NCBI RefSeq assembly: GCF_001975225.1
Contig: NZ_CP019445.1
Location: 2,728,001 to 2,792,000, forward strand
Direction: 5' to 3'
DNA: 64,000 nt
From: Kosakonia cowanii JCM 10956 = DSM 18146
GTDB taxonomy: Bacteria > Pseudomonadota > Gammaproteobacteria > Enterobacterales > Enterobacteriaceae
Below are positions 1 to 64,000 of the stretch, piece by piece. Each line of letters starts with the position of its first letter. Positions within the stretch are counted from its first letter, which is position 1. A model generated the notes under the pieces. It had not been told where the DNA came from. It saw nothing but the letters and a program-made list of their open reading frames with translations, and ran no database searches. The position numbers and the translations under genes are program-made.

Positions 1-2
1 TG

Positions 3-455
3 AAGCAGGAGCTGTGGGGGTTGGCGATAATCGCCGTCGGCTTCCTCTTCCTGGCGCGCCGGGTGGTGTTCAGTGTCGACTGGACATTGCTGCTGGTCTT
101 TATCGCCATGTTTATCGACGTCCATCTGCTGACCCAGCTGCCCGCGCTGCACGCGACGCTTGCCAGCACCGGCCAGCTCTCACAGCCGGGCCTATGGCTG
201 ACCGCGATTGGCCTGTCGCAATTTATCAGCAATGTGCCAGCGACCATTTTGCTGCTCAACTATGTGCCGCCCGATACGCTGCTCGCCTGGGCGGTTAACG
301 TCGGTGGTTTTGGCCTGCTGCCGGGATCGCTGGCGAACCTGATCGCCCTGCGTATGGCGAATAATCGTCGCATCTGGTGGCGCTTCCATCTCTACTCCAT
401 GCCGCTGCTGGTGTGGGCTGCGCTGGTGGGATACGGATTACTCTTAGTCATATAG
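3..455 (+). CDS. ybiR: YbiR C-terminal part (ion transporter superfamily), 5' truncated by window edge
   Basis: The reading frame is open from the first bases of the window, so only about the last 150 codons of a longer gene are present. The protein is strongly hydrophobic, with several membrane segments. Stretches such as LTQLPALHATLAS and ISNVPATILLLNYVP fit the ArsB/NhaD-type ion transporter fold, where an SNVPA-like loop is typical of the second half. In E. coli ybiR lies just upstream of ldtB-ybiT, which matches the order here, although a three-gene efflux operon is inserted between them. The substrate is not known. Identification rests on likeness and on position. Confidence 0.75.
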   Translation, partial: KQELWGLAIIAVGFLFLARRVVFSVDWTLLLVFIAMFIDVHLLTQLPALHATLASTGQLSQPGLWLTAIGLSQFISNVPATILLLNYVPPDTLLAWAVNVGGFGLLPGSLANLIALRMANNRRIWWRFHLYSMPLLVWAALVGYGLLLVI

Positions 456-556
456 TGCTGATTTGTCAGTTTATCCTGGCAAATGTATAGCAACCGCCTA
501 AGTTTAGTAAACGGCGCACCCTCGGCGCCGTTACCTGACAGGAACGTTGCGAGATT

Positions 557-1666
557 ATGGCAGAAAAGAGAACTCAACCTGACGACGTTCAGGACGACGA
601 AAAAGAGCAGCAAGACGACAAACCCCGCAAACGCCCCGGAAAGAAGCCGCTGATTATTCTCGGCATTGTCGTCGTAGTGATGGTTGTTGTGGCGCTGGTG
701 TGGTGGTTATTAACCCGCAACCAGGAGACCACCGATGACGCCTTCACCGACGGCGATGCGGTGACCATTGCGCCAAAAGTGGCGGGTTACGTCACCGATC
801 TGCGGGTGAAAGATAACCAGCGGGTGAAAAAGGGCGATCTGCTGGTGGTGATCGATCCGCGCGATGCCACCGCTCAGCGCGATCAGGCGCAGGCCCAGCT
901 TGGGCTGGCGACCGCGCAGCTTCACCAGGCGCAGGCGCAGCTCGCGCTCTCCAAAGTGCAGTACCCGGCGCAGCGGGATGAAGCCCGCGCGCAGGTACTG
1001 AAAGCGAAGGCCGACCTGGCTAACGCCGAAGCCGCTTATAAACGTCAACGCGGTGTCGATCCCCGCGCGACCACCCAACAAAACATTGATACCGCTAATG
1101 CCCAGTTGCGCAGTGCCCAGGCGCAGCTTGCCAGCGCGCAGGCGCAGCTGGAAGTAGCCGAGCAGGTGCAGTTGCAGATCCGCCAGCAGGAGACCAACGT
1201 CGAGGCGCGCGAGCAGCAGGTCGCGCAGGCGAAGGCGCAGCTGGAAACCGCCAATCTTAACCTCTCGTGGACTAACGTCCGCGCGCCGTTCGATGGTTAT
1301 GTCACCAAGCGTAACGTGCAAACCGGTACGCTGGTGCAGGCCGGAAGCGCGCTCTTTTCGCTGGTCTCCCAGGAGGTGTGGGTGACGGCGAACTTTAAAG
1401 AGTCGCAGCTGGAGCGCATGCGTCCGGGTAATAAAGTGACAGTCACCGTCGATGCCTGGCCGGATCTGGAGCTGGAAGGGCATGTCGACAGTATCCAACA
1501 GGGGAGTGGCTCGAAGTTCGCCGCCTTCCCGTCGGAAAACGCCACCGGTAACTTTGTGAAGATTGTTCAGCGCGTGCCGGTAAAGATCGTTATCGATAAG
1601 GGGCTGGACCCGAACAAACCGCTGCCGCTCGGCCTCTCAGTTGAACCGAAGGTTACGCTGGAATGA
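557..1666 (+). CDS. HlyD/EmrA-family periplasmic adaptor of a tripartite efflux pump
   Basis: The protein has 369 residues. A charged cytoplasmic N-terminus (about 1-32) is followed by one membrane anchor (about 33-54), a lipoyl/barrel half beginning near ITIAPKVAGYVTDL, a long Gln/Ala-rich alpha-helical hairpin (about 98-215), and the second barrel half with the RAPFDGYVTKRNVQTGT motif typical of EmrA-type membrane fusion proteins. It should bridge the inner-membrane pump to the outer-membrane channel. Its stop overlaps the start of the next gene by 4 bases, so the two are translationally coupled, and a channel gene follows. No regulator gene lies beside the operon. It is EmrA-like but not at the emrAB locus, so no symbol is given. 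Confidence 0.9.
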   Translation: MAEKRTQPDDVQDDEKEQQDDKPRKRPGKKPLIILGIVVVVMVVVALVWWLLTRNQETTDDAFTDGDAVTIAPKVAGYVTDLRVKDNQRVKKGDLLVVIDPRDATAQRDQAQAQLGLATAQLHQAQAQLALSKVQYPAQRDEARAQVLKAKADLANAEAAYKRQRGVDPRATTQQNIDTANAQLRSAQAQLASAQAQLEVAEQVQLQIRQQETNVEAREQQVAQAKAQLETANLNLSWTNVRAPFDGYVTKRNVQTGTLVQAGSALFSLVSQEVWVTANFKESQLERMRPGNKVTVTVDAWPDLELEGHVDSIQQGSGSKFAAFPSENATGNFVKIVQRVPVKIVIDKGLDPNKPLPLGLSVEPKVTLE

Positions 1667-3234
1667 CCGACCACAGTCATGAAAACTGGCGTCCGGCCAG
1701 TAACCCGTGGGCGGTGGCGTGGGTCGTCACCCTCGCGGTGTTTATGGAGATCCTCGACACCACCATCGTCAACGTGGCGCTGCCGCACGTTGCCGGGTCG
1801 CTCTCCGCCAGTTATGACGAATCCACCTGGGTGCTGACCAGCTACCTGGTGGCGAACGGTATTGTGCTGCCCATCTCGGCATTTCTTAGCCGTACCTTTG
1901 GCCGCAAACAGTTTTTCCTTATCTGCATTGTGATGTTCACCGTCTGCTCCTTCCTGTGCGGTATCGCCACCGAGCTGTGGGAGATCATTCTGTTTCGTAT
2001 TTTGCAGGGCTTCTTCGGCGGCGGCCTGCAACCGACGCAGCAGTCGGTGCTGCTGGACTACTTTAAACCGGAGGATCGCGGCAAAGCCTTTGGTCTCTCC
2101 TCCATCGCCATTATCGTCGCCCCGGTGCTCGGCCCGACGCTGGGCGGCTGGATCACCGATAACTACTCCTGGCGCTGGGTCTTCTTTATCAATATCCCGG
2201 TGGGCATCGTTACGGTGCTGGCGATCTACCAGTTGCTGGAAGATCCGCCGTGGGAGCGTAAATCAAAACAGAAACTCTCCATCGACTGGCCAGGCATTGG
2301 CCTGATCGCCCTCGGTCTTGGCTGCCTGCAGGTGATGCTCGATCGCGGGGAAGATGAGGATTGGTTTAACTCCGACTTCACCCGCATCTTTGCGGTGCTG
2401 ACGGCGGTAGGCATTGTCGGCGCGATCTACTGGCTGATGTATGCCAAAAAGCCGGTGGTGGATCTGCGCTGCATGGCCGATAAAAACTTTACCGTCTCCA
2501 GCCTGTTGATGGCCGGGATGGCGATGATCCTCTATGGCAGCTCGGTGGTGATCCCGCAGCTGGCGCAGCAGGATCTCGGTTACACCGCTACCTGGTCAGG
2601 GCTGGTGCTCTCGCCGGGGGCCATATTGATTGTGTTAACCATTCCGCTGGTGCTGAAGCTGATGCCGGTGGTGCAGACGCGCTGGATCATCGCCTTCGGC
2701 TTCTTCTGCCTGGCGGCCTCCTTCTGGTGGACGCGCTCGCTGACGCCTGATGTCGATTTTGAAACGCTGGTGCTGTTCCGCAGCGCGCAGTCGATTGGTC
2801 TGGGCTTCCTGTTTGTGCCGCTCACCACCATCGCCTTTATCACCATTCCGCGGCAACTCAATGCCGATGCGGCAGCGCTGTTTACCATGTTCCGTAACGT
2901 GGCGGGATCGATCGGCATTTCGCTCTCAACGGCGGCGATCACCGAGCGTTCGCAGGCGCATATGTCGCACCTCTCCGAACACACGTCGCCCTTTAATGAG
3001 CAGTTTCAGCTGGCGCTGCGGTCAATGGCGGAGTCGGTGCGCAACTTTACCAGTCTGGCGGGCGATCCCTTCTCTAACGCCACCGGACAGATGTACAAAG
3101 CGATGGTCGCCCAGTCGCGCATTCTGGCCTACATCGATGTCTTTACCATCCTCAGTGTGGTGGCGGTTCTGTTGATCCCATTTTGTCTATTGCTTTCGCC
3201 GATCAAGAGCGAAGGCAGCGCAGGAGCACATTAA
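1663..3234 (+). CDS. DHA2-family (EmrB-like) MFS drug efflux transporter
   Basis: The protein has 523 residues, the length expected of a 14-helix drug:H+ antiporter (DHA2). The helix 1 motif LDTTIVNVALP is present near residue 30. Motif A is represented by SRTFGRKQ after helix 2, and the antiporter motif C region reads VLGPTLGGWITDNYSWRW. It is predicted to pump amphipathic toxic compounds through the adaptor encoded upstream and the channel encoded downstream. The start overlaps the adaptor stop (ATGA), and the outer-membrane gene begins 1 base after its stop, so all three genes form one operon. Substrates cannot be read from the sequence. Confidence 0.92.
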   Translation: MTDHSHENWRPASNPWAVAWVVTLAVFMEILDTTIVNVALPHVAGSLSASYDESTWVLTSYLVANGIVLPISAFLSRTFGRKQFFLICIVMFTVCSFLCGIATELWEIILFRILQGFFGGGLQPTQQSVLLDYFKPEDRGKAFGLSSIAIIVAPVLGPTLGGWITDNYSWRWVFFINIPVGIVTVLAIYQLLEDPPWERKSKQKLSIDWPGIGLIALGLGCLQVMLDRGEDEDWFNSDFTRIFAVLTAVGIVGAIYWLMYAKKPVVDLRCMADKNFTVSSLLMAGMAMILYGSSVVIPQLAQQDLGYTATWSGLVLSPGAILIVLTIPLVLKLMPVVQTRWIIAFGFFCLAASFWWTRSLTPDVDFETLVLFRSAQSIGLGFLFVPLTTIAFITIPRQLNADAAALFTMFRNVAGSIGISLSTAAITERSQAHMSHLSEHTSPFNEQFQLALRSMAESVRNFTSLAGDPFSNATGQMYKAMVAQSRILAYIDVFTILSVVAVLLIPFCLLLSPIKSEGSAGAH

Positions 3235-3235
3235 T

Positions 3236-4759
3236 ATGGCATGGCGTCATTTTCCCGTTACCTTTCTATCACTGTGCCTTGCCGGGTGCGCGGTCGGGCC
3301 AGATTACCAGCCCGCGCAGCCGCAAACCCCGGCGCGCTGGAACGATCCGGGTGATGCGTCGGTAAAATCCCGGGCGACGCCGCAGGCGGTCAACCCGCGC
3401 TGGTGGACGACCTTTAACTCGCCGCAGCTTAACAGCCTGATTGAACGGGCGATTGCCGGGAATCTATCCCTGCAACAGACGGTGCTGCGCATTGCCGGTG
3501 CCCGTGAGCAGATCAACCAGGCGGGCGGCGCGTTTCTGCCAGCGGTGAATGGCTCGCTACAGGCGACGCGGCAGCAGCTGGGGCTGGAAGGGGAGCTGAA
3601 ATCCCATGATGTCTACGGCCAGTTGCAGAATGCCGACCCGGCGGTCAGCGGCGCGCTGGGTGCCTTAACCCAGCCGGTCAATCTCTACCAGGGCAGCTTT
3701 GATGCCCAGTGGGAGCTGGATTTGTGGGGCAAAGTGCGCCGTCAGGTCGAGGCCACCACCGCCCAGCAGCAGCAGGCGATTGAGCAGCGCAACGATGCGC
3801 TGGTGTCGCTGGAAGCGGAAGTGGCGCGCGCCTGGCTGCAACTGCGCGGCGCGCAGAGCATCATCGCCTCACTGAATACGCAGATTCAGAGTGCGCAGGA
3901 GACATTCACCCTGACGCAAAACCGCCAGCAGGGCGGGCTATCGCCGCAGCTGGATGTGGAGAATGCCCGCGCCCAGGCAGCGAACCTCGAAGCGCAGCTG
4001 CCGCAGTACCAGGCACAGGAGCGCCAGGCGATGAATGCGCTGGCGGTGCTGCTCGGCAAAACGCCGGGCGCGCTGGATAGCGAACTGCGCGGCACGCAGC
4101 CGCTCCCGGCCTTGCCGGACGTGGTGCCAACCGGCATTCCTTCCACCTTAGCGCGCCGTCGCCCGGACGTGCGCGAAGCGGAAGCGACGCTGCATGCGGC
4201 GACCGCGCAAATCGGCGTCTCCGTCGCGCAGCTCTTCCCGAGCTTGACGCTTAGCGGCCAGTTTGGTCTGCGCAATAGCGAAACCAACTGGCTGACGGAC
4301 TGGAGCAGCCACTTCTACAGCTTTGGCCCGCAGGTCTCAATCCCTATTTTCCAGGGCGGACGGTTGGTGTCGAGCGTCAAGCTGGCGCGCGCGCAGCAGG
4401 GTGCCGCGGTGCTCAACTATCGCCAGACGGTGCTCAGCGCGCTGAACGATGTCGAGAATGCGCTGGTCAGCTACCGTGCCGATCAGCAGCGTGAAGCGAG
4501 CCTCGATAAGACGCTGGAAGCGTTGCAGAACGCCTTTTCGCTTGCCAGCGACAGTTACCGCAAAGGGATTGCCAGCTTCCTCGATGTGCTCGACGCCCAG
4601 CGCCAGCTGGCGCAGGCGAGCCAGCAGCGCGAGCAGGCGCGGGTGCAGAGCAGCCTCGATCTCGTCGCGCTCTACAAAGCCCTCGGCGGCGGCTGGGAGC
4701 CGTACCAGAACGTGCAACTGCCTGATTACAAAGTCTTTGGCGACGCGCCGCGCGGATAA
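3236..4759 (+). CDS. Outer-membrane efflux lipoprotein (NodT/OprM family)
   Basis: The protein has 507 residues. Its signal peptide ends in the lipobox LAGC, with the acylated cysteine at residue 18 and Ala at +2, which directs the protein to the outer membrane. The sequence that follows, AVGPDYQPAQPQ, is the usual N-terminus of NodT-type channels. Two OEP repeats follow; the second half carries the RRPDVREAE and FPSLTLSGQFG motifs. This is the exit duct of the tripartite pump. An AGGAG ribosome site lies about 9 bases upstream, inside the end of the pump gene. A trimeric TolC-like barrel plus tunnel is expected from the family. Confidence 0.9.
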   Translation: MAWRHFPVTFLSLCLAGCAVGPDYQPAQPQTPARWNDPGDASVKSRATPQAVNPRWWTTFNSPQLNSLIERAIAGNLSLQQTVLRIAGAREQINQAGGAFLPAVNGSLQATRQQLGLEGELKSHDVYGQLQNADPAVSGALGALTQPVNLYQGSFDAQWELDLWGKVRRQVEATTAQQQQAIEQRNDALVSLEAEVARAWLQLRGAQSIIASLNTQIQSAQETFTLTQNRQQGGLSPQLDVENARAQAANLEAQLPQYQAQERQAMNALAVLLGKTPGALDSELRGTQPLPALPDVVPTGIPSTLARRRPDVREAEATLHAATAQIGVSVAQLFPSLTLSGQFGLRNSETNWLTDWSSHFYSFGPQVSIPIFQGGRLVSSVKLARAQQGAAVLNYRQTVLSALNDVENALVSYRADQQREASLDKTLEALQNAFSLASDSYRKGIASFLDVLDAQRQLAQASQQREQARVQSSLDLVALYKALGGGWEPYQNVQLPDYKVFGDAPRG

Positions 4760-4859
4760 TCAGAGGATTGGGCAAGAAACAGGCAGGATCCCCACATTCG
4801 CCGCGCAGGTACGGAGCGTATAACTGATTGCGTCAAACAACCGATGAGGAGACGCTACC

Positions 4860-5900
4860 ATGCGCTACAAAAAACTGGGCAATACCGGACTGTTTGTTTC
4901 TGAACTCTGCCTCGGCACCATGACCTTCGGCGGTCAGGAGGATATGTGGGGCAAAATCGGCCAGCTACAGCAGGCACAGGCTGAAGAGCTGGTCGGCCGC
5001 GCTCTCGATGCCGGGATCAACTTTATTGATACCGCTGATGTTTACTCCGGTGGACGTTCGGAAGAGATCACCGGGCAGGCGTTAAAAAACCTGAAGGTGC
5101 CGCGTGAGAACGTGGTAGTGGCCACCAAAGTCTTCGGCGAAACCGGCACCGCAGGCGTCAATTCGCGCGGCAGTTCGCGCTTTCACATTATTCAGAGCGT
5201 GAAAGCGAGCCTCAAGCGCCTGCAACTCGATCATATCGATCTCTACCAGCTGCACGGGTTTGATCCGGCGACGCCGATGGAGGAGACGCTTTACGCCCTC
5301 GATACGCTGGTGCAGCACGGGCATGTGCGTTATATCGGCGTCTCCAACTGGGCGGCGTGGCAGATTGCCAAAGCGCTGGGCATCTCTGAGCGCCTGGGCC
5401 TCGCGCGTTTTGCTTCGCTACAGGCTTATTACACCATTGCTGGGCGCGATCTGGAGCGCGAGCTGGTGCCGATGATGCAGAGCGAAAATGTCGGGCTGAT
5501 GGTCTGGAGCCCGCTGGCAGGCGGCCTGCTGAGCGGCAAATATAGCCGCGACGGCAAAGCCGAAGCGGGCGGTCGCCGGGTGGAGTTTGACTTCCCGCCG
5601 GTGAATAAAGATCGCGCCTTCGACTGCGTGGATGTGATGCGAACTATCGCCGACAGCAAAGGCGTTAGCGTGGCGCAAATCGCGCTGGCTTGGCTGCTGC
5701 ATCAGCAGGCGGTGACCAGCGTGATTATCGGCGCGAAACGCCCGGAACAGCTGGATGATAACCTCGCCGCAACCACCGTGCAGTTGAGCGACGAGGAGCT
5801 TAAACAGCTTGATGCCGTCAGCGCGCTGCCAGGCGAATACCCCGGCTGGATGCTGGAGCGTCAGGGCGAGTATCGCCGTAATCAACTGAATCAGCAGTAA
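4860..5900 (+). CDS. Aldo/keto reductase
   Basis: The protein has 346 residues and forms a single (beta/alpha)8 barrel. The AKR catalytic tetrad can be placed: Asp57, Tyr62 (DTADVYSGG), Lys90 (VVATKVFGE) and His132 (DLYQLHGFD). An NADPH-binding C-terminal part contains SVIIGAKRPEQLDDN. The sequence resembles the YajO/Tas branch, which reduces aldehydes and ketones; the physiological substrate is unknown. A GAGGAG ribosome site lies 9 bases before the ATG. The gene stands alone, 100 bp downstream of the efflux operon, and is followed by a hairpin with a UUCG loop that probably ends transcription. Confidence 0.88.
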   Translation: MRYKKLGNTGLFVSELCLGTMTFGGQEDMWGKIGQLQQAQAEELVGRALDAGINFIDTADVYSGGRSEEITGQALKNLKVPRENVVVATKVFGETGTAGVNSRGSSRFHIIQSVKASLKRLQLDHIDLYQLHGFDPATPMEETLYALDTLVQHGHVRYIGVSNWAAWQIAKALGISERLGLARFASLQAYYTIAGRDLERELVPMMQSENVGLMVWSPLAGGLLSGKYSRDGKAEAGGRRVEFDFPPVNKDRAFDCVDVMRTIADSKGVSVAQIALAWLLHQQAVTSVIIGAKRPEQLDDNLAATTVQLSDEELKQLDAVSALPGEYPGWMLERQGEYRRNQLNQQ

Positions 5901-5920
5901 TTTCCCTTCAAGCATAAATC

Positions 5921-5956
5921 ACAGGCCAGTGTAGCGTTCGCGCTATCCGGCCTGTT
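5921..5956 (+). terminator. Hairpin with UUCG tetraloop after the aldo/keto reductase
   Basis: ACAGGCC pairs with GGCCTGT, and inside it TAGCG pairs with CGCTA around a TTCG loop. There is no clear T-run, so this may be a mRNA-stabilising or weak intrinsic terminator hairpin. Confidence 0.45.
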
Positions 5957-6029
5957 GCCTCTTCCACCCTTCATCTTCCCCGTTTCGCACAATTCTTTCG
6001 AAAAGCGTCACAAAACCGCGTTTCTCTCT

Positions 6030-6058
6030 TTGCCTGTTTTTTCGCCATTCGCTATATG
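6030..6058 (+). promoter_or_regulatory. Candidate sigma-70 promoter of the beta-glucoside operon
   Basis: TTGCCT at 6030-6035 and TATATG at 6053-6058 are separated by 17 bp, each matching four of six consensus bases. The -10 overlaps the first palindromic operator, which fits repression by steric block. Confidence 0.45.
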
Positions 6059-6088
6059 ACTAGTCATATACACGAAATGACTAGTCAT
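6053..6088 (+). promoter_or_regulatory. Twin palindromic operator, probably for the GntR regulator of this operon
   Basis: The perfect 12-bp palindrome ATGACTAGTCAT occurs at 6056-6067 and again at 6077-6088, 21 bp apart (two helical turns). The first copy extends to an 18-bp perfect palindrome at 6053-6070. The pair sits between the promoter and the ribosome site of the GH1 gene. The third gene of the operon encodes a GntR/UTRA repressor, the natural candidate to bind it. Confidence 0.75.
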
Positions 6089-6100
6089 GGAGAAAGCGCA

Positions 6101-7477
6101 ATGAGCAGAACATTACCGACCGGTTTTTTATGGGGCAACTCTGTCTCCAGCATGCAGACCGAAGGGGCGTGGAATGAGGGCGGAAAAGGGATGTCGGTCT
6201 ACGATATCCGCGAGGCCAGCGAATTTGCCTCCGACTGGAAAGTCGCCACCGACTCCTATCACCGTTACGAGGAAGATTTCGACCTGATGCAGGATCTGGG
6301 CATGAACTGCTACCGCTTTCAGATCGCCTGGAGCCGCGTCTGCCCTGAGGGCGATGGTGAATTCAATCAGGAGGGCATCGATTTTTACGCGCGCTTTATT
6401 GATGGTCTGCTGGCGCGCGGCATTGAGCCGATGGTCTGCCTCTACCATTTCGATATGCCGCTGGCGCTGGCGGAAAAGTATAACGGTTTTGTCGATCGCC
6501 ACGTGCTGGACGCCTTTGTGCGCTACGGCCAGAAGATGATCGACTGCTTCGGCAGCAAGGTGAAGTACTGGCTCACCTTCAACGAGCAGAATATCTACCA
6601 TATGCCCGGCGCGTTTCAGGTTGGCGGCTATATGCAGGGCGAGAAAACCCTGCGTGAGCTTTACCAGATCCAGCACCACGTGATGATGGCGCACGTGCTG
6701 CTGACGCACTATCTGCACGATACCCAGCCCGGCAAACTGATGGGCGGCATGCTGGCGCACCAGTTGATCTACCCGGCTACCTGCAAACCGCGCGATATCT
6801 TCTGTGCCATGCAGTATGACGAATTCCTCAATCAGAACCTGCTGCGCGTCTACGCCGGGCAGGGTTACAGCCCGGCGGTGATGGCGGTGGTGGAAAAAGA
6901 GGGCTTCGGCGATATCTACCGTGATGAGGATTTGGCGCAGATTGCGCGCGTTAAAAACGACTTTATGGCCTTTAGCTACTACGCCAGCAAAACGCTGGAT
7001 AGTGACGCCATTGGCACGGATACGCCGGTCAACTACTACCTGCACGAAGGCGACAAGCCTAACCCTTACCTTGAAGCGACGGAGTGGGGCTGGCAGATCG
7101 ATCCGCTCGGTTTTCGCGCCATCATTACCCGCTACTACAACGACTGGCGGCTGCCGGTCTTCCCGATTGAGAACGGCATCGGTGTGATTGAGGAGTGGGA
7201 CGGCGTCAACCCGATTGATGATGAGTACCGTATTGCCTATCACCGCGATCACCTGCAGGCGATGCAGGATGCGATGTTTGAAGATGGCGCGCAGGTGATT
7301 GGCTATCTCGGCTGGGGGCTTATCGACATTCTCAGTTCCCAGGGCGATATGCGTAAACGCTACGGCGTGGTCTACGTCAACCGCGATAACCACGACCTGA
7401 AAGATATGCGACGCGTACCGAAAAAGAGCTACCGCTGGCTGCAACGGGTGATCCGTAGCAACGGGCGTGACATGTAA
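6101..7477 (+). CDS. GH1 6-phospho-beta-glucosidase
   Basis: The protein has 458 residues from the ATG at 6101, chosen because GGAGAA lies 7 bases upstream; an in-frame ATG at 6056 falls inside the operator. GH1 signatures are clear: acid/base Glu162 in TFNEQN, nucleophile Glu357 in FPIENGIG, and the N-terminal FLWGNSVSSMQTEGAW. The C-terminal loop SQGDMRKRYGVVYVN keeps the Lys and Tyr that hold the 6-phosphate in phospho-beta-glucosidases. It should split phosphorylated beta-glucosides in the cytoplasm after PTS uptake. It heads an operon with an EIIC permease and a GntR regulator. The exact sugar is not known. Confidence 0.9.
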   Translation: MSRTLPTGFLWGNSVSSMQTEGAWNEGGKGMSVYDIREASEFASDWKVATDSYHRYEEDFDLMQDLGMNCYRFQIAWSRVCPEGDGEFNQEGIDFYARFIDGLLARGIEPMVCLYHFDMPLALAEKYNGFVDRHVLDAFVRYGQKMIDCFGSKVKYWLTFNEQNIYHMPGAFQVGGYMQGEKTLRELYQIQHHVMMAHVLLTHYLHDTQPGKLMGGMLAHQLIYPATCKPRDIFCAMQYDEFLNQNLLRVYAGQGYSPAVMAVVEKEGFGDIYRDEDLAQIARVKNDFMAFSYYASKTLDSDAIGTDTPVNYYLHEGDKPNPYLEATEWGWQIDPLGFRAIITRYYNDWRLPVFPIENGIGVIEEWDGVNPIDDEYRIAYHRDHLQAMQDAMFEDGAQVIGYLGWGLIDILSSQGDMRKRYGVVYVNRDNHDLKDMRRVPKKSYRWLQRVIRSNGRDM

Positions 7478-7500
7478 CGCAGTGATAAGAGGGCAGCGCA

Positions 7501-8820
7501 ATGTCTGAGACAAAAATCACGCCGAAAATGCAGTTATTCGTCGATAAGTTCGTGGAGTTCTCCGCCCGCCTGGCAAACCAGGTGCATCTGCGATCCCTGC
7601 GCGACGCGTTCGCGGCGGTGATGCCGATATTCATCCTTGCCGGGCTGGCGGTGTTGATCAATAACGTCATTTTCCCCTGGGTGCTGGAGGGCGAGACGCT
7701 GGCACGCTTTAAGGTGTGGGGCGAAGCGGTCATTAACGGCACGCTGAATATCGCGGCTCTGTTGATTGCGCCAATGACCGCCTGGTCGCTGGCGCGCAAT
7801 AAGAACTTCGGGAACCCGGTCTCAGCGGTAGTCATTGCGATTGCCAGTTTTATCATCATGATGCCAATGCAGCTGGACGTGGTGCCGGTGGGGAGTAAAA
7901 CGACGGTGAGCGTCGTGCAGATGCTGTCGTTTGCCAATATCGGCACCACCGGCATCTTTGCCGGGGTGATTATCGGCCTGCTCTCGACGGAGCTGTTTAT
8001 CCGCGTTGCCAGCGTGAAGCGCTTCTCCATTTCTCTCGGCGACAATGTGCCGTCGGCGGTGGGGCAATCCTTCTCGGCGCTGATCCCGACGATCATTACC
8101 CTGTCGCTCTTCGCGATGGTGGCGGCACTGCTGGCGAACCTGCTGCATACGGATTTGATCCATCTCATCACCACCCTGATTCAGCAGCCGCTGCGCCAGA
8201 TCAACACCAGCCTGCCGGGCACGCTGTTTATCTACAGCTTCGGCAATTTCCTCTTTACGCTCGGTATTCACCAGACGGTGGTCAACGGCGTGATCCTCGA
8301 ACCGCTACTGCTGATTAACACCAATGAGAATATGCTCGCCTTTGCCAACGGCCAGCCGATCCCGCATATCATCAACAGTATTTTTGTTCCGACCTTTGGC
8401 ATGATTGGCGGGACTGGCAGCACGCTCTCGCTGCTGATCGCTATCTTTATCTTCGCAAAGCAGCAGTCGGCAAAGCAGGTGGCGCGGCTGGCCATTTCGC
8501 CGGGGCTGTTTAATATCAATGAACCGGTGATTTTCGGCCTGCCGATTGTCTTTAACCTGCCGCTGATGATCCCCTTTGTGCTGCTGCCGGCGCTGGGTAT
8601 CTGGTTTGCCTGGTTTTGCACCACGATGGGTTGGATGGCGCGCTGCGTGGTAATGATCCCGTGGACTACCCCGCCAATTTTAAGCGCCTGGCTGGCGACG
8701 GCGGGCGACTGGCGGGCGGTGGTGGTTCAGTTGATAATCATCATCTTTGGTGTATTCTTCTACCTGCCTTTCCTCAAAATTGCCGAGAGAGTGGCCTTAA
8801 GAAACAATGGGATAGACTAA
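7501..8820 (+). CDS. PTS EIIC permease, lactose/cellobiose (CelB/ChbC) family
   Basis: The protein has 439 residues and about ten hydrophobic segments, and aligns over its whole length with EIIC proteins of the cellobiose/lactose class. The substrate-pocket motif NINEPVIFGLPIVFN is present near residue 340. It would import and phosphorylate a beta-glucoside, feeding the GH1 enzyme encoded 23 bp upstream. GAGGG precedes the ATG. No EIIA or EIIB gene accompanies it here, so phosphate must come from EIIA/EIIB proteins encoded elsewhere, for example a chb-type system. Confidence 0.9.
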   Translation: MSETKITPKMQLFVDKFVEFSARLANQVHLRSLRDAFAAVMPIFILAGLAVLINNVIFPWVLEGETLARFKVWGEAVINGTLNIAALLIAPMTAWSLARNKNFGNPVSAVVIAIASFIIMMPMQLDVVPVGSKTTVSVVQMLSFANIGTTGIFAGVIIGLLSTELFIRVASVKRFSISLGDNVPSAVGQSFSALIPTIITLSLFAMVAALLANLLHTDLIHLITTLIQQPLRQINTSLPGTLFIYSFGNFLFTLGIHQTVVNGVILEPLLLINTNENMLAFANGQPIPHIINSIFVPTFGMIGGTGSTLSLLIAIFIFAKQQSAKQVARLAISPGLFNINEPVIFGLPIVFNLPLMIPFVLLPALGIWFAWFCTTMGWMARCVVMIPWTTPPILSAWLATAGDWRAVVVQLIIIIFGVFFYLPFLKIAERVALRNNGID

Positions 8821-8836
8821 ATTACCGGGACGGGTC

Positions 8837-9553
8837 ATGGCGGCAAAATATATCACCATCGCGCGGGAAATTAAGCGGCGCATTCTTAGCCAGCAGTATC
8901 CTGCCAGCGCGCCGCTGCCGGACCAGTTCGCGCTGGCGGCAGAGTTTAATACCAGCCGCATGACCATCCAGCAGGCGATGCGTCAGCTGATTGTTGAGGG
9001 GCTGGTCTATACCCGCCAGGGGCAGGGCACCTTTATCCGCAAAAATTTCCTTCAGCTGTCGCGCTGGGATCTGCCGGGCAGCGACTATTTTGGTGCCACC
9101 AAAACCTGGGAGAACGTTGGCGAAGTGACGAGCAAGATCGTGCGCTTCGATCTGCGTTTTGCCAGCGAAAAGGAGCAGGCTTCGCTGCTGGTGGGGCCGG
9201 ATGAGCCGGTGTATGACTTTGTACGCCTGCGTCTGCTGGAGGGCGAACCGGTGTCGCTGGAGTTCACACTGATGCCGGTAAACCTGGTGCCGGGGCTCAA
9301 TCGCAGCCATCTCGAAAGCTCGGTGTTTCGCTATGTGCAGGACGATCTGGCGCTAAAAATTATGGGGTCGTACCGCATTGTTCGCGCGCTGAAGCCGTGC
9401 GAGGAAGATAAGCAGTACCTCAATTGTGACGAGACCGATCCGGTGCTGGAGGTGGAGCAGGTTATCTACCTGGAGGATGGCACGCCGCTGGAGTATGCCC
9501 ATTGCCATTACCGCTACGATCACGGCGGGGTGATTGTGGTTAACCACGGATAA
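8837..9553 (+). CDS. GntR-family (HutC/UTRA) transcriptional regulator
   Basis: The protein has 238 residues. The N-terminal winged helix (about 1-68) contains PDQFALAAEFNTSRMTIQQAMRQL and RQGQGTFI, the standard GntR recognition helix and wing. The rest (about 95-235) is a UTRA ligand domain, with the typical ...LEYAHCHYRYDHG ending. It lies 16 bp behind the EIIC gene, at the end of the operon, and probably represses it from the twin ATGACTAGTCAT boxes, being released by a phosphorylated sugar. The start is preceded by a modest GGGACGGG site. Confidence 0.88.
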   Translation: MAAKYITIAREIKRRILSQQYPASAPLPDQFALAAEFNTSRMTIQQAMRQLIVEGLVYTRQGQGTFIRKNFLQLSRWDLPGSDYFGATKTWENVGEVTSKIVRFDLRFASEKEQASLLVGPDEPVYDFVRLRLLEGEPVSLEFTLMPVNLVPGLNRSHLESSVFRYVQDDLALKIMGSYRIVRALKPCEEDKQYLNCDETDPVLEVEQVIYLEDGTPLEYAHCHYRYDHGGVIVVNHG

Positions 9554-9571
9554 AAGCGCTGTTTTTATTAT

Positions 9572-9642
9572 TGCCGGATGGCGGCTACGCCTTATCCGGC
9601 CTACGCGATACATCAACACTGATTGCTTGTGCCATCCGGCAA
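9572..9642. repeat. REP element plus truncated REP
   Basis: A full REP palindrome (GCCGGATGGCGGCTACGCC to TATCCGGCCTAC) is followed by a partial unit GCCATCCGGCAA. It lies in the 3' space between the convergent GntR gene and ldtB. Confidence 0.85.
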
Positions 9643-9651
9643 CCAACATAA

Positions 9652-9679
9652 AAAAAGCGGAGCCGAAGCTCCGCTTTTT
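9652..9679. terminator. Bidirectional intrinsic terminator between the GntR gene and ldtB
   Basis: AAAAAGCGGAGC and GCTCCGCTTTTT form a perfect stem around CGAA, with A-run and T-run on the two sides. It can stop transcripts from both converging genes. Confidence 0.85.
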
Positions 9680-9688
9680 AAATCAGTT

Positions 9689-9719
9689 GTAGGCCGGATA
9701 AGCGCAGCGCCATCCGGCA
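9689..9719. repeat. REP element
   Basis: Single REP unit, GTAGGCCGGATAAGCGCAG to GCCATCCGGCA, directly 3' of ldtB. Confidence 0.85.
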
Positions 9720-9736
9720 TTCAAACCGACCGCCAA

Positions 9737-10657
9737 TCAGTTCAGACGTACCGGCATACCGGAACGGTTCTGGATCGCCTGGTCAACCACGCTTGAATCA
9801 ACGTCCGCCTGGCTGGTCACCGTCTGCACCGCTTTGGTCAGCGCGATCGGCACGATTTCGCCGCCGGTAAACTGCGCTTCAGTGGTGGAGAGCGGGTTGT
9901 GAACTTCGATATAGCGGCTGCCATCCGGTTCGGTGGTCGCTTTTACCGGCTCATCAATAAACTGTACGCGGGTGCCAACCGGCACGTTCTCGAACAGGAA
10001 TTTGATGTCGTCGTTACGCAGACGCACACAGCCGTGGCTCACGCGCAGGCCGATACCGAAGTTGGCGTTAGTGCCGTGGATCGCATACAGGCGGCCAATA
10101 TAGAGCGCGTAGAGACCCATCGGGTTATCCGGGCCTGCCGGTACTACCGGCGGCAGCGGTTGACCCATTGCCTGATATTCGGCGTGCATTTTTGCCGTCG
10201 GTGTCCAGGTCGGACCGGCTTTTTTACGCTCGACTTTGGTGGTCCAGGCAATCGGGGTATCTTTGCCCAACTGACCGATACCGATTGGCAGCACGATCAC
10301 CGTGTTGGTGCCTTTCGGATAGTAGTAGAGGCGCATCTCCGCACTGTTAATCACAATCCCTTCATGAACGGTATCCGGCAGGATCAGCTGCTGCGGAACG
10401 TTCATTACCGTGCCACCTTTCGGCAGATAGGCGTCAATGCCCGGGTTAGCTTCCAGCATGTTGGAGAGACCCATCTGGTATTCAGCCGCAAAGTATTCCA
10501 GCGGCTGGTTATTGCCTTCAGGAATGGTTACGACCTGGTTCTGACCGATCAGACGGCTGCCATCAGTCGGCAGCGGATAAGTCACAGCAGACGCGCTATT
10601 GCAAAATCCCACGACAGCAAAGGCCGCCGCGAAGAGAGTTCTTAATTTCATATTCAT
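9737..10657 (-). CDS. ldtB: L,D-transpeptidase LdtB
   Basis: The protein has 306 residues from the start MNMKLRTLF, the E. coli length; an upstream in-frame start is ignored because it would spoil the signal peptide. A cleavable signal peptide (about 1-24), a LysM-like segment and a YkuD domain follow. The catalytic motif is [20 protein letters not shown], with Cys210 and His208. In E. coli, LdtB (YbiS/ErfK family) attaches Braun lipoprotein to meso-diaminopimelate in peptidoglycan in the periplasm. It is transcribed convergently with the beta-glucoside operon and divergently from ybiT. Confidence 0.97.
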
Positions 10658-10864
10658 GTTGTGCGAGATTATTGCCACACTGGCCGTTGGGTTGAGAATG
10701 CAGGAAGCGCATTATATGTGCATTCCCCCGTCCAGGGAATTCAGATGTTGACGAAATCACACTTTTTTCCCGTTGTTTGCAGTGTAGCGGCCTGACAGGG
10801 GGCAAGAATCTAATTCGGAATTGTGGCATACTATGGCGTTTGTCACATATTTCAGGATATCGCC

Positions 10865-12457
10865 GTGTTAGTCACCAGCAACGTCACCATGCAGTTCGGC
10901 AGTAAGCCGCTGTTCGAAAACATTTCCGTCAAATTTGGCGGCGGCAACCGTTACGGCCTGATCGGCGCGAACGGGAGTGGTAAATCCACCTTTATGAAAA
11001 TCCTCGGCGGCGACTTAGAGCCGTCGCTGGGTAACGTCTCTCTCGATCCGAACGAGCGCATCGGTAAGCTGCGTCAGGATCAGTTCGCCTTCGAAGCCTT
11101 CAGCGTGCTCGACACGGTGATCATGGGCCACGCCGAACTGTGGGAAGTGAAGCAGGAGCGCGACCGCATTTACGGCCTCGCCGAGATGAGCGAAGAAGAT
11201 GGCTATAAAGTGGCCGATCTCGAAGTGCTGTATGGCGAAATGGATGGCTACTCGGCGGAAGCGCGCGCGGGCGAACTGCTGCTCGGCGTTGGTATTCCGG
11301 TAGAGCAGCATTACGGCCCGATGAGCGAAGTTGCCCCCGGCTGGAAACTGCGTGTGCTGCTGGCCCAGGCGCTGTTCGCTAACCCCGATATTCTGCTGCT
11401 CGATGAACCAACCAACAACCTGGATATCGACACCATTCGCTGGCTGGAGCAGGTGCTGAACGAGCGTGACAGCACCATGATCATCATTTCGCACGACCGT
11501 CACTTCCTGAACATGGTCTGCACCCATATGGCGGATCTCGACTACGGCGAGCTGCGCGTCTACCCGGGCAACTACGACGAATACATGACTGCCGCCACCC
11601 AAGTGCGCGAGCGTCTGCTGTCGGATAACGCCAAGAAGAAAGCGCAGATTGCCGAACTGCAATCCTTCGTCAGCCGCTTTAGCGCCAACGCCTCTAAATC
11701 GCGTCAGGCAACTTCCCGCGCCCGCCAGATCGATAAGATTAAGCTCGACGAAGTGAAAGCCTCCAGCCGTCAGAACCCGTTCATCCGCTTCGAGCAGGAT
11801 AAGAAACTGTTCCGTAACGCGCTGGAAGTGGAGCAGGTGACAAAAGGTTTCGATAACGGCCCGCTGTTTAAAAACTTCAATATGCTGATGGAAGTGGGCG
11901 AGAAAGTCGCCATCCTCGGTACTAACGGCGTCGGTAAAACCACGCTGCTGAAAACGCTGGTCGGCGAGCTTACGCCTGAGAGCGGCACGGTGAAGTGGTC
12001 GGAAAACGCCCGCATCGGCTACTACGCGCAGGATCACGCGGCGGATTTCGATAACGATCTGACAGTGTTCGACTGGATGAGCCAGTGGAAGCAAGAGGGC
12101 GATGACGAGCAGGCGGTGCGCAGCATCCTGGGTCGTCTGCTGTTCAGCCAGGACGATATCAAGAAACCGGCGAAGGTACTCTCCGGCGGCGAGAAGGGCC
12201 GTATGCTGTTCGGCAAGCTGATGATGGAAAAACCGAATATTCTGGTGATGGACGAACCGACCAACCACCTGGATATGGAGTCGATCGAATCGCTGAACAT
12301 GGCGCTCGAAATGTACCAGGGCACGCTGATTTTCGTCTCGCACGACCGTGAATTCGTAAGCTCGCTGGCAACCCGCGTGATTGAGATTACGCCGCAGCGC
12401 GTGGTCGATTTCACCGGTAACTATGAAGATTATCTGCGTACCAAAGGTATCGAATAA
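10865..12457 (+). CDS. ybiT: ABC-F family ATPase YbiT
   Basis: The GTG at 10865, behind AGGAT, gives 530 residues, the same as E. coli YbiT. Two ABC cassettes are joined by a helical linker. The first has GANGSGKST and [10 protein letters not shown], the second [18 protein letters not shown] and [10 protein letters not shown]. There are no membrane segments, as usual for ABC-F proteins, which act on ribosomes in the cytoplasm. The linker [21 protein letters not shown], between the cassettes, is the conserved arm that reaches the P-site tRNA in the family. An ERIC element begins 10 bp after the stop. Confidence 0.96.
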
Positions 12458-12467
12458 ATTTACCGTC

Positions 12468-12592
12468 TTTACCGTCGTCTTTCACGCCGCAGGTGCGTTG
12501 GCTGCACCTTCGTACCCCGGTCACTTACTTCAGTAAGCTCCCGGGGATACTCAGGTTTGCCGCCTTCCTGCAACGCGAAATACTTAGGTAAA
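12468..12592 (+). repeat. ERIC element, copy 1
   Basis: 125-bp imperfect palindrome with the diagnostic core CCCCGGTCACTTACTTCAG and AGTAAGCTCCCGGGGAT, the regions targeted by the classical ERIC primers. Termini are TTTACC and GGTAAA. The internal stem CTTAC/GTAAG is intact. It lies directly 3' of ybiT. Confidence 0.9.
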
Positions 12593-12616
12593 TGCTGAGC
12601 AGATAAAGGAACGGAT

Positions 12617-12890
12617 TGCCGGATGGCGCGTAAACGCTTATCCGGCCTACGGGATCGCTCTGCTTTTGTAGGCCGGATAAGGCGAAGCCGCCATCCGGCA
12701 AAGGAGCAGATGCCGGATGGCGCGTAAACGCTTATCCGGCCTACGGGATCGCTATGCTTTGTAGGCCGGATAAGGCGAAGCCGCCATCCGGCAAAGGAGC
12801 AGATGCCGGATGGCGCATAAACGCTTATCCGGCCTACGGGATTGTTACTGCTTTTGTGGGCCGGATAAGGCGTAAGCCGCCATCCGGCAT
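12617..12890. repeat. Six-unit REP array (BIME)
   Basis: Six REP units alternate in orientation, as three head-to-head pairs with a period of about 93 bp (starts near 12617, 12668, 12711, 12761, 12803, 12856). The linker ending in AAAGGAGCAGA is repeated almost exactly, so the pairs arose by tandem copying. It fills the 3' space between ybiT and the GH31 gene. Confidence 0.9.
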
Positions 12891-12894
12891 TTTT

Positions 12895-15261
12895 TTACCT
12901 GAAAGACCACGCCGTTGCCGGCTCGCCGTTAATCATTAACCGGCGTTTTTCCCCGGCGGGCAAGGTGACATTCAGCGTCTGCCACGTCGGGCGGTAATCG
13001 CCGCGCGCGGTAACCTCAAGGTTAATGGTTTCGCTGTCGCACACCATCTCCCAGCTTAACCACAGCGCATTGCCCTCTTTATAACCCCACGACTCGCCAT
13101 CATCCTCAAACAGCAGGCCGCTGGAACGCCCGGTGCCTTTCAGCGGGAAGAGTTGCAGTTCGCGGAAGGTGTCGCTTTTCGCCTCTACATGACGAATGCG
13201 GTTGCTCAGCGGTAAACCGGCACCGGCGCGCACCAGCAGCGGCAATTTTTCTAGCGGAGCATCCAGCGTCACCCACTGACCCGGCGCGTACCACGCTCCG
13301 GTATAAAAATCGTACCAGCCACTCTCATTGGCGGGCAGCCAGAGAGAACGCTCGCGCTGACCCGGCTCAACGACGCTGGCGACCAGCAGATCGCGCCCGA
13401 GCAGGAAGTCGTCGCACTCCTCAAAAGTCTGCGCATCGTTTTCATGATCGAGGAAGGTCGGGCGCAGCATCGGCTCATCATCGGCATGCGCCTGCCACAG
13501 CAGAGTGTAGAGATAGGGCAGCAGGCGGTAGCGCAGCTCAATCGCGCTGCGGATCGCCGGCGTCACCGCCGGGTACATCCACGGCTCATTCACCGTCTGG
13601 TCATCGTTCCAGGAGTGAATGGTGAAACGTGGATGCATCACGCCGTTTTGCACCCAGCGCACAAACAGCTCGGCATCGGGTTTATCACCGGAGAAGCCGC
13701 CGACATCATGCCCGACGTTATAAAGCCCGGACAAACTCATCCCCAGCCCCATGCGGGTGTTGTAGCGCAGCGTCTGCCAGTTAGTGCGGTTATCGCCGCT
13801 CCAGGTCTGCACATAGCGCTGCATCCCGGCACAGCCGGAGCGGGAGATCAGATAGGGGCGTTTGTCCGGAGCGAAACGTTGCTGCGCTTCCATCGAGGCG
13901 CGCATCATCAGGAGCGGCATCACCGGGCGAATATGCTTGATGGCGATCTCCTGACCAAAACCGGCGCAGCGCGCTTCGCCATCCCACACTTCAAACTCGT
14001 TATTGTCGTTCCAGGTGGAGTCGATGCCCATCTCCAGCAGCTGCGTGGTCACGCCCTCCTGCCACCAGGCGATGGTCTGCGGGTTGGTGAAATCGAGATG
14101 CGAACCCTCGTCATCCCAGAAGCTGGAGCGCTCCGGCCCGGGGTTTTCCGAATCGCGGATAAACAGCCCTTTTTCCGCCACTTCGTGATAGCGCGGATGA
14201 TCCTGCAACAGACAGGGTTTGATATTGGCTGCTAGCTTCAGCCCGGCATCGTGAAACGCCTGGCTCATCTCCTTGGGCTGCGGCACTTTGTCGTAGTTCC
14301 AGTTAAAAACGTAGCGTTTGCCGTTGATCGAGGTGTAACCCGATGAGAGCTGGAACGAGTCGCAGGGGATCGCATGCTCTTCACACAGGCGAATAAAGTT
14401 CATCAGCTGGTTTTGCGCATCCGGCGCATCGGTGTAGTGCATGGTCGAGCCGCTGTAGCCGAGGCTCCACTTCGGCCCGAAGAGGGTTTTGCCCGTCAGG
14501 CGCACAAAGGCTTTGGTGACATCCAGCGCGCGCGCGCCGGTAAAAATGTAGTAATCGATATCGCCCGCTTCCGCCTGCCAGCGGCGATAGGCGGTGTGGT
14601 AGTTATCGATCTCATTCCCGAGATCCAGCCAGCAGCTGCTGAGGTTGTCGTAAAACAGCCCGTAGCTGACATCATCCCGGCGGGTGAGGGTGAAAGGGAC
14701 ATGTTTATAGAGCGGGTCGGTGCTCGCCGCGTTGTAGCCCATCGCATCGAGGTTGCGCATCTCATAGCGCTGGCCGGTACGTTGCAGGTTGCCCGCTTTC
14801 TCGCCGAGGCCGTAGAAACGCTCCTCCTTTTTACGGCTGAGGTAGTGCGCCACGCCGTCACCGTGAGCATTGATTTGATAAGCGCTGGTGGGGCGATCGC
14901 CTGCCAGCCACTGCCACTCGCCCGCTTCATTACGGTAGTGCCACTCCAGCCATAACGGCTGGTGCACCGTCACTCGCAGTTGCTCGCTCTCAACGGTCAG
15001 CGTCTCCTGCTGCTGTTCAAGCTTCCACTCAGGCAGGCTAAAACCGCTCAGATCCTCACGGCTGCGCCCCTCCCACGGCACATCCTCACCTGGCGCGATG
15101 CTCCAGGTGCGCGCCAGCGCCAGTTCGCCCTTGCGCTTAATCAGCACGCGAAACAGGTTCGCTTCCAGCACATAGAGGCAGAGCGTATGTTGCTCATCAA
15201 CCAATAGCTCAACGTGATGAGCGCTCTGTTTTTGTAACGTCCAGTTCTTCAGCGTTTTCAT
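12895..15261 (-). CDS. GH31 alpha-glycosidase (alpha-glucosidase/alpha-xylosidase-like)
   Basis: The protein has 788 residues from the ATG at 15261, which has GGAAG six bases upstream; the further in-frame TTG is unlikely. An N-terminal beta-sandwich, a (beta/alpha)8 barrel (from about residue 260) and C-terminal beta domains follow the GH31 plan. The nucleophile is Asp419 in STWNDNNEFEVWDG, and the acid/base Asp490 in TWSGDNRTNWQTL. No signal peptide is present, so it acts on imported sugars in the cytoplasm. It lies 15 bp downstream of an MFS transporter gene, with a LacI regulator divergent beyond. The substrate (alpha-glucoside or alpha-xyloside) cannot be decided. Confidence 0.9.
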   Translation of the reverse strand: MKTLKNWTLQKQSAHHVELLVDEQHTLCLYVLEANLFRVLIKRKGELALARTWSIAPGEDVPWEGRSREDLSGFSLPEWKLEQQQETLTVESEQLRVTVHQPLWLEWHYRNEAGEWQWLAGDRPTSAYQINAHGDGVAHYLSRKKEERFYGLGEKAGNLQRTGQRYEMRNLDAMGYNAASTDPLYKHVPFTLTRRDDVSYGLFYDNLSSCWLDLGNEIDNYHTAYRRWQAEAGDIDYYIFTGARALDVTKAFVRLTGKTLFGPKWSLGYSGSTMHYTDAPDAQNQLMNFIRLCEEHAIPCDSFQLSSGYTSINGKRYVFNWNYDKVPQPKEMSQAFHDAGLKLAANIKPCLLQDHPRYHEVAEKGLFIRDSENPGPERSSFWDDEGSHLDFTNPQTIAWWQEGVTTQLLEMGIDSTWNDNNEFEVWDGEARCAGFGQEIAIKHIRPVMPLLMMRASMEAQQRFAPDKRPYLISRSGCAGMQRYVQTWSGDNRTNWQTLRYNTRMGLGMSLSGLYNVGHDVGGFSGDKPDAELFVRWVQNGVMHPRFTIHSWNDDQTVNEPWMYPAVTPAIRSAIELRYRLLPYLYTLLWQAHADDEPMLRPTFLDHENDAQTFEECDDFLLGRDLLVASVVEPGQRERSLWLPANESGWYDFYTGAWYAPGQWVTLDAPLEKLPLLVRAGAGLPLSNRIRHVEAKSDTFRELQLFPLKGTGRSSGLLFEDDGESWGYKEGNALWLSWEMVCDSETINLEVTARGDYRPTWQTLNVTLPAGEKRRLMINGEPATAWSFR

Positions 15262-15276
15262 AGCAGACTTCCACAA

Positions 15277-16578
15277 TCAGGCGCGTTTTGCGCGACGTTC
15301 AGCAATAAATGCCACCAGGAAAATAGCGCCAATCAGGTCAAAGAAACCCATGGCAATAAACAGCGGGTTGAAGCCAATCTTGTCGGCGGTAACGCCAATC
15401 AGCAGTGAGAAGAGGAAGCTGGCGATCCACGCCGCCGAGCCGCGCATGCCGTTGACGGTTGCCATCTGGCCTTTGTCGAATGACTCAACCACCAGCGCGC
15501 TCAACATGCAGGAGATGATCTGGTGGCCGAAGCCGCCAATCGAGATCAGCACAATGGTGATATAGGGATCGCGGGTGATCGCAACAATGGCCAGCGAGAT
15601 CATCAGGAACGCGCCGGTCAGGGAACTGGCAACTACCGAGTTGACGCGCGAGCAGCCGAACCAGCGGGTATAGAGTTTGGTGAGATAGCCGCTGGCGACG
15701 CTGCCGAGATCGGCGGCGAGGAAGGGGAGCCAGGCGAACATCGCAATCTGTTTCAGATCCATGCCGTGCTCTTTCGCCAGATAGAGCGGCACCCAGAAGC
15801 TCAGCACCGCCCACGCCGGTTCCGCCATAAAGGCCGGAATGGCGATGCCGTAGAAGCGTTTGTTTTTCGATACGTTTTTCAGCGCGGTAAGGAAGGGCAG
15901 TTTCACTGCTGGCGGCTCATTATCCTGCTGAATAAAGGCCAGCTCTTCGCGGCTCAGATTCGGGTGCTTGTCCGGGTTGTGATAAAACGCCCACCACAAA
16001 ATCACCCACAGCAGCGCCAGCACGCCGGTAAACATAAATGCCCCCTGCCAGCCAAACGAGGCGTGGGCGAAGTAGATGATTGGCGGTGCCAGCATCGCGC
16101 CGATGGAGAAGCCGACGCCCGCCCAGCCAGCGGCGACCGGACGCTCCGATTTCGGGAACCACTCGCCGATTGTTTTGGCGTTAGCGGGCGTTGCCGCCGC
16201 TTCCGACGCGCCCATGGTAAAGCGCAAAATCGCCAGATGGATCCAGCTGCTTGCGCCAGCATGGAACATACAGGCCAGCGCCCAGATGATCGCGCAGACC
16301 ATAAAGCCCACTTTCAGGCCAATCACATCGATTAACCAGCCACACAGCGGCTGGAACAGGGTATACGCCAGCTGAAATGCGCCGACAATCCATGAATATT
16401 GTTCGGTAGTAATACCGAGGCTGGTTTTCAGTTCCGGTGCCAGGATGCCCAGCGAGTTACGGGTGATGTAGTTCACCGTCACGCCAAACAGAAAGAGTAC
16501 CAGCATCCACCAGCGTAATTTTTTGAAGATCCGGCGACTGCTGGTGGCCGCCACGTCGTTGTTAATCCCCTGGCTCAT
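15277..16578 (-). CDS. MFS transporter, anion:cation symporter (ACS) family
   Basis: The protein has 433 residues and twelve predicted helices. The opening LFLFGVTVNYITRNSLGILAPEL, the motif GWLIDVIGLKVG and the FTMGASEAAATPANAKTIGEWFP loop are those of the ExuT/GudP/phthalate permease family. It probably brings the substrate of the neighbouring GH31 enzyme, or an acidic sugar derivative, into the cell. Its stop lies 15 bp before the glycosidase start, so they form one operon read away from the LacI gene. GGAG stands before the ATG. Confidence 0.88.
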   Translation of the reverse strand: MSQGINNDVAATSSRRIFKKLRWWMLVLFLFGVTVNYITRNSLGILAPELKTSLGITTEQYSWIVGAFQLAYTLFQPLCGWLIDVIGLKVGFMVCAIIWALACMFHAGASSWIHLAILRFTMGASEAAATPANAKTIGEWFPKSERPVAAGWAGVGFSIGAMLAPPIIYFAHASFGWQGAFMFTGVLALLWVILWWAFYHNPDKHPNLSREELAFIQQDNEPPAVKLPFLTALKNVSKNKRFYGIAIPAFMAEPAWAVLSFWVPLYLAKEHGMDLKQIAMFAWLPFLAADLGSVASGYLTKLYTRWFGCSRVNSVVASSLTGAFLMISLAIVAITRDPYITIVLISIGGFGHQIISCMLSALVVESFDKGQMATVNGMRGSAAWIASFLFSLLIGVTADKIGFNPLFIAMGFFDLIGAIFLVAFIAERRAKRA

Positions 16579-16695
16579 GGTGTTCTCCGCTCATCGTTTT
16601 GTAGGGACGTTGCGTTATCGCGGCCGGGTGAAAAGTTGTTATACCGCCAGGCGCGCGTGATGATTTTTTTCTTGGTTTTTGTCTTAAGAACACAC

Positions 16696-16715
16696 ACAAC
16701 TAGTATGGAAGTTGT
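16696..16715. promoter_or_regulatory. Inverted repeat, candidate operator of the LacI-type regulator
   Basis: ACAACT and AGTTGT are separated by 8 bp in the space between the MFS gene and the LacI gene. A second weaker repeat, ATTGC...GCAAT, is at 16794-16811. Which one is bound, if either, is inference from position only. Confidence 0.35.
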
Positions 16716-16763
16716 ATGACACATTTACCGTAGGGGAGAAAAAAGCGCGGCTAAAGTCGATTT

Positions 16764-16779
16764 TGTGCAAGGATTCTCA
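16764..16779. promoter_or_regulatory. Candidate CRP site in the GH31/LacI divergent region
   Basis: TGTGC-N6-TCTCA matches eight of the ten core CRP bases (TGTGA-N6-TCACA). The 304-bp space otherwise shows AT-rich promoter-like sequence and the two inverted repeats. Confidence 0.3.
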
Positions 16780-16882
16780 TCAATTGACCGAATATTGCGG
16801 CAGACTGCAATCGAAGCCATAAATATCAGGCTTTCTGCTCTATGAAAATTTTCCCATTTCACAAACGGAGCAAGATCACAGA

Positions 16883-17956
16883 ATGGATAAAAAGCTCAAA
16901 ATCAGCGAAATTGCCCGGCGCACAAATCTGTCGACCAGCACCGTTTCGCGGGTGCTGGCGGGAAAAGCCAACACCAGCGAAAAAGCGCGCGCGGCGGTGC
17001 TGGCCTGCGCCCGTGAACTGGGGGTGATGGAGGGGATTGCCGCCGGACGGCTGCTGCTCAATAACCTGATTGTCTTTGCGCCGCAGCGCGCCTTTGATGA
17101 GCGCTCCGATATCTTCTACTACCGTGTCATTCAGAGCATCAATAAGGCACTGGAGCCTCACGACGTGCGGCTGCGCTACTGCGCGCTGGAGGAGCTGGAC
17201 AGCGATGCCAATGAATTTCTGGCGCGTATGAATGCAGCCGAAACCCAGGCGGCGATCCTGCTCGGCATTGACGATACCCATATTCACGAGCTGGCGGCGG
17301 ATATCGGCAAACCCTGCGTGCTGATCAACTGCCGCGATGGGCGTATGCGCCTGCCCTCGATTGCGCCGGATCACCGCACCATCGGCGAGTTTGCTGCCCG
17401 CTATCTCTTTGATATGGGCCACCGCGATGTGGTGAATGTGATGTGCCTGCGCCGTTACACCATGGATCTGCGCCTCGCAGGCATTAAAGCAGCGTGGCAG
17501 CAGCAGAACCTGCGTTTTAACAGCAAACGGGATCTCATCACCGTACCCAGCTTTAGCGCCAAAGAGGCGGCGCTGCGGGTGGCGGAGTGGCTGGACGATC
17601 CGGCAAACAAAACGCCGCCGACCGCATTTCTGGTCAGCGGCGATTTTATGGCGCAGGGGACGGTGCAGGCGCTGCTGCAGCGGGGTTTGCGCGTGCCGCA
17701 GGATGTGTCGGTGATGAGTATTGACGCCTTTAACCTCGCGGCAATTCAGGATGTGCCGCTCACCGCGGTGCATGTTCCGCGCGATGAGCTGGGCGCGGAA
17801 GCGGTGCAGCTATTGCAGCAGCGCCTGATCCGCCCACAGGCACCGACCGGCTCGCTGCTGTTAAACGGCACGCTGGCAGTGCGCGAGTCGGTGCGGCGGA
17901 TACGCCCGGGGCAGCGACGCACCGCCGTGGCTGGTGACGGGCTGTATGATGCTTAA
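16883..17956 (+). CDS. LacI-family transcriptional regulator
   Basis: The protein has 357 residues. The N-terminal headpiece KISEIARRTNLSTSTVSRVLAG is a textbook LacI helix-turn-helix with hinge (1-60), followed by a periplasmic-binding-protein-like sugar domain ending near residue 340. It is divergent from the MFS-GH31 operon and probably represses it until the cognate sugar binds. GGAG lies about 14 bases before the ATG. The gene ends tail to tail with ybiU, the stop codons overlapping by 4 bases. Confidence 0.88.
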   Translation: MDKKLKISEIARRTNLSTSTVSRVLAGKANTSEKARAAVLACARELGVMEGIAAGRLLLNNLIVFAPQRAFDERSDIFYYRVIQSINKALEPHDVRLRYCALEELDSDANEFLARMNAAETQAAILLGIDDTHIHELAADIGKPCVLINCRDGRMRLPSIAPDHRTIGEFAARYLFDMGHRDVVNVMCLRRYTMDLRLAGIKAAWQQQNLRFNSKRDLITVPSFSAKEAALRVAEWLDDPANKTPPTAFLVSGDFMAQGTVQALLQRGLRVPQDVSVMSIDAFNLAAIQDVPLTAVHVPRDELGAEAVQLLQQRLIRPQAPTGSLLLNGTLAVRESVRRIRPGQRRTAVAGDGLYDA

Positions 17957-19212
17957 CTCTCCATCCCCAGCGCGCGCTTACCGTGCGCATTCAGATCGCT
18001 GAGCGTAAAGCGGCCTGACCAGTCGCGCTCATAATCCTCGCGCGGAAAATCCCCGGGCGAGCTGCCTTGCTCCAGTGCGACCTTCACCGTGCGGGCATAA
18101 GCCAGGTTCTTCTCACACAGCGGGGCAGCGGGGATATACATCACATTGCCCCAGCCCTGCTGGTTTTCCACCGGGGCGACTGAGTGGATCACATCGCAGT
18201 GCCACCAGACGGAATCGCCCGCTTCAAGGGGAGGAATGCTGCTCAGCGCTTCCATCAGCAGCGGGTGCCACTTCTCTGAAACCGGCAGCACGCGGCCAGG
18301 TGCCACGCCGCACAGCTCATCGTCCGGGATATCATCCAGCAGCGGGCGCAGCAGAATGTAGGCCATCGCCTCGGGGATCGGCACCACGTGCAGCAACCCC
18401 TGACCAGCGATCATATCCGACAGCGCCGTCCAGCCCTGGAAGGTGCGAAACACTGAACATTTGGTGGTGTTCTCAACCGAGTACTCCTCCACCTCGGTGC
18501 GGTGCGCCGCATCCCATGGATCATATTGATCCAGTTTGCCGTTAAAGACGTTGGCAAAGACGCGCTGATAGGCCGGCAGCAGCCAGCGCTCCAGCGCGCC
18601 GGAATCCGTATGCGCCCCCAGCCCTTTCGAGGTGGTGCCCGGCGGGCGGCGGCGAATGCGATCCGGGTAGATGACGCTAACATCGGGGTTAAACCACGTG
18701 CGCCCCTCGCTCTCAAACCGCCACAGCCGGTTGAGGAAAGATTGCGCGGCCGCCATTTCATCGCTCTGGCGCGCCTGCATCTGCGCCTGTGACCAGTAGA
18801 TCGGGTAGATCTCCGGGCGCGAAGCCTCCAGCGTGCCGAAAAAGCTGTCGCCCGGGCCTTTATAGACCTCATCAAAATGGTTTTCCGCCAGGTAGTCGAG
18901 CATCGCGCGATCCCAGCCCAGCGCCTGCTCGCGCGGGAAATGGCCTTTAATCACCACGCAGCCGCGACGTTTGATCAACGCGCGCTGTGCCTCGGTCACG
19001 CGTCCGTTGGCGAGATCGGCATAGTTAAGCTGCGGCCAGACAGATTCGCCGCGGGCTTTTATCGCCTTAATCTCCTCCACGCGCTCACTAATACGCGCGC
19101 TGAGTTGATCGAACAGCTGTTGTACATCGCCAATTTGCGCCCGCAGCGCCTGTTTCATCTGGCGGATGGCGGTTTTGTGGTCGGCAGGAAGGGTTTCATG
19201 GGTAAACGTCAT
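17953..19212 (-). CDS. ybiU: DUF1479 protein YbiU (Fe(II)/2-oxoglutarate oxygenase-like)
   Basis: The ATG at 19212 follows AGAGGT at good spacing and gives 419 residues (E. coli 421). It is a cytoplasmic protein of the DUF1479 family. The pair HTDSG (near residue 201) and HCDVIHSV (near 338-343) looks like the metal-binding His-X-Asp...His of double-stranded beta-helix oxygenases, but activity is not established. Its substrate is unknown. The gene is read alone, with a 14-bp palindromic box just upstream that also occurs before ybiV and ybiY. Confidence 0.93.
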   Translation of the reverse strand: MTFTHETLPADHKTAIRQMKQALRAQIGDVQQLFDQLSARISERVEEIKAIKARGESVWPQLNYADLANGRVTEAQRALIKRRGCVVIKGHFPREQALGWDRAMLDYLAENHFDEVYKGPGDSFFGTLEASRPEIYPIYWSQAQMQARQSDEMAAAQSFLNRLWRFESEGRTWFNPDVSVIYPDRIRRRPPGTTSKGLGAHTDSGALERWLLPAYQRVFANVFNGKLDQYDPWDAAHRTEVEEYSVENTTKCSVFRTFQGWTALSDMIAGQGLLHVVPIPEAMAYILLRPLLDDIPDDELCGVAPGRVLPVSEKWHPLLMEALSSIPPLEAGDSVWWHCDVIHSVAPVENQQGWGNVMYIPAAPLCEKNLAYARTVKVALEQGSSPGDFPREDYERDWSGRFTLSDLNAHGKRALGMES

Positions 19213-19225
19213 AGGCACCTCTTTC

Positions 19226-19239
19226 TTTCATTCGAAAGT
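19226..19239 (-). promoter_or_regulatory. Shared 14-bp palindromic box upstream of ybiU
   Basis: TTTCATTCGAAAGT, extended to CTTTCATTCGAAAG at 19225-19238 with CTTTC/GAAAG arms. It lies 13 bp upstream of the ybiU start, close to its ribosome site. The same 14-mer occurs upstream of ybiV and of ybiY. Confidence 0.65.
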
Positions 19240-19363
19240 AATTAAGATTACAAATGACAATCTAAGTTAAAAATAAGTTAATGCAAGTTTAAAAACTTGA
19301 TGGATTGCACAAAGCGGGAGAAGGCCGAGGGAGAGTGCCGACGGCGGGGCGTCGGCAGGGGGA

Positions 19364-20179
19364 TCAGCGGTCGAACGGGGCAGTGTTATCCAGCACCGCC
19401 TGAATCACATTCAGCACGCCGTGGTGGTTGTTGTCATCGGTCTGGTGACGAGCAATGGCTTTAATCGCGTCGGTGGCGTTGCCCATGGCGAAAGAGTAGT
19501 CGGTCATGCGCAGCATTTCGGCGTCGTTTCCGCTATCGCCCAGCGTCACACACGCTTGCGGGGAGAGGTTCCAGCGCTTGAGCAGACGCGAAATACCGTT
19601 GGCTTTATGCAGGCCGGGGATAATCAGATCGACAAAGCCGAAGCCGCTGGTTACCGGTTTCATAATCCCGTCGAGCGAGGTGTGCAGTTCATCAACCAGC
19701 GCCGGGATCTCGCTGTCCGGCAGATTCAGGGAGAATTTAAACAGCGTATCGTCAATCTGCGTGAAGTCGCGCACCGGCTTTAAGCGGTGATAGTGTTCCG
19801 CCATCAGATCGACAAACTCTTGCGGCGCGGCTTCGTTGATATAGGCGCTTTCAAGCCCGCAGGCGACAAAGTTCAGGCCGCCGCCTTTTAACAGCTCGCC
19901 CATCACCACCTGGGATTCGTGGCGGGTCAGTTCGCCGTGGAACAGTTGTTGGCCGTGTTCGTAGACCAGCGCGCCGTTTTCGGCGACGAAGGAGATGCGA
20001 TCCTTAAGCTCCGGGAAGAAGGAGATGAGCTGGTAGTACTGGTTGCCGCTGGCAACCACGAATTCGATATTGCGCTGCTGGAGTTGCTCGAATTGCGCCA
20101 TAAACCGCGTGCGATCGTACTTTTTGGCGTCATCAAGGAAAGTTCCGTCCATATCAGTGACGATAACTTTGACGGTCAT
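19364..20179 (-). CDS. ybiV: HAD-superfamily (Cof-type) sugar phosphatase YbiV
   Basis: The protein has 271 residues, as in E. coli. The HAD motifs are in place: DMDGT with Asp9 and Asp11, VASGNQ, and the acidic motif [11 protein letters not shown] near residue 220, with a type IIB cap between. YbiV-type enzymes dephosphorylate sugar phosphates in the cytoplasm. AGGAG lies 9 bases before the ATG. A CRP-like site and the shared 14-bp box lie 50-85 bp upstream, followed directly by an ERIC element. Confidence 0.95.
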
Positions 20180-20227
20180 ATATAGCGCTCCTGAATGTCA
20201 TAACGAGGAGCAACATTCTAGAGAGAA

Positions 20228-20243
20228 TGTGATGAGTTACACA
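20228..20243 (-). promoter_or_regulatory. Candidate CRP site upstream of ybiV
   Basis: TGTGA-N6-ACACA matches nine of ten core CRP bases. It lies about 50-65 bp upstream of the ybiV start and 8 bp from the shared 14-bp box. Confidence 0.5.
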
Positions 20244-20250
20244 AATTTTA

Positions 20251-20264
20251 TTTCATTCGAAAGT
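20251..20264 (-). promoter_or_regulatory. Shared 14-bp palindromic box upstream of ybiV
   Basis: TTTCATTCGAAAGT, identical to the boxes before ybiU and ybiY. It abuts the end of ERIC copy 2, which starts with the last base of the box. Confidence 0.65.
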
Positions 20265-20390
20265 TTAACCGTCCTCTTTCGAGCCGCAGGTGTGTTGGCG
20301 GCGATGGCTTACCCCGGTCATTTACTTTTTGTAAACTCCCGGGGATGCGCCACCTTGCCGCCTTCCTGCGATTCGAAATACCTGGTTAAA
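20264..20390 (+). repeat. ERIC element, copy 2
   Basis: 127-bp imperfect palindrome with termini TTTAACC and GGTTAAA and the ERIC core CCCCGGTCATTTAC...GTAAACTCCCGGGG. It is about three-quarters identical to copy 1. It lies between the 3' end of ybiW and the ybiV regulatory sites. Confidence 0.9.
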
Positions 20391-20414
20391 GCGGAATGGT
20401 TTCTAACCTTAACA

Positions 20415-22847
20415 TCACAACGTATGTTCGGTGCGGGCAATAATATCGTCCTGCGCATCCGGCGACAGGGCGGTGAAAAACGCTGAATACCCGGCGACGC
20501 GCACTACCAAATCACGATATTGATCCGGGTGCTGCTTCGCGGCGAGCAGCGTCTCGCGCGAGACAATGTTGTACTGAATATGCCAGCCTTTATGCACCTC
20601 AAAAAAGGTGCGCAGCAGCGCCATCAGCTTCTGCCGGTCGCCGTCATTTTCAAGCGTCGAGGGGTTGAGCTTCTGGTTAAGCAGCACGCCGCCGAGGATC
20701 GCGCCAACCGGCAGTTTGCCCACTGAGTTTATCACCGCCGTCGGCCCAAGATGGTCGGTGCCGGAGGCCGGGCTTGCCCCCTCTGCCAGCGGCGTATGGG
20801 CTTTGCGCCCGTCCGGCGTGGCCATGGTTGCCGCGCCAAACGGCACGTTGGCGGAGATCGACGAGGTACCGGCGTAGTATTTGCCGCCAATCGGCCCACG
20901 CCCGTAACGCGGGTTGCGATACTGCTTTAGCTCGTCGATATAGGTCTGATACGCGCGCACCAGCAGGGCATCGACGTTCTCATCATCATTGCCATACTTC
21001 GGCGCGCTGTTGATAAGCCGCTGGCGTAGTTGTTCGTGGCTCAGGCCGTCGAAATCTGCCGCCAGCGCCTCGGCCAGCTGCTGCTGGCCGATAAGGCACT
21101 GCTCAAGCACTAACTTTTTCACCGCCGCGAGGCTGTTACCAAGATTGGCGATGCCCACCTGCAGGCCGGAGACCCAGTCATACTTCGCGCCGCCCTGTTT
21201 GATGCTCTTCGCCCGCTCAATGCAGTCGTCGACCAGCGCCGAGCAGAGAATATCCGGCACGTTCTCCTCAAGCATAGTGTCGACAACATACTCAATCTCG
21301 ATTGATTTGCGCGTGTAGTAGCGGATCTGCCGGTCCCATGCTTCTATCACCTCATCAAAATGGCGGAAGTTGCCTGCCGACAGCGCCTCTTTTTGCGCCA
21401 GGAAAACCTCGCCGCTGGTGGCGTCACGCCCGCCCTCCAGCGCCGCCAGCATCACGCGGGCGAAGTTGATAAAGCTCATGCCGGTGCAGCGGTAACCCCA
21501 TTTACCGCCGACGGCGGTTTCGATACAGCCAATCGCCGCGTAGTCGTAAGCATCGGCAGGCTCCACGCCCAGCGCGATAAAGGCCGGAATGACAATCTCA
21601 TCGTTATTAAACGCCGGCATGCCAAACCCGCAGCGGATCACCTGCACGCAGGCGTCGAGAAAATCGTCACTCATTCCGGCGTGATAGCGCACGCTGAGGT
21701 TGGGCTGGGTGGAGCGCAACCGCCCGCAGGATTCGAGGATGGCGTAAGAGAGCGGGTTAACCGCGTCATGGATCTGGCCGTTGTGCCACATTTGCCCGCC
21801 GATGGTGACATTCTGGTAGAGCGGGCTGCCCGCCGAGGCTTTCGAGTGGCTGCCGGAGCGGATTTTGTTCACCTCCAGCAGCTTCAGCCAGCAGCTCTGC
21901 AACAGCTCAATACCCTGCTCGCGGTGTAGCGTCTGTTGCAGCTCGACATCGCGACGCCAGAAGGGGTAGAGATACTGATCCATTCGACCAAACGACACGG
22001 AATGGCCGTTGGATTCAATCTGCAACAGTAGCTGGATAAAGTAGCAGAGTTGCAGCGCCTGCCAGAAGGTGCGCGGCGGCTGGTGGGCAATAAGCTCACA
22101 GTTCTCGGCGATAGCCAACAGTTCGTCGCGGCGGCTTTCGCGCGACTCGTCAGCCGCCATGGTGCGCGCAAGGTCGGCAAAACGCACAATATGCAGGCTG
22201 ACGGCCTCAAGCACGATATCAATCGCTTTCAGGAACTGCTCGCCGTGCAGATCGTCAAGCTGCGTCAAATCAATCCGCGTGCGGCGCTCGCGCACCTGCT
22301 CACGCAGGCCATCCAGCCCTTTTGCCAGCAGCAGCGGGAAGTTCACCGCCAGGTGCGCATCGCCGGAGGTCATATTGCCTTCGGCTTTGATAATGCCGCT
22401 CGCAAGCAGCGCTTTTTGTTCGTCGGTAAACATGCCGTAGCAGCGATCCTGCACCGTCTGGCCGCGCCACCACGGGCAGACTTCATGCAGAACGCGCTTA
22501 TTCGCTTGGCTGACCGCAAAGCCCGCACCGGGGCGATCTGCCAGCTCATCAATCTCTTTCTCAATCCAGGAAACGGTGTACTCGGGGAAGATCGGCGCGG
22601 CGCGTACTTCGCTTGCCTGGTTGCCGATAATCAACTCGTCATGTTTGATCCAGATTGTGCGCTGCGCCAGGTGATGGGCTAATGCCAGCGCGCGGCGCAC
22701 TGGCAGCGGCTTATCCATATGCTGCTGGTAAATCTGCGTATAGTGCAGCGCACGTTCGGTGCAGATCGGCGGTTTTACAACCGAGATCAGCGCCTGTTTA
22801 TGCGCGCGGATGCGTTCAGGCAGCGTGTTGAGTTGCATCAGAGTCAT
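20415..22847 (-). CDS. ybiW: Glycyl radical enzyme YbiW
   Basis: The start MTLMQLNTL (22847), behind GAGGAT, gives 810 residues, as in E. coli. The C-terminal glycyl radical site is RVAGYSAFF, and the thiyl cysteine lies in AAIGCIETAVGGKWG. A single Cys followed by Ile-Glu is the pattern of the dehydratase/eliminase class, whereas pyruvate formate-lyase has two adjacent cysteines, so the common name formate acetyltransferase is doubtful. The reaction is unknown. It is oxygen-sensitive by family and needs the YbiY activase, encoded 4 bp upstream. Confidence 0.93.
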   Translation of the reverse strand: MTLMQLNTLPERIRAHKQALISVVKPPICTERALHYTQIYQQHMDKPLPVRRALALAHHLAQRTIWIKHDELIIGNQASEVRAAPIFPEYTVSWIEKEIDELADRPGAGFAVSQANKRVLHEVCPWWRGQTVQDRCYGMFTDEQKALLASGIIKAEGNMTSGDAHLAVNFPLLLAKGLDGLREQVRERRTRIDLTQLDDLHGEQFLKAIDIVLEAVSLHIVRFADLARTMAADESRESRRDELLAIAENCELIAHQPPRTFWQALQLCYFIQLLLQIESNGHSVSFGRMDQYLYPFWRRDVELQQTLHREQGIELLQSCWLKLLEVNKIRSGSHSKASAGSPLYQNVTIGGQMWHNGQIHDAVNPLSYAILESCGRLRSTQPNLSVRYHAGMSDDFLDACVQVIRCGFGMPAFNNDEIVIPAFIALGVEPADAYDYAAIGCIETAVGGKWGYRCTGMSFINFARVMLAALEGGRDATSGEVFLAQKEALSAGNFRHFDEVIEAWDRQIRYYTRKSIEIEYVVDTMLEENVPDILCSALVDDCIERAKSIKQGGAKYDWVSGLQVGIANLGNSLAAVKKLVLEQCLIGQQQLAEALAADFDGLSHEQLRQRLINSAPKYGNDDENVDALLVRAYQTYIDELKQYRNPRYGRGPIGGKYYAGTSSISANVPFGAATMATPDGRKAHTPLAEGASPASGTDHLGPTAVINSVGKLPVGAILGGVLLNQKLNPSTLENDGDRQKLMALLRTFFEVHKGWHIQYNIVSRETLLAAKQHPDQYRDLVVRVAGYSAFFTALSPDAQDDIIARTEHTL

Positions 22848-22851
22848 AATC

Positions 22852-23751
22852 TTATCCTCGCAGTGTCGTCGCCAGCCCTTTCTGGCGGGCAAATGCCGCG
22901 GCGAATGCCAGCAGTTCAGGGTCGTCGAGCGGTTTTTCAGGGGCGGTATAGGGTTCGCCGAGCAGGTCAAACTTCTGCATGCCTAGCGTGTGATAGGGCA
23001 GAAAGTGGATCTCGCCGACGCGCAGCTGGTCGGCGGCAAAGTTGGTAATCGCTTCAATGGAGGCTTTATCGGCGTTAAAGCCGGGGATCAGCGGCACGCG
23101 AATAATCATCTTTTTCCCGGCGCGGGCGAGGCGTTGCAGATTATCGAGCACGCGCGCGGCAGAGCCGTTCGTCCAGGCACGAAAGGCATTCTCATCGACA
23201 TGTTTAAGATCGGCGAGAAAGAGATCTACCCACGGCAGCGAGGGTTCGATATAACGCCACGGCACATGCAGGCAGGTCTCAACGGCGGTATGGATGCCGT
23301 GCTGATGGCTCTCGCGCAGCAGTGCTTCTGAAAGTTCGGGGTGCATAAAGGGCTCGCCGCCGGAGAGCGTCACGCCGCCGCCGCTGCGATCGTAAAAGGG
23401 TTTGTCGCGCAGCAAAGTCGCCATCATCTCCGCCACGGATTTCTCTTCGCCACAGATACTCAGCGCTTCGGTCGGGCAGCAGCCGATGAGGGCATCCAGC
23501 GCTGCATCGGTGATCTTTTCACGCTGGATCAAGAGATGATTTTGCGCGCGTTGAATTACCGCAGGCGCAGCGCGTTGGCACAAATCGCAGCCGGTAAGGC
23601 AGAGGCGCGGGTCAAACAGCAGGTCGCGCGAGCGGGTACGGCTTTCCGGGTTCTGGCACCAGCGGCAGCGCAGCGGGCACCCTTTCAGAAACACCACCGT
23701 GCGAATGCCGGGGCCGTCATGGGTTGAGTAGCGCTGAATATTAAAAATCAT
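22852..23751 (-). CDS. ybiY: Glycyl radical enzyme activase YbiY (radical SAM)
   Basis: The start [15 protein letters not shown] (23751), 7 bases after GGAG, gives 299 residues. The radical SAM cluster motif is Cys-x3-Cys-x2-Cys in [15 protein letters not shown]. An inserted ferredoxin-like part has further cysteines (CLTGCDLC and GCCPTEAL), as in activases of non-PFL glycyl radical enzymes. It should use S-adenosylmethionine to abstract hydrogen from the YbiW glycine. It is the first gene of a two-gene operon with ybiW. The shared 14-bp box lies about 35 bp upstream. Confidence 0.94.
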
Positions 23752-23786
23752 CGACCATCTCCACATATTTCATATGGAGATTAAAT

Positions 23787-23804
23787 AACTTTCGAATGAA
23801 AGTT
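23787..23804 (-). promoter_or_regulatory. Shared palindromic box upstream of ybiY-ybiW (best copy)
   Basis: AACTTTCGAATGAAAGTT has 7-bp arms AACTTTC and GAAAGTT around GAAT. Read on the minus strand it contains the same TTTCATTCGAAAGT 14-mer as the boxes before ybiU and ybiV. Confidence 0.7.
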
Positions 23805-23850
23805 GCTGTGATGGGGTTCGCGGTTTACGCCTTGTGCCTGACAGGGAGAT

Positions 23851-24120
23851 TGCCGGGTGGCGCTGCGCTTACCCGGCCTACAAAACCGCCGCCATCCGGC
23901 AAAAAGAAGCCCGCAAACCCGTAGGCCTGATAAGGCGTTACGCCGCCATCCGGCAAAAAGAGGCCCGCAAACCCGTAGGCCGGATAAGGCATTTATGCCG
24001 CCATCCGGCAAAAAGATGTCCGCAATTCCGTAGGCCGGATAAGGCGTTTACGCTGGCATCCGGCAAAAAGAGGTCCGCAAACCCGTCGGCCGGATAAGGC
24101 GTTTACGCCGCCATCCGGCA
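23851..24120. repeat. Tandem REP array between ybiY and moeB
   Basis: One REP in one orientation (23851-23881, with the variant GCCGGGTGGC/ACCCGGC arms) and a half unit are followed by four REPs all in the same direction (from 23921, 23975, 24030 and 24085; period 54-55 bp) joined by CAAAAAGAGGCCCGCAAACCC-like linkers. In E. coli fsaA lies at this place; no such gene is present here. Confidence 0.9.
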
Positions 24121-24121
24121 A

Positions 24122-24892
24122 TTAAGCCGCGGGCGATGCGCCATCGCCGCACACTTCACACTGCGGGTTACGCATAAGCTTCATCTCGCGGAACTGGCAC
24201 TGCATCGCATCGTACATCACGATCTTGCCCGCGGCGGGCGTGCCGTAATGGGTCAACACCTTAATCGCTTCCATCGCCTGCATCGATCCGATAACGCCGA
24301 CCAGCGGCGCCATCACGCCTGCTTCCACGCAGGTCAGCGCATTCTCGCCAAACAGGCGGCTCAAACAGCGATAGCACGGCGCGCCGTCCGCCCAGGTAAA
24401 GACGCTGATCTGCCCCTCCATGCGGATCGCCGCGCCGGAGACCAGCGGCACTTTATGCTGAAAACAGCCAGCGTTGAGCTGGTTACGGATCGCCACATTG
24501 TCAGTGCAGTCCAGCACCAGATCGTGCGCGGCAATCTGCGCGAACAGCGCCGCTTCATCAAGCAGGGCATTAACGGTGACATACTCGACATGCGGGTTGA
24601 TACGCAGCAGCGATTCGCGGGCAGAGTCCACTTTAGCGCTACCGATATCCGCATCGCCGTGCAGCGTCTGGCGCTGCAGATTTGACAGCGCTACCGTATC
24701 AAAATCGAGCAGCGTCATGGTGCCTGCGCCCGCTGCCGCCAGATATTGCGCTGCCGCGCAGCCAAGGCCGCCGAGCCCGACCACCAGTACGCGCGCGGCT
24801 TTTAACCGCTCCTGGCCGTCAAAATCGAACCCGCGCAGAGTAATCTGCCGGTTGTAGCGCATCATCTCGCTGTCGCTGAGCTCTTCTGCCAT
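24122..24892 (-). CDS. moeB: Molybdopterin-synthase adenylyltransferase MoeB
   Basis: The protein has 256 residues. An E1-like Rossmann fold is shown by VLVVGLGGLGCAAAQYLAAAG and by DCTDNVAIRNQLN. Two Cys pairs for the structural zinc are CYRC near residue 172 and CEVC near 244. MoeB activates the C-terminus of MoaD with ATP so that it can receive sulfur for molybdopterin synthesis in the cytoplasm. The gene lies 2 bp downstream of moeA, with which it is co-transcribed. The last residues (GDGASPAA) are slightly longer than in E. coli. Confidence 0.95.
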   Translation of the reverse strand: MAEELSDSEMMRYNRQITLRGFDFDGQERLKAARVLVVGLGGLGCAAAQYLAAAGAGTMTLLDFDTVALSNLQRQTLHGDADIGSAKVDSARESLLRINPHVEYVTVNALLDEAALFAQIAAHDLVLDCTDNVAIRNQLNAGCFQHKVPLVSGAAIRMEGQISVFTWADGAPCYRCLSRLFGENALTCVEAGVMAPLVGVIGSMQAMEAIKVLTHYGTPAAGKIVMYDAMQCQFREMKLMRNPQCEVCGDGASPAA

Positions 24893-24894
24893 CG

Positions 24895-26127
24895 TCAGCC
24901 TCCGAAGAGATGGTTAAACATCTCCACATCCACCCATTCGCCCGCCGCCACGTTGCCGCGCTCGCGCTCGAGCACCACAAAGCAGTTGCCCTGGCTGAAG
25001 GAGCTGAAAATGTGCGAGCCCTGGTGGCCGGTGGTGCGCACTTCGAGCGTGCCATCTTCGCCACGGCTGACAATCCCGCGCTGGAAATCGAGACGCCCCG
25101 GCGACTTTTTCAGCCCGCCGATAACGCGCGCGCGAAAACGCAGTGGCGTCACATCCGCGCCATTGCCGCTTAGTTTCGCCAGCAATGGCAGCACCAACTG
25201 GTAGAAGGTGAGGGCGGCGGAGACCGGGTTGCCCGGCAGGCCGCAGAACCAGCTATTTGTTAGCTTGCCGAACGCAAAGGGTTTGCCCGGTTTGATCGCC
25301 AGCTTCCAGAAGGCGATTTCACCCAGCTCATCAAGAATGGTTTTGGTGTAGTCCGCTTCGCCCACCGACACGCCGCCGGTGCTGATCACTACGTCCGCCT
25401 GGCTGTCGGCGGCGATAAAGGTGTCGCGCAGTTTCTGCGGATCGTCCGGCACAATCCCGAGGTTAATCACCTCATAACCAAGTTGTTCCAGCATCAGGTG
25501 GACTGACAGGCGGTTAGTGTCATAAATCTGCCCGTCAGCCAGCGGCTGGCCCGGCAGTTGCAGCTCATCACCGGTAGAGAAGAGGGCTACGCGCACTTTG
25601 CGTACCACGCTCACGTCGGCGATGCCGAGGGAGGCGAGCACCGGCAGCTCGGCGGCGGTCAGTTTTGTGCCCGCCGTAAAGACGCTGGCGCCTTTGGCGA
25701 TATCTTCGCCCGCGCGGCGAATGTTCTGATTAGCGCGCACCTCGGCGGTAAAGCGGATGCCGTCGTCGCTCTGCTCCGTCTGCTCCTGCATCACCACCGC
25801 CTCGCAGCCCGCCGGGATCGGTGCGCCGGTCATAATGCGTATGCAGGTGCCTTGCGGCCACTCGCCGTTAAAGGGCTGCCCGGCAAAGGCTTTGCCCGCC
25901 ACCGGCAGCGCGTTGCCGCCGTTGAGATCCGCCAGGCGCACGGCATAGCCGTCCATCGCTGAGTTATCAAAACCGGGGACATTCAGCGGCGAAACAATAT
26001 TTTGCGCGACTACACGGCCAAAACAGGCGAGCAGCGGCAGGGTTTCATGCTCAGTGAGCGGTGAAATGCGTGACAGCATTTTCGACAGCGCCGTCTCCAG
26101 CGAGATCAGGCCATTTGCAGATTCCAT
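24895..26127 (-). CDS. moeA: Molybdopterin molybdenumtransferase MoeA
   Basis: The start [14 protein letters not shown] (26127) gives 410 residues, close to 411 in E. coli; the further upstream in-frame start is not conserved. Diagnostic stretches include [34 protein letters not shown] and [11 protein letters not shown]. MoeA inserts molybdate into adenylylated molybdopterin to finish the molybdenum cofactor. It is the first gene of moeA-moeB, divergent from gsiA with 170 bp between. In E. coli iaaA precedes gsiA; here it is absent. Confidence 0.96.
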
Positions 26128-26221
26128 AATTTCTATCCAGTCAACGCGAGAAGCGGCCATTATGGCAGAAAAGGGGTGGGGTCAATATGACTTGCGTCTA
26201 CCTCATTGTTATCACATTGCT

Positions 26222-26235
26222 TTACATCGTTGTAA
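26222..26235. promoter_or_regulatory. Inverted repeat upstream of gsiA
   Basis: TTACA-TCGT-TGTAA in the moeA/gsiA divergent space, about 63 bp before the gsiA start. It could be an operator; no protein can be named. Confidence 0.3.
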
Positions 26236-26297
26236 CGACTTCCTATATTCAGAAATCGTCTTTCCCAAAGGCAGCTATCGTAAAAAAGGAGAGTGGG

Positions 26298-28169
26298 GTG
26301 TCGCAAGGCTTTGAACCAGAGGCAGACGTGGTTCTTGACGTCAGCAATCTGAATATCGCATTTAGCCATGAGAAGCAGCTTACCCCGGTGGTACGTAACC
26401 TCTCTTTTAATCTGAAACGGGGCGAAACGCTGGCGATTGTCGGCGAATCTGGCTCCGGGAAGTCGGTTACCGCGCTCTCGCTGCTCAAGTTGATTGAGCA
26501 GGCGGGCGGCGAAGTGAACTGCGATCATATCTGCCTGACGCGGCGCAACCGCCAGAAGGTCGATATCAACACACTTTCCTCCTCGCAGATGCGCAGCGTG
26601 CGCGGGGCGGATATCGCGATGATTTTCCAGGAGCCGATGACCTCGCTCAACCCGGTTTTCCCGGTTGGTGAGCAGATTGCCGAGTCGATTCGCCTCCATC
26701 AGAAACTGGGCCGCGAGCAGGCGATGCGCGAAGCGCGGCGTATGCTCGACCTGGTACGCATTCCCGAAGCGCAATCCATTCTCTCCAGTTTTCCCCATCA
26801 ACTCTCTGGCGGCATGCGCCAGCGGGTGATGATCGCCATGGCGCTCTCATGTCGCCCGGCGGTGCTGATTGCCGATGAGCCAACCACCGCGCTGGATGTC
26901 ACGATTCAGGCGCAGATTTTGCAACTCATTGCCGTGCTGCAAAAAGAGATGTCGATGGGGGTGATCTTTATTACCCACGATATGGGCGTGGTAGCGGATA
27001 TCGCCGATCGCGTGCTGGTGATGAACCAGGGCGAAGCGGTGGAGACTGGCAGCGTCGAGTGCGTCTTCCGCAACCCGCAGCACCCCTATACCAAAGCGCT
27101 GCTGGCGGCAGTGCCGAAGCTTGGCGCGATGAATGGCAGCGATCTGCCGCGCCGCTTCCCACTCATCTCGGCGAAAAATCCGCAGGTGCAGGAGCCGGAA
27201 ACGGAGCAGGATACTGTGGTGCCCGGCGAGCCGATTTTGCAGGTTCGCGACTTGGTGGCGCGCTTCCCCCTGCGCGGCGGCTTGCTAAATCGCATCACCA
27301 AAGAGGTGCATGCGGTGGAGGGCATCAGCTTCGATCTCTGGCCCGGCGAAACGCTGGCGATTGTCGGCGAATCAGGCAGCGGAAAATCAACCACCGGACG
27401 CGCGCTGCTGCGGCTGGTGGAGAGCCAGGGCGGCTCGATTACCTTTAACGGCGAGCGCATCGACACCCTGCCGGATCACAAGATGAAGCTGGTGCGCCGC
27501 GACATTCAGTTTATTTTTCAGGACCCGTATGCCTCGCTCGACCCGCGCCAGACGGTGGGCGATTCGATTATTGAGCCGCTGCGCGTGCACAATCTTCTCG
27601 GCAAAGCGGAAGCCCACCAACGCGTGGAGTGGCTGCTGGAGCGCGTCGGGCTGAAGCCGGAGCACGCCTGGCGCTATCCGCACGAGTTTTCCGGCGGCCA
27701 GCGCCAGCGTATTTGCATCGCCCGCGCGCTGGCGCTGAACCCGCGCGTGGTAGTTGCCGATGAGTCCGTCTCGGCGCTGGATGTTTCGATTCGCGCGCAG
27801 ATCATCAATTTGCTGCTCGATCTGCAGCGCGAGTTGGGGATCGCGTTTCTCTTTATCTCCCATGATATGGCGGTCGTGGAGCGGATCAGCCACCGTGTGG
27901 CGGTGATGTATCTTGGGCAGATTGTTGAGATCGGCCCGCGCCGCGCGGTGTTTGAAAATCCGCAGCACCCCTATACCCGCAAGCTGATGTCGGCGGTGCC
28001 GGTGGCCGATCCTGCCCACCAGCCGCCGCAGCGGGTGCTCTTATCCGATGATATGCCGAGTAATATTCGTAAACGCGGGGAAACAATGCAGCGCGTACAG
28101 CTGCAAAACGTGGGGCCAGGGCACTTCGTCGCCAGAACGACGCCCGGCAGCACGCAGTCGCGTTTTTAA
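26298..28169 (+). CDS. gsiA: Glutathione import ATP-binding protein GsiA
   Basis: The GTG at 26298, six bases after AAGGAG, gives 623 residues, exactly the E. coli length. An upstream in-frame start would add a spurious hydrophobic stretch. Two ABC ATPase cassettes are fused, each with GESGSGKS and a signature (LSGGMRQRV and FSGGQRQRI), and each ends in an oligopeptide-type domain with QHPYT(K/R). GsiA powers glutathione uptake through GsiCD with the GsiB binding protein. The four gsi genes run in order with short gaps. Confidence 0.96.
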
Positions 28170-28202
28170 TTGATGACAGACAGGGTTTTTCAGGAGAGCA
28201 GC

Positions 28203-29741
28203 ATGACAGAGATCATTTCCCGACACTGGCGGGCCGTTGCAGGCGTGGTTGTCGCGCTGACCGCCCTCCCGGCTTTTGCCGCGAAAGATGTGGTGGTAGC
28301 GGTTGGTTCCAACTTCACCACCCTTGATCCCTATGACGCCAACGACACGCTCTCGCAGGCGGTCGCTAAGTCCTTCTATCAGGGGCTGTTTGGCCTCGAT
28401 AAAGAGATGAAGCTGGTCAATGTGCTGGCAGAGGGTTACACCGTCTCTGACGACGGACTGGTCTACACTATCAAGCTGCGCAAAGGGGTGAAGTTCCAGG
28501 ACGGGACCGATTTTAACGCCGAAGCGGTGAAAGCGAACCTCGACCGCGCCAGCAACCCGGCGAACAGCCTTAAGCGCTACAACCTCTATAAAAATATTGC
28601 CAGCACCGAGGCGGTCGATGAGAGCACGGTGAAGATCACCCTCAAGCAGCCCTTCTCGGCGTTTATCAATATCCTTGCCCACCCGGCCTCGGCGATGATT
28701 TCACCGGCGGCGCTGAAAAAATATGGCAAAGAGATCGGCTTCCACCCGGTCGGCACCGGCCCCTATACGCTGGAAGCATGGAACCAGACCGATTTTGTGA
28801 AGGTGAAAAAGTTTGCTGGCTACTGGCAGCAAGGCCTGCCGAAGCTGGACTCCATTACCTGGCGTCCGGTGGTGGATAACAACACCCGCGCGGCGATGTT
28901 GCAGACCGGCGAGGCGCAGTTCGCCTTCCCCATCCCCTATGAGCAGGCGGCGGTGCTGAAACGAAACAGTAAGCTTGAGCTGGTCACCAGCCCATCAATT
29001 ATGCAGCGCTACATCAGCATGAACGTGACGCAAAAGCCGTTCGACAACCCGAAAGTGCGCGAGGCGATCAACTACGCCATTAACCGCCAGGCGCTGGTGA
29101 AAGTGGCGTTTGCCGGTTTTGCCACGCCAGCGACCGGCGTATTGCCGCCGACCATTGCCTATTCGCAGAGCTATCAACCCTGGCCGTACGATCCGGCTAA
29201 AGCGCGCGAGCTGCTGAAAGAGGCCGGCTATCCGCAGGGCTTCACCACCACGCTCTGGTCTTCCCATAATCACAGCACCGCGCAGAAGGTACTGCAATTT
29301 ACCCAGCAGCAGCTGGCGCAGGTGGGGATCAAAGTGCAGGTGACGGCGATGGATGCCGGACAGCGCGCGGCGGAAGTGGAAGCGAAAGGGCAGAAGCAGA
29401 GCGGGGTGCGTATGTTCTATACCGGCTGGACCTCTTCGACTGGCGAAGCGGACTGGGCGCTCTCGCCGCTGTTTGCCTCATGGAACTGGCCGCCGACGCA
29501 GTTCAACACCGCCTTCTACAGCAATCCGCAGGTGGATAAAGATCTGGCCGACGCGCTGAAAACCACCAGCACAGATGAAAAAGCGCGTCTCTATAAAGAG
29601 GCGCAGGATATCCTCTGGAAAGAGTCGCCGTGGGTGCCGCTGGTGGTTGAGAAGCTGGTTTCCGCTCATAACAAAAAGCTGACCGGTTTTTACATCATGC
29701 CGGATACCGGCTTTAGTTTTGATAACGCCGATTTGCAATAG
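28203..29741 (+). CDS. gsiB: Glutathione-binding periplasmic protein GsiB
   Basis: The start at 28203 follows AGGAG and gives 512 residues, as in E. coli. A signal peptide ends at ALPAFA before [22 protein letters not shown]. The body is a SBP_bac_5 (DppA/OppA-type) binding protein. It captures glutathione in the periplasm for GsiACD. The N-terminal signal region differs from E. coli while the mature part is nearly the same, as is common for exported proteins. Confidence 0.96.
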
Positions 29742-29790
29742 ATAACTCACGCCGCCTTGCAGGACAGGGGGCGGAGTGAGGGAAGATGAG

Positions 29791-30711
29791 ATGCTGAATT
29801 ATATTATTAAACGCTTGCTGGGCCTGATTCCGACGCTGCTGATTGTGGCCGTGCTGGTGTTTCTGTTTGTCCACCTACTGCCGGGCGATCCGGCGCGCCT
29901 GATTGCCGGGCCGGAAGCGGACGCCGAGGTAATTGAACTGGTGCGTCGACAGCTCGGGCTGGATCAGCCGCTGTGGGTGCAGTTCTTGCACTACGTCACC
30001 AGCGTGTTGCAGGGGGATTTCGGCGTGTCGATGGCGTCGCGCCGCCCGGTGGTGGAAGAGATTGCCAGCCGCTTTATGCCGACCTTCCTGCTCACCCTTA
30101 CCAGCATGCTGTGGGCGATGCTGTTTGGGCTGGGCGCGGGTATCGCCGCCGCCGTGTGGCGCAACCGCTGGCCCGATCATCTGGGGATGGCGGTGGCGGT
30201 CACGGGGCTTTCGTTCCCGGCCTTTGCGCTGGGGATGCTGCTGATGCAGGTCTTCTCCGTTGAGCTGGGCTGGCTGCCAACCGTCGGCGCTGAGAGCTGG
30301 CAACACTATATTCTGCCGTCGCTCACTCTTGGCGCGGCGGTGGCGGCGGTGATGGCGCGCTTCACCCGCGCCTCCTTCGTCGAGGTGCTCAATGAGGACT
30401 ATATGCGCACCGCGCGGGCAAAAGGGGTCAGCGAAAAGTGGGTGATCCTCAAGCACGGCCTGCGCAATGCCATGATCCCGGTGGTGACGATGATGGGGCT
30501 ACAGTTTGGCTTCCTGCTCGGCGGATCGATTGTGGTGGAGAAGGTCTTCAACTGGCCGGGGCTTGGTCGTTTGCTGGTCGACTCGGTGGAGATGCGCGAC
30601 TACCCGGTGATTCAGGCGGAAGTGCTGCTCTTCTCGCTGGAGTTTATTCTTATCAACTTAGTGGTGGATGTTCTCTACGCCGCCCTAAATCCCGCTATCA
30701 GGTATAAGTAA
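29791..30711 (+). CDS. gsiC: Glutathione transport permease GsiC
   Basis: The start [16 protein letters not shown] (29791) gives 306 residues, as in E. coli. It is a six-helix DppB-type permease. The EAA loop, which contacts the ATPase, is [20 protein letters not shown] near residue 205. It lies 49 bp after gsiB and 2 bp before gsiD. Confidence 0.96.
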
Positions 30712-30713
30712 GG

Positions 30714-31625
30714 ATGCGATTGTTAAACTGGCGTCGACAGGCGATTTTAAATGCCATGCCCACGGTAAAACCGGGTCATGTGCGCACTCCGTGGCATGAG
30801 TTCTGGCGGCGCTTCTGCCGTCAGCCCGTGGCCATGACCGCCGGGCTGTTTGTCCTGCTGCTGATCCTGCTGGCGGTAATTGCGCCGTGGATCGCCCCCT
30901 TTGATGCGGAGAACTACTTCGATTATGACCGGCTGAATGAGGGGCCGTCGCTGGTGCACTGGTTTGGCGTCGATTCGCTCGGGCGCGATATCTTTAGCCG
31001 TGTGCTGGTGGGCGCGCAGATCTCGCTGGCAGCGGGTGTCTTCGCGGTGCTGATTGGCGCGGCGATCGGCACGGTGCTGGGGCTGCTGGCGGGCTACTAC
31101 GAAGGGTGGTGGGATCGCATCATTATGCGCATCTGCGATGTACTGTTCGCCTTTCCCGGCATTCTGCTGGCGATTGCCGTCGTTGCGGTAATGGGCAGTG
31201 GTATGGCGAATGTGATTATCGCCGTCGCGGTCTTCTCGGTGCCAGCGTTTGCCCGGCTGGTGCGCGGCAATACGCTGGTGTTGAAACAGCAAACCTTTAT
31301 CGAGTCGGCACGCAGTATCGGTGCCAGCGACGCGGTGATCCTCTTCCACCATATTCTGCCGGGCACGGTCTCATCCATTGTGGTCTATTTCACCATGCGC
31401 ATTGGCACCTCGATTATCTCAGCGGCCAGCCTCTCGTTCCTTGGCCTCGGCGCGCAGCCACCGACGCCAGAGTGGGGCGCGATGCTCAACGAAGCGCGCG
31501 CGGATATGGTCATCGCTCCACATGTGGCGCTCTTCCCGTCGCTGGCGATCTTCGTCACGGTACTGGCGTTTAACCTCTTGGGAGACGGGCTGCGCGACGC
31601 GCTGGACCCGAAAATTAAGGGGTGA
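30714..31625 (+). CDS. gsiD: Glutathione transport permease GsiD
   Basis: The protein has 303 residues, as in E. coli. It is a DppC-type permease with a soluble N-terminal arm, about six helices and the EAA loop [20 protein letters not shown]. It pairs with GsiC to make the channel. It closes the gsiABCD operon. In E. coli pdeI and dgcI (cyclic-di-GMP enzymes) come next, but here they are replaced by a LysE-type exporter on the other strand. Confidence 0.96.
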
Positions 31626-31711
31626 GGGGGCGGAGTTAATAAAACTAACGCGGGCAACAAAATCGTTGAGATGAGATTCAACGAAATGAAGTAAGGAAAA
31701 GGTAATTTAAA

Positions 31712-31739
31712 GAAGGTCCGCTTTGAGCGAGGAGCGGAC
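31712..31739. terminator. Hairpin between gsiD and the LysE-family gene
   Basis: AGGTCCGCT and AGCGGACCT form a perfect 9-bp stem around a 10-base loop. There is no T-run, but the place between convergent genes suits transcript ending. Confidence 0.5.
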
Positions 31740-31781
31740 CTGTATAGTACGTGTCAGTAGAAGAGCCCGTGCTCGACTGAC

Positions 31782-32399
31782 CTACTTCAACAGCAGTCGT
31801 ATTCCAAGCAAGGCCATAATCCCTCCGCTTAGTTTATCTATAAACTTACGGTATTTAATGTAAGCCAGGCGTGGCCCGTGAGTTGATAATAAGCATGCAA
31901 CGACGGCATACCAGAGCACATCAATAACGAATGCCATTGTTGGCAGGATGATGTACATAACAGGCGGAATATTTTTGCTAAGCGCTGCAGAAAAAATACT
32001 GGCAAATACCAGTGCCGTATGGGGATTGCTGATTTGCGTAAATACGCCAGTCATAAAAGCTTTTGAGGCGCTTACTTCTGCGGCATCGGTAAAATCATTA
32101 GAACGATTTGAAGGACGGCGAAACATTTTCAAAGCCAGCCATAAAAGATAGCATCCGCCTGCAACCTTCAGTCCTGTGTACAGTGATGGGATCAACGTCA
32201 GCAGGGTGTGAAGACCCGCTAACGCGATGGCAGCAAAAACAAACGCACCAAAACCCATACCTGCAGCAACAGATAATGCGGCTCGTCTCGAACTGGACAT
32301 GGCCGTTCGGGCAACAAGAAGAAAGCTCACTCCTGGGCTCATTGCGCCAAACAAGATAGCTACACCAATAGCAGAAAGCGCGATCACATCATTTGTCAT
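31782..32399 (-). CDS. LysE/RhtB-family amino-acid exporter
   Basis: The protein has 205 residues and about six hydrophobic segments. The family motif GAMSPGVSFLLVARTA is at the N-terminus, followed by the GxxxG-rich second helix and the conserved FTQISNPHTALVF segment. It probably exports an amino acid or related metabolite. GGAAG lies 5 bases before the ATG. Its base composition looks lower in GC than the neighbours, and it stands where E. coli has pdeI-dgcI, so transfer is likely. It is a stand-alone gene. Confidence 0.85.
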   Translation of the reverse strand: MTNDVIALSAIGVAILFGAMSPGVSFLLVARTAMSSSRRAALSVAAGMGFGAFVFAAIALAGLHTLLTLIPSLYTGLKVAGGCYLLWLALKMFRRPSNRSNDFTDAAEVSASKAFMTGVFTQISNPHTALVFASIFSAALSKNIPPVMYIILPTMAFVIDVLWYAVVACLLSTHGPRLAYIKYRKFIDKLSGGIMALLGIRLLLK

Positions 32400-32584
32400 T
32401 CATCTTCCCCATTATTGATTGATATCAGGCAGCTCCCACATCGCGCTAACCACCCTCGATTAACACCATAACACAAAGCCAACAATGTCCATCTCCGACA
32501 TAAACCAGACTCTCATGGTACTCACCCTCGGCCTTATCTCCCTGCACGAAGAACGTCCCGCAACATCAGATACAAGTGGGCAAA

Positions 32585-32620
32585 TGCCGGATGGCGCGTA
32601 AACGCTTATCCGGCCTACGC
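32585..32620. repeat. REP element
   Basis: Single REP, TGCCGGATGGCGCGTAAACG to TTATCCGGCCTACGC, between the LysE-type gene and rimO. Nothing else is seen in this 286-bp gap except the rimO terminator. Confidence 0.85.
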
Positions 32621-32651
32621 GTTCGTTGAGCCATTCGCTGGCAATAAGCAC

Positions 32652-32680
32652 AAAAAACCCGGCGGGCGCCGGGTTTTTTT
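32652..32680 (-). terminator. Intrinsic terminator of rimO
   Basis: AAAAAACCCGGC and GCCGGGTTTTTTT form a strong stem around GGGC, 6 bases after the rimO stop. On the minus strand it ends in a T-run. Confidence 0.88.
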
Positions 32681-32685
32681 ATCGC

Positions 32686-34011
32686 TTAAACGCGTGTGCC
32701 CCACAGGTCATACTCGTCGGCATTCTCTACTTTCACGCGAACTATATCGCCCGGTTTGACGTTAGTTTCACCGTTCAGGTAGACCGCGCCGTCGATTTCC
32801 GGGGCATCGGCCATACTGCGGCCAATCGCGCCTTCCTCATCCACTTCGTCGATCATCACCAGGATTTCGCGACCAATCTTCTCCTGCAGACGCTCAGCGG
32901 AGATGCGCTGTTGCAGCTGCATAAAGCGGTTCCAGCGCTCCTCTTTCACCTCTTCCGGCACCTGATCCGCCAGCTCATTGGCGGTGGCACCCTCAACCGG
33001 GCTGTATTTGAAGCAGCCGACGCGATCGAGGCGCGCTTCGGTCAGGAAGTCGAGCAGCATCTGGAAATCTTCTTCGGTCTCGCCAGGGAAGCCGACGATA
33101 AAGGTGGAGCGCAGCGTCAGTTCCGGGCAGATTTCGCGCCAGCGCTTGATGCGTGCCAGCTGGCGATCGACCGCGCCAGGGCGCTTCATCAGCTTCAGAA
33201 TGCGCGGGCTGGCGTGCTGCAACGGGATGTCGAGGTAGGGCAGAATTTTGCCTTCCGCCATCAGTGGGATCACGTCATCCACGTGCGGGTAGGGGTAAAC
33301 GTAGTGCAGACGCGTCCAGACGCCGAGTTTGGCCAGCTGCTCGCAGAGGCCAACCATGCTGGTTTTCACCGGCTCGCCGTTATGGAAGCCCATGCGGTGC
33401 TTCACATCAACGCCGTAAGCGGAAGTGTCCTGCGAAATCACCAGCAGCTCTTTAACGCCAGCATCGACCAGGCGTTTCGCTTCGGAGAGCACGTCGCCAA
33501 TCGGCCGGCTCACCAGATCGCCACGCATCGACGGAATGATGCAGAAAGTGCAGCGGTGGTTACAGCCTTCGGAAATTTTCAGGTAAGCGTAGTGGCGCGG
33601 CGTCAGTTTCACGCCCTGTTCCGGCACCAGGCTTAAGAAGGGGTTGTGCTGCGGTTTCGGCACATAGTGATGAACATGGGCGAGAACCTGCTCATAGCTG
33701 TGCGGGCCAGTGATCTCCAGCACTTTCGGGTGCACTTCGCGGATTTGATCCTCTTTCGCGCCCAGACAGCCGGTGACAATCACTTTACCGTTTTCATTCA
33801 GCGCTTCGCCGATCGCTTCCAGCGACTCCTGCACGGCGCTGTCGATAAAACCACAGGTATTTACGATCACCATATCGGCATCATCGTAACTCGGGACAAC
33901 ATCGTAACCTTCGGTACGCAGCTCCGTAAGGATGCGTTCGGAGTCGACGAGATTTTTTGGGCAGCCAAGAGAGACAAAGCCGATTTTCGGCTGCAGGTTC
34001 ACATTGCTCAT
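32686..34011 (-). CDS. rimO: Ribosomal protein S12 methylthiotransferase RimO
   Basis: The protein has 441 residues, as in E. coli. An N-terminal UPF0004 domain has the three cluster cysteines Cys17, Cys53 and Cys82. The radical SAM site CNHRCTFC uses Cys150, Cys154 and Cys157, and a C-terminal TRAM domain recognises the substrate. RimO adds a methylthio group to the conserved Asp of ribosomal protein S12. It is monocistronic here, with its own terminator. Confidence 0.97.
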
Positions 34012-34272
34012 AGTTCAAAAAGTAATCAGTTATAGGATCTTAGGCGAGGGATTGTACAGAGTTCCGGGCGGGATTTATAGAGGTATAAGCAGAGATGAGT
34101 AGCTGACTTGCATGGCGTTAATGATTTTTGGAATTACTCATTGTTTGCAGTTCGCGGCAATGTTTTCTCTATTTAATTTTTATTTTCGATAGCCTCATTT
34201 ATTGTTTCCATTTTTACGCTTAAACCAATAGTTCTAGATAAGAAGAATCTGTCAGGTTTTACATTTTTCATA
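34012..34272. other. AT-rich region upstream of rimO, start of an accessory patch
   Basis: Base composition falls sharply after about 34.1 kb. A frame open from about 34177 runs through to the stop at 34434 without an early start codon. No RNA gene or repeat is recognised. Confidence 0.5.
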
Positions 34273-34434
34273 ATGAATATGTTTTTCTTGTTTTTTAAAG
34301 GGAAAATAATTGTGTTACATGCCGGTCTCTATAGTAATGGTTTTTGTCTTACTGATCGGAAAATTGAAGGTAATGTATATATTATATATAATGTTTTTTA
34401 TTTGGATCTTATCAGGGATGACTTTAAATTTTAG
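34273..34434 (+). pseudogene. Short AT-rich open frame, possible gene remnant or small protein
   Basis: An ATG at 34273 opens 53 codons (MNMFFLFFKG... to ...LDLIRDDFKF). The frame is open for about 30 codons further upstream, which suggests the 3' end of a decayed gene rather than an intact one. The N-terminal part is hydrophobic, and no good ribosome site precedes the ATG. I do not recognise the family. Confidence 0.25.
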
Positions 34435-34518
34435 CAATATATAAGTTAGATGCGCTACCTATAAAGTTTTCGAGCAACTTGCCGATAAAGGAGAAACCTA
34501 GATAAAAAGGAATGGGAT

Positions 34519-34905
34519 ATGAAAAGAATTCTACTTTTACCATTACTGTTCTGTTCATCAGTATATGCAGCAGAAGTTGATGTCGGTCAAATTTGTAAAG
34601 CCTCAGCGGCTTCGATGTTTGGGCGCGATCACAAAATCATGAAGCTCGACAAAATTGAATCAGGTATCGCCTACGTTCATTATTTTCGACCGCAAGACAA
34701 TTCGCGTTGGGCGATCAAGTGCAAGCTAATCGGTGATCAGGTAATGTGGGCTTCTGATAATCCGGACAGCTCAGGTCGCTGGCGTGATGATCCTTTAGAT
34801 AGTGTAGTGAAATATTCTATTGAAGGAAAAAACATAACTATCACAGAGGCCTATGGTGATGGTTCAGCTACTGAAAACAGTTACCCAATAAAGCAGCTCC
34901 GATAA
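34519..34905 (+). CDS. Small secreted protein of unknown function
   Basis: The protein has 128 residues with a clear signal peptide (MKRILLLPLLFCSSVYAAE, cleavage near residue 18). The mature part has two cysteines (in QICKAS and IKCKLI), which could form a disulfide in the periplasm. The frame is preceded by AAGGAAT. I do not recognise the family; the short mature domain, about 110 residues with ...VKYSIEGKNITITEAYGDGS, looks like a small beta-rich fold. It lies in an AT-rich patch beside a DUF943 gene, so recent acquisition is likely. Confidence 0.65.
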   Translation: MKRILLLPLLFCSSVYAAEVDVGQICKASAASMFGRDHKIMKLDKIESGIAYVHYFRPQDNSRWAIKCKLIGDQVMWASDNPDSSGRWRDDPLDSVVKYSIEGKNITITEAYGDGSATENSYPIKQLR

Positions 34906-35018
34906 CCATTAATATAATCACAGTAGTCTTACATTGCTGTGATTATGTGATATTTAATTTCTATAAATAATACTCTGTGCGTGGTTTGCTCATTCCTAAA
35001 TGGAAGGTTATATGGTTT

Positions 35019-35462
35019 TTAGTTAGATTGGCCGCCATCATCCACATCGAAAGATATTTTATTTTTACTATCTCCTGAAATTGCAAAGAGTGTATTTTTC
35101 TTTATGCACCGTTTAGCCGTTTTGATTTCGTTATTGCAAATATAATCATCTTCGCTTTCGCCGGTTATGAAATTAGCATGAGGTAATTCAACGTAACCCT
35201 CGCCAAAATCCATCACTGGAACTCTGAAGAATCCGCTCTGCGGAACTACCTTATATTTTTCTTTAAGATTAGTTTGATTTTCTCTCCACCACTCCAGCCT
35301 GGATTTTGCTGTGGTTGGTGGGTTTTTTATAAATACAGTACCATTGAATACAGCCATGATTTGGCTGTTGTTAGAGGACGTATTTGAGCGGAATATAACG
35401 AACGTAAGAATAATAATTAGCCCGACGGTTAATATGTATTTGATATTTTTCGGTTCAAGCAT
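35019..35462 (-). CDS. DUF943 family membrane-anchored protein
   Basis: The protein has 147 residues. One N-terminal membrane segment (about 8-26) is followed by a periplasmic domain. The family pattern is clear: SRLEWWRENQTNLKEKYKV, then MDFGEGYVE, two cysteines around KTAKRC, and the closing FDVDDGG. DUF943 proteins are found in enterobacteria in variable regions; their role is not known to me. AGGAAT lies 7 bases before the ATG. GC is low compared with the flanks. Confidence 0.78.
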   Translation of the reverse strand: MLEPKNIKYILTVGLIIILTFVIFRSNTSSNNSQIMAVFNGTVFIKNPPTTAKSRLEWWRENQTNLKEKYKVVPQSGFFRVPVMDFGEGYVELPHANFITGESEDDYICNNEIKTAKRCIKKNTLFAISGDSKNKISFDVDDGGQSN

Positions 35463-35544
35463 CGTTATTATTCCTGGTGGTCACTTACTCTTCAGTTCCG
35501 TATCATGTTTATACCTTAACTTGAAAAAAGAGTAACCCAAACAC

Positions 35545-35853
35545 TCAATTATTTAGAATCTCCTGTACCCAGTCATCCCAGCATGCACAGCCAAGGTCTG
35601 CGACCACCGCGTTTTCATTGGTCTCCAGCCACCACTTTTTAACGGTGGCATACTCCTCAGAAGTGAGCGCAAAGGGGCGCCAGGTGCCCATCCGGCAATC
35701 CTGGTCGCAGGGATCGCAGCCTTGTAAAAAGAACGCATTCAGAAAGGCCTGCGGGGGAAAGTAACCGCTGCCGTCAATGATGCTGAAAATGCCATACTGC
35801 ACGTGAATATTTGCAGTAAGAATACGTATCGCTTCCGCGCTCTGGTTCATCAT
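35545..35853 (-). CDS. Small Cys-rich protein of unknown function
   Basis: The protein has 102 residues (101 if the second of two adjacent ATGs is used, which is better spaced from AAGG). Five cysteines fall in two clusters, QGCDPCDQDC and LGCACWDDW, suggesting metal or redox chemistry, but no known motif is matched. It has no signal peptide. It starts 8 bp after the cupin gene stop and is surely co-transcribed with it. Family not recognised. Confidence 0.6.
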   Translation of the reverse strand: MMNQSAEAIRILTANIHVQYGIFSIIDGSGYFPPQAFLNAFFLQGCDPCDQDCRMGTWRPFALTSEEYATVKKWWLETNENAVVADLGCACWDDWVQEILNN

Positions 35854-35861
35854 TGACCCTT

Positions 35862-36206
35862 TTACTGCTCCGCGACATCGGTGCGGTCACCGCGCGGGGT
35901 CGGGTGAGAGAAGACAATAAACTCAACCGCTGCATCAGAATCATTTCGCGCCTGATGTTTCGCTAATGGCGGGATCTCAATCCCTTGCTGGGCAGCAATG
36001 TGCTGCTTTTCACCTTCCAGCTCCATTGTCAGCACGCCGCTGAGCACAAAGAAAAATTGCCGCGAGACGGAGTGATAATGGCGCTGCTCCTGTGTCCCTG
36101 CGGGCATTTTCTCATGAATGATCATCATCTCTGGCCGCTTCACCAGGTACCAGCCGTCGCACCCCTCGCCCCAGTTATAGTGCTCGGCATTCTCTTTTGA
36201 AATCAT
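35862..36206 (-). CDS. Small single-domain cupin protein
   Basis: The protein has 114 residues. Cupin motif 1 is represented by QRHYHSVSRQFFFVLSGVLTMEL, with two histidines but Gln in the usual Glu place; motif 2 by PPLAKHQARNDSD. It is probably a metal-binding enzyme or binding protein of the cytoplasm. It sits upstream of, and is coupled to, the Cys-rich protein gene and is 72 bp downstream of an EamA exporter gene on the same strand. The function is not known. Confidence 0.8.
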   Translation of the reverse strand: MISKENAEHYNWGEGCDGWYLVKRPEMMIIHEKMPAGTQEQRHYHSVSRQFFFVLSGVLTMELEGEKQHIAAQQGIEIPPLAKHQARNDSDAAVEFIVFSHPTPRGDRTDVAEQ

Positions 36207-36278
36207 TTACTTCTCCTGGTGTATACCTCTTTCCCTACCGTTATACCCATCATCGACGCCCGGCATAAGCTGCCTGAA

Positions 36279-37169
36279 TTAGCGGGCGCACTTTCGCGAT
36301 CCAATTACGCAGAGGATAACCCCCAGCGTCACCAGTAACATTAGCGGGCTGACACGCTCGTTGAGCAGCAGGGCGGAGAGGGCAAGACCGAAAAAGGGCT
36401 GCAACAGCTGTAGCTGGCCGACGGCGGCAATCCCGCCGCGGGCGAGGCCGTTGTACCAGAAGATGAAGCCGATCAGCATGCTGAAGAGCGAGACGTAGCC
36501 TAGTGCGCACCAGGCTTGCGCGCTGATATCAACAAGCGTTGCGGGTTGCGTCAGCCAGGCGGCGGGCAGCATCACCGGAAGCGACAGGATCAGCGCCCAG
36601 CAGATCACCTGCCAGCCACCAAGCGTGCGGGTTAAGGCTGCTCCTTCGGCATAGCCCAGCCCGCACACTACCACTGCTGCCAGCATCAGCAGATCGCCGG
36701 TCAGCGAAACGGCATGACTCTGCGCCAGCGCGAAGGCCACCACCAGCAGGCTGCCAAGCAGTGAGAAGAGCCAGAAGGCGCGCTTTGGCCGCTCGCCGCC
36801 GCGCAGCACCGCAAAAATCGCCGTGCAGAGCGGCAGAAGGCCGAGAAAGAGAATCGAGTGGGCGGAAGTGACATGCTGTAACGCCAGCGCCGTCAGAAGC
36901 GGAAAACCAATCACCACGCCGCAGGCGACGATCAGCAGGGGGAAAAGCTGCGCGCGCTGCGGGCGCGGTTCGCGCAAAACACAAACAAGGAGAATCGCCA
37001 GCAATCCGGCGAGCGAGGCGCGCAGAAAAGTGAGGAAAAAGGGCGACATCTCCAGCACGGCGATGCGCGTGGCGGGTAACGAGCCGCTGAAAATCACTAC
37101 CCCCAGCAGGCCGTTGAGCCAGCCTGCCAGCGCAGAGTGCGTCGGTTTGTTTAGCGCGGAATTTGCCAT
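36279..37169 (-). CDS. EamA/DMT-family transporter
   Basis: The start MANSALNKPTHSALAG (37169), behind GAGGT, gives 296 residues. Ten hydrophobic helices form the two EamA repeats (FFLTFLRASLAG in the first, IFWYNGLARGGIAAVGQLQLLQPFFGLALSALLL in the second). It probably exports a metabolite such as an amino acid. It is divergent from a MocR-type regulator gene, a common pairing in which the regulator senses a vitamin B6-linked amine or amino acid and controls the exporter. Confidence 0.88.
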   Translation of the reverse strand: MANSALNKPTHSALAGWLNGLLGVVIFSGSLPATRIAVLEMSPFFLTFLRASLAGLLAILLVCVLREPRPQRAQLFPLLIVACGVVIGFPLLTALALQHVTSAHSILFLGLLPLCTAIFAVLRGGERPKRAFWLFSLLGSLLVVAFALAQSHAVSLTGDLLMLAAVVVCGLGYAEGAALTRTLGGWQVICWALILSLPVMLPAAWLTQPATLVDISAQAWCALGYVSLFSMLIGFIFWYNGLARGGIAAVGQLQLLQPFFGLALSALLLNERVSPLMLLVTLGVILCVIGSRKCAR

Positions 37170-37240
37170 CTTGACCTCGTTATCACTGATTAGTGGGAGC
37201 TTGAGCATTGATGGGCTGAATGGTAGGTTGAGGCATTTAC

Positions 37241-37258
37241 GACAATCAAATTATTGTC
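37241..37258. promoter_or_regulatory. Inverted repeat, candidate MocR operator
   Basis: GACAAT-N6-ATTGTC lies between the EamA gene and the MocR gene, 13 bp before the regulator start. The place fits autoregulation and control of the exporter. Confidence 0.45.
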
Positions 37259-37271
37259 ATGGATACATTCG

Positions 37272-38606
37272 ATGAAAGCGCGCTACAAACAGCTGGTTGA
37301 TCGCTTCGCTGTGCAGATCCGTACCGGCGAGCTGCCGCCCGGCACGCGTTTACCAACGCACCGCTGCCTCGCCGGGCAGGAACATATTTCGCTGGCGACC
37401 GCCACCCGCGTCTATCGCGAGCTGGAAGCGATGGGGCTGGTCAGCGGTGAAACCGGCCGCGGCACCTTTGTCAGAGAGATTGCCCTTCCTCCCGGTCACG
37501 GTATCGATCAGCTTGCCGTCGCCAGCGACGTGCTGGATCTCAACTTCAACTACCCGGCGGTGAGCGGGCAGGGCGAGCTGCTGCGCGAGGCTCTCAAACG
37601 CACGGCAGTGGAGGGCAATATTGAGGCGCATCTGCGTTATCAGCCTCATGGCGGGCGGATCACCGAACGAGAGGTCTTCGCCGCGCACTTCACGCAGGGC
37701 GCGTTTCGCCCGATGGCTGAAAATCTACTGCTGGTGAATGGCGCGCAGCACGGCTTGACCATTACGGTTATGGGGCTGCTTAAACCGGGCGATGTGGTGG
37801 CGGTGGACGCGCTGACCTATCCCGGTTTTAAGGCGCTGGCCGCGCTTTATCATCTGGAGCTGGTGGCAATTCCGGCAGCGCAGGATGGCCCGGATCTGGC
37901 CGCATTGCACCAGCTCTGCCAGCAGCGGCGTATTCGCGCAGTGTATACCATGCCGACAATGCATAACCCGCTGGGCTGGGTGATGAACAGCCCGTCGCGC
38001 AAAACGCTCGCCGCTATTGCCCGTGCTCACGATCTGTTGCTCATTGAAGATGCCGCCTACGCCTGGCTGGTTCGCCGCGCGCCGCCGCCGCTCGCCTGTT
38101 TTGCGCCGGAAAGGACGGTTTATGTCAGCGGATTTTCAAAAAATGTAGCGACCGGCCTGCGGGTCGGAGCGGTGATCTGCCCGCCTGAACTGCGGCCTGC
38201 GCTGGAACGGGCGATCCGTGCTACGACGTGGAATGCGCCGTCGCTCATGACCTCACTGGTCAGCCACTGGATAGAGGAGGGGACGGTGGGCGATCTCGAA
38301 AAACGTAAGCGGGAAGATGCCCGGTTGCGCCAGCGCATGCTGCGAGAAACGCTGGCCGGTCTGCCGTGCGTAACCCACCCCGACTCTTACTTTGCCTGGC
38401 TGCCGCTCTCTGAGGAGTCGCGCGCCGATCGGGTAGTCAAGCAGCTGATGGATAACAACATCTCCCTCTCGACTGCGGAACCCTTTTGCACGGCGGCATC
38501 GACGCCGCAGGCGCTGCGCGTAGCCCTCGGTTCGGTCGCTATCGACACCCTGCGCGGAGCGCTGCTGACCATCCGCGAAGCGATAGAGTATGAAGCGAGC
38601 CGCTAG
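37272..38606 (+). CDS. MocR-family regulator (GntR DNA-binding domain fused to aminotransferase fold)
   Basis: The start MKARYKQLVDRFAVQIRTG (37272) gives 444 residues. The first ~70 residues are a GntR winged helix (LPPGTRLPTHRCLAG, GRGTFV). The rest is a fold-type I aminotransferase, with LLLVNGAQHGLT, the pyridoxal-phosphate lysine in VYVSGFSKNVATGLRVG, and Asp and Tyr in LLIEDAAYAWL. Such proteins use bound pyridoxal phosphate to sense a small molecule. It is divergent from the EamA exporter, its likely target, and overlaps the nucleotidyltransferase gene tail to tail by 4 bases. Confidence 0.9.
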   Translation: MKARYKQLVDRFAVQIRTGELPPGTRLPTHRCLAGQEHISLATATRVYRELEAMGLVSGETGRGTFVREIALPPGHGIDQLAVASDVLDLNFNYPAVSGQGELLREALKRTAVEGNIEAHLRYQPHGGRITEREVFAAHFTQGAFRPMAENLLLVNGAQHGLTITVMGLLKPGDVVAVDALTYPGFKALAALYHLELVAIPAAQDGPDLAALHQLCQQRRIRAVYTMPTMHNPLGWVMNSPSRKTLAAIARAHDLLLIEDAAYAWLVRRAPPPLACFAPERTVYVSGFSKNVATGLRVGAVICPPELRPALERAIRATTWNAPSLMTSLVSHWIEEGTVGDLEKRKREDARLRQRMLRETLAGLPCVTHPDSYFAWLPLSEESRADRVVKQLMDNNISLSTAEPFCTAASTPQALRVALGSVAIDTLRGALLTIREAIEYEASR

Positions 38607-39352
38607 CGGCGACTCTCCTCCAGCCAGCGCATCAGCGCGTTAAGCTTGGCGGTGAAGTGCGCCGTGTCATCCTCTGGCGTATGGCACTGTTGCAGCAGCC
38701 AGCCGATGGCCTGCTGCTGCTGCGGAAAGCGCTGTACAACACGGCTGGCATACTCCTCCAGCGTCTCGGGCCAGCCGTTATCCTCTGCGCGGCGTAACAG
38801 ATTGGTTGCGCGCAGCAGTTTACGCGCCGCCGCCCGCTGAAGCAGCCGTGCATCGCTCGCCGCTGCCAGCTGCTGAAGGTAGCCTTGCAGGACGGGAATG
38901 AAATCACCGTTTACCGCCACGGCAATCTCGCGCGAGGGGGTAAACGGTGAAAAACGGCTCGCGAGATCCTCCCCTGACACGCAGCGGCAGTGGTGCTTAA
39001 GCCAGTAACCCCAGCTGAAGCGGTTTTCGTCGGCCAGCGCCTCTGCCAGCGTGCCGCAATCAAAATCGACTTTGCTGATAACCGGATGCTGCGTCTGCAC
39101 ATGCTCCGCAATCGCCCGAAGGCTATCGCGTTCCGCCGCGTTCAGCGCGCGCCGGGTAATCAGGCAGACGTCGAGATCCGAGACCCCTGCCACCGCCGCA
39201 CCTTTCGCCACGCTGCCGTAGAGGTAAATGCTGTGCACCTGCGCGTCGAACCGGGCGTGGAGCAGGCCGATCACCTCATCGACCACCGGGCGAAACGCCG
39301 GTTGCAGCGGGGTGTCGGGTAAACAGGCGATAAAGCCGTCGGCATCAACCAT
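38603..39352 (-). CDS. Nucleotidyltransferase-domain protein
   Basis: The protein has 249 residues. The N-terminal half has the polymerase-beta-type motif LYGSVAKGAAVAGVSDLDVCLI (GS-x-AKG...SDLDV), with a third acidic position in VDFDCG. The C-terminal half is helical, as in aminoglycoside adenylyltransferases and kanamycin-type nucleotidyltransferases. Whether it modifies a drug, a nucleotide or a protein is unknown; it is too unlike AadA for a resistance call. GGAGG lies 8 bases before the ATG, and the gene follows a DeoR-type regulator by 14 bp in one operon. Confidence 0.8.
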   Translation of the reverse strand: MVDADGFIACLPDTPLQPAFRPVVDEVIGLLHARFDAQVHSIYLYGSVAKGAAVAGVSDLDVCLITRRALNAAERDSLRAIAEHVQTQHPVISKVDFDCGTLAEALADENRFSWGYWLKHHCRCVSGEDLASRFSPFTPSREIAVAVNGDFIPVLQGYLQQLAAASDARLLQRAAARKLLRATNLLRRAEDNGWPETLEEYASRVVQRFPQQQQAIGWLLQQCHTPEDDTAHFTAKLNALMRWLEESRR

Positions 39353-39366
39353 CGAAAGCGCCTCCG

Positions 39367-40116
39367 CTACAGCACGCTGATCTGCAACTGTTTGAACAGA
39401 GCGCTCATCTTCTCATCGAGCGGCTCATCGACCAGCAGCGTGCTGGCGAGCGTCAGATCACCGATGCCAAAAGCCGAAGCGGAGTTGATCTTCTCCGGCG
39501 ACGCCAGCACCACGGTTTCCGCCGCGCGCTCCGAAAGTGCGCGCTTCACGCAGGCCTCTTCATAGTTGCCGGTGGTAAAGCCTGCCTGCTCATGCACACC
39601 GGTGACGCCCATAAAAAAGAGGTCAGCATTGATGCGGCGAATGGACTCAATCATCGATGCGCCCACGGTGACCATCGAGTGTTTATATAACTGACCGCCG
39701 ATAACGATCACGTCCACATTTGGCAGGTTAATCAATCCGGCAGCAATGGTCGGGCTATGGGTGACCACGGTAAAGGCCAGATCCGGTGGCAGCAGGGTGA
39801 CCATCTCTTCCGAGGTGGTACCGCCGTCGATGATGACGATATTGCCCGGCTGAATAAGATTGACTGCTTTCTGCGCGATGACGCGTTTTGCATGAATGTT
39901 CACGCTTTTGCGTACTTCAAATGGCGCAATCGCCGCCGACACCGCCAGCGCGCCGCCGTGCACCCGTTGCAGCAGGCCATCTGCCGCTAACTCCCTTAAA
40001 TCGCGGCGAATAGAGTCTTCAGAGATAGCAAAGTGCTGGCTTAATTCACGGGACAAGACCTGCTTATCACGCGCCAGCATCTCAAGTATCTTCTGCTTAC
40101 GTTGACTGGATAACAC
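39367..40116 (-). CDS. DeoR-family transcriptional regulator
   Basis: The protein has 249 residues, starting at a GTG behind GGGGAAAA. The N-terminal helix-turn-helix has the family pattern LSRELSQHFAISEDSIRRDLRELAADGLLQRVHGGA. The C-terminal sugar-phosphate sensor domain has IDGGTTSEEM and VTHS. It is divergent from a DUF4406-LysE pair and co-directional with the nucleotidyltransferase gene, so either may be its target. It is distinct from the true deoR near 50 kb. Confidence 0.86.
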   Translation of the reverse strand: MLSSQRKQKILEMLARDKQVLSRELSQHFAISEDSIRRDLRELAADGLLQRVHGGALAVSAAIAPFEVRKSVNIHAKRVIAQKAVNLIQPGNIVIIDGGTTSEEMVTLLPPDLAFTVVTHSPTIAAGLINLPNVDVIVIGGQLYKHSMVTVGASMIESIRRINADLFFMGVTGVHEQAGFTTGNYEEACVKRALSERAAETVVLASPEKINSASAFGIGDLTLASTLLVDEPLDEKMSALFKQLQISVL

Positions 40117-40220
40117 GTTTTCCCCTTACACGGTTGATCTTGATCTTGCACGATTATGCATGTTAGCGTGCCGGTTGTCAGCCTGACGATCCTAATTTTA
40201 CGCAGTTTACAGGGGAAACC

Positions 40221-40607
40221 ATGCACGCCATGCTTATTTTAATTGCCGGACCCGTACGCAGCGGCACCAACGGTGATGATGCGTTAATCAAACAGAATCT
40301 GGATGCCATGACGCGAGTTGCCGCGAAGGTGTTCGAAAAAGGCCATACGCCGGTGATTGGCGAATGGCTGGCGATGCCGCTGGCGGAAGCTGCAGGGTCG
40401 AAGAAGATTGGCGATGAGATTAGCCAGACCTTTTTGTACCCCGTCGCCCATCGCCTGATTCAACACTGCGATGCCATTTTACGCCTGCCCGGCGACTCAG
40501 CGGGTGCCGATAACGATGTGCGCATCGGGCGCGAGCGGGGTCTTACCATTTACAGCGCCGTTGATGAGATCCCTGCTGGCGAAACGCGGGAGTCATCTCC
40601 GGCTTAA
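40221..40607 (+). CDS. DUF4406 protein (nucleoside 2-deoxyribosyltransferase-like fold)
   Basis: The protein has 128 residues with the N-terminal ILIAGPVRSG and following DALIKQNLDAM, then GHTPVIGEWLAMP and CDAILRLPGDSAGADNDVRIGRERG, the pattern of DUF4406, which shares its fold with nucleoside deoxyribosyltransferases. A catalytic role is not established. It begins after AGGGGAAACC and is followed 14 bp later by a LysE-family gene. The pair is divergent from the DeoR-type regulator. Confidence 0.75.
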   Translation: MHAMLILIAGPVRSGTNGDDALIKQNLDAMTRVAAKVFEKGHTPVIGEWLAMPLAEAAGSKKIGDEISQTFLYPVAHRLIQHCDAILRLPGDSAGADNDVRIGRERGLTIYSAVDEIPAGETRESSPA

Positions 40608-40621
40608 CGAAACGGGATGTA

Positions 40622-41224
40622 ATGGAAATCAACATCATGGGGTTTATCCCCGTGCTTTTACCCGTCGCGCTCTCTCCGGGCGCGAGTTTTACCCTCGCGA
40701 TGAACAGCGCGCTGGCCGGCGGGCGGGGTGGGTTGCTGCGCACGCTGGCGGGCACCGCGCTCGGCATTTACACCCATGCGCTGCTGATTGGCCTTGGGGT
40801 GACGGCGATCCTTGTCTCCTCTCCTGCGCTGTTTAACGTCCTGAAATATGCGGGGGCGGCGTATCTGATGTGGCTTGGCGTGCAACTGATCCGCAGCGGG
40901 TTAAAGACGAGTGAGATGACACTACGCGCGGACGGACCGACGGTGACGCTGAAAGAGGCGTGGCTGGCAAACGTGCTCAACCCGAAAGCGATCGTTTTTT
41001 ATCTCACCGTGGTGTCACAATTTGCCGGCAGCCGCGGCGATGTCAGCCACTATCTGCTGCTGGCCACCGTGCATGTGCTGGTGATGGGCGCATGGCTGAT
41101 TGCGTTGAGCAACATGCTGGTCTTCTCGGCGAAAAAAGCCAATCCGGCACGGCTCAAAAAAGGGGTAAATGTGGTGGGCGGCGCGCTGTTACTCATCTTC
41201 TCCGCCCTTTCACTGCTGCACTGA
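40622..41224 (+). CDS. LysE-family exporter
   Basis: The protein has 200 residues and about six helices. The family motif appears as VALSPGASFTLAMNSALAGGRGG, and the second conserved loop as AWLANVLNPKAIVFYL. It probably exports an amino acid. It forms a two-gene unit with the DUF4406 gene upstream. It is only distantly like the other LysE-type gene near 32 kb, so it is not a recent duplicate. Confidence 0.85.
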   Translation: MEINIMGFIPVLLPVALSPGASFTLAMNSALAGGRGGLLRTLAGTALGIYTHALLIGLGVTAILVSSPALFNVLKYAGAAYLMWLGVQLIRSGLKTSEMTLRADGPTVTLKEAWLANVLNPKAIVFYLTVVSQFAGSRGDVSHYLLLATVHVLVMGAWLIALSNMLVFSAKKANPARLKKGVNVVGGALLLIFSALSLLH

Positions 41225-41357
41225 ACGTAGAGCTTCTGTTCAAAATGCGCCGCGGCAAGGCAGATTTTGGTAGGGTGCAAAGCGGCCTCGCAGCCTTATT
41301 GGCGCGTCGCTTTCCGGTATGATGGCAGAGATTTTTACCTCGCCTGCAGGAGAGCGG

Positions 41358-42023
41358 ATGAAGACCTTAACTGAACTTATCGATGTGCACGATCCCGGCT
41401 GGGTGGTGGTGCAGGAGTGGCTTAACGCGGCCAGCAACCCTTACGAGGTGCTGGCGAAAGATGAGGCCCGCGCCGAACAGGCGCTGCTGCAACTGCAGGT
41501 CACCACCCGCTCGCCGCTGGGAGCGCTGGTGTATGAAACCGGCGGGCTGCTGATTGATGATGGCTGGCTGCGTATCCTCGGCTCCGGCAGTGCGCGGCTG
41601 GCGCGTGACCCGATGAGCTGGACACAAACGGCGACAGACGCGGGATCTTTCGCTGCCTTACTGATTGCCGATGATGCGTCGGGTGGCTTTTTTGCCCTCA
41701 ACGGCGGCGGGCTTGGAGAGGATATCGGCAACGTCTACTACTTCGCGCCGGATGCGCTGGCCTGGGAAGGGCTGGAAGTGGGCTACTCCGCGTTTGTTGA
41801 GTGGGCGCTGTGCGGCGATCTAGCGCTCTTCTACCAGACGGTGCGCTGGCCCAACTGGCGGGAAGAGGTGCGAACGCTCGGCGGCGAGCAGGTTTACGCC
41901 TTCTTTCCTTTCCTCTGGACCGAGCCAACGCTTTCGGTTAATGAACGCAAACGTACGGTGACGCCGATTGAGGAGCAGTGGCGGCTCGCACAGGAGGTGG
42001 CAGGGAGCCACCCGGAGTCGTAA
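41358..42023 (+). CDS. DUF2625 family protein
   Basis: The start MKTLTELIDVHDPGW (41358), behind CAGGAG, gives 221 residues. It is a soluble cytoplasmic protein with the family features LLIDDGWLRILGSGS, GGFFALNGGG and YYFAPDALAWE. DUF2625 is related to the SMI1/KNR4-like fold in appearance, a group that includes immunity proteins, but no toxin gene lies beside it. The function is unknown. A leading in-frame ATG at 41319 has no ribosome site. Confidence 0.8.
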   Translation: MKTLTELIDVHDPGWVVVQEWLNAASNPYEVLAKDEARAEQALLQLQVTTRSPLGALVYETGGLLIDDGWLRILGSGSARLARDPMSWTQTATDAGSFAALLIADDASGGFFALNGGGLGEDIGNVYYFAPDALAWEGLEVGYSAFVEWALCGDLALFYQTVRWPNWREEVRTLGGEQVYAFFPFLWTEPTLSVNERKRTVTPIEEQWRLAQEVAGSHPES

Positions 42024-42067
42024 AAGGGCAGGGCAGCAACATCCGCTGCCGCTTCCCTGTTGCAATC

Positions 42068-42086
42068 AATAATGATTCCCATTAAC
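42068..42086 (+). promoter_or_regulatory. Fur box upstream of the IroE-like esterase gene
   Basis: AATAATGATTCCCATTAAC resembles the 19-bp Fur consensus at about 14 positions, with ATAATGAT intact in the left half. It lies about 60 bp before the esterase start. Confidence 0.65.
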
Positions 42087-42144
42087 GTCTCACCCCTGAT
42101 GTTATCTTCAGCCCGCGCGGCTGATGTACAGGGAGAATGGGTTC

Positions 42145-43038
42145 ATGCTTTACCGTTTTCACGCCGTGCGCCTGGCGGCGCTGCTTCTGCTGCTTGCCTG
42201 GCAAACAGCTTATGCGAGGCCGGATATGGCGCCGCTCGGGCCCAACATCGCCGATCGCGGCTCTGCTTACTATCACTTTACGCAAAAACAGTTCGATTCC
42301 CGGGATGGTAAACGTCACTACAACGTGTGGACAGGCGTACCCAATAAAAGCGCACCGCCCGGCGGGTTCCCGGTGCTCTATATGCTGGATGGCAACGCGG
42401 CGATGGATAAGCTTTCGGAGGCGTTTTTACAACAACTCTTCGCTGCCAATCCGCCGGTGCTGGTGGCGGTCGGGTATCAAACCGATCTGCCATTCGATCT
42501 CGATAGCCGGGCGTATGATTACACGCCGCCGGGCACCGACACGCAGCAGCTGCGCGGCAGAGCAGGCGGTGGCAGTAACGCCTTTCGCCAGCTTCTGGAA
42601 AAGAGCATCGCGCCAGCGGTTGAAAAGGGGATTGCTATTAACCCGGCGCAGCGCGGGTTGTGGGGGCACTCCTACGGCGGGCTGTTCGTGCTGGAGAGCT
42701 GGCTCTCCTCCTCCTTTTTCACCACTACTTTTTCCGCCGTGCCTTCGCTGGCGCGCAATGATTTTCAGTTGCTGAAAACGATGGAAGCGGTCTCGCCGCA
42801 GCAGGCGGTGGGCAAGCACCTTTACCTGATGGAGGGGGACGGGGATCGCCGCGCGCAGGATGAGAACAGCGAGTCTGGCGTGCTGCCGCGCGTTCGCAGC
42901 ACCCTTGCGCAGCTTGATCAGCATGGCGTCCCGGCTACTTACCGCTTATTCCCCGGCCTGACGCACGGGGCGATGTTCGCCACCTCGCTACAGGCGGCGT
43001 TACTTCAGCTCTCGCAGGCGGAGAAACAGCCGCTCTGA
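42145..43038 (+). CDS. IroE-like periplasmic siderophore esterase (alpha/beta hydrolase)
   Basis: The start at 42145, nine bases after GGGAG, gives 297 residues. A signal peptide (about 1-24, ...AWQTAYA) leads to an esterase D/IroE-type hydrolase with the elbow GLWGHSYGG (Ser176), the loop YDYTPPGTD and a late His in LTHGAMF. IroE cuts cyclic enterobactin and salmochelin in the periplasm. A Fur box before the gene supports an iron role. No iro or ent genes are beside it, so it works alone here. The symbol is withheld because it may be a paralogue. Confidence 0.82.
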   Translation: MLYRFHAVRLAALLLLLAWQTAYARPDMAPLGPNIADRGSAYYHFTQKQFDSRDGKRHYNVWTGVPNKSAPPGGFPVLYMLDGNAAMDKLSEAFLQQLFAANPPVLVAVGYQTDLPFDLDSRAYDYTPPGTDTQQLRGRAGGGSNAFRQLLEKSIAPAVEKGIAINPAQRGLWGHSYGGLFVLESWLSSSFFTTTFSAVPSLARNDFQLLKTMEAVSPQQAVGKHLYLMEGDGDRRAQDENSESGVLPRVRSTLAQLDQHGVPATYRLFPGLTHGAMFATSLQAALLQLSQAEKQPL

Positions 43039-43620
43039 TTATGCCGCCGGGTTATCGCGCCCGGCGGCAGTGAACGTTACTGATGACCAGTAGCCGTTTC
43101 CGGTGTGCTCGCGTTTTGCCCAGCCTGCCTTTTCCAGCTCGCGCGCAATCAGCCGGTTGATCACCCCGTGCCCCATGCTGAGCACGCGCTCATGCTGCTG
43201 CGCATGGGCGATCAGCGTAAGCGCCATTTTCTCTGCCCGCTGCATCGTCTGCTTTTTGGATTCCGGCCCGGCCAGCGCGCCGCTGAGCCAGCAGAGGCGA
43301 AACAGCACCAGCCACGCCTGCGGCGAGAGGCGAAGCCAGGGGAGGTTAAATACCGGCAAGGGCGCTTCACGCAGATCGTCGGCAATCAGATCGGGGGTGA
43401 GGTTCATCGCCTGTAGCGACGCACGGGCGCGCGGCAGCGGGCTGCTGATAACAAAAGCGTGGCGTTTATCCGCCAGAACGGCGTGGCAATCGGGTTCGCC
43501 AGTGACGCCCGAGGCATCATAGCCTGCAATCCAGCCGGACATGTCCGTGGCTTTGACCCGTGCGGAACCCTGCTGAGCGCTGAATTCAGGCTCGCCATGA
43601 CGCATTAAAACTATCTCCAT
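43039..43620 (-). CDS. Histidine phosphatase family protein
   Basis: The protein has 193 residues. The phosphohistidine motif is LMRHGEPEF (His8), supported by SSPLPRARAS (catalytic Arg) and the second His in MGHGVINR. The fold is that of phosphoglycerate mutase-like phosphatases. The substrate is unknown. Its stop abuts the stop of the esterase gene, which is convergent. An HxlR gene lies 17 bp upstream on the same strand, so the two form an operon. Confidence 0.82.
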   Translation of the reverse strand: MEIVLMRHGEPEFSAQQGSARVKATDMSGWIAGYDASGVTGEPDCHAVLADKRHAFVISSPLPRARASLQAMNLTPDLIADDLREAPLPVFNLPWLRLSPQAWLVLFRLCWLSGALAGPESKKQTMQRAEKMALTLIAHAQQHERVLSMGHGVINRLIARELEKAGWAKREHTGNGYWSSVTFTAAGRDNPAA

Positions 43621-43637
43621 TTACGCTCCTGTGCGTT

Positions 43638-44021
43638 TTAGCCCTGTGCTTTACGGTAATGGGCTTCCATCTCATCCAGCGCGGCCTGGTTCTCCAGCCC
43701 CCACTGGTACATCTGCTCAATCGGCCCGGCGAAGGTTTTGCCAAGCGGCGTGAGGCGGTAATCGACTTTCGGCGGGACAATGTCATAAACGTGGCGGGCG
43801 ATCAGGCCGCGCTGCTCCAGCTCTTTTAGCGTCTGGAAGAGCATTTTTTTGGAGATCCCCTGCAGGCTACGCTGCAACTCGCCGGTGCGGGCGCGCTCAT
43901 CAGGCCAGTGGTAGAGTGCATGCAGCACCATCGTGCTCCACTTGACCGAGAAGAGGTCCATCAGGCGGCGCGGCGGCGAATCCGCGTAGAAAAAGAGTTT
44001 GCCGTCAACCCAGGCTGGCAT
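43638..44021 (-). CDS. HxlR-family transcriptional regulator
   Basis: The protein has 127 residues. The winged helix has the HxlR pattern KWSTMVLHALY, RTGELQRSLQGISKKMLFQTLKELEQRGLIAR, and VDYRLTPLG. It is divergent from a zinc alcohol dehydrogenase gene with 110 bp between. HxlR proteins of this type often control a neighbouring oxidoreductase in response to aldehydes or quinones, which would fit here. No operator is convincing. Confidence 0.87.
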   Translation of the reverse strand: MPAWVDGKLFFYADSPPRRLMDLFSVKWSTMVLHALYHWPDERARTGELQRSLQGISKKMLFQTLKELEQRGLIARHVYDIVPPKVDYRLTPLGKTFAGPIEQMYQWGLENQAALDEMEAHYRKAQG

Positions 44022-44131
44022 AAAAAGCCCTCATCTGTGGTCACCAAATGGTAACTACTATCAATTGTGAACCTTGCGGACTATAGTCTGCCGCCTTCAC
44101 GCTATTAACGCCAGCCCAACCTGGAGGCCTT

Positions 44132-45181
44132 ATGAAAATCAATGCACTGGTCGCGGTCGATGCCGCAAAACCGCTGACGTCCGGCGACATTACCCTTCGC
44201 CCGCTGCAAAACCAGGATGTCAAAATCGACATTCTTTACTGCGGCGTCTGCCACTCCGATCTGCATATGGCGCGCAATGAGTGGGCGGTAAGCCGCTATC
44301 CGCTGGTGCCGGGGCATGAGATAGTCGGCCGCGTCAGCGCCACCGGCACGGGCGTGTCGGCCTTTCAGGTCGGCGATATTGTGGGTGTCGGGGTGATGGT
44401 GGATTCCTGCCGTGAATGCCACTTCTGCAAACAGCATGAAGAGCAGTATTGCGAAGCGGGCTTTACCGCCACCTATAACGGGATTGATAAATACACCGGC
44501 GAGAGCACCTGGGGCGGTTACGCCGAGAGCGTCATTGTCGATCAGGATTTTGTCGTCTCGGTGCCGCACAACCTACCGCTGGCGGGCGTTGCGCCGCTGC
44601 TCTGCGCAGGCGTTACCGTCTGGTCGCCGCTGCGCCACTTCAACGTTAAAGCGGGTGATGCGGTGGGCGTTGTCGGCCTCGGCGGGTTAGGGCATATGGC
44701 CGTTAAGCTGGCGAGCGCGATGGGTGCCGAAGTAACGCTGTTTACCACCTCGCCGGAGAAGGGCGAAGATGCCCGCCGTCTCGGCGCAAAACGCGTGGTT
44801 GTTTCGCGCGATGCCGCGCAAATGGCTGCCTGCCACACCTCGCTGGATTTCATTATCGATTGCGTCGCGGCACCGCACGATCTCGACCCCTACCTGGCGA
44901 CGCTGAAAACCAACGGCCGCCTGGTGCTGGTGGGTATTCCCGATCAGCCCCATGCGTCACCCAACATCACGCCGATGGTGTTTCGCCGCTTAAGCATCAG
45001 CGGCTCGTCGATTGGCAGCATCCGTGAGACGCAGGAGATGCTCGATTTCTGCGGCCAGCACGGCATCACGGCGGATGTGGAGATGATTGGCGGTGAAGCG
45101 ATCGAAAGCGCTTTCGCCCGCATGTTGAAAGGCGATGTGAAATACCGCTTTGTTATCGATATGCAGGCTACGCGCTGGTAA
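44132..45181 (+). CDS. Zinc-dependent alcohol dehydrogenase (YahK/CAD-like)
   Basis: The protein has 349 residues. Catalytic zinc ligands lie in YCGVCHSDLH and PGHEIVG, structural zinc in CRECHFCKQHEEQYC. The cofactor loop is VGLGGLGHMAVKLA. It resembles YahK-type aldehyde reductases, which use NADPH to reduce many aldehydes. It is divergent from the HxlR gene, its likely regulator, and convergent with the SH3-domain gene. Confidence 0.9.
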   Translation: MKINALVAVDAAKPLTSGDITLRPLQNQDVKIDILYCGVCHSDLHMARNEWAVSRYPLVPGHEIVGRVSATGTGVSAFQVGDIVGVGVMVDSCRECHFCKQHEEQYCEAGFTATYNGIDKYTGESTWGGYAESVIVDQDFVVSVPHNLPLAGVAPLLCAGVTVWSPLRHFNVKAGDAVGVVGLGGLGHMAVKLASAMGAEVTLFTTSPEKGEDARRLGAKRVVVSRDAAQMAACHTSLDFIIDCVAAPHDLDPYLATLKTNGRLVLVGIPDQPHASPNITPMVFRRLSISGSSIGSIRETQEMLDFCGQHGITADVEMIGGEAIESAFARMLKGDVKYRFVIDMQATRW

Positions 45182-45191
45182 ACCGCCAGCT

Positions 45192-45557
45192 TTACACAGG
45201 CGCGACGTGCTCCTGCGGTACCCAGCCGAGGTCGCCGTCCGCTTTTTCTGCCAGATACCAGCCGTTAAGGCTCTGATGCACCGTAAGTTGCTCACCGGTT
45301 TGCACGGTGAGTTCGTGTGCGCAGTAGGGCTGCTGGCAGACACCTTGATGGGCGCTGACTGGCGTAAAGAGCTGCTGCGGCGCCCAGCCCGCTTTTCCCG
45401 ACTCTAATGTCACCCAAATCCAGCCGCGCCATTGCAAATCGCAGTGACTAATTTGTGCTCTTTCCCCCTCGCGGATAGTCAGCGGATCGGGATAGGCCGA
45501 GCGATAGTCACGGATTACTTTTACGGTGGTTTGCAGCGGGTAAGAGACTGCTTTCAT
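45192..45557 (-). CDS. SH3-domain protein
   Basis: The start MKAVSYPLQTTVKVIRDYR (45557), behind AAGGAG, gives 121 residues; a longer frame upstream has no support. Two bacterial SH3-like units can be seen, each ending in a GW(A/V)PQ motif (KAGWAPQQLF and DLGWVPQEHV). Such domains bind peptides or the cell wall, but there is no signal peptide, so it acts in the cytoplasm. It is divergent from bssR. The function is unknown. Confidence 0.75.
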   Translation of the reverse strand: MKAVSYPLQTTVKVIRDYRSAYPDPLTIREGERAQISHCDLQWRGWIWVTLESGKAGWAPQQLFTPVSAHQGVCQQPYCAHELTVQTGEQLTVHQSLNGWYLAEKADGDLGWVPQEHVAPV

Positions 45558-45663
45558 TCTCCTTATCTCCTGACGTCGCGAAGCGCTTTTATAACAAGCG
45601 AAACGGCAGCCCAGCCCAGTGCTGGCGCGGCCTGTGTAAAAGATCGTCAAAAGAATAATATTA

Positions 45664-45689
45664 TTGACCAAAGCCATGCTTTTGGTCAA
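45664..45689. promoter_or_regulatory. Palindrome upstream of bssR
   Basis: TTGACCAAA and TTTGGTCAA form 9-bp perfect arms around 8 bp. It lies about 52 bp before the bssR start, in the bssR/SH3 divergent space. It looks like an operator, for an unknown regulator. Confidence 0.5.
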
Positions 45690-45740
45690 AAAGCGGCCAT
45701 ACTATTGATCTGCCCAATGGCTGACAAGGGAGGTAAAAGT

Positions 45741-46124
45741 ATGACCGCTGATGAACTCGCTCGTCGTTTATTAATGAAGTTGATGACTGCCAGAACAGAC
45801 CTTGCGGCCTATATCCAGATGCGCAAAGCGAAAGGGTATATGTCGGTCAACGAAAACGATCGTCTGCGTGAGATGTTTTTTGCCCTGGCGCTGGAGATCC
45901 GCGATAAAAGCGAAAGACTGCAAGAGATACAGGATCGCGATACGCGCAGCGCCATGTACAGTGCTGAAGAGGCGCTCTCTTCCGCCGCCGTTTCACTGAT
46001 GACCGGGCGAAGAGATTGCGCCAATTTCATCTCCGTGAACGTCGACAAGCTGGAGCGTTCGCTCAACATTCTCGATTACAGTCTTCAATACCTGAATGAG
46101 CACTCTCCGCTGGCTGAAGCGTGA
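45741..46124 (+). CDS. bssR: Biofilm regulator BssR
   Basis: The ATG at 45741, seven bases after GGGAGG, gives 127 residues, as in E. coli. The core ARTDLAAYIQMRKAKGYMSV is nearly the same as in E. coli BssR. It is a small cytoplasmic helical protein named for biofilm regulation through signal secretion. No DNA-binding domain is obvious. The gene order rimO, bssR, yliI is kept, though about 11.5 kb of accessory genes now separates the first two. A strong terminator follows. Confidence 0.9.
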   Translation: MTADELARRLLMKLMTARTDLAAYIQMRKAKGYMSVNENDRLREMFFALALEIRDKSERLQEIQDRDTRSAMYSAEEALSSAAVSLMTGRRDCANFISVNVDKLERSLNILDYSLQYLNEHSPLAEA

Positions 46125-46147
46125 GCCGCTTCCGCACCCAGAATCAT

Positions 46148-46170
46148 AAGGGGAGCCCGCTCCCCTTTAT
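46148..46170 (+). terminator. Intrinsic terminator of bssR
   Basis: AAGGGGAG and CTCCCCTT form an 8-bp stem around CCCG, followed by TAT, 23 bases after the bssR stop. Confidence 0.75.
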
Positions 46171-46255
46171 GCTTAAGCTTTTGTAAAAGCAAACCCAGCC
46201 GCGAAATCGATGGCTAACCTTTATCCAGGCTTACCGCTTAATAAAGGAGTGCCGT

Positions 46256-47362
46256 ATGCGCCATCTTCCCCTGTCATTACTTTTTCTCTCAACCTCTGTG
46301 CTCGCCGCCCCGGCTGTGGTCAACGTCGATGTCCTGCAAACAAAACTCGAGCACCCCTGGGCCCTGGCCTTTTTACCCAATGACGGCGGAATGCTCATCA
46401 CCCTGCGCGGCGGCGAGCTGCGCCACTGGCAGGCGGGCAAGGGGCTTTCCGATCCGATAAGCGGCGTGCCAAAAGTGTGGGCGCAGGGTCAGGGGGGCTT
46501 GCTGGATGTGGCGCTGGCACCTGATTTTGCCTCATCAAGGCGCGTATGGCTGAGCTATGCCGAAGCGGGACAGGATGGCAAAGCGGGTACCGCCGTCGGC
46601 TTTGGTCGCCTGAGCGACGATGGTAAACAGCTTGAGCACTTCCAGACCGTTTTCCGCCAGCAGCCAAAACTCTCGACCGGTAATCACTTTGGTGGCCGCA
46701 TGGTGTTTGATGGCAAAGGCTATCTGTGGATAGCGCTGGGTGAGAACAATCAGCGGCCGACGGCGCAGGAGCTGGATAAGCTGCAGGGCAAGCTGGTGCG
46801 GCTGACGGATCAGGGCAAGGTGCTGGAGGATAACCCGTTTGCAGGCAAGCAGGGTGCTCGGGCAGAGATCTGGTCTTACGGCATTCGTAATCCACAGGGG
46901 ATGGCGATCAACCCGTGGAGCCAGGCGCTGTGGCTGAATGAGCACGGCCCGCGCGGCGGGGATGAGATCAACGTGCCTGAAAAGGGTAAAAATTACGGCT
47001 GGCCGATTGCCACCTGGGGCATCAACTACAGCGGGCTGAAGATCCCGGAAGCGAAAGGCGGCATTGTCGAGGGGACCGAACAGCCAATTTTCTACTGGAA
47101 GGAATCCCCGGCCGTCAGCGGCATGGCTTTTTATAATTCGGACACCTTCAAGCAGTGGAAGAACAAACTCTTTATCGGCGCGCTGAAGGATAAGGATGTC
47201 ATTGTGATGAGCGTCGATGGCAACAAGGTGAGCGAAGATGGCCGCATTCTCGGCGATCGTAACCACCGTATCCGCGATGTGCGCGTTGGCCCGGATGGGT
47301 ATTTATATGTCTTAACCGACGAGAGCAACGGCGAGTTGTGGAAGATGAGTCCGGCATCGTAA
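46256..47362 (+). CDS. yliI: PQQ-dependent aldose sugar dehydrogenase YliI
   Basis: The protein has 368 residues. A signal peptide (MRHLPLSLLFLSTSVLAAP) leads to a six-blade beta-propeller of the soluble glucose dehydrogenase/GSDH class. Landmarks are HPWALAFLP, the loop GNHFGGRMVFDGKGYLWIALG and GIRNPQGMA, with HGPRGGDEIN. YliI oxidises aldose sugars in the periplasm using pyrroloquinoline quinone supplied from outside. The ribosome site is AAGGAG. The last 36 codons are repeated twice downstream. Confidence 0.94.
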   Translation: MRHLPLSLLFLSTSVLAAPAVVNVDVLQTKLEHPWALAFLPNDGGMLITLRGGELRHWQAGKGLSDPISGVPKVWAQGQGGLLDVALAPDFASSRRVWLSYAEAGQDGKAGTAVGFGRLSDDGKQLEHFQTVFRQQPKLSTGNHFGGRMVFDGKGYLWIALGENNQRPTAQELDKLQGKLVRLTDQGKVLEDNPFAGKQGARAEIWSYGIRNPQGMAINPWSQALWLNEHGPRGGDEINVPEKGKNYGWPIATWGINYSGLKIPEAKGGIVEGTEQPIFYWKESPAVSGMAFYNSDTFKQWKNKLFIGALKDKDVIVMSVDGNKVSEDGRILGDRNHRIRDVRVGPDGYLYVLTDESNGELWKMSPAS

Positions 47363-47457
47363 TCGCGCCGTGTTATTGCCGGATGGCGCGCAGTTATCCG
47401 GTGTAGGCCAGGTGCGGTTTGTCTTGCCGGATGGCGCTGGCGCTTATCCGGCCTACG

Positions 47458-47566
47458 CGATCGCAATCACCGTATCCGCGATGTGCGCGTTGGCCCGGAT
47501 GGGTATTTGTATGTCTTAACCGACGAGAGCAACGGCGAGTTGTGGAAGGTGAGTCCGGCATCGTAA
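47458..47566 (+). pseudogene. yliI C-terminal fragment, copy 1
   Basis: 36 codons (DRNHRIRDVRVGPDG... to ...LWKVSPAS and stop) match the yliI end except for one Met-to-Val change. There is no start codon or ribosome site, so it is a fragment left by tandem duplication. Confidence 0.88.
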
Positions 47567-47660
47567 TCGCGCGTGTTATTGCCGGATGGCGCGCAGTTAT
47601 CCGGTGTAGGCCTGGTGCGGTTTGTTTTGCCGGATGGCGCTGGCGCTTATCCGGCCTACG

Positions 47661-47769
47661 CGATCGCAATCACCGTATTCGCGATGTGCGCGATGGCCCG
47701 GATGGGTATTTGTATGTCTTAACCGATGAGAGCAATGGCGAGTTGTGGAAGGTGAGTCCGGCATCGTAA
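47661..47769 (+). pseudogene. yliI C-terminal fragment, copy 2
   Basis: Second 36-codon copy of the yliI end, with Val-to-Asp (RDVRDGPDG) and the Met-to-Val change shared with copy 1. It is followed by further REP units to 47868. Confidence 0.88.
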
Positions 47770-47785
47770 TCGCGCCGGGTGAGTG

Positions 47786-47868
47786 CCGGATGGCGCTAAC
47801 GCTTATCCGGCCTACGAAAGCATGGTGCACGCGTAGGCCGGATAAGGCGGAGCCGCCATCCGGCAATC
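47786..47868. repeat. REP pair before yliJ
   Basis: GCCGGATGGCGCTAACG to TATCCGGCCTACG and the reverse unit GTAGGCCGGATAAGGCG to GCCATCCGGCA, lying at the 3' end of yliJ. Confidence 0.85.
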
Positions 47869-47874
47869 AAGCCG

Positions 47875-48504
47875 TCACGTTACCGGGATCATCACGTTAT
47901 GGCGAAACGCCGGGCGCTCGCAAAGCTGCGCGTACCAGCGCTGCAAATGCGGGTGCGGCGCCCAGCTCAGGCCGGGAATATTAAACAGGTTATAGATAAA
48001 CGGGGCGACGGCGATATCGCCACAGCCAAACGCTTCGCCCGAGAGCCATGGCGTATTGGCCAGTTCATTATCAAGCAGCTGTAACGCACCATCGAGCGCC
48101 TCTTTTGACGACGCAATCACCGCCTGATCGCGCTTTTCTGGTGCCGTTCGTACCAGGTTCATCAGCAGTGGGCTGTGCTTGGGTGCCAGCATACTCAGCG
48201 ACCAGTCCATCCACTTATCACCCTGCGCCCGCGCGGCTGGTGACTCCAGCCACAGGCGGCTCTGACCATACTGCGCGACCAGGTAACGAACAATGGTGTT
48301 CGATTCCCACAGCACGGCACCGGTTTCGTCGTCGCGCAGCAGCGGCACCAGTCCGTTAGGGTTCATCGCCAGATATTCAGGATCGTGATTAACGCCGAAC
48401 TCCCGGCCCGCCAGAATGTGCTCATATGGCAGCTCCAGTTCATCCAGCAGCCAGCGCACTTTTTTGACATTCGTCGAATTATTCCGTCCCCACAGCGTGA
48501 TCAT
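47875..48504 (-). CDS. yliJ: Glutathione S-transferase-like protein YliJ
   Basis: The protein has 209 residues. The N-terminal thioredoxin-like domain (1-80) has [23 protein letters not shown] and the conserved NPNGLVPLL and ESNTIVRYL turns that bind glutathione. The C-terminal helical domain contains [17 protein letters not shown]. It is probably a cytoplasmic GST with unknown electrophile. It is convergent with yliI, the REP-rich space lying between them. Confidence 0.93.
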
Positions 48505-48728
48505 TTTTACCCCCGTGCAAAAGTGTGTTTCAGTGAATCTATCGTGGGCGAAACTTAACGTTCTGGCAACGACTTAGAAAAATAATGCACAACAGGCGCG
48601 CAACAGGCTGTTATTGCGTAAACTTTAAAAACTTTACCCAGTAGCGGTTTTTTTCGTTTCGTTTGTGCGTTATTACTCACCGTTTGTTACGGCACGGTGA
48701 TGTGACGTTTTATTGAAAGGATACTCGG

Positions 48729-49940
48729 GTGGCTTATATGACGCAGTTCTCTCTATCCCTTCGCGGCCTGGCAGCAGGATCCGCGCTGTTGTTTCTCTTC
48801 TCCCCTTCGTTATATGCAGTGGAACAAACGCCTGCCGCGCCCCCGGTCGATGCCCGTGCGTGGATCCTGATGGATTACGCCAGCGGCAAAGTGCTGGCCG
48901 AGGGCAACGCCGACGAAAAACTCGACCCTGCCAGCCTGACCAAACTGATGACCAGCTATGTGGTCGGCCAGGCGCTGAAAGCGGGAAAAATTCACCTGAC
49001 CGATACCGTCACCGTTGGCAAAGATGCGTGGGCGACCGGCAACCCGGCGCTGCGCGGCTCGTCGCTGATGTTCCTGAAGCCGGGCGACCATGTATCTGTG
49101 GCGGACCTGAATAAAGGGGTCATTATTCAGTCCGGCAATGACGCCAGCATCGCCATTGCCGATTATGTTGCTGGGAGCCAGGACTCCTTCGTCAGCCTGA
49201 TGAACAGCTATGCGCAAAAGCTCGGCCTGACCAATACCACCTTCAAAACCGTCCACGGGCTTGATGCGCCGGGGCAGTTCAGCACCGCGCGCGATATGGC
49301 GCTGCTCGGCAAAGCGCTGATCCACGACGTGCCGGACGAGTACGCGATCCATAAAGAGAAAGAGTTCACCTTCAATAAGATCCGCCAGCCCAACCGCAAC
49401 CGGCTGCTGTGGAGCACCAGCATGAACGTGGACGGCATGAAAACCGGCACCACCGAGGGGGCGGGTTACAATCTCGTCGCCTCGGCAACTCAGGGCGACA
49501 TGCGCTTGATCTCCGTGGTGCTGGGGGCGAAAACCGACCGCATCCGCTTTAATGAGTCAGAAAAACTGCTCACCTGGGGTTTCCGCTTTTTCGAAACGGT
49601 GACGCCGGTGAAATCTGACGCCACCTTTGTCAGCCAGCGCGTCTGGTTTGGCGACAGCAGCGAAGCGAAGCTTGGCGCGGGCGAAGCAGGCTCAATCACC
49701 ATCCCCAAAGGGCAGTTTAAAAACCTGAAAGCGAGCTTCACCCTCAACCAGCCGGAGCTTGAAGCGCCGCTGAAGAAGGGCCAGGTGGTGGGCACCATCA
49801 ACTTCCAGCTCAATGACAAAACCATTGAGCAGCGCCCGCTGGTGGTGATGGAAGCGGTGAATGAAGCGGGCTTCGTTGGCCGGATGTGGGATTTTGTCCT
49901 GCTGAAGTTCCACCAGTGGTTTGGTAGCTGGTTCTCGTAG
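48729..49940 (+). CDS. dacC: D-alanyl-D-alanine carboxypeptidase DacC (PBP6)
   Basis: The GTG at 48729, seven bases after AGGA, gives 403 residues; the ATG three codons on would give the E. coli length of 400. After a signal peptide, the penicillin-binding motifs are SLTK (Ser69), SGN, and KTGT in [13 protein letters not shown]. The C-terminal amphipathic helix [18 protein letters not shown] anchors it to the outer face of the inner membrane. It trims the terminal D-Ala from peptidoglycan pentapeptides. Confidence 0.96.
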
Positions 49941-49947
49941 CCGTGGT

Positions 49948-49970
49948 GACCGTGCCCGGCGGGCGCGGTC
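49948..49970. terminator. Hairpin between dacC and deoR
   Basis: GACCG and CGGTC flank GCCC-GGC-GGGC, a compact GC-rich stem between the convergent genes. It lacks a T-run, so termination is uncertain. Confidence 0.5.
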
Positions 49971-50727
49971 AGTAGAGAAGGGTGATCTGCTCTTTTTTCG
50001 CCGCGCTGACCAGGCCATCATCCGGCCGGCGGTCGCTGACAATCACATCGAAACGGTTTAACGCGCCCATGCAGGCCGGGCGCACTTTGCCGAACTTGCT
50101 GTGATCGACCACCAGCACATGACGCTGCGCGCTGTTCATCGCCCAGTGTTTTACCGGCAGCTCTTCAAGGTTAAAGCAGGTCGCGCCCTGTTCCGTGTGT
50201 ACGCCCGCCGCCGAGTAGAAAGCGATGTCCGGGCGCAGGTTGCTCAGGGTTTCATTAAAGTTCAGCGGCTTAAAAATGGCGTTGCTGGCGTGAAACTCCC
50301 CACCGCTAAGAATGGCGCGGCACAACGGTTTCTCCTGCAGCGCCAGAAAGGTGTTCAGCGAGTAGCAGACGGCGGTGAAGGGCAGATCCTGAGGCAGCGC
50401 GTCGATGATCCACGGCGTGGTGGTGCCGCAGTCAAAAAAGGCCATCTGGTGCGGTTGCAGCAGGGCAGCGGCGAGCTTTGCCGCGCGGCGCTTCTCCTCG
50501 ACGAGGCGGTTTTTCTGATCGCTTAACAGATAGTGGCTGGCAGAGCGCGGTTCGAGCACAATATAGCCGCCGAGCAGCACTACCGGAGCGCTGTTGGTGC
50601 TGAGATCGCGACGAATGGTCATTTCAGAAACGCCAAGCAGGGCGGCCGCCTCTTTCAGATGCAGCTTATCGCTGCGCTTGAGCGCCGCCAGCAGCTGGTT
50701 GATCCGCTCGTCACGTCTTGTTTCCAT
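49969..50727 (-). CDS. deoR: Deoxyribose operon repressor DeoR
   Basis: The protein has 252 residues, as in E. coli. The helix-turn-helix is LKEAAALLGVSEMTIRRDL, and the sensor domain has FFDCGTTTPWIIDALP and ACFNLEELPVKHWAM-like sequence near residue 180. DeoR represses nucleoside and deoxyribose catabolic genes in the absence of deoxyribose-5-phosphate. The gene is monocistronic and lies between dacC and ybjG as in E. coli. Confidence 0.96.
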   Translation of the reverse strand: METRRDERINQLLAALKRSDKLHLKEAAALLGVSEMTIRRDLSTNSAPVVLLGGYIVLEPRSASHYLLSDQKNRLVEEKRRAAKLAAALLQPHQMAFFDCGTTTPWIIDALPQDLPFTAVCYSLNTFLALQEKPLCRAILSGGEFHASNAIFKPLNFNETLSNLRPDIAFYSAAGVHTEQGATCFNLEELPVKHWAMNSAQRHVLVVDHSKFGKVRPACMGALNRFDVIVSDRRPDDGLVSAAKKEQITLLY

Positions 50728-50740
50728 AATTCACCCGAAT

Positions 50741-50770
50741 AAAAGAAAGCCCCGCATAAGCGGGGCCTTT
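50741..50770 (-). terminator. Intrinsic terminator of ybjG
   Basis: GCCCCGC and GCGGGGC form a stem around TTAT (minus strand), followed by TTTCTTTT, 22 bases after the ybjG stop. Confidence 0.85.
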
Positions 50771-50791
50771 ATCTTACCTGCGCCCTGGCGC

Positions 50792-51400
50792 TTAGTCACG
50801 CATCCAGCCGCGACGGATCGGGAAGGCAAAACAGAGGCGATAAATCTGCTGCGCGGCGTGATAAATCTTCTCGCCGAACGCCTGCCACAGAATTTGTGCG
50901 CTCAGGCAGCCGCAGATGCCGACCAGCAAACCGCCGAGCATATCCAGCGGCCAGTGGACGCCAAGATAAACGCGCGACCAAGCGATAGCGAACGCCGTCA
51001 CCATCAGCGCTGCGCCGGACCAGAAACGGTGCCAGGCAAGAAACGCAACGGCAAAGGTGAAGATCACCGTACCGTGATCGCTCGGGAAGGAGTCATCCGC
51101 TGCGTGTGGCAGGAAGTTATAACCCACATGATCGACAAAAGGCCTGTCGTGCGGAAAGGTATGGCCTAAAATCCATGAGAGCGAGAGGCTGACGACGATC
51201 GCCAGCGCCACTTTGATCACCAACTGACGCTGAGCGCTGACCTGGCTGCGCGGCCCCCATAGCCAGAGACCAACCGCCAGCAGCGGCACGATATTGATCA
51301 GATCTTTGGCAACAACGTGGGCGACGGTCAGGAGCCAGGCGGGCGAGTCGGGCGTGGCGTTAATCCAGTAGAACAGGGTGTGATTCAGGCTCTCTAACAT
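50792..51400 (-). CDS. ybjG: Undecaprenyl-diphosphate phosphatase YbjG
   Basis: The start MLESLNHTLFYWINATPDS (51400) gives 202 residues (E. coli 198). It is a PAP2-type membrane enzyme. The three phosphatase motifs are in the loops: HDRPFVDH, FPSDHGTVI and SRVYLGVHWPLD. It recycles the undecaprenyl carrier of wall and O-antigen synthesis at the periplasmic face. A PmrA-type box lies upstream, consistent with control of ybjG by BasR/PmrA in E. coli. Confidence 0.95.
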   Translation of the reverse strand: MLESLNHTLFYWINATPDSPAWLLTVAHVVAKDLINIVPLLAVGLWLWGPRSQVSAQRQLVIKVALAIVVSLSLSWILGHTFPHDRPFVDHVGYNFLPHAADDSFPSDHGTVIFTFAVAFLAWHRFWSGAALMVTAFAIAWSRVYLGVHWPLDMLGGLLVGICGCLSAQILWQAFGEKIYHAAQQIYRLCFAFPIRRGWMRD

Positions 51401-51535
51401 AGACAGATTACTCTTTGATGACAGTCCGGATTGATCAAAGCGCTCACCATAAAAGCGGTGCGGCACAGGGTAAAGGGGTTTTGTCTTACTCCGTAGAGAG
51501 TTAGACGATTCCTGGTCTCAGAGTACGCCCTGTCA

Positions 51536-51552
51536 CTTAAGCAAACCTTAAA
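51536..51552 (-). promoter_or_regulatory. PmrA (BasR) box upstream of ybjG
   Basis: On the minus strand the sequence TTTAAG-GTTTG-CTTAAG is a direct repeat fitting the hTTAAK-N5-hTTAAK PmrA consensus at every defined base. It lies about 136 bp before the ybjG start. Confidence 0.65.
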
Positions 51553-51652
51553 CGAGTGAATACGTGCTTTATCTGTTTTTGCGGGAGAATTCACTACCGT
51601 CGCGCGATGGCTTTGATTACACTCTGCGCGATTTTTCAAAGGAAGAGATTGC

Positions 51653-52885
51653 ATGCAAAACCATACCCTTTCCGGCCAACGTCTGGGACGACGGGCGCTG
51701 TTATTCCCCCTCTGTCTGGTGCTTTACGAATTCTCCACCTATATCGGCAACGATATGATTCAGCCCGGTATGCTAACGGTGGTCGAGCAATATAACGCAG
51801 GCATTGAGTGGGTTCCGACCTCGATGACCGCCTACCTGGCGGGCGGCATGTTCTTACAGTGGCTGTTAGGGCCGCTCTCCGACCGCATCGGCCGTCGCCC
51901 GGTGATGCTTACCGGCGTGGTGTGGTTTATTGTCACCTGCCTGGCGACACTGCTGGCGCAGAACATTGAGCAGTTTACGCTGCTGCGCTTTTTACAGGGC
52001 ATTAGCCTCTGCTTTATTGGCGCTGTGGGGTACGCGGCGATTCAGGAGTCGTTTGAGGAGGCGGTCTGTATCAAGATCACCGCCCTGATGGCGAATGTCG
52101 CGTTAATTGCGCCCCTGCTTGGCCCGCTGGTGGGCGCCGCCTGGGTGCATGCCGCGCCGTGGGAGGGGATGTTCGTCCTCTTTGCGCTGCTGGCGGCCTT
52201 CTCCTTCTTCGGGCTGCAGCGGGCGATGCCGGAGACCGCCACGCGACTCGGCGAGAAGCTGTCGTTTAAATCCCTGTGGCGCGATTACGCCGAGGTGCTG
52301 AAAAACGTGCGCTTTGTCGCGGGCGCGCTGGCTATCGGCTTTGTCAGCCTGCCGCTGCTGGCGTGGATTGCCCAGTCGCCGATTATTATCATCAGCGGCG
52401 AGCAGCTCAGCAGCTATGAGTACGGCCTGTTGCAGGTGCCGATTTTCGGCGCGCTGATTGTGGGCAACCTGGTGCTGGCGCGGCTGACTTCGCGGCGCAC
52501 CGTGCGCGCGCTGATCATTCTTGGCGGCTGGCCGATTGTGGCCGGTCTGCTACTGGCGGCGGTTGCCACGTTTGCCTCTTCCCACGCCTATTTGTGGATG
52601 ACGGCCGGGTTAAGCGTTTACGCCTTCGGCATTGGCCTTGCCAACGCCGGGCTGGTGCGCCTGACACTGTTCGCCAGCGAGATGAGCAAGGGCACGGTGT
52701 CAGCGGCGATGGGCATGTTGCAGATGTTTATCTTCACCGTCGGCATTGAGGTGAGTAAACATGCCTGGCTGATCGGCGGCAACGGGTTGTTCAGCCTGTT
52801 CAACCTGCTGAACGGTATTATCTGGCTGGGGCTGATGGTGGTGTTTCTGCGCGATAAGCGCATGGGAAATTCGCTGGAGGGATAG
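51653..52885 (+). CDS. mdfA: Multidrug efflux transporter MdfA (Cmr)
   Basis: The protein has 410 residues, as in E. coli. It is a 12-helix DHA1-family antiporter. The key acidic residues of helix 1 are kept, Glu26 and Asp34 in [16 protein letters not shown], and motif A reads [14 protein letters not shown]. It exports chloramphenicol, cationic dyes and other drugs and takes part in Na+/K+-H+ exchange at high pH. AAGGAAGAG precedes the ATG. It is divergent from ybjG. Confidence 0.97.
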
Positions 52886-52906
52886 GGCGGCAGCCCGCAG
52901 GCCGCC
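52886..52906. terminator. Hairpin between mdfA and ybjJ
   Basis: GGCGGC and GCCGCC pair around a 9-base loop, between convergent genes. It lacks a T-run. Confidence 0.4.
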
Positions 52907-52915
52907 GCCGCACTG

Positions 52916-54118
52916 TTAACCCAGTTCCGCCTGGGCTTGCGGTTCCGGTTTTGCCACCGCGCGCGCCACCAGCGCGGCAATCAGCACCAGGCCAAGCACC
53001 ACCAGCATCGCGCTGCGCAATCCGTAGTGCTCGCCGAGGAAGCCGAGCAGCGGCGGGCCAACGAGGAAAGCAAGGTAACCCGTTGTTGCCACCACGCTGA
53101 CGCGCGTCGCGGCATCCGGCCCGGTATCGCTGGCCGCCGAAATGGTCAGCGGGAAGCCGAGCGATGCGCCTAAGCCCCATAAAATGACCGAGAAGCCCGC
53201 CACCCAGGCGCTGTCGACAAAAATAATCAGGCCGATACCCAGCGCGCCCATTATCGCGCTGGCGCGCACCACGGCGACGCGGCTGTAGCGGTCGATAAAC
53301 CAGCCGCCGCAGAAGCGCCCGGTGGTCATGCCGAGCGTAAAACCGGTGTAGATCAGCGAGCCGGAAGTAGGGCTGAAGCCGTGACCATCCACCATCAGCA
53401 GCGGTAGCCAGTCGTTAGCCGAGCCTTCAGCGAACGCCATCGCCAGCACCACCACGCCAATTAACAGCAGCTGCGTATCGCGCCAGAAGGGCATCCCTTT
53501 TTGACGGTTGGCGTGCTCTTCGGCGCTGTTTTGCCCGGTCCCCTCCGGCACGGCGGAGATCGCCAGAATAATCGGCACAATCGCCACCAGCGCCGCCAGC
53601 AGAATGTGCAGATTCGCGCTGATGCCCAGGGCAGTTAACGACATGCCGACGCCTGCGCCAACCAGCGTGCCAAGGCTGTAAAAGCCGTGCATCATCGGCA
53701 GAACGGTTTTGTTCATCTCCTGCTCAACCACCGCGCCTTCGATATTCATCGCCACTTCGCCCGCGCCCAGGCTGCCGCCAAAGCAAGCCAGACCAACGGC
53801 AAAGAGCAGCGGCGAGGCGAACCACAGGGCGATACTTAAAATCACCATCCCGAGCACCGAGAAGGACATGCTGGCGCGGATCACTTTGCGCGCCCCGAAG
53901 CGCTTCACCAGCCAGGCCGATGAGAGAATGCCGCTCATCGACCCGACCGACAGGCCAAACAGCACCGCGCCCATTTCAGCCGTCGAGACCGAGAGCACAT
54001 CGCGGATCGCTGGCGTGCGCGATGCCCATGAGGCCATTAATAATCCGGGGAGAAAGAAGAAGGTGAACAGCGCCCATAAGCGATGGCGCAGGGCTTTTCG
54101 GGAGGCGTTTTCAGTCAT
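52916..54118 (-). CDS. ybjJ: MFS transporter YbjJ
   Basis: The protein has 400 residues (E. coli 402) with twelve helices. Its sequence [20 protein letters not shown] and [25 protein letters not shown] is typical of the FucP-like/YbjJ group. The substrate is not known. In E. coli ybjH and ybjI lie between mdfA and ybjJ; here mdfA and ybjJ are direct neighbours, convergent. Confidence 0.92.
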
Positions 54119-54284
54119 AGATTCACATCAAAAAAAGTAAGGTGAAGTAACACTAGCATTTTTTGCGTGGTTACGGTGGCAGGAGGTGAATAACAGCCAT
54201 GAGGTTAATCAATATAATTAAGAAAATGCATACGGTTATGTTAATGATACATTGGGGTAATAGTTTATTGAGGGAGCAATAAAA

Positions 54285-54752
54285 GTGAAATTTATCATGC
54301 AAACCGCAGTTGCATTGTTGCTGGCAAGCAATGTGAGTTATGCGCAATCCACTACCACCGACAGCTTCACCTATGAAGCGCACGCCCTGGCGTTGCAGAA
54401 CGAGGGTGAAAAGTGCCAGTTAAGCGTCACTTCACCCGATGGGGCGATAAAGCGTTACGGGCTTGACCTCCGTTCGCCATGCTACTTCCTGTACGGCGCG
54501 GGAACGCAACCTAAACATTTCGCCTATCCGCGAGACGGCATTAAGGCGCTGTTTATCATTCTCGGCAACCCGCTTACGGCGGATGAGCAGAAGATCTGGC
54601 GAGTTAAAGACGCATCAACCTGCGGCACAAAAGGCTTCGGGCTCTACTTTGATGGTCAACACTTCAGTCTCAGCCGAACCTCACACGAGGGGATGTTGTT
54701 ATGCCGTGACAGAGGCGTAGACGAAAAAGTTTTTAACACGCTGCGCGATTGA
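54285..54752 (+). CDS. Small secreted protein of unknown function
   Basis: The GTG at 54285 lies eight bases after AGGGAG and gives 155 residues. A signal peptide (MKFIMQTAVALLLASNVSYAQS) precedes a mature domain with four cysteines (EKCQLS, SPCYFL, STCGTK, LLCRDR), which could make two disulfides in the periplasm. I do not recognise the family. It is followed by a strong terminator. It opens an accessory patch where E. coli has ybjK. Confidence 0.65.
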   Translation: MKFIMQTAVALLLASNVSYAQSTTTDSFTYEAHALALQNEGEKCQLSVTSPDGAIKRYGLDLRSPCYFLYGAGTQPKHFAYPRDGIKALFIILGNPLTADEQKIWRVKDASTCGTKGFGLYFDGQHFSLSRTSHEGMLLCRDRGVDEKVFNTLRD

Positions 54753-54772
54753 TGGCAGGATACCCGCTTCCC

Positions 54773-54793
54773 GGGCCGCTACGGCCCTTTTTT
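54773..54793 (+). terminator. Intrinsic terminator of the secreted-protein gene
   Basis: GGGCCG-CTA-CGGCCC followed by six T, 20 bases after the stop. Confidence 0.88.
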
Positions 54794-54826
54794 ATGAATT
54801 GAGCAAGTGATGCAGGCAGGGAAGGG

Positions 54827-55291
54827 ATGATTATCAACACAGTCATGTGGTTAGCGTCGACGGCAGCGCTTTTTGCGTGGGTATTCAACGTTACCCTCAA
54901 AAACACCTTTAAAACCAATGCGAAATACTTCGGGATATTTATTGTGGTGCATCTGGCGCTTAATATCGGTGCGATGGCGCTGAGCAAGCATGGGGTTGTG
55001 CTGGTTAAACACCACTCCAGCGCGATGACGGTCACAGCCATGACGATCCTGTTGAAAAGCTATATGGTGCTGATGGCGATTATGGCCCTGAGCTTTTTTA
55101 TCGCACTCGCGGGCAAAGGCGCAGAGAAAATGACGCAGTTTCACACCACCCATAATGCAGCCAACCTGCACCGTAACCCGCTCAAGTTTTACCTGCGCAA
55201 CCAGTCAGGGCTTGTTAACGTCTACCGAGGGTTCTTCCTGATAGGTGGGGTTTATATGCTGTGGGCGATGTGGTTTAGGATGAGTTTTTGA
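54827..55291 (+). CDS. Small integral membrane protein of unknown function
   Basis: The protein has 154 residues with four hydrophobic stretches (about 6-25, 37-55, 66-92 and 132-150). The start is behind GGGAAGG. A soluble loop between the third and fourth segments contains HTTHNAANLHRN. I do not recognise the family. It is preceded by a terminator and converges on the repeat-bearing secreted protein gene, so it is transcribed on its own. Confidence 0.6.
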   Translation: MIINTVMWLASTAALFAWVFNVTLKNTFKTNAKYFGIFIVVHLALNIGAMALSKHGVVLVKHHSSAMTVTAMTILLKSYMVLMAIMALSFFIALAGKGAEKMTQFHTTHNAANLHRNPLKFYLRNQSGLVNVYRGFFLIGGVYMLWAMWFRMSF

Positions 55292-55345
55292 AGTTTAGGG
55301 CGGCAATTAAGGGTCAATGCCGACTTTTGCCGCCATTGAGTATTG

Positions 55346-56119
55346 TTAGTGGATACCTTTATTGCTGGCTTCCATATCCATCATAAAACTGGTCATGTAG
55401 TCTGGATTGAAATCCATACCCTTAGCTTTCCAGTACGCAGCCCTCTGAATATCACTGACTTTTTGATCCATCATAAAACCAGTCATGTAATCAGGATTGA
55501 AGTTGTAACCTTTTGTCTTCCAATAATTTGCTCTTTGTATATCCTCGACTTTTTGATCCATCATAAAGCTCGTCGTAGAGTTTGGATCAAAATCGTAACC
55601 TTTTGATTTCCAATACCTAGCTCTCTCAATATCTTTGACTTTCTGATCCATCATAAAGCTAGTTGTATAGTTGGGATCAAAATTGTAACCCTTCCGTTTC
55701 CAGTACAAAGCGCGCTGAATGTCCTTCTTTTTTTGAATTTCCATAAAGTCTTCGCCCGGATACGCGTATTGTTTAGTAGGCGAGTTTGAACCCACAAAAG
55801 CAGGTGCGGTGGCAGTGGGAATAGATGTGCTGAAACGGCGAGATGGTTTGGTGGTATATTTGTAACTATTTGAATTTTTAGGGTATTCCTTTGTCCCCAT
55901 TTTTCCTGTATAGGGATTGATATTCCCTCTCGTACTCCAGTTATTATAAAAATTATGGTCCGGTGCAGAGCGGTAATGAGGCTGTACGTAGGTTCCATTA
56001 CTTCGAAAGTATCCATTAACATGAACGCCTCCCCCTTTGGGATATGCACAAAGGGAGAACAAAGCCGAAAATATTAGGATTAAATAACTGAGAGTCTTTG
56101 TTTTTAACATTTGCATCAT
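55346..56119 (-). CDS. Secreted protein with four 30-residue tandem repeats
   Basis: The protein has about 257 residues; the start among several nearby ATGs is uncertain. A signal peptide (...SYLILIFSALFSLCAYP) leads to a segment VNGYFRSNGTYVQPHYRSAP and NNWSTRGNINPYTGKMGT, a motif seen in many bacterial exported proteins. A Ser/Thr/Pro-rich linker follows. The last half is four copies of about 30 residues, of the form DI(Q/E)RAxYWKxKGYxFxPxYxTxFMMDQKVx, with a partial leading copy. No enzyme motif is visible. The gene is AT-rich. I do not recognise the repeat. Confidence 0.72.
   Translation of the reverse strand: MMQMLKTKTLSYLILIFSALFSLCAYPKGGGVHVNGYFRSNGTYVQPHYRSAPDHNFYNNWSTRGNINPYTGKMGTKEYPKNSNSYKYTTKPSRRFSTSIPTATAPAFVGSNSPTKQYAYPGEDFMEIQKKKDIQRALYWKRKGYNFDPNYTTSFMMDQKVKDIERARYWKSKGYDFDPNSTTSFMMDQKVEDIQRANYWKTKGYNFNPDYMTGFMMDQKVSDIQRAAYWKAKGMDFNPDYMTSFMMDMEASNKGIH
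55364..55723 (-). repeat. Four in-frame 90-bp repeats within the secreted protein gene
   Basis: Repeats of 30 codons, each with YWK, KGY or KGM, and FMMDQK or FMMDME landmarks. The copies differ at many residues, so the array is old rather than freshly expanded. Confidence 0.88.
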
Positions 56120-56272
56120 AAATACCAATAAAAAATAACATTGACGCTGCTAAGTCGGAATATACACACATGTTATCATTTATCTTTATCATATTCATAC
56201 TAATATTATATTTATTCGTTATTCATCTTGATAAATATATTGAGATGCAGCGCGGCTTCAAGAATAACAAAA

Positions 56273-56295
56273 GCAATGTGTGCGTAACGCATTGC
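56273..56295. repeat. Hairpin GCAATG...CATTGC in the accessory patch
   Basis: GCAATG-T-GT and AC-G-CATTGC form an 8-bp stem with one mismatch around GCGTA, in the roughly 300-bp space between the repeat protein gene and the next membrane protein gene. Confidence 0.45.
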
Positions 56296-56329
56296 AAGGG
56301 GTCATAATTACGGGCTGCAAGAGTGTATG

Positions 56330-56374
56330 AATAACAAAGGCGTAATGGTCAATATCCATAACGCCTTTGTTATT
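56330..56374. terminator. Long near-perfect hairpin, likely terminator-like
   Basis: Arms of 19 bases, beginning AATAACAAAGGCGT and ending CGCCTTTGTTATT, pair with one mismatch around a 7-base loop. It lies 46 bases beyond the stop of the minus-strand membrane protein gene and could end that transcript. Confidence 0.55.
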
Positions 56375-56419
56375 AGGTATAAGCCATGAATTTAAAAAAT
56401 TGACACAAGATATATTAAT

Positions 56420-56908
56420 TCAGGAGTTAGCGTCGGTTTGGCATCCAGGAGCAGGAGGTTGTATCTCTGGTTTTGTTTCATGCAGCTTCAAAATTGGTTT
56501 TTTGAAAATATCAGTAAATGAAAAAGCAGCTCTTGCAATGGCTACCAAACCTAATACATGGGTTAGTAAAACAAATGATAATGGATGACTGCTTGCCCAT
56601 GATGTAAAATTTTTAACTGGCTCTGTGCCATGTATTATGTTGTTGTAAATTAAAGATATTGCATATATGAATACGAATGCAGTTTCAATATTCCATATTG
56701 TATTTAATATATTTTTATATGGTTCGTCTTTCTTATTTCTTAACTTAAGTGCGCTAAAAATGCAGCAGAGGAAGAACACCCCGGATATTAACTTGATGGT
56801 GAACTTAAATGTTTTATCATCAGTCTGGTTACATGCATAAATTATGACAAGAAGAACAAGTATAAGAGAAAAATAAAATCTCTTTGGAAGATTGAAACGA
56901 TAGCTCAT
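56420..56908 (-). CDS. Small integral membrane protein of unknown function
   Basis: The start MSYRFNLPKRFYFSLILV (56908), seven bases after AGGAG, gives 162 residues. Four hydrophobic segments (about 12-27, 38-52, 75-92 and 110-132) are seen. A Pro-rich tail ends in EIQPPAPGCQTDANS. I do not recognise the family. The gene is strongly AT-rich relative to the chromosome around it and probably came by transfer. Confidence 0.6.
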   Translation of the reverse strand: MSYRFNLPKRFYFSLILVLLVIIYACNQTDDKTFKFTIKLISGVFFLCCIFSALKLRNKKDEPYKNILNTIWNIETAFVFIYAISLIYNNIIHGTEPVKNFTSWASSHPLSFVLLTHVLGLVAIARAAFSFTDIFKKPILKLHETKPEIQPPAPGCQTDANS

Positions 56909-56941
56909 CAAGTTACTCCTGTTTATTAAGGTTTGTGTCAT

Positions 56942-57299
56942 TCATAAAATAAAAGGGCAGGTATGCTGACTTGATAATAATGCACTGTTTTTAATATGAA
57001 TGCACAAAGTATCAAAATCATGCGCCCTAATACCAATCTGATTCGCACCAGCACCGTGAACGATATGGACCGGCAAAATAGGTTGTGCCGGGCTACTCGA
57101 AACTAACTGGTACCTGGCTTACCTGGCTTACCTGGCTTACCTGGCTTACCTGGCTGACGCTGCGCGCCAGTGGTGGGCGCACATGGTGGTGACCGTCACC
57201 GGATGAGCATGTAATGGTGCTGAAGATGAGCAGAAATCTGTAAACCGTTTGTGCGATGCTATGAAAGCGTTTGATTTAATGTGGCAGTAAATTTCAGGC
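56942..57299. other. Gap with gene-like debris and a 9-bp minisatellite
   Basis: No complete gene is seen. Short open stretches at 56997-57107 (36 codons from ATG) and about 57210-57289 (ending ...AMKAFDLMWQ) look like decayed coding debris. In E. coli ybjK lies upstream of rybB here; I could not recognise any of it. Confidence 0.4.
57112..57155. repeat. Five tandem copies of a 9-bp unit
   Basis: ACCTGGCTT is repeated four times and then as ACCTGGCT, without mismatch. A perfect short array of this kind can change in copy number by slippage. Confidence 0.9.
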
Positions 57300-57381
57300 A
57301 ACAAAAAACCCATCAACCTTGAACCTAAGCGGCGGGGTTGATGGGCTCCACAATCGGGGGACATCAAAGAAAAGCAGTGGC
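57300..57381 (-). ncRNA. rybB: Small regulatory RNA RybB
   Basis: On the minus strand the 5' end GCCACTGCTTTTCTTTGATG is the conserved seed region of RybB. It is followed by the pairing CCCATCAACC...GGTTGATGGG and TTTTTTGTT, its terminator stem. The length is about 82 nucleotides. RybB is an Hfq-dependent sRNA made under envelope stress that represses outer-membrane protein mRNAs by base-pairing through its 5' end. It lies just downstream of ybjL, as in E. coli. The loop of the terminator stem differs from E. coli. Confidence 0.93.
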
Positions 57382-57387
57382 ACTAGT

Positions 57388-57414
57388 TATGACTGACACC
57401 CCACAAAAAAGTTC
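57388..57414 (-). promoter_or_regulatory. Sigma-E promoter of rybB
   Basis: GAACTT (57409-57414) and TCATA (57388-57392) on the minus strand are 16 bp apart, the sigma-E spacing. The -10 ends 6 bases before the RybB 5' G at 57381. Confidence 0.85.
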
Positions 57415-57447
57415 TGCGTATAAGCGAAATATTTCTTAGCTTCGGAG

Positions 57448-59133
57448 TTATCCGAGCCCTGGCCAGATAATGATGATCAATGTCCCGGCGAGGGTAAGCA
57501 GCACGTTGGCGATGGCGTAGGTGCCAGCATAGCCCAGCGCGGGGATGTTGCTGCGCGCGGTATCGCTGATGATCTCCATTGCCGGTGCGCAGGTGCGTGC
57601 GCCCATCATCGCGCCGAAGAGCAGGGCGCGGTTCATTTTCAGCACGTAGGCACCGAACAGGAAGCAGATCAGCACCGGCACCAGACTAACAAGTAATCCG
57701 GCGATCAGCATCTGTCCGCCCACAACACCAAGGCCGTTGCCGATGCCGCTCCCGGCGCTTAAACCGACCCCGGCCATAAACACCATCAGGCCGAACTCTT
57801 TCACCATCATTAGCGCACCCTGCGGAATGTAACCAAACGTCGGGTGGTTCGCGCGCAGGAAGCCGAGCATGATGCCAGCGAAGAGCAGACCGGCGGCGTT
57901 ACCGACGCCGAAGCTGAAGGAGCTGAACTGGAAGGTGATCATGCCGATCATCAGGCCGACGATAAAGAAGGCGCAGAAGGCGAGCAGGTCGGTCACTTGG
58001 CTGTGAATGGAGATAAAGCCGATGCGGTCAGCGATAGTTTTCACGCGTCGCGCATCGCCGCTTACCTGCAACACGTCCCCTTTGTTGAGCACGATATTGT
58101 CGTCGATGGGCATCTCAATCTGGCTGCGGATCACGCGGTTAAGGAAGCAGCCGTGATCGGTCAGCTTCAGCTGCGCCAGGCGGCGGCCGACCACATTGTG
58201 GTTTTTCACCACCACCTCTTCGGTGACGATGCGCATATCCAGCAGGTCGCGGTCAAACACCTCTTTACCGTTACGGAAGCTCGGGTCGAGGCGCGCATGG
58301 GCATCCGGGTAGCCGACCAGCGAGATCTCATCGCCCATCTGCAACACCGCGTCCCCGTCCGGGTTGGCGAGAATACCGTTGCGGCGAATACGCTCGATAT
58401 AGCAGCCGGTCTGGCGGTAGATCCCCAGCTCGCGCAGATTTTTGCCATCTGCCCAGGCCACCAGTTCCGGCCCGACGCGATAGGCGCGGATCACCGGCAG
58501 ATAGACTTTGCGGTGAGCATCGGTATCCAGCCCGCGCTCGCGGGCGATCTGCTGGGCGCTGGTCTGCAAATCCTGGTGCTGTAACTTCGGTAAGTAGCGC
58601 GCGCCAAAGATCAGGCTCACCAGACCAATCAGATACGTTAAGGCGTAGCCGAGGCTGAGGTTGTCCAGCGCGCTGGCAAGCTGGCTGCTCTCCATGCCCG
58701 AGTGGCGCAGCGTATCGCCCGCGCCAACCAGAACCGGCGTCGAGGTCATCGAGCCGGCGAGCATCCCGGCGGTTAAGCCGATATCCCAGCCAAAGAGTTT
58801 GCCGAGACCGAGCGCAATCAACAGCGCGCTACCGACTAATACCAGCGCCAGCATCAGGTAATTCTTACCGTCGCGGAAAAAAATTGAGAAAAAGTTAGGT
58901 CCGGCTTCGACGCCAACGCAGAAAATAAACAGCATAAAGCCGAGGTTCAGGGCATCGGTGTTAATGCTGAAATGTTGCTGGCCTAATAATAAAGAAACGA
59001 CTAAAACGCCAATAGAATTACCCAGTTGGATAGATCCCAGTCGTAATTTTCCAAGGCAAAGCCCAAGCGCCAGAACCACAAACAATAACAGTATGTAATT
59101 CCCATTTAACAAATCTGCGACGTTTATATTCAC
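57448..59133 (-). CDS. ybjL: Putative transporter YbjL (AspT/YidE family)
   Basis: The protein has 561 residues, as in E. coli. Two membrane halves (about 5-170 and 380-560) flank two TrkA-C (RCK_C) domains (about 200-375, with [16 protein letters not shown] and [12 protein letters not shown]). The conserved [15 protein letters not shown] near residue 130 and [12 protein letters not shown] near 525 are the AspT-exchanger repeats. The substrate is unknown. It is divergent from ybjM. Confidence 0.95.
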
Positions 59134-59413
59134 GGAGTCTAACTTCTTGTTTACTTGTAAGCTGTTGATAGAAATGGTGATTTGAGCTAGTGTTTTGCCT
59201 ATGCGCTGGCGGATAAATTAAAGCCGTGCAACACCAGACACCCCGCACAAAACATAAACTGGCCGTTAGTTTAATCTCATTGCATAACAACGGCTAGTGA
59301 CAATCGTCTGTTTGCACGGGTGCCATTCAGGCAATAATTGCCGCAACGCTTTATCCGTCCGACATTCTTTAAAACGGTGTAAACGTCGATAGAGAAAAAG
59401 TCAGGAGGCGTGT

Positions 59414-59785
59414 TTGAAGAACAGGCGTAGTTGGTTCGGCGTTATCTGCTGTGGTCTCCTTTTTATCGCAATTTGCCTCTCTCTGGTGATGAATATGCAG
59501 GGCAAACTGCCCGCGCCTGGCGATCCGGCGACCGGTTTGCTGCTCTTTACCCTGCCAGGCATCCTCGGCGGTCTGGTCTCCCGTAGACGCCGCGCCATCG
59601 TGCCGCTGGTGGGCGCGCTGCTCGCCGCACCCCTTTGTTATATTTTGATTCACATTTTATTCACCCCGGTACGCACCTTCTGGCAGGAGGTGGCCTGGCT
59701 CTTTAGCGCCATGTTCTGGTGCGCTCTCGGCGGCCTTGGCTGCGATTTCGTTTACCGGATTGCGCGCGCGCGACGGCGCATCTGA
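59414..59785 (+). CDS. ybjM: Inner membrane protein YbjM
   Basis: The TTG at 59414, five bases after AGGAGG, gives 123 residues (E. coli 125). Four hydrophobic segments are present, and the TFWQEVAWLFSAMFWCALGGLG stretch is close to E. coli YbjM. The role is unknown. In E. coli grxA and ybjC follow; here nfsA begins only 84 bp later. The 280-bp space to ybjL holds no recognisable sites. Confidence 0.85.
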   Translation: MKNRRSWFGVICCGLLFIAICLSLVMNMQGKLPAPGDPATGLLLFTLPGILGGLVSRRRRAIVPLVGALLAAPLCYILIHILFTPVRTFWQEVAWLFSAMFWCALGGLGCDFVYRIARARRRI

Positions 59786-59869
59786 TAGGTTCTCCGCAAC
59801 TTCCGCTTACAACGAGCGCAGCGGCTTAGCCTATACTGAACGACTTGTTTAACTGGGGGATTATTCAAC

Positions 59870-60592
59870 ATGACACCTACTATTGAATTGCTGTGCGCCC
59901 ATCGTTCCATTCGCCACTTTACCGATGAGCCTATTACGGACGCACAGCGCGAGGCGATTATCGCCAGCGCACAGGCGGCATCGACCTCCAGCTTTTTGCA
60001 GTGCAGCTCCATTATCCGCATCACCGATCCGGCCATGCGCGAGCAGCTGGTGACGTTAGCGGGCGGACAACCGCATATCGCGCAGGCGGCCGAGTTCTGG
60101 ATCTTCTGCGCCGATTTCCACCGCAACTTTGAGATCTGCCCGGAAGCAAAACCGGGTCTCGCGGAGCAACTGCTGCTTGGCGTGGTCGATACGGCAATCA
60201 TGGGGCAAAACGCCTTTACCGCCGCGGAGTCGCTCGGGCTGGGCGGCGTCTATATTGGTGGTATCCGTAACAATATCGAAGCGGTCGGCGAACTGCTGCG
60301 TATTCCGAAGCAGGTGCTGCCGCTGTTTGGTCTCTGCCTCGGCTGGCCTGCCGATAACCCGGATATCAAACCGCGTATGCCGGCTTCGATGCTGGTGCAT
60401 GAAAACCACTACCAGCCGCTCGATGAAAAGAAACTGGCGGAGTATGACGCGGAGCTGGAGCACTACTATATGACGCGCGACAGCAATAAGCGCCGCGATA
60501 ACTGGAGCGATCATATCCGTCGCACCATCATTAAAGAGAGCCGTCCGTTTATTCTCGACTATTTGCATAAACAGGGCTGGGCAACGCGCTAA
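59870..60592 (+). CDS. nfsA: Oxygen-insensitive NADPH nitroreductase NfsA
   Basis: The protein has 240 residues, as in E. coli. It is a flavoprotein of the nitroreductase family. The FMN site is formed by HRSIRHF near residue 11, by SSFLQCSS, and by GGVYIGGIRNNIE; the C-terminal region carries KRRDNWSDHIRR for NADPH binding. It reduces nitro compounds and quinones in the cytoplasm. It is followed by rimK and ybjN; ybjC, which usually leads this operon, is missing. A TATACT -10 is at 59832-59837. Confidence 0.96.
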   Translation: MTPTIELLCAHRSIRHFTDEPITDAQREAIIASAQAASTSSFLQCSSIIRITDPAMREQLVTLAGGQPHIAQAAEFWIFCADFHRNFEICPEAKPGLAEQLLLGVVDTAIMGQNAFTAAESLGLGGVYIGGIRNNIEAVGELLRIPKQVLPLFGLCLGWPADNPDIKPRMPASMLVHENHYQPLDEKKLAEYDAELEHYYMTRDSNKRRDNWSDHIRRTIIKESRPFILDYLHKQGWATR

Positions 60593-60665
60593 TACCCGTT
60601 CATCCTGCCCCGCGCTGCGTGTATGATACGCAGGCTTTTAACTGGTCTTCTGCGCGAGGTGCAGG

Positions 60666-61568
60666 GTGAAAATAGCCGTATTATCCCGGGATGGAACGCT
60701 TTACTCCTGTAAACGCCTGCGTGAAGCCGCTGTGCAGCGCGGGCACCAGATTGAGATACTCGATCCGCTCTCCTGTTATATGAACATCACCCCGGCCGCC
60801 TCCTCAATTCACTACAAAGGCCGTCAGCTTCCCCATTATGACGCGGTGATCCCGCGTATCGGCTCGGCCATCACCTTTTATGGCACCGCCGCGCTGCGCC
60901 AGTTTGAGATCCTCGGCAGCTATCCGCTCAACGAATCCGTTGCCATCACCCGCGCGCGCGACAAGCTGCGCTCCCTGCAACTGCTGGCGCGCCAGGGGAT
61001 CGATCTGCCGGTTACCGGCATTGCCCATTCGCCCGATGACACCAGCGATCTGATCGATATGGTCGGCGGCGCGCCGCTGGTGGTGAAGCTGGTGGAAGGA
61101 ACTCAGGGGATCGGCGTGGTGCTGGCGGAGACCCGCCAGGCAGCAGAGAGCGTGATTGACGCCTTTCGCGGCCTCAACGCCCATATTCTGGTGCAGGAGT
61201 TTATTGCGGAAGCGAAAGGGTGCGACATCCGCTGCCTGGTGATCGGCAACGAAGTGGTGGCAGCAATTGAGCGGCGGGCGAAAGCGGGGGATTTCCGCTC
61301 CAATTTGCACCGCGGCGGGCAGGCGACGGTGGTCGAGATCACGCCGCGCGAGCGGGAGATCGCCCTGGCAGCGGCGCAGACGCTGGGGCTGGATGTCGCC
61401 GGGGTCGATATTTTGCGTGCCAACCGCGGCCCGCTGGTGATGGAAGTCAACGCCTCACCGGGGCTTGAAGGGATCGAAAAAGCCACCGGGCTGGATATTG
61501 CCGGGCGAATGATCCACTGGATCGAGCGCCAGGCGATGCCGGGATTCTGCCTGAAAACCGGCGGCTAA
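60666..61568 (+). CDS. rimK: Ribosomal protein S6 glutamate ligase RimK
   Basis: The GTG at 60666 behind GAGGTGCAGG gives 300 residues, as in E. coli. It is an ATP-grasp enzyme with [17 protein letters not shown] as the nucleotide loop and [19 protein letters not shown] and [14 protein letters not shown] as the metal-binding end. RimK adds glutamate residues to the C-terminus of ribosomal protein S6 and can make poly-alpha-glutamate. It follows nfsA by 73 bp. Confidence 0.96.
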
Positions 61569-61653
61569 GAGGATTTTCCTGCCTGAGCATGGTGCGCCCA
61601 CGGCTTTTTGCGTAAGCTATGGGCAATTTTTTCCCCAACAGAGCACGTTTTCT

Positions 61654-62136
61654 ATGGATTCACTGGTCGTCCCCGGTCTGGACACGCTTCGTCAATGGCT
61701 TGATCAACTCAGCATTAACTTCTTTGAGTGCGATACCTGCCAGGCGCTGCACCTGCCACATATGCAGAATTTTGACGGCGTGTTCGATGCGAAAGTCGAC
61801 CTGGTCAATGATGTTCTGCTTTTTACCGCCATGGCGGAAGTAAAACCCTCTGCGCTGCTGGCGCTGGCGGCGGATCTTTCGGCGATCAACGCCAGCTCGC
61901 TGACGGTCAAAGCCTTCCTCGATATGCAGGATGATAATCTGCCGAAGCTGGTGGTGTGTCAGACGCTCAGCATCGGCCCCGGCATCGCCTTTGAGCAGTT
62001 CGCGTGGTTTATGCGCCAGAGCGAAGAGCAGGTCTCGATGGTGATTATGGAAGCTAATGCGCACCAGCTGCTTTTCACGCCGGGCGAAGAGGATCTGCTG
62101 GCCGGCGACGAAGAACCGAACAATTTTCTCCACTGA
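61654..62136 (+). CDS. ybjN: YbjN (sensory transduction regulator family)
   Basis: The protein has 160 residues (E. coli 158). It is a soluble alpha/beta protein related to secretion chaperones. Conserved stretches are FFECDTCQALHLPHMQNFDGVFDAK and SSLTVKAFLDMQDDNLPKLVVC. It is linked to motility and multicopy effects in E. coli, with no defined biochemical activity. It ends the nfsA-rimK-ybjN group and is followed by an imperfect terminator. Confidence 0.94.
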   Translation: MDSLVVPGLDTLRQWLDQLSINFFECDTCQALHLPHMQNFDGVFDAKVDLVNDVLLFTAMAEVKPSALLALAADLSAINASSLTVKAFLDMQDDNLPKLVVCQTLSIGPGIAFEQFAWFMRQSEEQVSMVIMEANAHQLLFTPGEEDLLAGDEEPNNFLH

Positions 62137-62150
62137 TTCCCGCATCGATT

Positions 62151-62190
62151 AGCGCAGCCACTACCACGGGGGTTGCGCTGCCACATTTTT
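62151..62190 (+). terminator. Imperfect terminator of ybjN
   Basis: AGCGCA and TGCGCT pair around an 18-base loop that can pair further (CC/GG), with a short T-run seven bases on. Confidence 0.5.
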
Positions 62191-62216
62191 TATTCTGCTT
62201 TTAACCTTTCTTTAAA

Positions 62217-62235
62217 GAATGATTCACCATCATTC
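62217..62235. promoter_or_regulatory. Inverted repeat upstream of potF
   Basis: GAATGAT and ATCATTC flank TCACC, about 250 bp before the potF start. The rest of the gap, 62236-62484, is AT-rich and shows no convincing site. Confidence 0.35.
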
Positions 62236-62484
62236 CTCGCCTTCTGGCTTATCCCATAGAGACTTATTGCATAAAAAATTGATAAAAGGCGGTTTTTTAT
62301 CTGCCCTATAGCCTCAAACCCTGGCTACAGTTATTCTTGCGCTGCTTTAAAAGCATGCGGCGTCTGCCGGAGCGATTTTACTCTTCGGCGCAGAGCAGAG
62401 TGACAAACTATGCATGAATCTTGCATATCCCAGAAAGCGTAGATTTAGTTCGTAGCTTAACGAGCTTTCCAGAAGGAATGAGAT

Positions 62485-63597
62485 ATGAGTGCCTCAAGAA
62501 AAAAATGGGTATCGGGTGTTGTTGCGGGTGCGTTAATGGCTCTCTCTGCCGGCACGCTCGCCGCCGGGCAAAAGACGCTGCATGTGTACAACTGGTCTGA
62601 CTATATTGCGCCGGACACCGTCGCAAATTTTGAGAAAGAGACCGGCATTAAAGTGGTTTACGACGTCTTCGACTCCAACGAAGTGCTGGAAGGCAAATTA
62701 ATGGCCGGCAGCACCGGGTTCGATCTCGTCGTGCCGTCCGCCAGTTTCCTTGAGCGCCAGCTCTCGGCGGGGGTCTTCCAGCCGCTCGATAAGAGCAAGC
62801 TGCCGAACTGGAAAAACCTCGATCCGGAAGTGTTGAAGATGGTCGCGAAACACGACCCGGATAACAAATACGCTTTCCCCTACCTGTGGGCGACCACCGG
62901 TATTGGCTACAACGTCGATAAAGTCAAAGCGGTGCTCGGCAAAGATGTGCCGATCGATAGCTGGGATGTCGTGCTGAAGCCGGAAAATCTTGAGAAGCTG
63001 AAGAGCTGCGGCGTCTCCTTCCTTGATGCGCCGGAAGAGATTTTCGCCACCGTGCTGAACTACCTCGGCAAAGATCCCAACAGCACCAAAGCGGATGATT
63101 ACACCGGCCCGGCGACGGATCTGCTGCTGAAGCTGCGTCCGAATATCCGCTACTTCCACTCTTCGCAATACATTAACGATCTCGCTAACGGCGATATCTG
63201 CGTGGCTATCGGCTGGGCAGGCGACGTCTGGCAGGCGGCTAACCGTGCGAAAGAGGCGAAGAACGGCGTTAACATCAACTACATCATTCCGAAGGAAGGG
63301 GCGCTGGCCTTCTTTGACGTCTTCGCCATGCCGAAAGATGCCAAAAATACCGATGAAGCCTACCAGTTCCTTAACTACCTGATGCGTCCCGACGTGATGG
63401 CGCACATCAGTGACCACGTCTACTACGCGAACGGCAACAAAGCTTCTGTACCGCTGATCAGCGAAGAGGTGCGTAACAACCCGGCCATCTTCCCGCCGCC
63501 GGATGTCTTCGCCAAACTCTTCACGCTGAAAGTGCAGGAGCCGAAAATCGACCGCGTACGTACCCGCGCCTGGACAAAAGTCAAAAGCGGCAAATAA
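62485..63597 (+). CDS. potF: Putrescine-binding periplasmic protein PotF
   Basis: The protein has 370 residues, as in E. coli. The signal peptide ends near ALSAGTLAA before GQKTLHVYNWSDYIAPDTVANFEK, the usual start of PotD/PotF proteins. The binding site is suggested by VYNWSDY, DSNEVLEGKL and WAGDVWQA. It captures putrescine for the PotGHI transporter. AGAAGGAAT lies before the ATG. Two tandem hairpins separate it from potG, and probably favour its higher expression. Confidence 0.97.
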   Translation: MSASRKKWVSGVVAGALMALSAGTLAAGQKTLHVYNWSDYIAPDTVANFEKETGIKVVYDVFDSNEVLEGKLMAGSTGFDLVVPSASFLERQLSAGVFQPLDKSKLPNWKNLDPEVLKMVAKHDPDNKYAFPYLWATTGIGYNVDKVKAVLGKDVPIDSWDVVLKPENLEKLKSCGVSFLDAPEEIFATVLNYLGKDPNSTKADDYTGPATDLLLKLRPNIRYFHSSQYINDLANGDICVAIGWAGDVWQAANRAKEAKNGVNINYIIPKEGALAFFDVFAMPKDAKNTDEAYQFLNYLMRPDVMAHISDHVYYANGNKASVPLISEEVRNNPAIFPPPDVFAKLFTLKVQEPKIDRVRTRAWTKVKSGK

Positions 63598-63621
63598 ATC
63601 AATCACCTGACTGGTGAAAGC

Positions 63622-63680
63622 GCTGCACCGCGCCGGTGCAGCCGCCCCAAAACGGGACAGCGGGCGCACCTGCTGTCCCG
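63622..63680 (+). promoter_or_regulatory. Two tandem hairpins between potF and potG
   Basis: GCTGCACCG-CGC-CGGTGCAGC (63622-63642) and CGGGACAGC-N10-GCTGTCCCG (63653-63680), both with perfect 9-bp stems and no T-run. Such elements after a binding-protein gene often protect its mRNA end and lower downstream expression. Confidence 0.65.
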
Positions 63681-63736
63681 TCATCTGTATGACAACCTGT
63701 TGAAGCAGGGTGATGCTTATGCCGGAGAGCACCGTA

Positions 63737-64000
63737 GTGAATGACGCTATTCCCCGCCCGCAGGCGAAGAGCCGCAAGGTTCTGACGCCGCTGCTGGAGA
63801 TCCGTAACCTGACCAAATCCTTCGACGGCCAGCACGCCGTGGATGATGTCAGCCTGACTATCTATAAAGGCGAAATCTTTGCCCTGCTCGGCGCATCGGG
63901 CTGCGGTAAATCGACGCTGCTGCGCATGCTGGCAGGCTTTGAGCAGCCGACCCACGGGCAGATTATGCTCGACGGCGTCGACCTCGCCCACGTGCCGCCC
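63737..64000 (+). CDS. potG: Putrescine transport ATP-binding protein PotG, 3' truncated by window edge
   Basis: The GTG at 63737, preceded by GGAG, begins [20 protein letters not shown], as in E. coli PotG; an in-frame ATG at 63719 would add six residues. The frame is open to the window end, giving 88 codons. Walker A is [15 protein letters not shown]. The rest of the ABC cassette lies outside the window. It couples ATP hydrolysis to putrescine import with PotH and PotI. Confidence 0.95.

Follow-up and report, generated by a model that had tools for sequence, protein, structure and literature searches.

Identical palindromic boxes upstream of ybiU, ybiV and ybiYW in Kosakonia cowanii as the most likely operators of the DeoR-family regulator YciT

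Three identical 14-bp boxes located upstream of ybiU, ybiV and ybiYW in Kosakonia cowanii JCM 10956 are most likely bound by YciT, a regulator of the DeoR family whose regulon is already known in Escherichia coli; as a whole, they very probably constitute the YciT operators of one anhydrosugar-phosphate regulon, to which FNR would add anaerobic activation in relatives. The window, i.e., the entire analysed stretch of 64,000 nucleotides (contig NZ_CP019445.1, positions 2,728,001 to 2,792,000), contains TTTCATTCGAAAGT at 19226-19239 (plus strand), 20251-20264 (plus strand), and 23788-23801 (minus strand). The same three copies are the only ones in the whole genome (4,857,324 bases), in which the reversed control pattern has no match, the expectation for an exact 14-mer on both strands being, at the base composition of the window, 0.00018 per 64 kb and 0.014 per genome. 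All the positions listed in the initial annotation of this DNA, upstream of three units on one strand, were recovered, and the chance figure of 0.0005 given there is of the same order as the computed one. At up to three mismatches the window yields 5 matches versus 4.08 expected, and therefore only the exact copies carry meaning in it. In the whole genome at up to two mismatches, exact copies included, 9 forward and 8 reverse matches compare with 11 and 12 for the reversed control; as a set, the two-mismatch matches are not informative, and the one at yjfP alone is backed by conservation.

Each box precedes a minus-strand gene (ATG of ybiU at 19212, of ybiV at 20179, and of ybiYW at 23751), and the copies differ in the length of their dyad arms. 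The ybiYW copy has, as the initial annotation had noted, 7-bp arms (AACTTTC/GAAAGTT) and spans 23787-23804 on the minus strand in its 18-bp form AACTTTC-ATTC-GAAAGTT, the ybiU copy has arms of 5 bp (CTTTC/GAAAG; dyad CTTTC-ATTC-GAAAG at 19225-19238, 13 bp upstream of the ybiU ATG), and the ybiV copy of just 4 bp.

All four genes of the cluster lie on the minus strand: ybiU (17953-19212), coding for a DUF1479/Gig2-like protein (Pfam PF07350; 84% identity to E. coli YbiU), ybiV (19364-20179) for a HAD-family phosphatase (77%), ybiW (20415-22847) for a glycyl radical enzyme (88%), and ybiY (22852-23751) for a radical SAM protein activating glycyl radical enzymes (74%). fsaA is absent between ybiY and moeB, and the sole FsaA-like frame found in the genome, 70% identical, lies near a metF-like frame, named from its letters. 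Tandem REP-like units were seen by eye at 23850-24120, between ybiY and moeB, where many relatives carry fsaA. The relatives of YbiU in the PDB are 2dbi (YbiU itself), 2csg (a putative cytoplasmic protein), 4rgk (a DUF1479 protein), and 6akz (Gig2). Residues H200, D202, H315, H337, and H342, numbered along the aligned window segment, are invariant across 40 aligned YbiU orthologues and would be compatible with an HxD...H iron site. By blastn, some similarity to the ybiU-ybiV stretch turns up in 5375 of 5426 E. coli genomes, and in 229 of them it reaches 80% cover; the boxes were checked in MG1655 only. In the literature search no paper was found that links Gig2, oxygenase, and Candida albicans, and the available text of a paper on PdhR lists ybiU merely as a neighbour gene (PMC7660256).

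The identification of the regulator draws on published work on E. coli and on genome comparisons. In E. coli K-12, 49 YciT sites with a palindromic motif were located by ChIP-exo, with peaks upstream of ybiUVWY and fsaA, and deletion of yciT changed the expression of ybiV, ybiY, and fsaA (PMC8464067, main text). The discussion of that paper already proposes ybiU, ybiV, ybiW, ybiY, and fsaA as one uncharacterised pathway, and the growth effect it reports for the yciT deletion is an osmotic one. According to the text of a 2025 preprint (PMC12132413), a DNA pull-down with the E. coli ybiYW promoter, for which the cells were grown aerobically, enriched YciT near -5 of the predicted start; the promoter is active without oxygen, and an unnamed activator acts around -20 of the computed start. 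Both the binding of YciT and the change in expression are thus documented in E. coli. The regulon described in the initial annotation as unknown had therefore been mapped to YciT by ChIP-exo (PMC8464067) and by DNA pull-down (PMC12132413), while its proposal of a single regulon joining ybiU, ybiV, and ybiYW agrees with the E. coli sites (PMC8464067) and with the conservation of the boxes in relatives, and its DeoR-family candidate with the family of YciT.

The K. cowanii orthologue of YciT is encoded outside the window (G000:C1:3673159-3673896; 79% identity over residues 1-247, E 2.4e-123), between pdeR and yciH and with rnb and pyrF around, the same as in E. coli. SEVTIRQDLNTLEK, taken as the recognition helix, is identical in the two proteins; the curated NCBIfam YciT model, applied to the E. 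coli protein only, gave 488 bits at a cut-off of 450. In E. coli MG1655 the exact 14-mer is present in the ybiY-fsaA gap, and the 12-bp core TTTCATTCGAAA upstream of ybiU and ybiV, with the final two bases changed. The match of the box to the published YciT motif, whose letters are given in a figure (PMC8464067), rests on location and palindromy. Of the other named ChIP-exo targets, which also include ykfC, ycaP, ydbD, and yfdQ, three were scanned: ybiO is preceded by CTTTC-GGGT-GAAAG with perfect arms (3 mismatches relative to the 14-mer, a match equalled by 22 of 1000 shuffles) and cusF by a weak dyad only (154 of 1000), and upstream of ompX there is no box (5 mismatches; 955 of 1000).

The conservation of the box was followed across 198 sampled genomes from the family, among which many are smaller than 2.5 Mb. 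YciT (E<=1e-40) is encoded in 83 of them and the exact box found in 51, of which 48 are among the 83, i.e., the box is present in 48 of 83 genomes with YciT and in 3 of 115 without it (odds ratio 51; the genomes are related and p values inflated); the reversed control pattern was matched in 2 of 198. The remaining 35 YciT genomes have no exact box, many of them carrying a form with one or two mismatches. When the 84 exact matches were assigned by reading, 69 proved to belong to ybi, fsaA or yciT loci and 6 to yjfP; the other 9 lie elsewhere, two each in G011 and G152 and one each in G039, G044, G072, G086, and G109. In G086, a genome with no YciT match, the exact box (L103, position 7716) stands beside a non-YciT DeoR-like gene and transporter-like frames.

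Absence of the box upstream of the orthologues in close relatives would, according to the initial annotation, have refuted its claim; at up to two mismatches it is present before 63 of 69 ybiY, 32 of 35 ybiV, and 41 of 43 ybiU orthologues (permuted boxes average 0.15, 0.05, and 0.10, respectively), and before 56 of 60 fsaA genes, mostly in the divergent gap shared with ybiY; the permuted averages across all upstream sets range from 0.04 to 0.15 per set. The sets comprised 200-250 bp before orthologues at least 50% identical with the start reached, from the fetched neighbourhoods and E. coli. That of ybiY drew on the 69 genomes with a YbiY match at E<=1e-80, of which G148, with a truncated YbiY, was dropped, and that of ybiV covered the genes inside the fetched stretches only. 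From the ybiU set G122 and G027 (at least 65%) were left out, although in G122 an exact copy precedes ybiU by 40 bp, as well as matches of ca. 50%, probably a second DUF1479 protein. The six ybiY upstream regions with no box at up to two mismatches are those of G032, G184, G057, G087, G176, and G040; in the last two the box is in the fsaA-yciT gap rather than before ybiY. A covariation of box letter 5 (A/T) with the YciT subtype was considered, the T form appearing by eye in several genomes with a YciT of 57-61%, and rejected: G002, G062, and G070 do not conform to it, and in G031, G146, and G171 the A form accompanies a 57-60% YciT. Three genomes (G017, G163, and G186) encode two YciT proteins each, one 72-80% identical to that of E. 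coli and one 57-59%, the latter beside ybiYW with the box variant TTTCTTTCGAAAGT.

The gene order provides a further link between the box and yciT. In 22 loci yciT lies directly after ybiYW, 21 of them with the box and representing 15 genera by genus labels, and in 8 loci directly after ybiU, 6 with the box (exact in G031, G171, and G146, with two mismatches in G075, G196, and G106); the other two, G020 and G068, have no box within two mismatches. In G040, G176, and G145 the box is situated between fsaA and yciT. Since yciT is found in box-led operons, it travels with the box, even though the box (up to two mismatches, within 200 bp) directly precedes yciT in only 2 of 45 loci; in most box-bearing operons it lies one or two genes upstream. 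Six of the eight ybiU-yciT genomes, all except G075 and G196, have no YbiY match at E<=1e-60, so YbiU can remain with yciT without the glycyl radical enzyme. In G146 (L088, 5092-12425) the order is ybiV, box, and ybiU-yciT, directly followed by a LacI-type gene and by PTS-permease-like and glycosidase-like frames, named from their letters, which makes a link to a transporter possible.

A further target is likely yjfP, a carboxylesterase gene situated between bsmA and ulaR in E. coli. Of 96 yjfP loci examined, 37 carry a core box at a distance of 77-127 bp from the gene (permuted boxes average 0.2); over the loci as a whole, mismatch counts are either 0-2 or at least 4. The loci come from 95 of 100 matched genomes and E. 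coli, and the stretch of G050 ended at a contig end. YciT is present in 36 of the 37 box loci, 42 YciT genomes have no yjfP box, and neither do 17 of the 18 YciT-less genomes. The K. cowanii copy, with two mismatches, lies at G000:C1:700403-700416 and that of E. coli at L295:3333. Neither yjfP nor FNR is mentioned in the main text of PMC8464067, whose supplements may list either of them or the motif letters.

Other readers of the box have been weighed against YciT. The LacI-family protein encoded next to ybiU (16883-17956), put forward in the initial annotation, is very unlikely to be one: its gene adjoins ybiU in many relatives too, but the E. coli locus lacks it, ybiT following ybiU directly, and nevertheless keeps the box cores. 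Moreover, a LacI homologue (E<=1e-90) is present in 37 of the 51 exact-box genomes and missing from 14, compared with 48 of 51 for YciT (E<=1e-40; the two thresholds are not equivalent), the gene was not seen beside the fetched box-led ybiYW-yciT operons, and in the window and in G144 (L102) it is divergent from an MFS-GH31 pair, a likelier target. Slightly less improbable, and still very unlikely, is the use of the boxes by another DeoR paralogue, e.g., UlaR, AgaR or SrlR, instead of or alongside YciT. Profile searches place DeoR paralogues close to YciT, and the yjfP box is near ulaR; however, the in vivo binding data name YciT (PMC8464067 and PMC12132413), the gene neighbourhood favours yciT, and just 3 of the 51 exact-box genomes are without YciT, one of them, G086, having the box beside a different DeoR-like gene. 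UlaR itself is an unlikely reader of the yjfP box, as no second copy of the core within two mismatches occurs in the 7.5 kb that separate yjfC and ulaA in E. coli, these genes included. That the box is a conserved repeat or RNA element with no regulator at all is the least probable of these readings: it is near-palindromic and abuts the ribosome-binding site in the ybiU leader, but the ybiV copy is oriented differently in E. coli and in the window, with differences among relatives as well, the spacing from box to start codon is not the same at all genes, and the exact matches are concentrated, 69 of 84, at the ybi, fsaA or yciT loci, the rest being the six at yjfP and the nine elsewhere.

With YciT as the preferred reader, the ybiY promoter offers the clearest view of how the box might work. 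The consensus of the box-aligned ybiY loci is gTTGAt..acaTCAAtataACTTTCaTTCGAAAGTaaTTTAAT, and an FNR-type dyad TTGAT-N4-ATCAA occurs in them at a fixed offset of -19 relative to the centre of the box, with a mean score of 8.65/10 versus a background of 2.62 (sd 0.83) and a score of at least 8 in 59 of 63 box-bearing loci. In the window this site, GCGAACCCCATCAC (23808-23821, minus strand), is eroded to 6/10, most relatives having 8/10 to 10/10 there; the window ybiY promoter does not qualify as FNR-activated by this score, and the site of G193, a genome of the same genus, has 7/10. A putative -10 element of the ybiYW promoter, TTTAAT (23780-23785, minus strand), is conserved in the consensus of the relatives; a scan for sigma-70 consensus promoters returned none at any of the three boxes, this TTTAAT included. 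If TTTAAT is the -10, the FNR-type dyad is centred at -41.5 and the box occupies roughly the positions from -30 to -15. At class II FNR-dependent promoters FNR is centred at -41.5. Because the box lies between the FNR-type site and the -10, bound YciT should exclude RNA polymerase. The unnamed ybiYW activator of PMC12132413 would then be FNR, which would explain the anaerobic activity of the promoter; the YciT-to-activator spacing is ca. 19 bp here and 15 in the text of the preprint, and the start differs by about 17 bp. During growth of two enterobacterial pathogens in the piglet gut, FsaA (163-fold) and YbiW were more abundant, according to the available texts of PMC3686733 and PMC3136414. 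The literature search, confined to main texts, found no report of FNR control over ybiYW or fsaA, nor of ybiY and FNR together. In K. cowanii the anaerobic branch may be weakened, with the ybiY FNR site degraded and fsaA gone from the locus. The ybiY leader RNA can form a hairpin (23757-23781, minus strand; -12.6 kcal/mol, z -2.7) covering the likely ribosome-binding site; by eye, it is similar to that in G193 and missing from most relatives.

The other two promoters are arranged differently. A CRP-like dyad, TGTGATGAGTTACACA, lies at 20228-20243 between the ybiV box and ybiV, where the initial annotation had placed it, and is conserved in relatives: a TGTGA-N6-TCACA-like dyad with a score of at least 8 is found in 17 of 32 loci at +20 and in 13 of 32 at +21 from the box centre. 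In our reading it would overlap the likely -35 and spacer, where activation by CRP would be unusual. The ybiV box itself lies just upstream of the likely -35 region, from where it could act with either sign. In alignments, by eye, the ybiU box is downstream of a putative TTGCAT/TATATT-type promoter and adjoins the ribosome-binding site, a position suggesting regulation of the repressor or roadblock type. The ybiU promoter (19240-19300) also contains, by eye, TTAACTT-type repeats ca. 11 bp apart, conserved across genera; we take them to resemble the direct-repeat sites of OmpR-type regulators.

The glycyl radical enzyme called uncharacterised in the initial annotation has an activity: YbiW is stated in a review to cleave 1,5-anhydroglucitol-6-phosphate to 1-deoxyfructose-6-phosphate, the finding being credited to Ma et al. 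(PMC12441222, available text). No paper using the term anhydroglycolysis was found in the literature search. The later steps of the pathway of Ma et al. reportedly involve the FsaA/FsaB aldolase and GldA. In the proposed mechanism YciT, encoded outside the window, would read the dyad CTTTC-N4-GAAAG, probably as an oligomer, and would switch ybiU, ybiV, ybiYW, and, where present, fsaA as one anhydrosugar-phosphate regulon, presumably by repression. In relatives with an intact FNR site the ybiY promoter would fire only if FNR is active, in the absence of oxygen, and a ligand has released YciT. This ligand would most likely be one of the sugar phosphates in the pathway, for instance 1,5-anhydroglucitol-6-phosphate or 1-deoxyfructose-6-phosphate. 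A more far-reaching scheme is tentative and rather doubtful as yet: YciT as the central control of an anhydrosugar-phosphate pathway with two branches sorted by oxygen, with YbiU as the oxygen-using branch and YjfP as a member. YbiYW and FsaA, gated by FNR plus YciT, would work without oxygen, YbiU (DUF1479, with an invariant HTD and a distal His) could use oxygen on that same substrate, with or without its phosphate, YbiV would clear the phosphate ester, the esterase YjfP would be a further member, and the ybiU-yciT lineages without ybiYW would use the aerobic branch alone.

By these results an anonymous repeat becomes a named operator, and the YciT regulon gains a precise, conserved sequence. 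The box and its conservation are observed here; what is added to the regulon, as predictions from sequence, is the sequence of the operator and its distribution, the arrangement of FNR-type site and box at ybiY, yjfP as a target, and the lineages with ybiU-yciT. Should these extensions prove correct, anhydrosugar phosphates would be the physiological ligand class of YciT, the ybiYW activator reported without a name in 2025 (PMC12132413, preprint text) would be FNR, and a substrate class open to testing would be available for the orphan YbiU. This ligand class would be of broader interest, since neutropenia in two inherited diseases is traced to 1,5-anhydroglucitol-6-phosphate as a toxic metabolite in the text of PMC12441222.

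Compared with known systems, the arrangement in the window is closest to the E. coli YciT regulon, with an orthologous regulator, the same target genes, a palindromic motif, and the box core at the same three promoters. The two differ in that the exact 14-mer precedes all three units in the window and, in E. coli, ybiY only, and in that the window locus has no fsaA and a degraded FNR site at ybiY. The likeness to the YbiW/PflD anhydrosugar-phosphate pathway (PMC12441222, available text) lies in YbiW, 88% identical to that of E. coli, with YbiY beside it; the review text deals neither with regulation nor with what YbiU and YbiV do, and the only FsaA-like frame found in the K. cowanii genome, 70% identical, is away from the locus. 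The ybiY promoters of relatives resemble class II FNR promoters in having TTGAT-N4-ATCAA centred 41.5 bp before the expected start and a TTTAAT -10, but differ from them in that the operator of a sugar-type regulator fills the region from -30 to -15, and in the window the FNR site has been lost.
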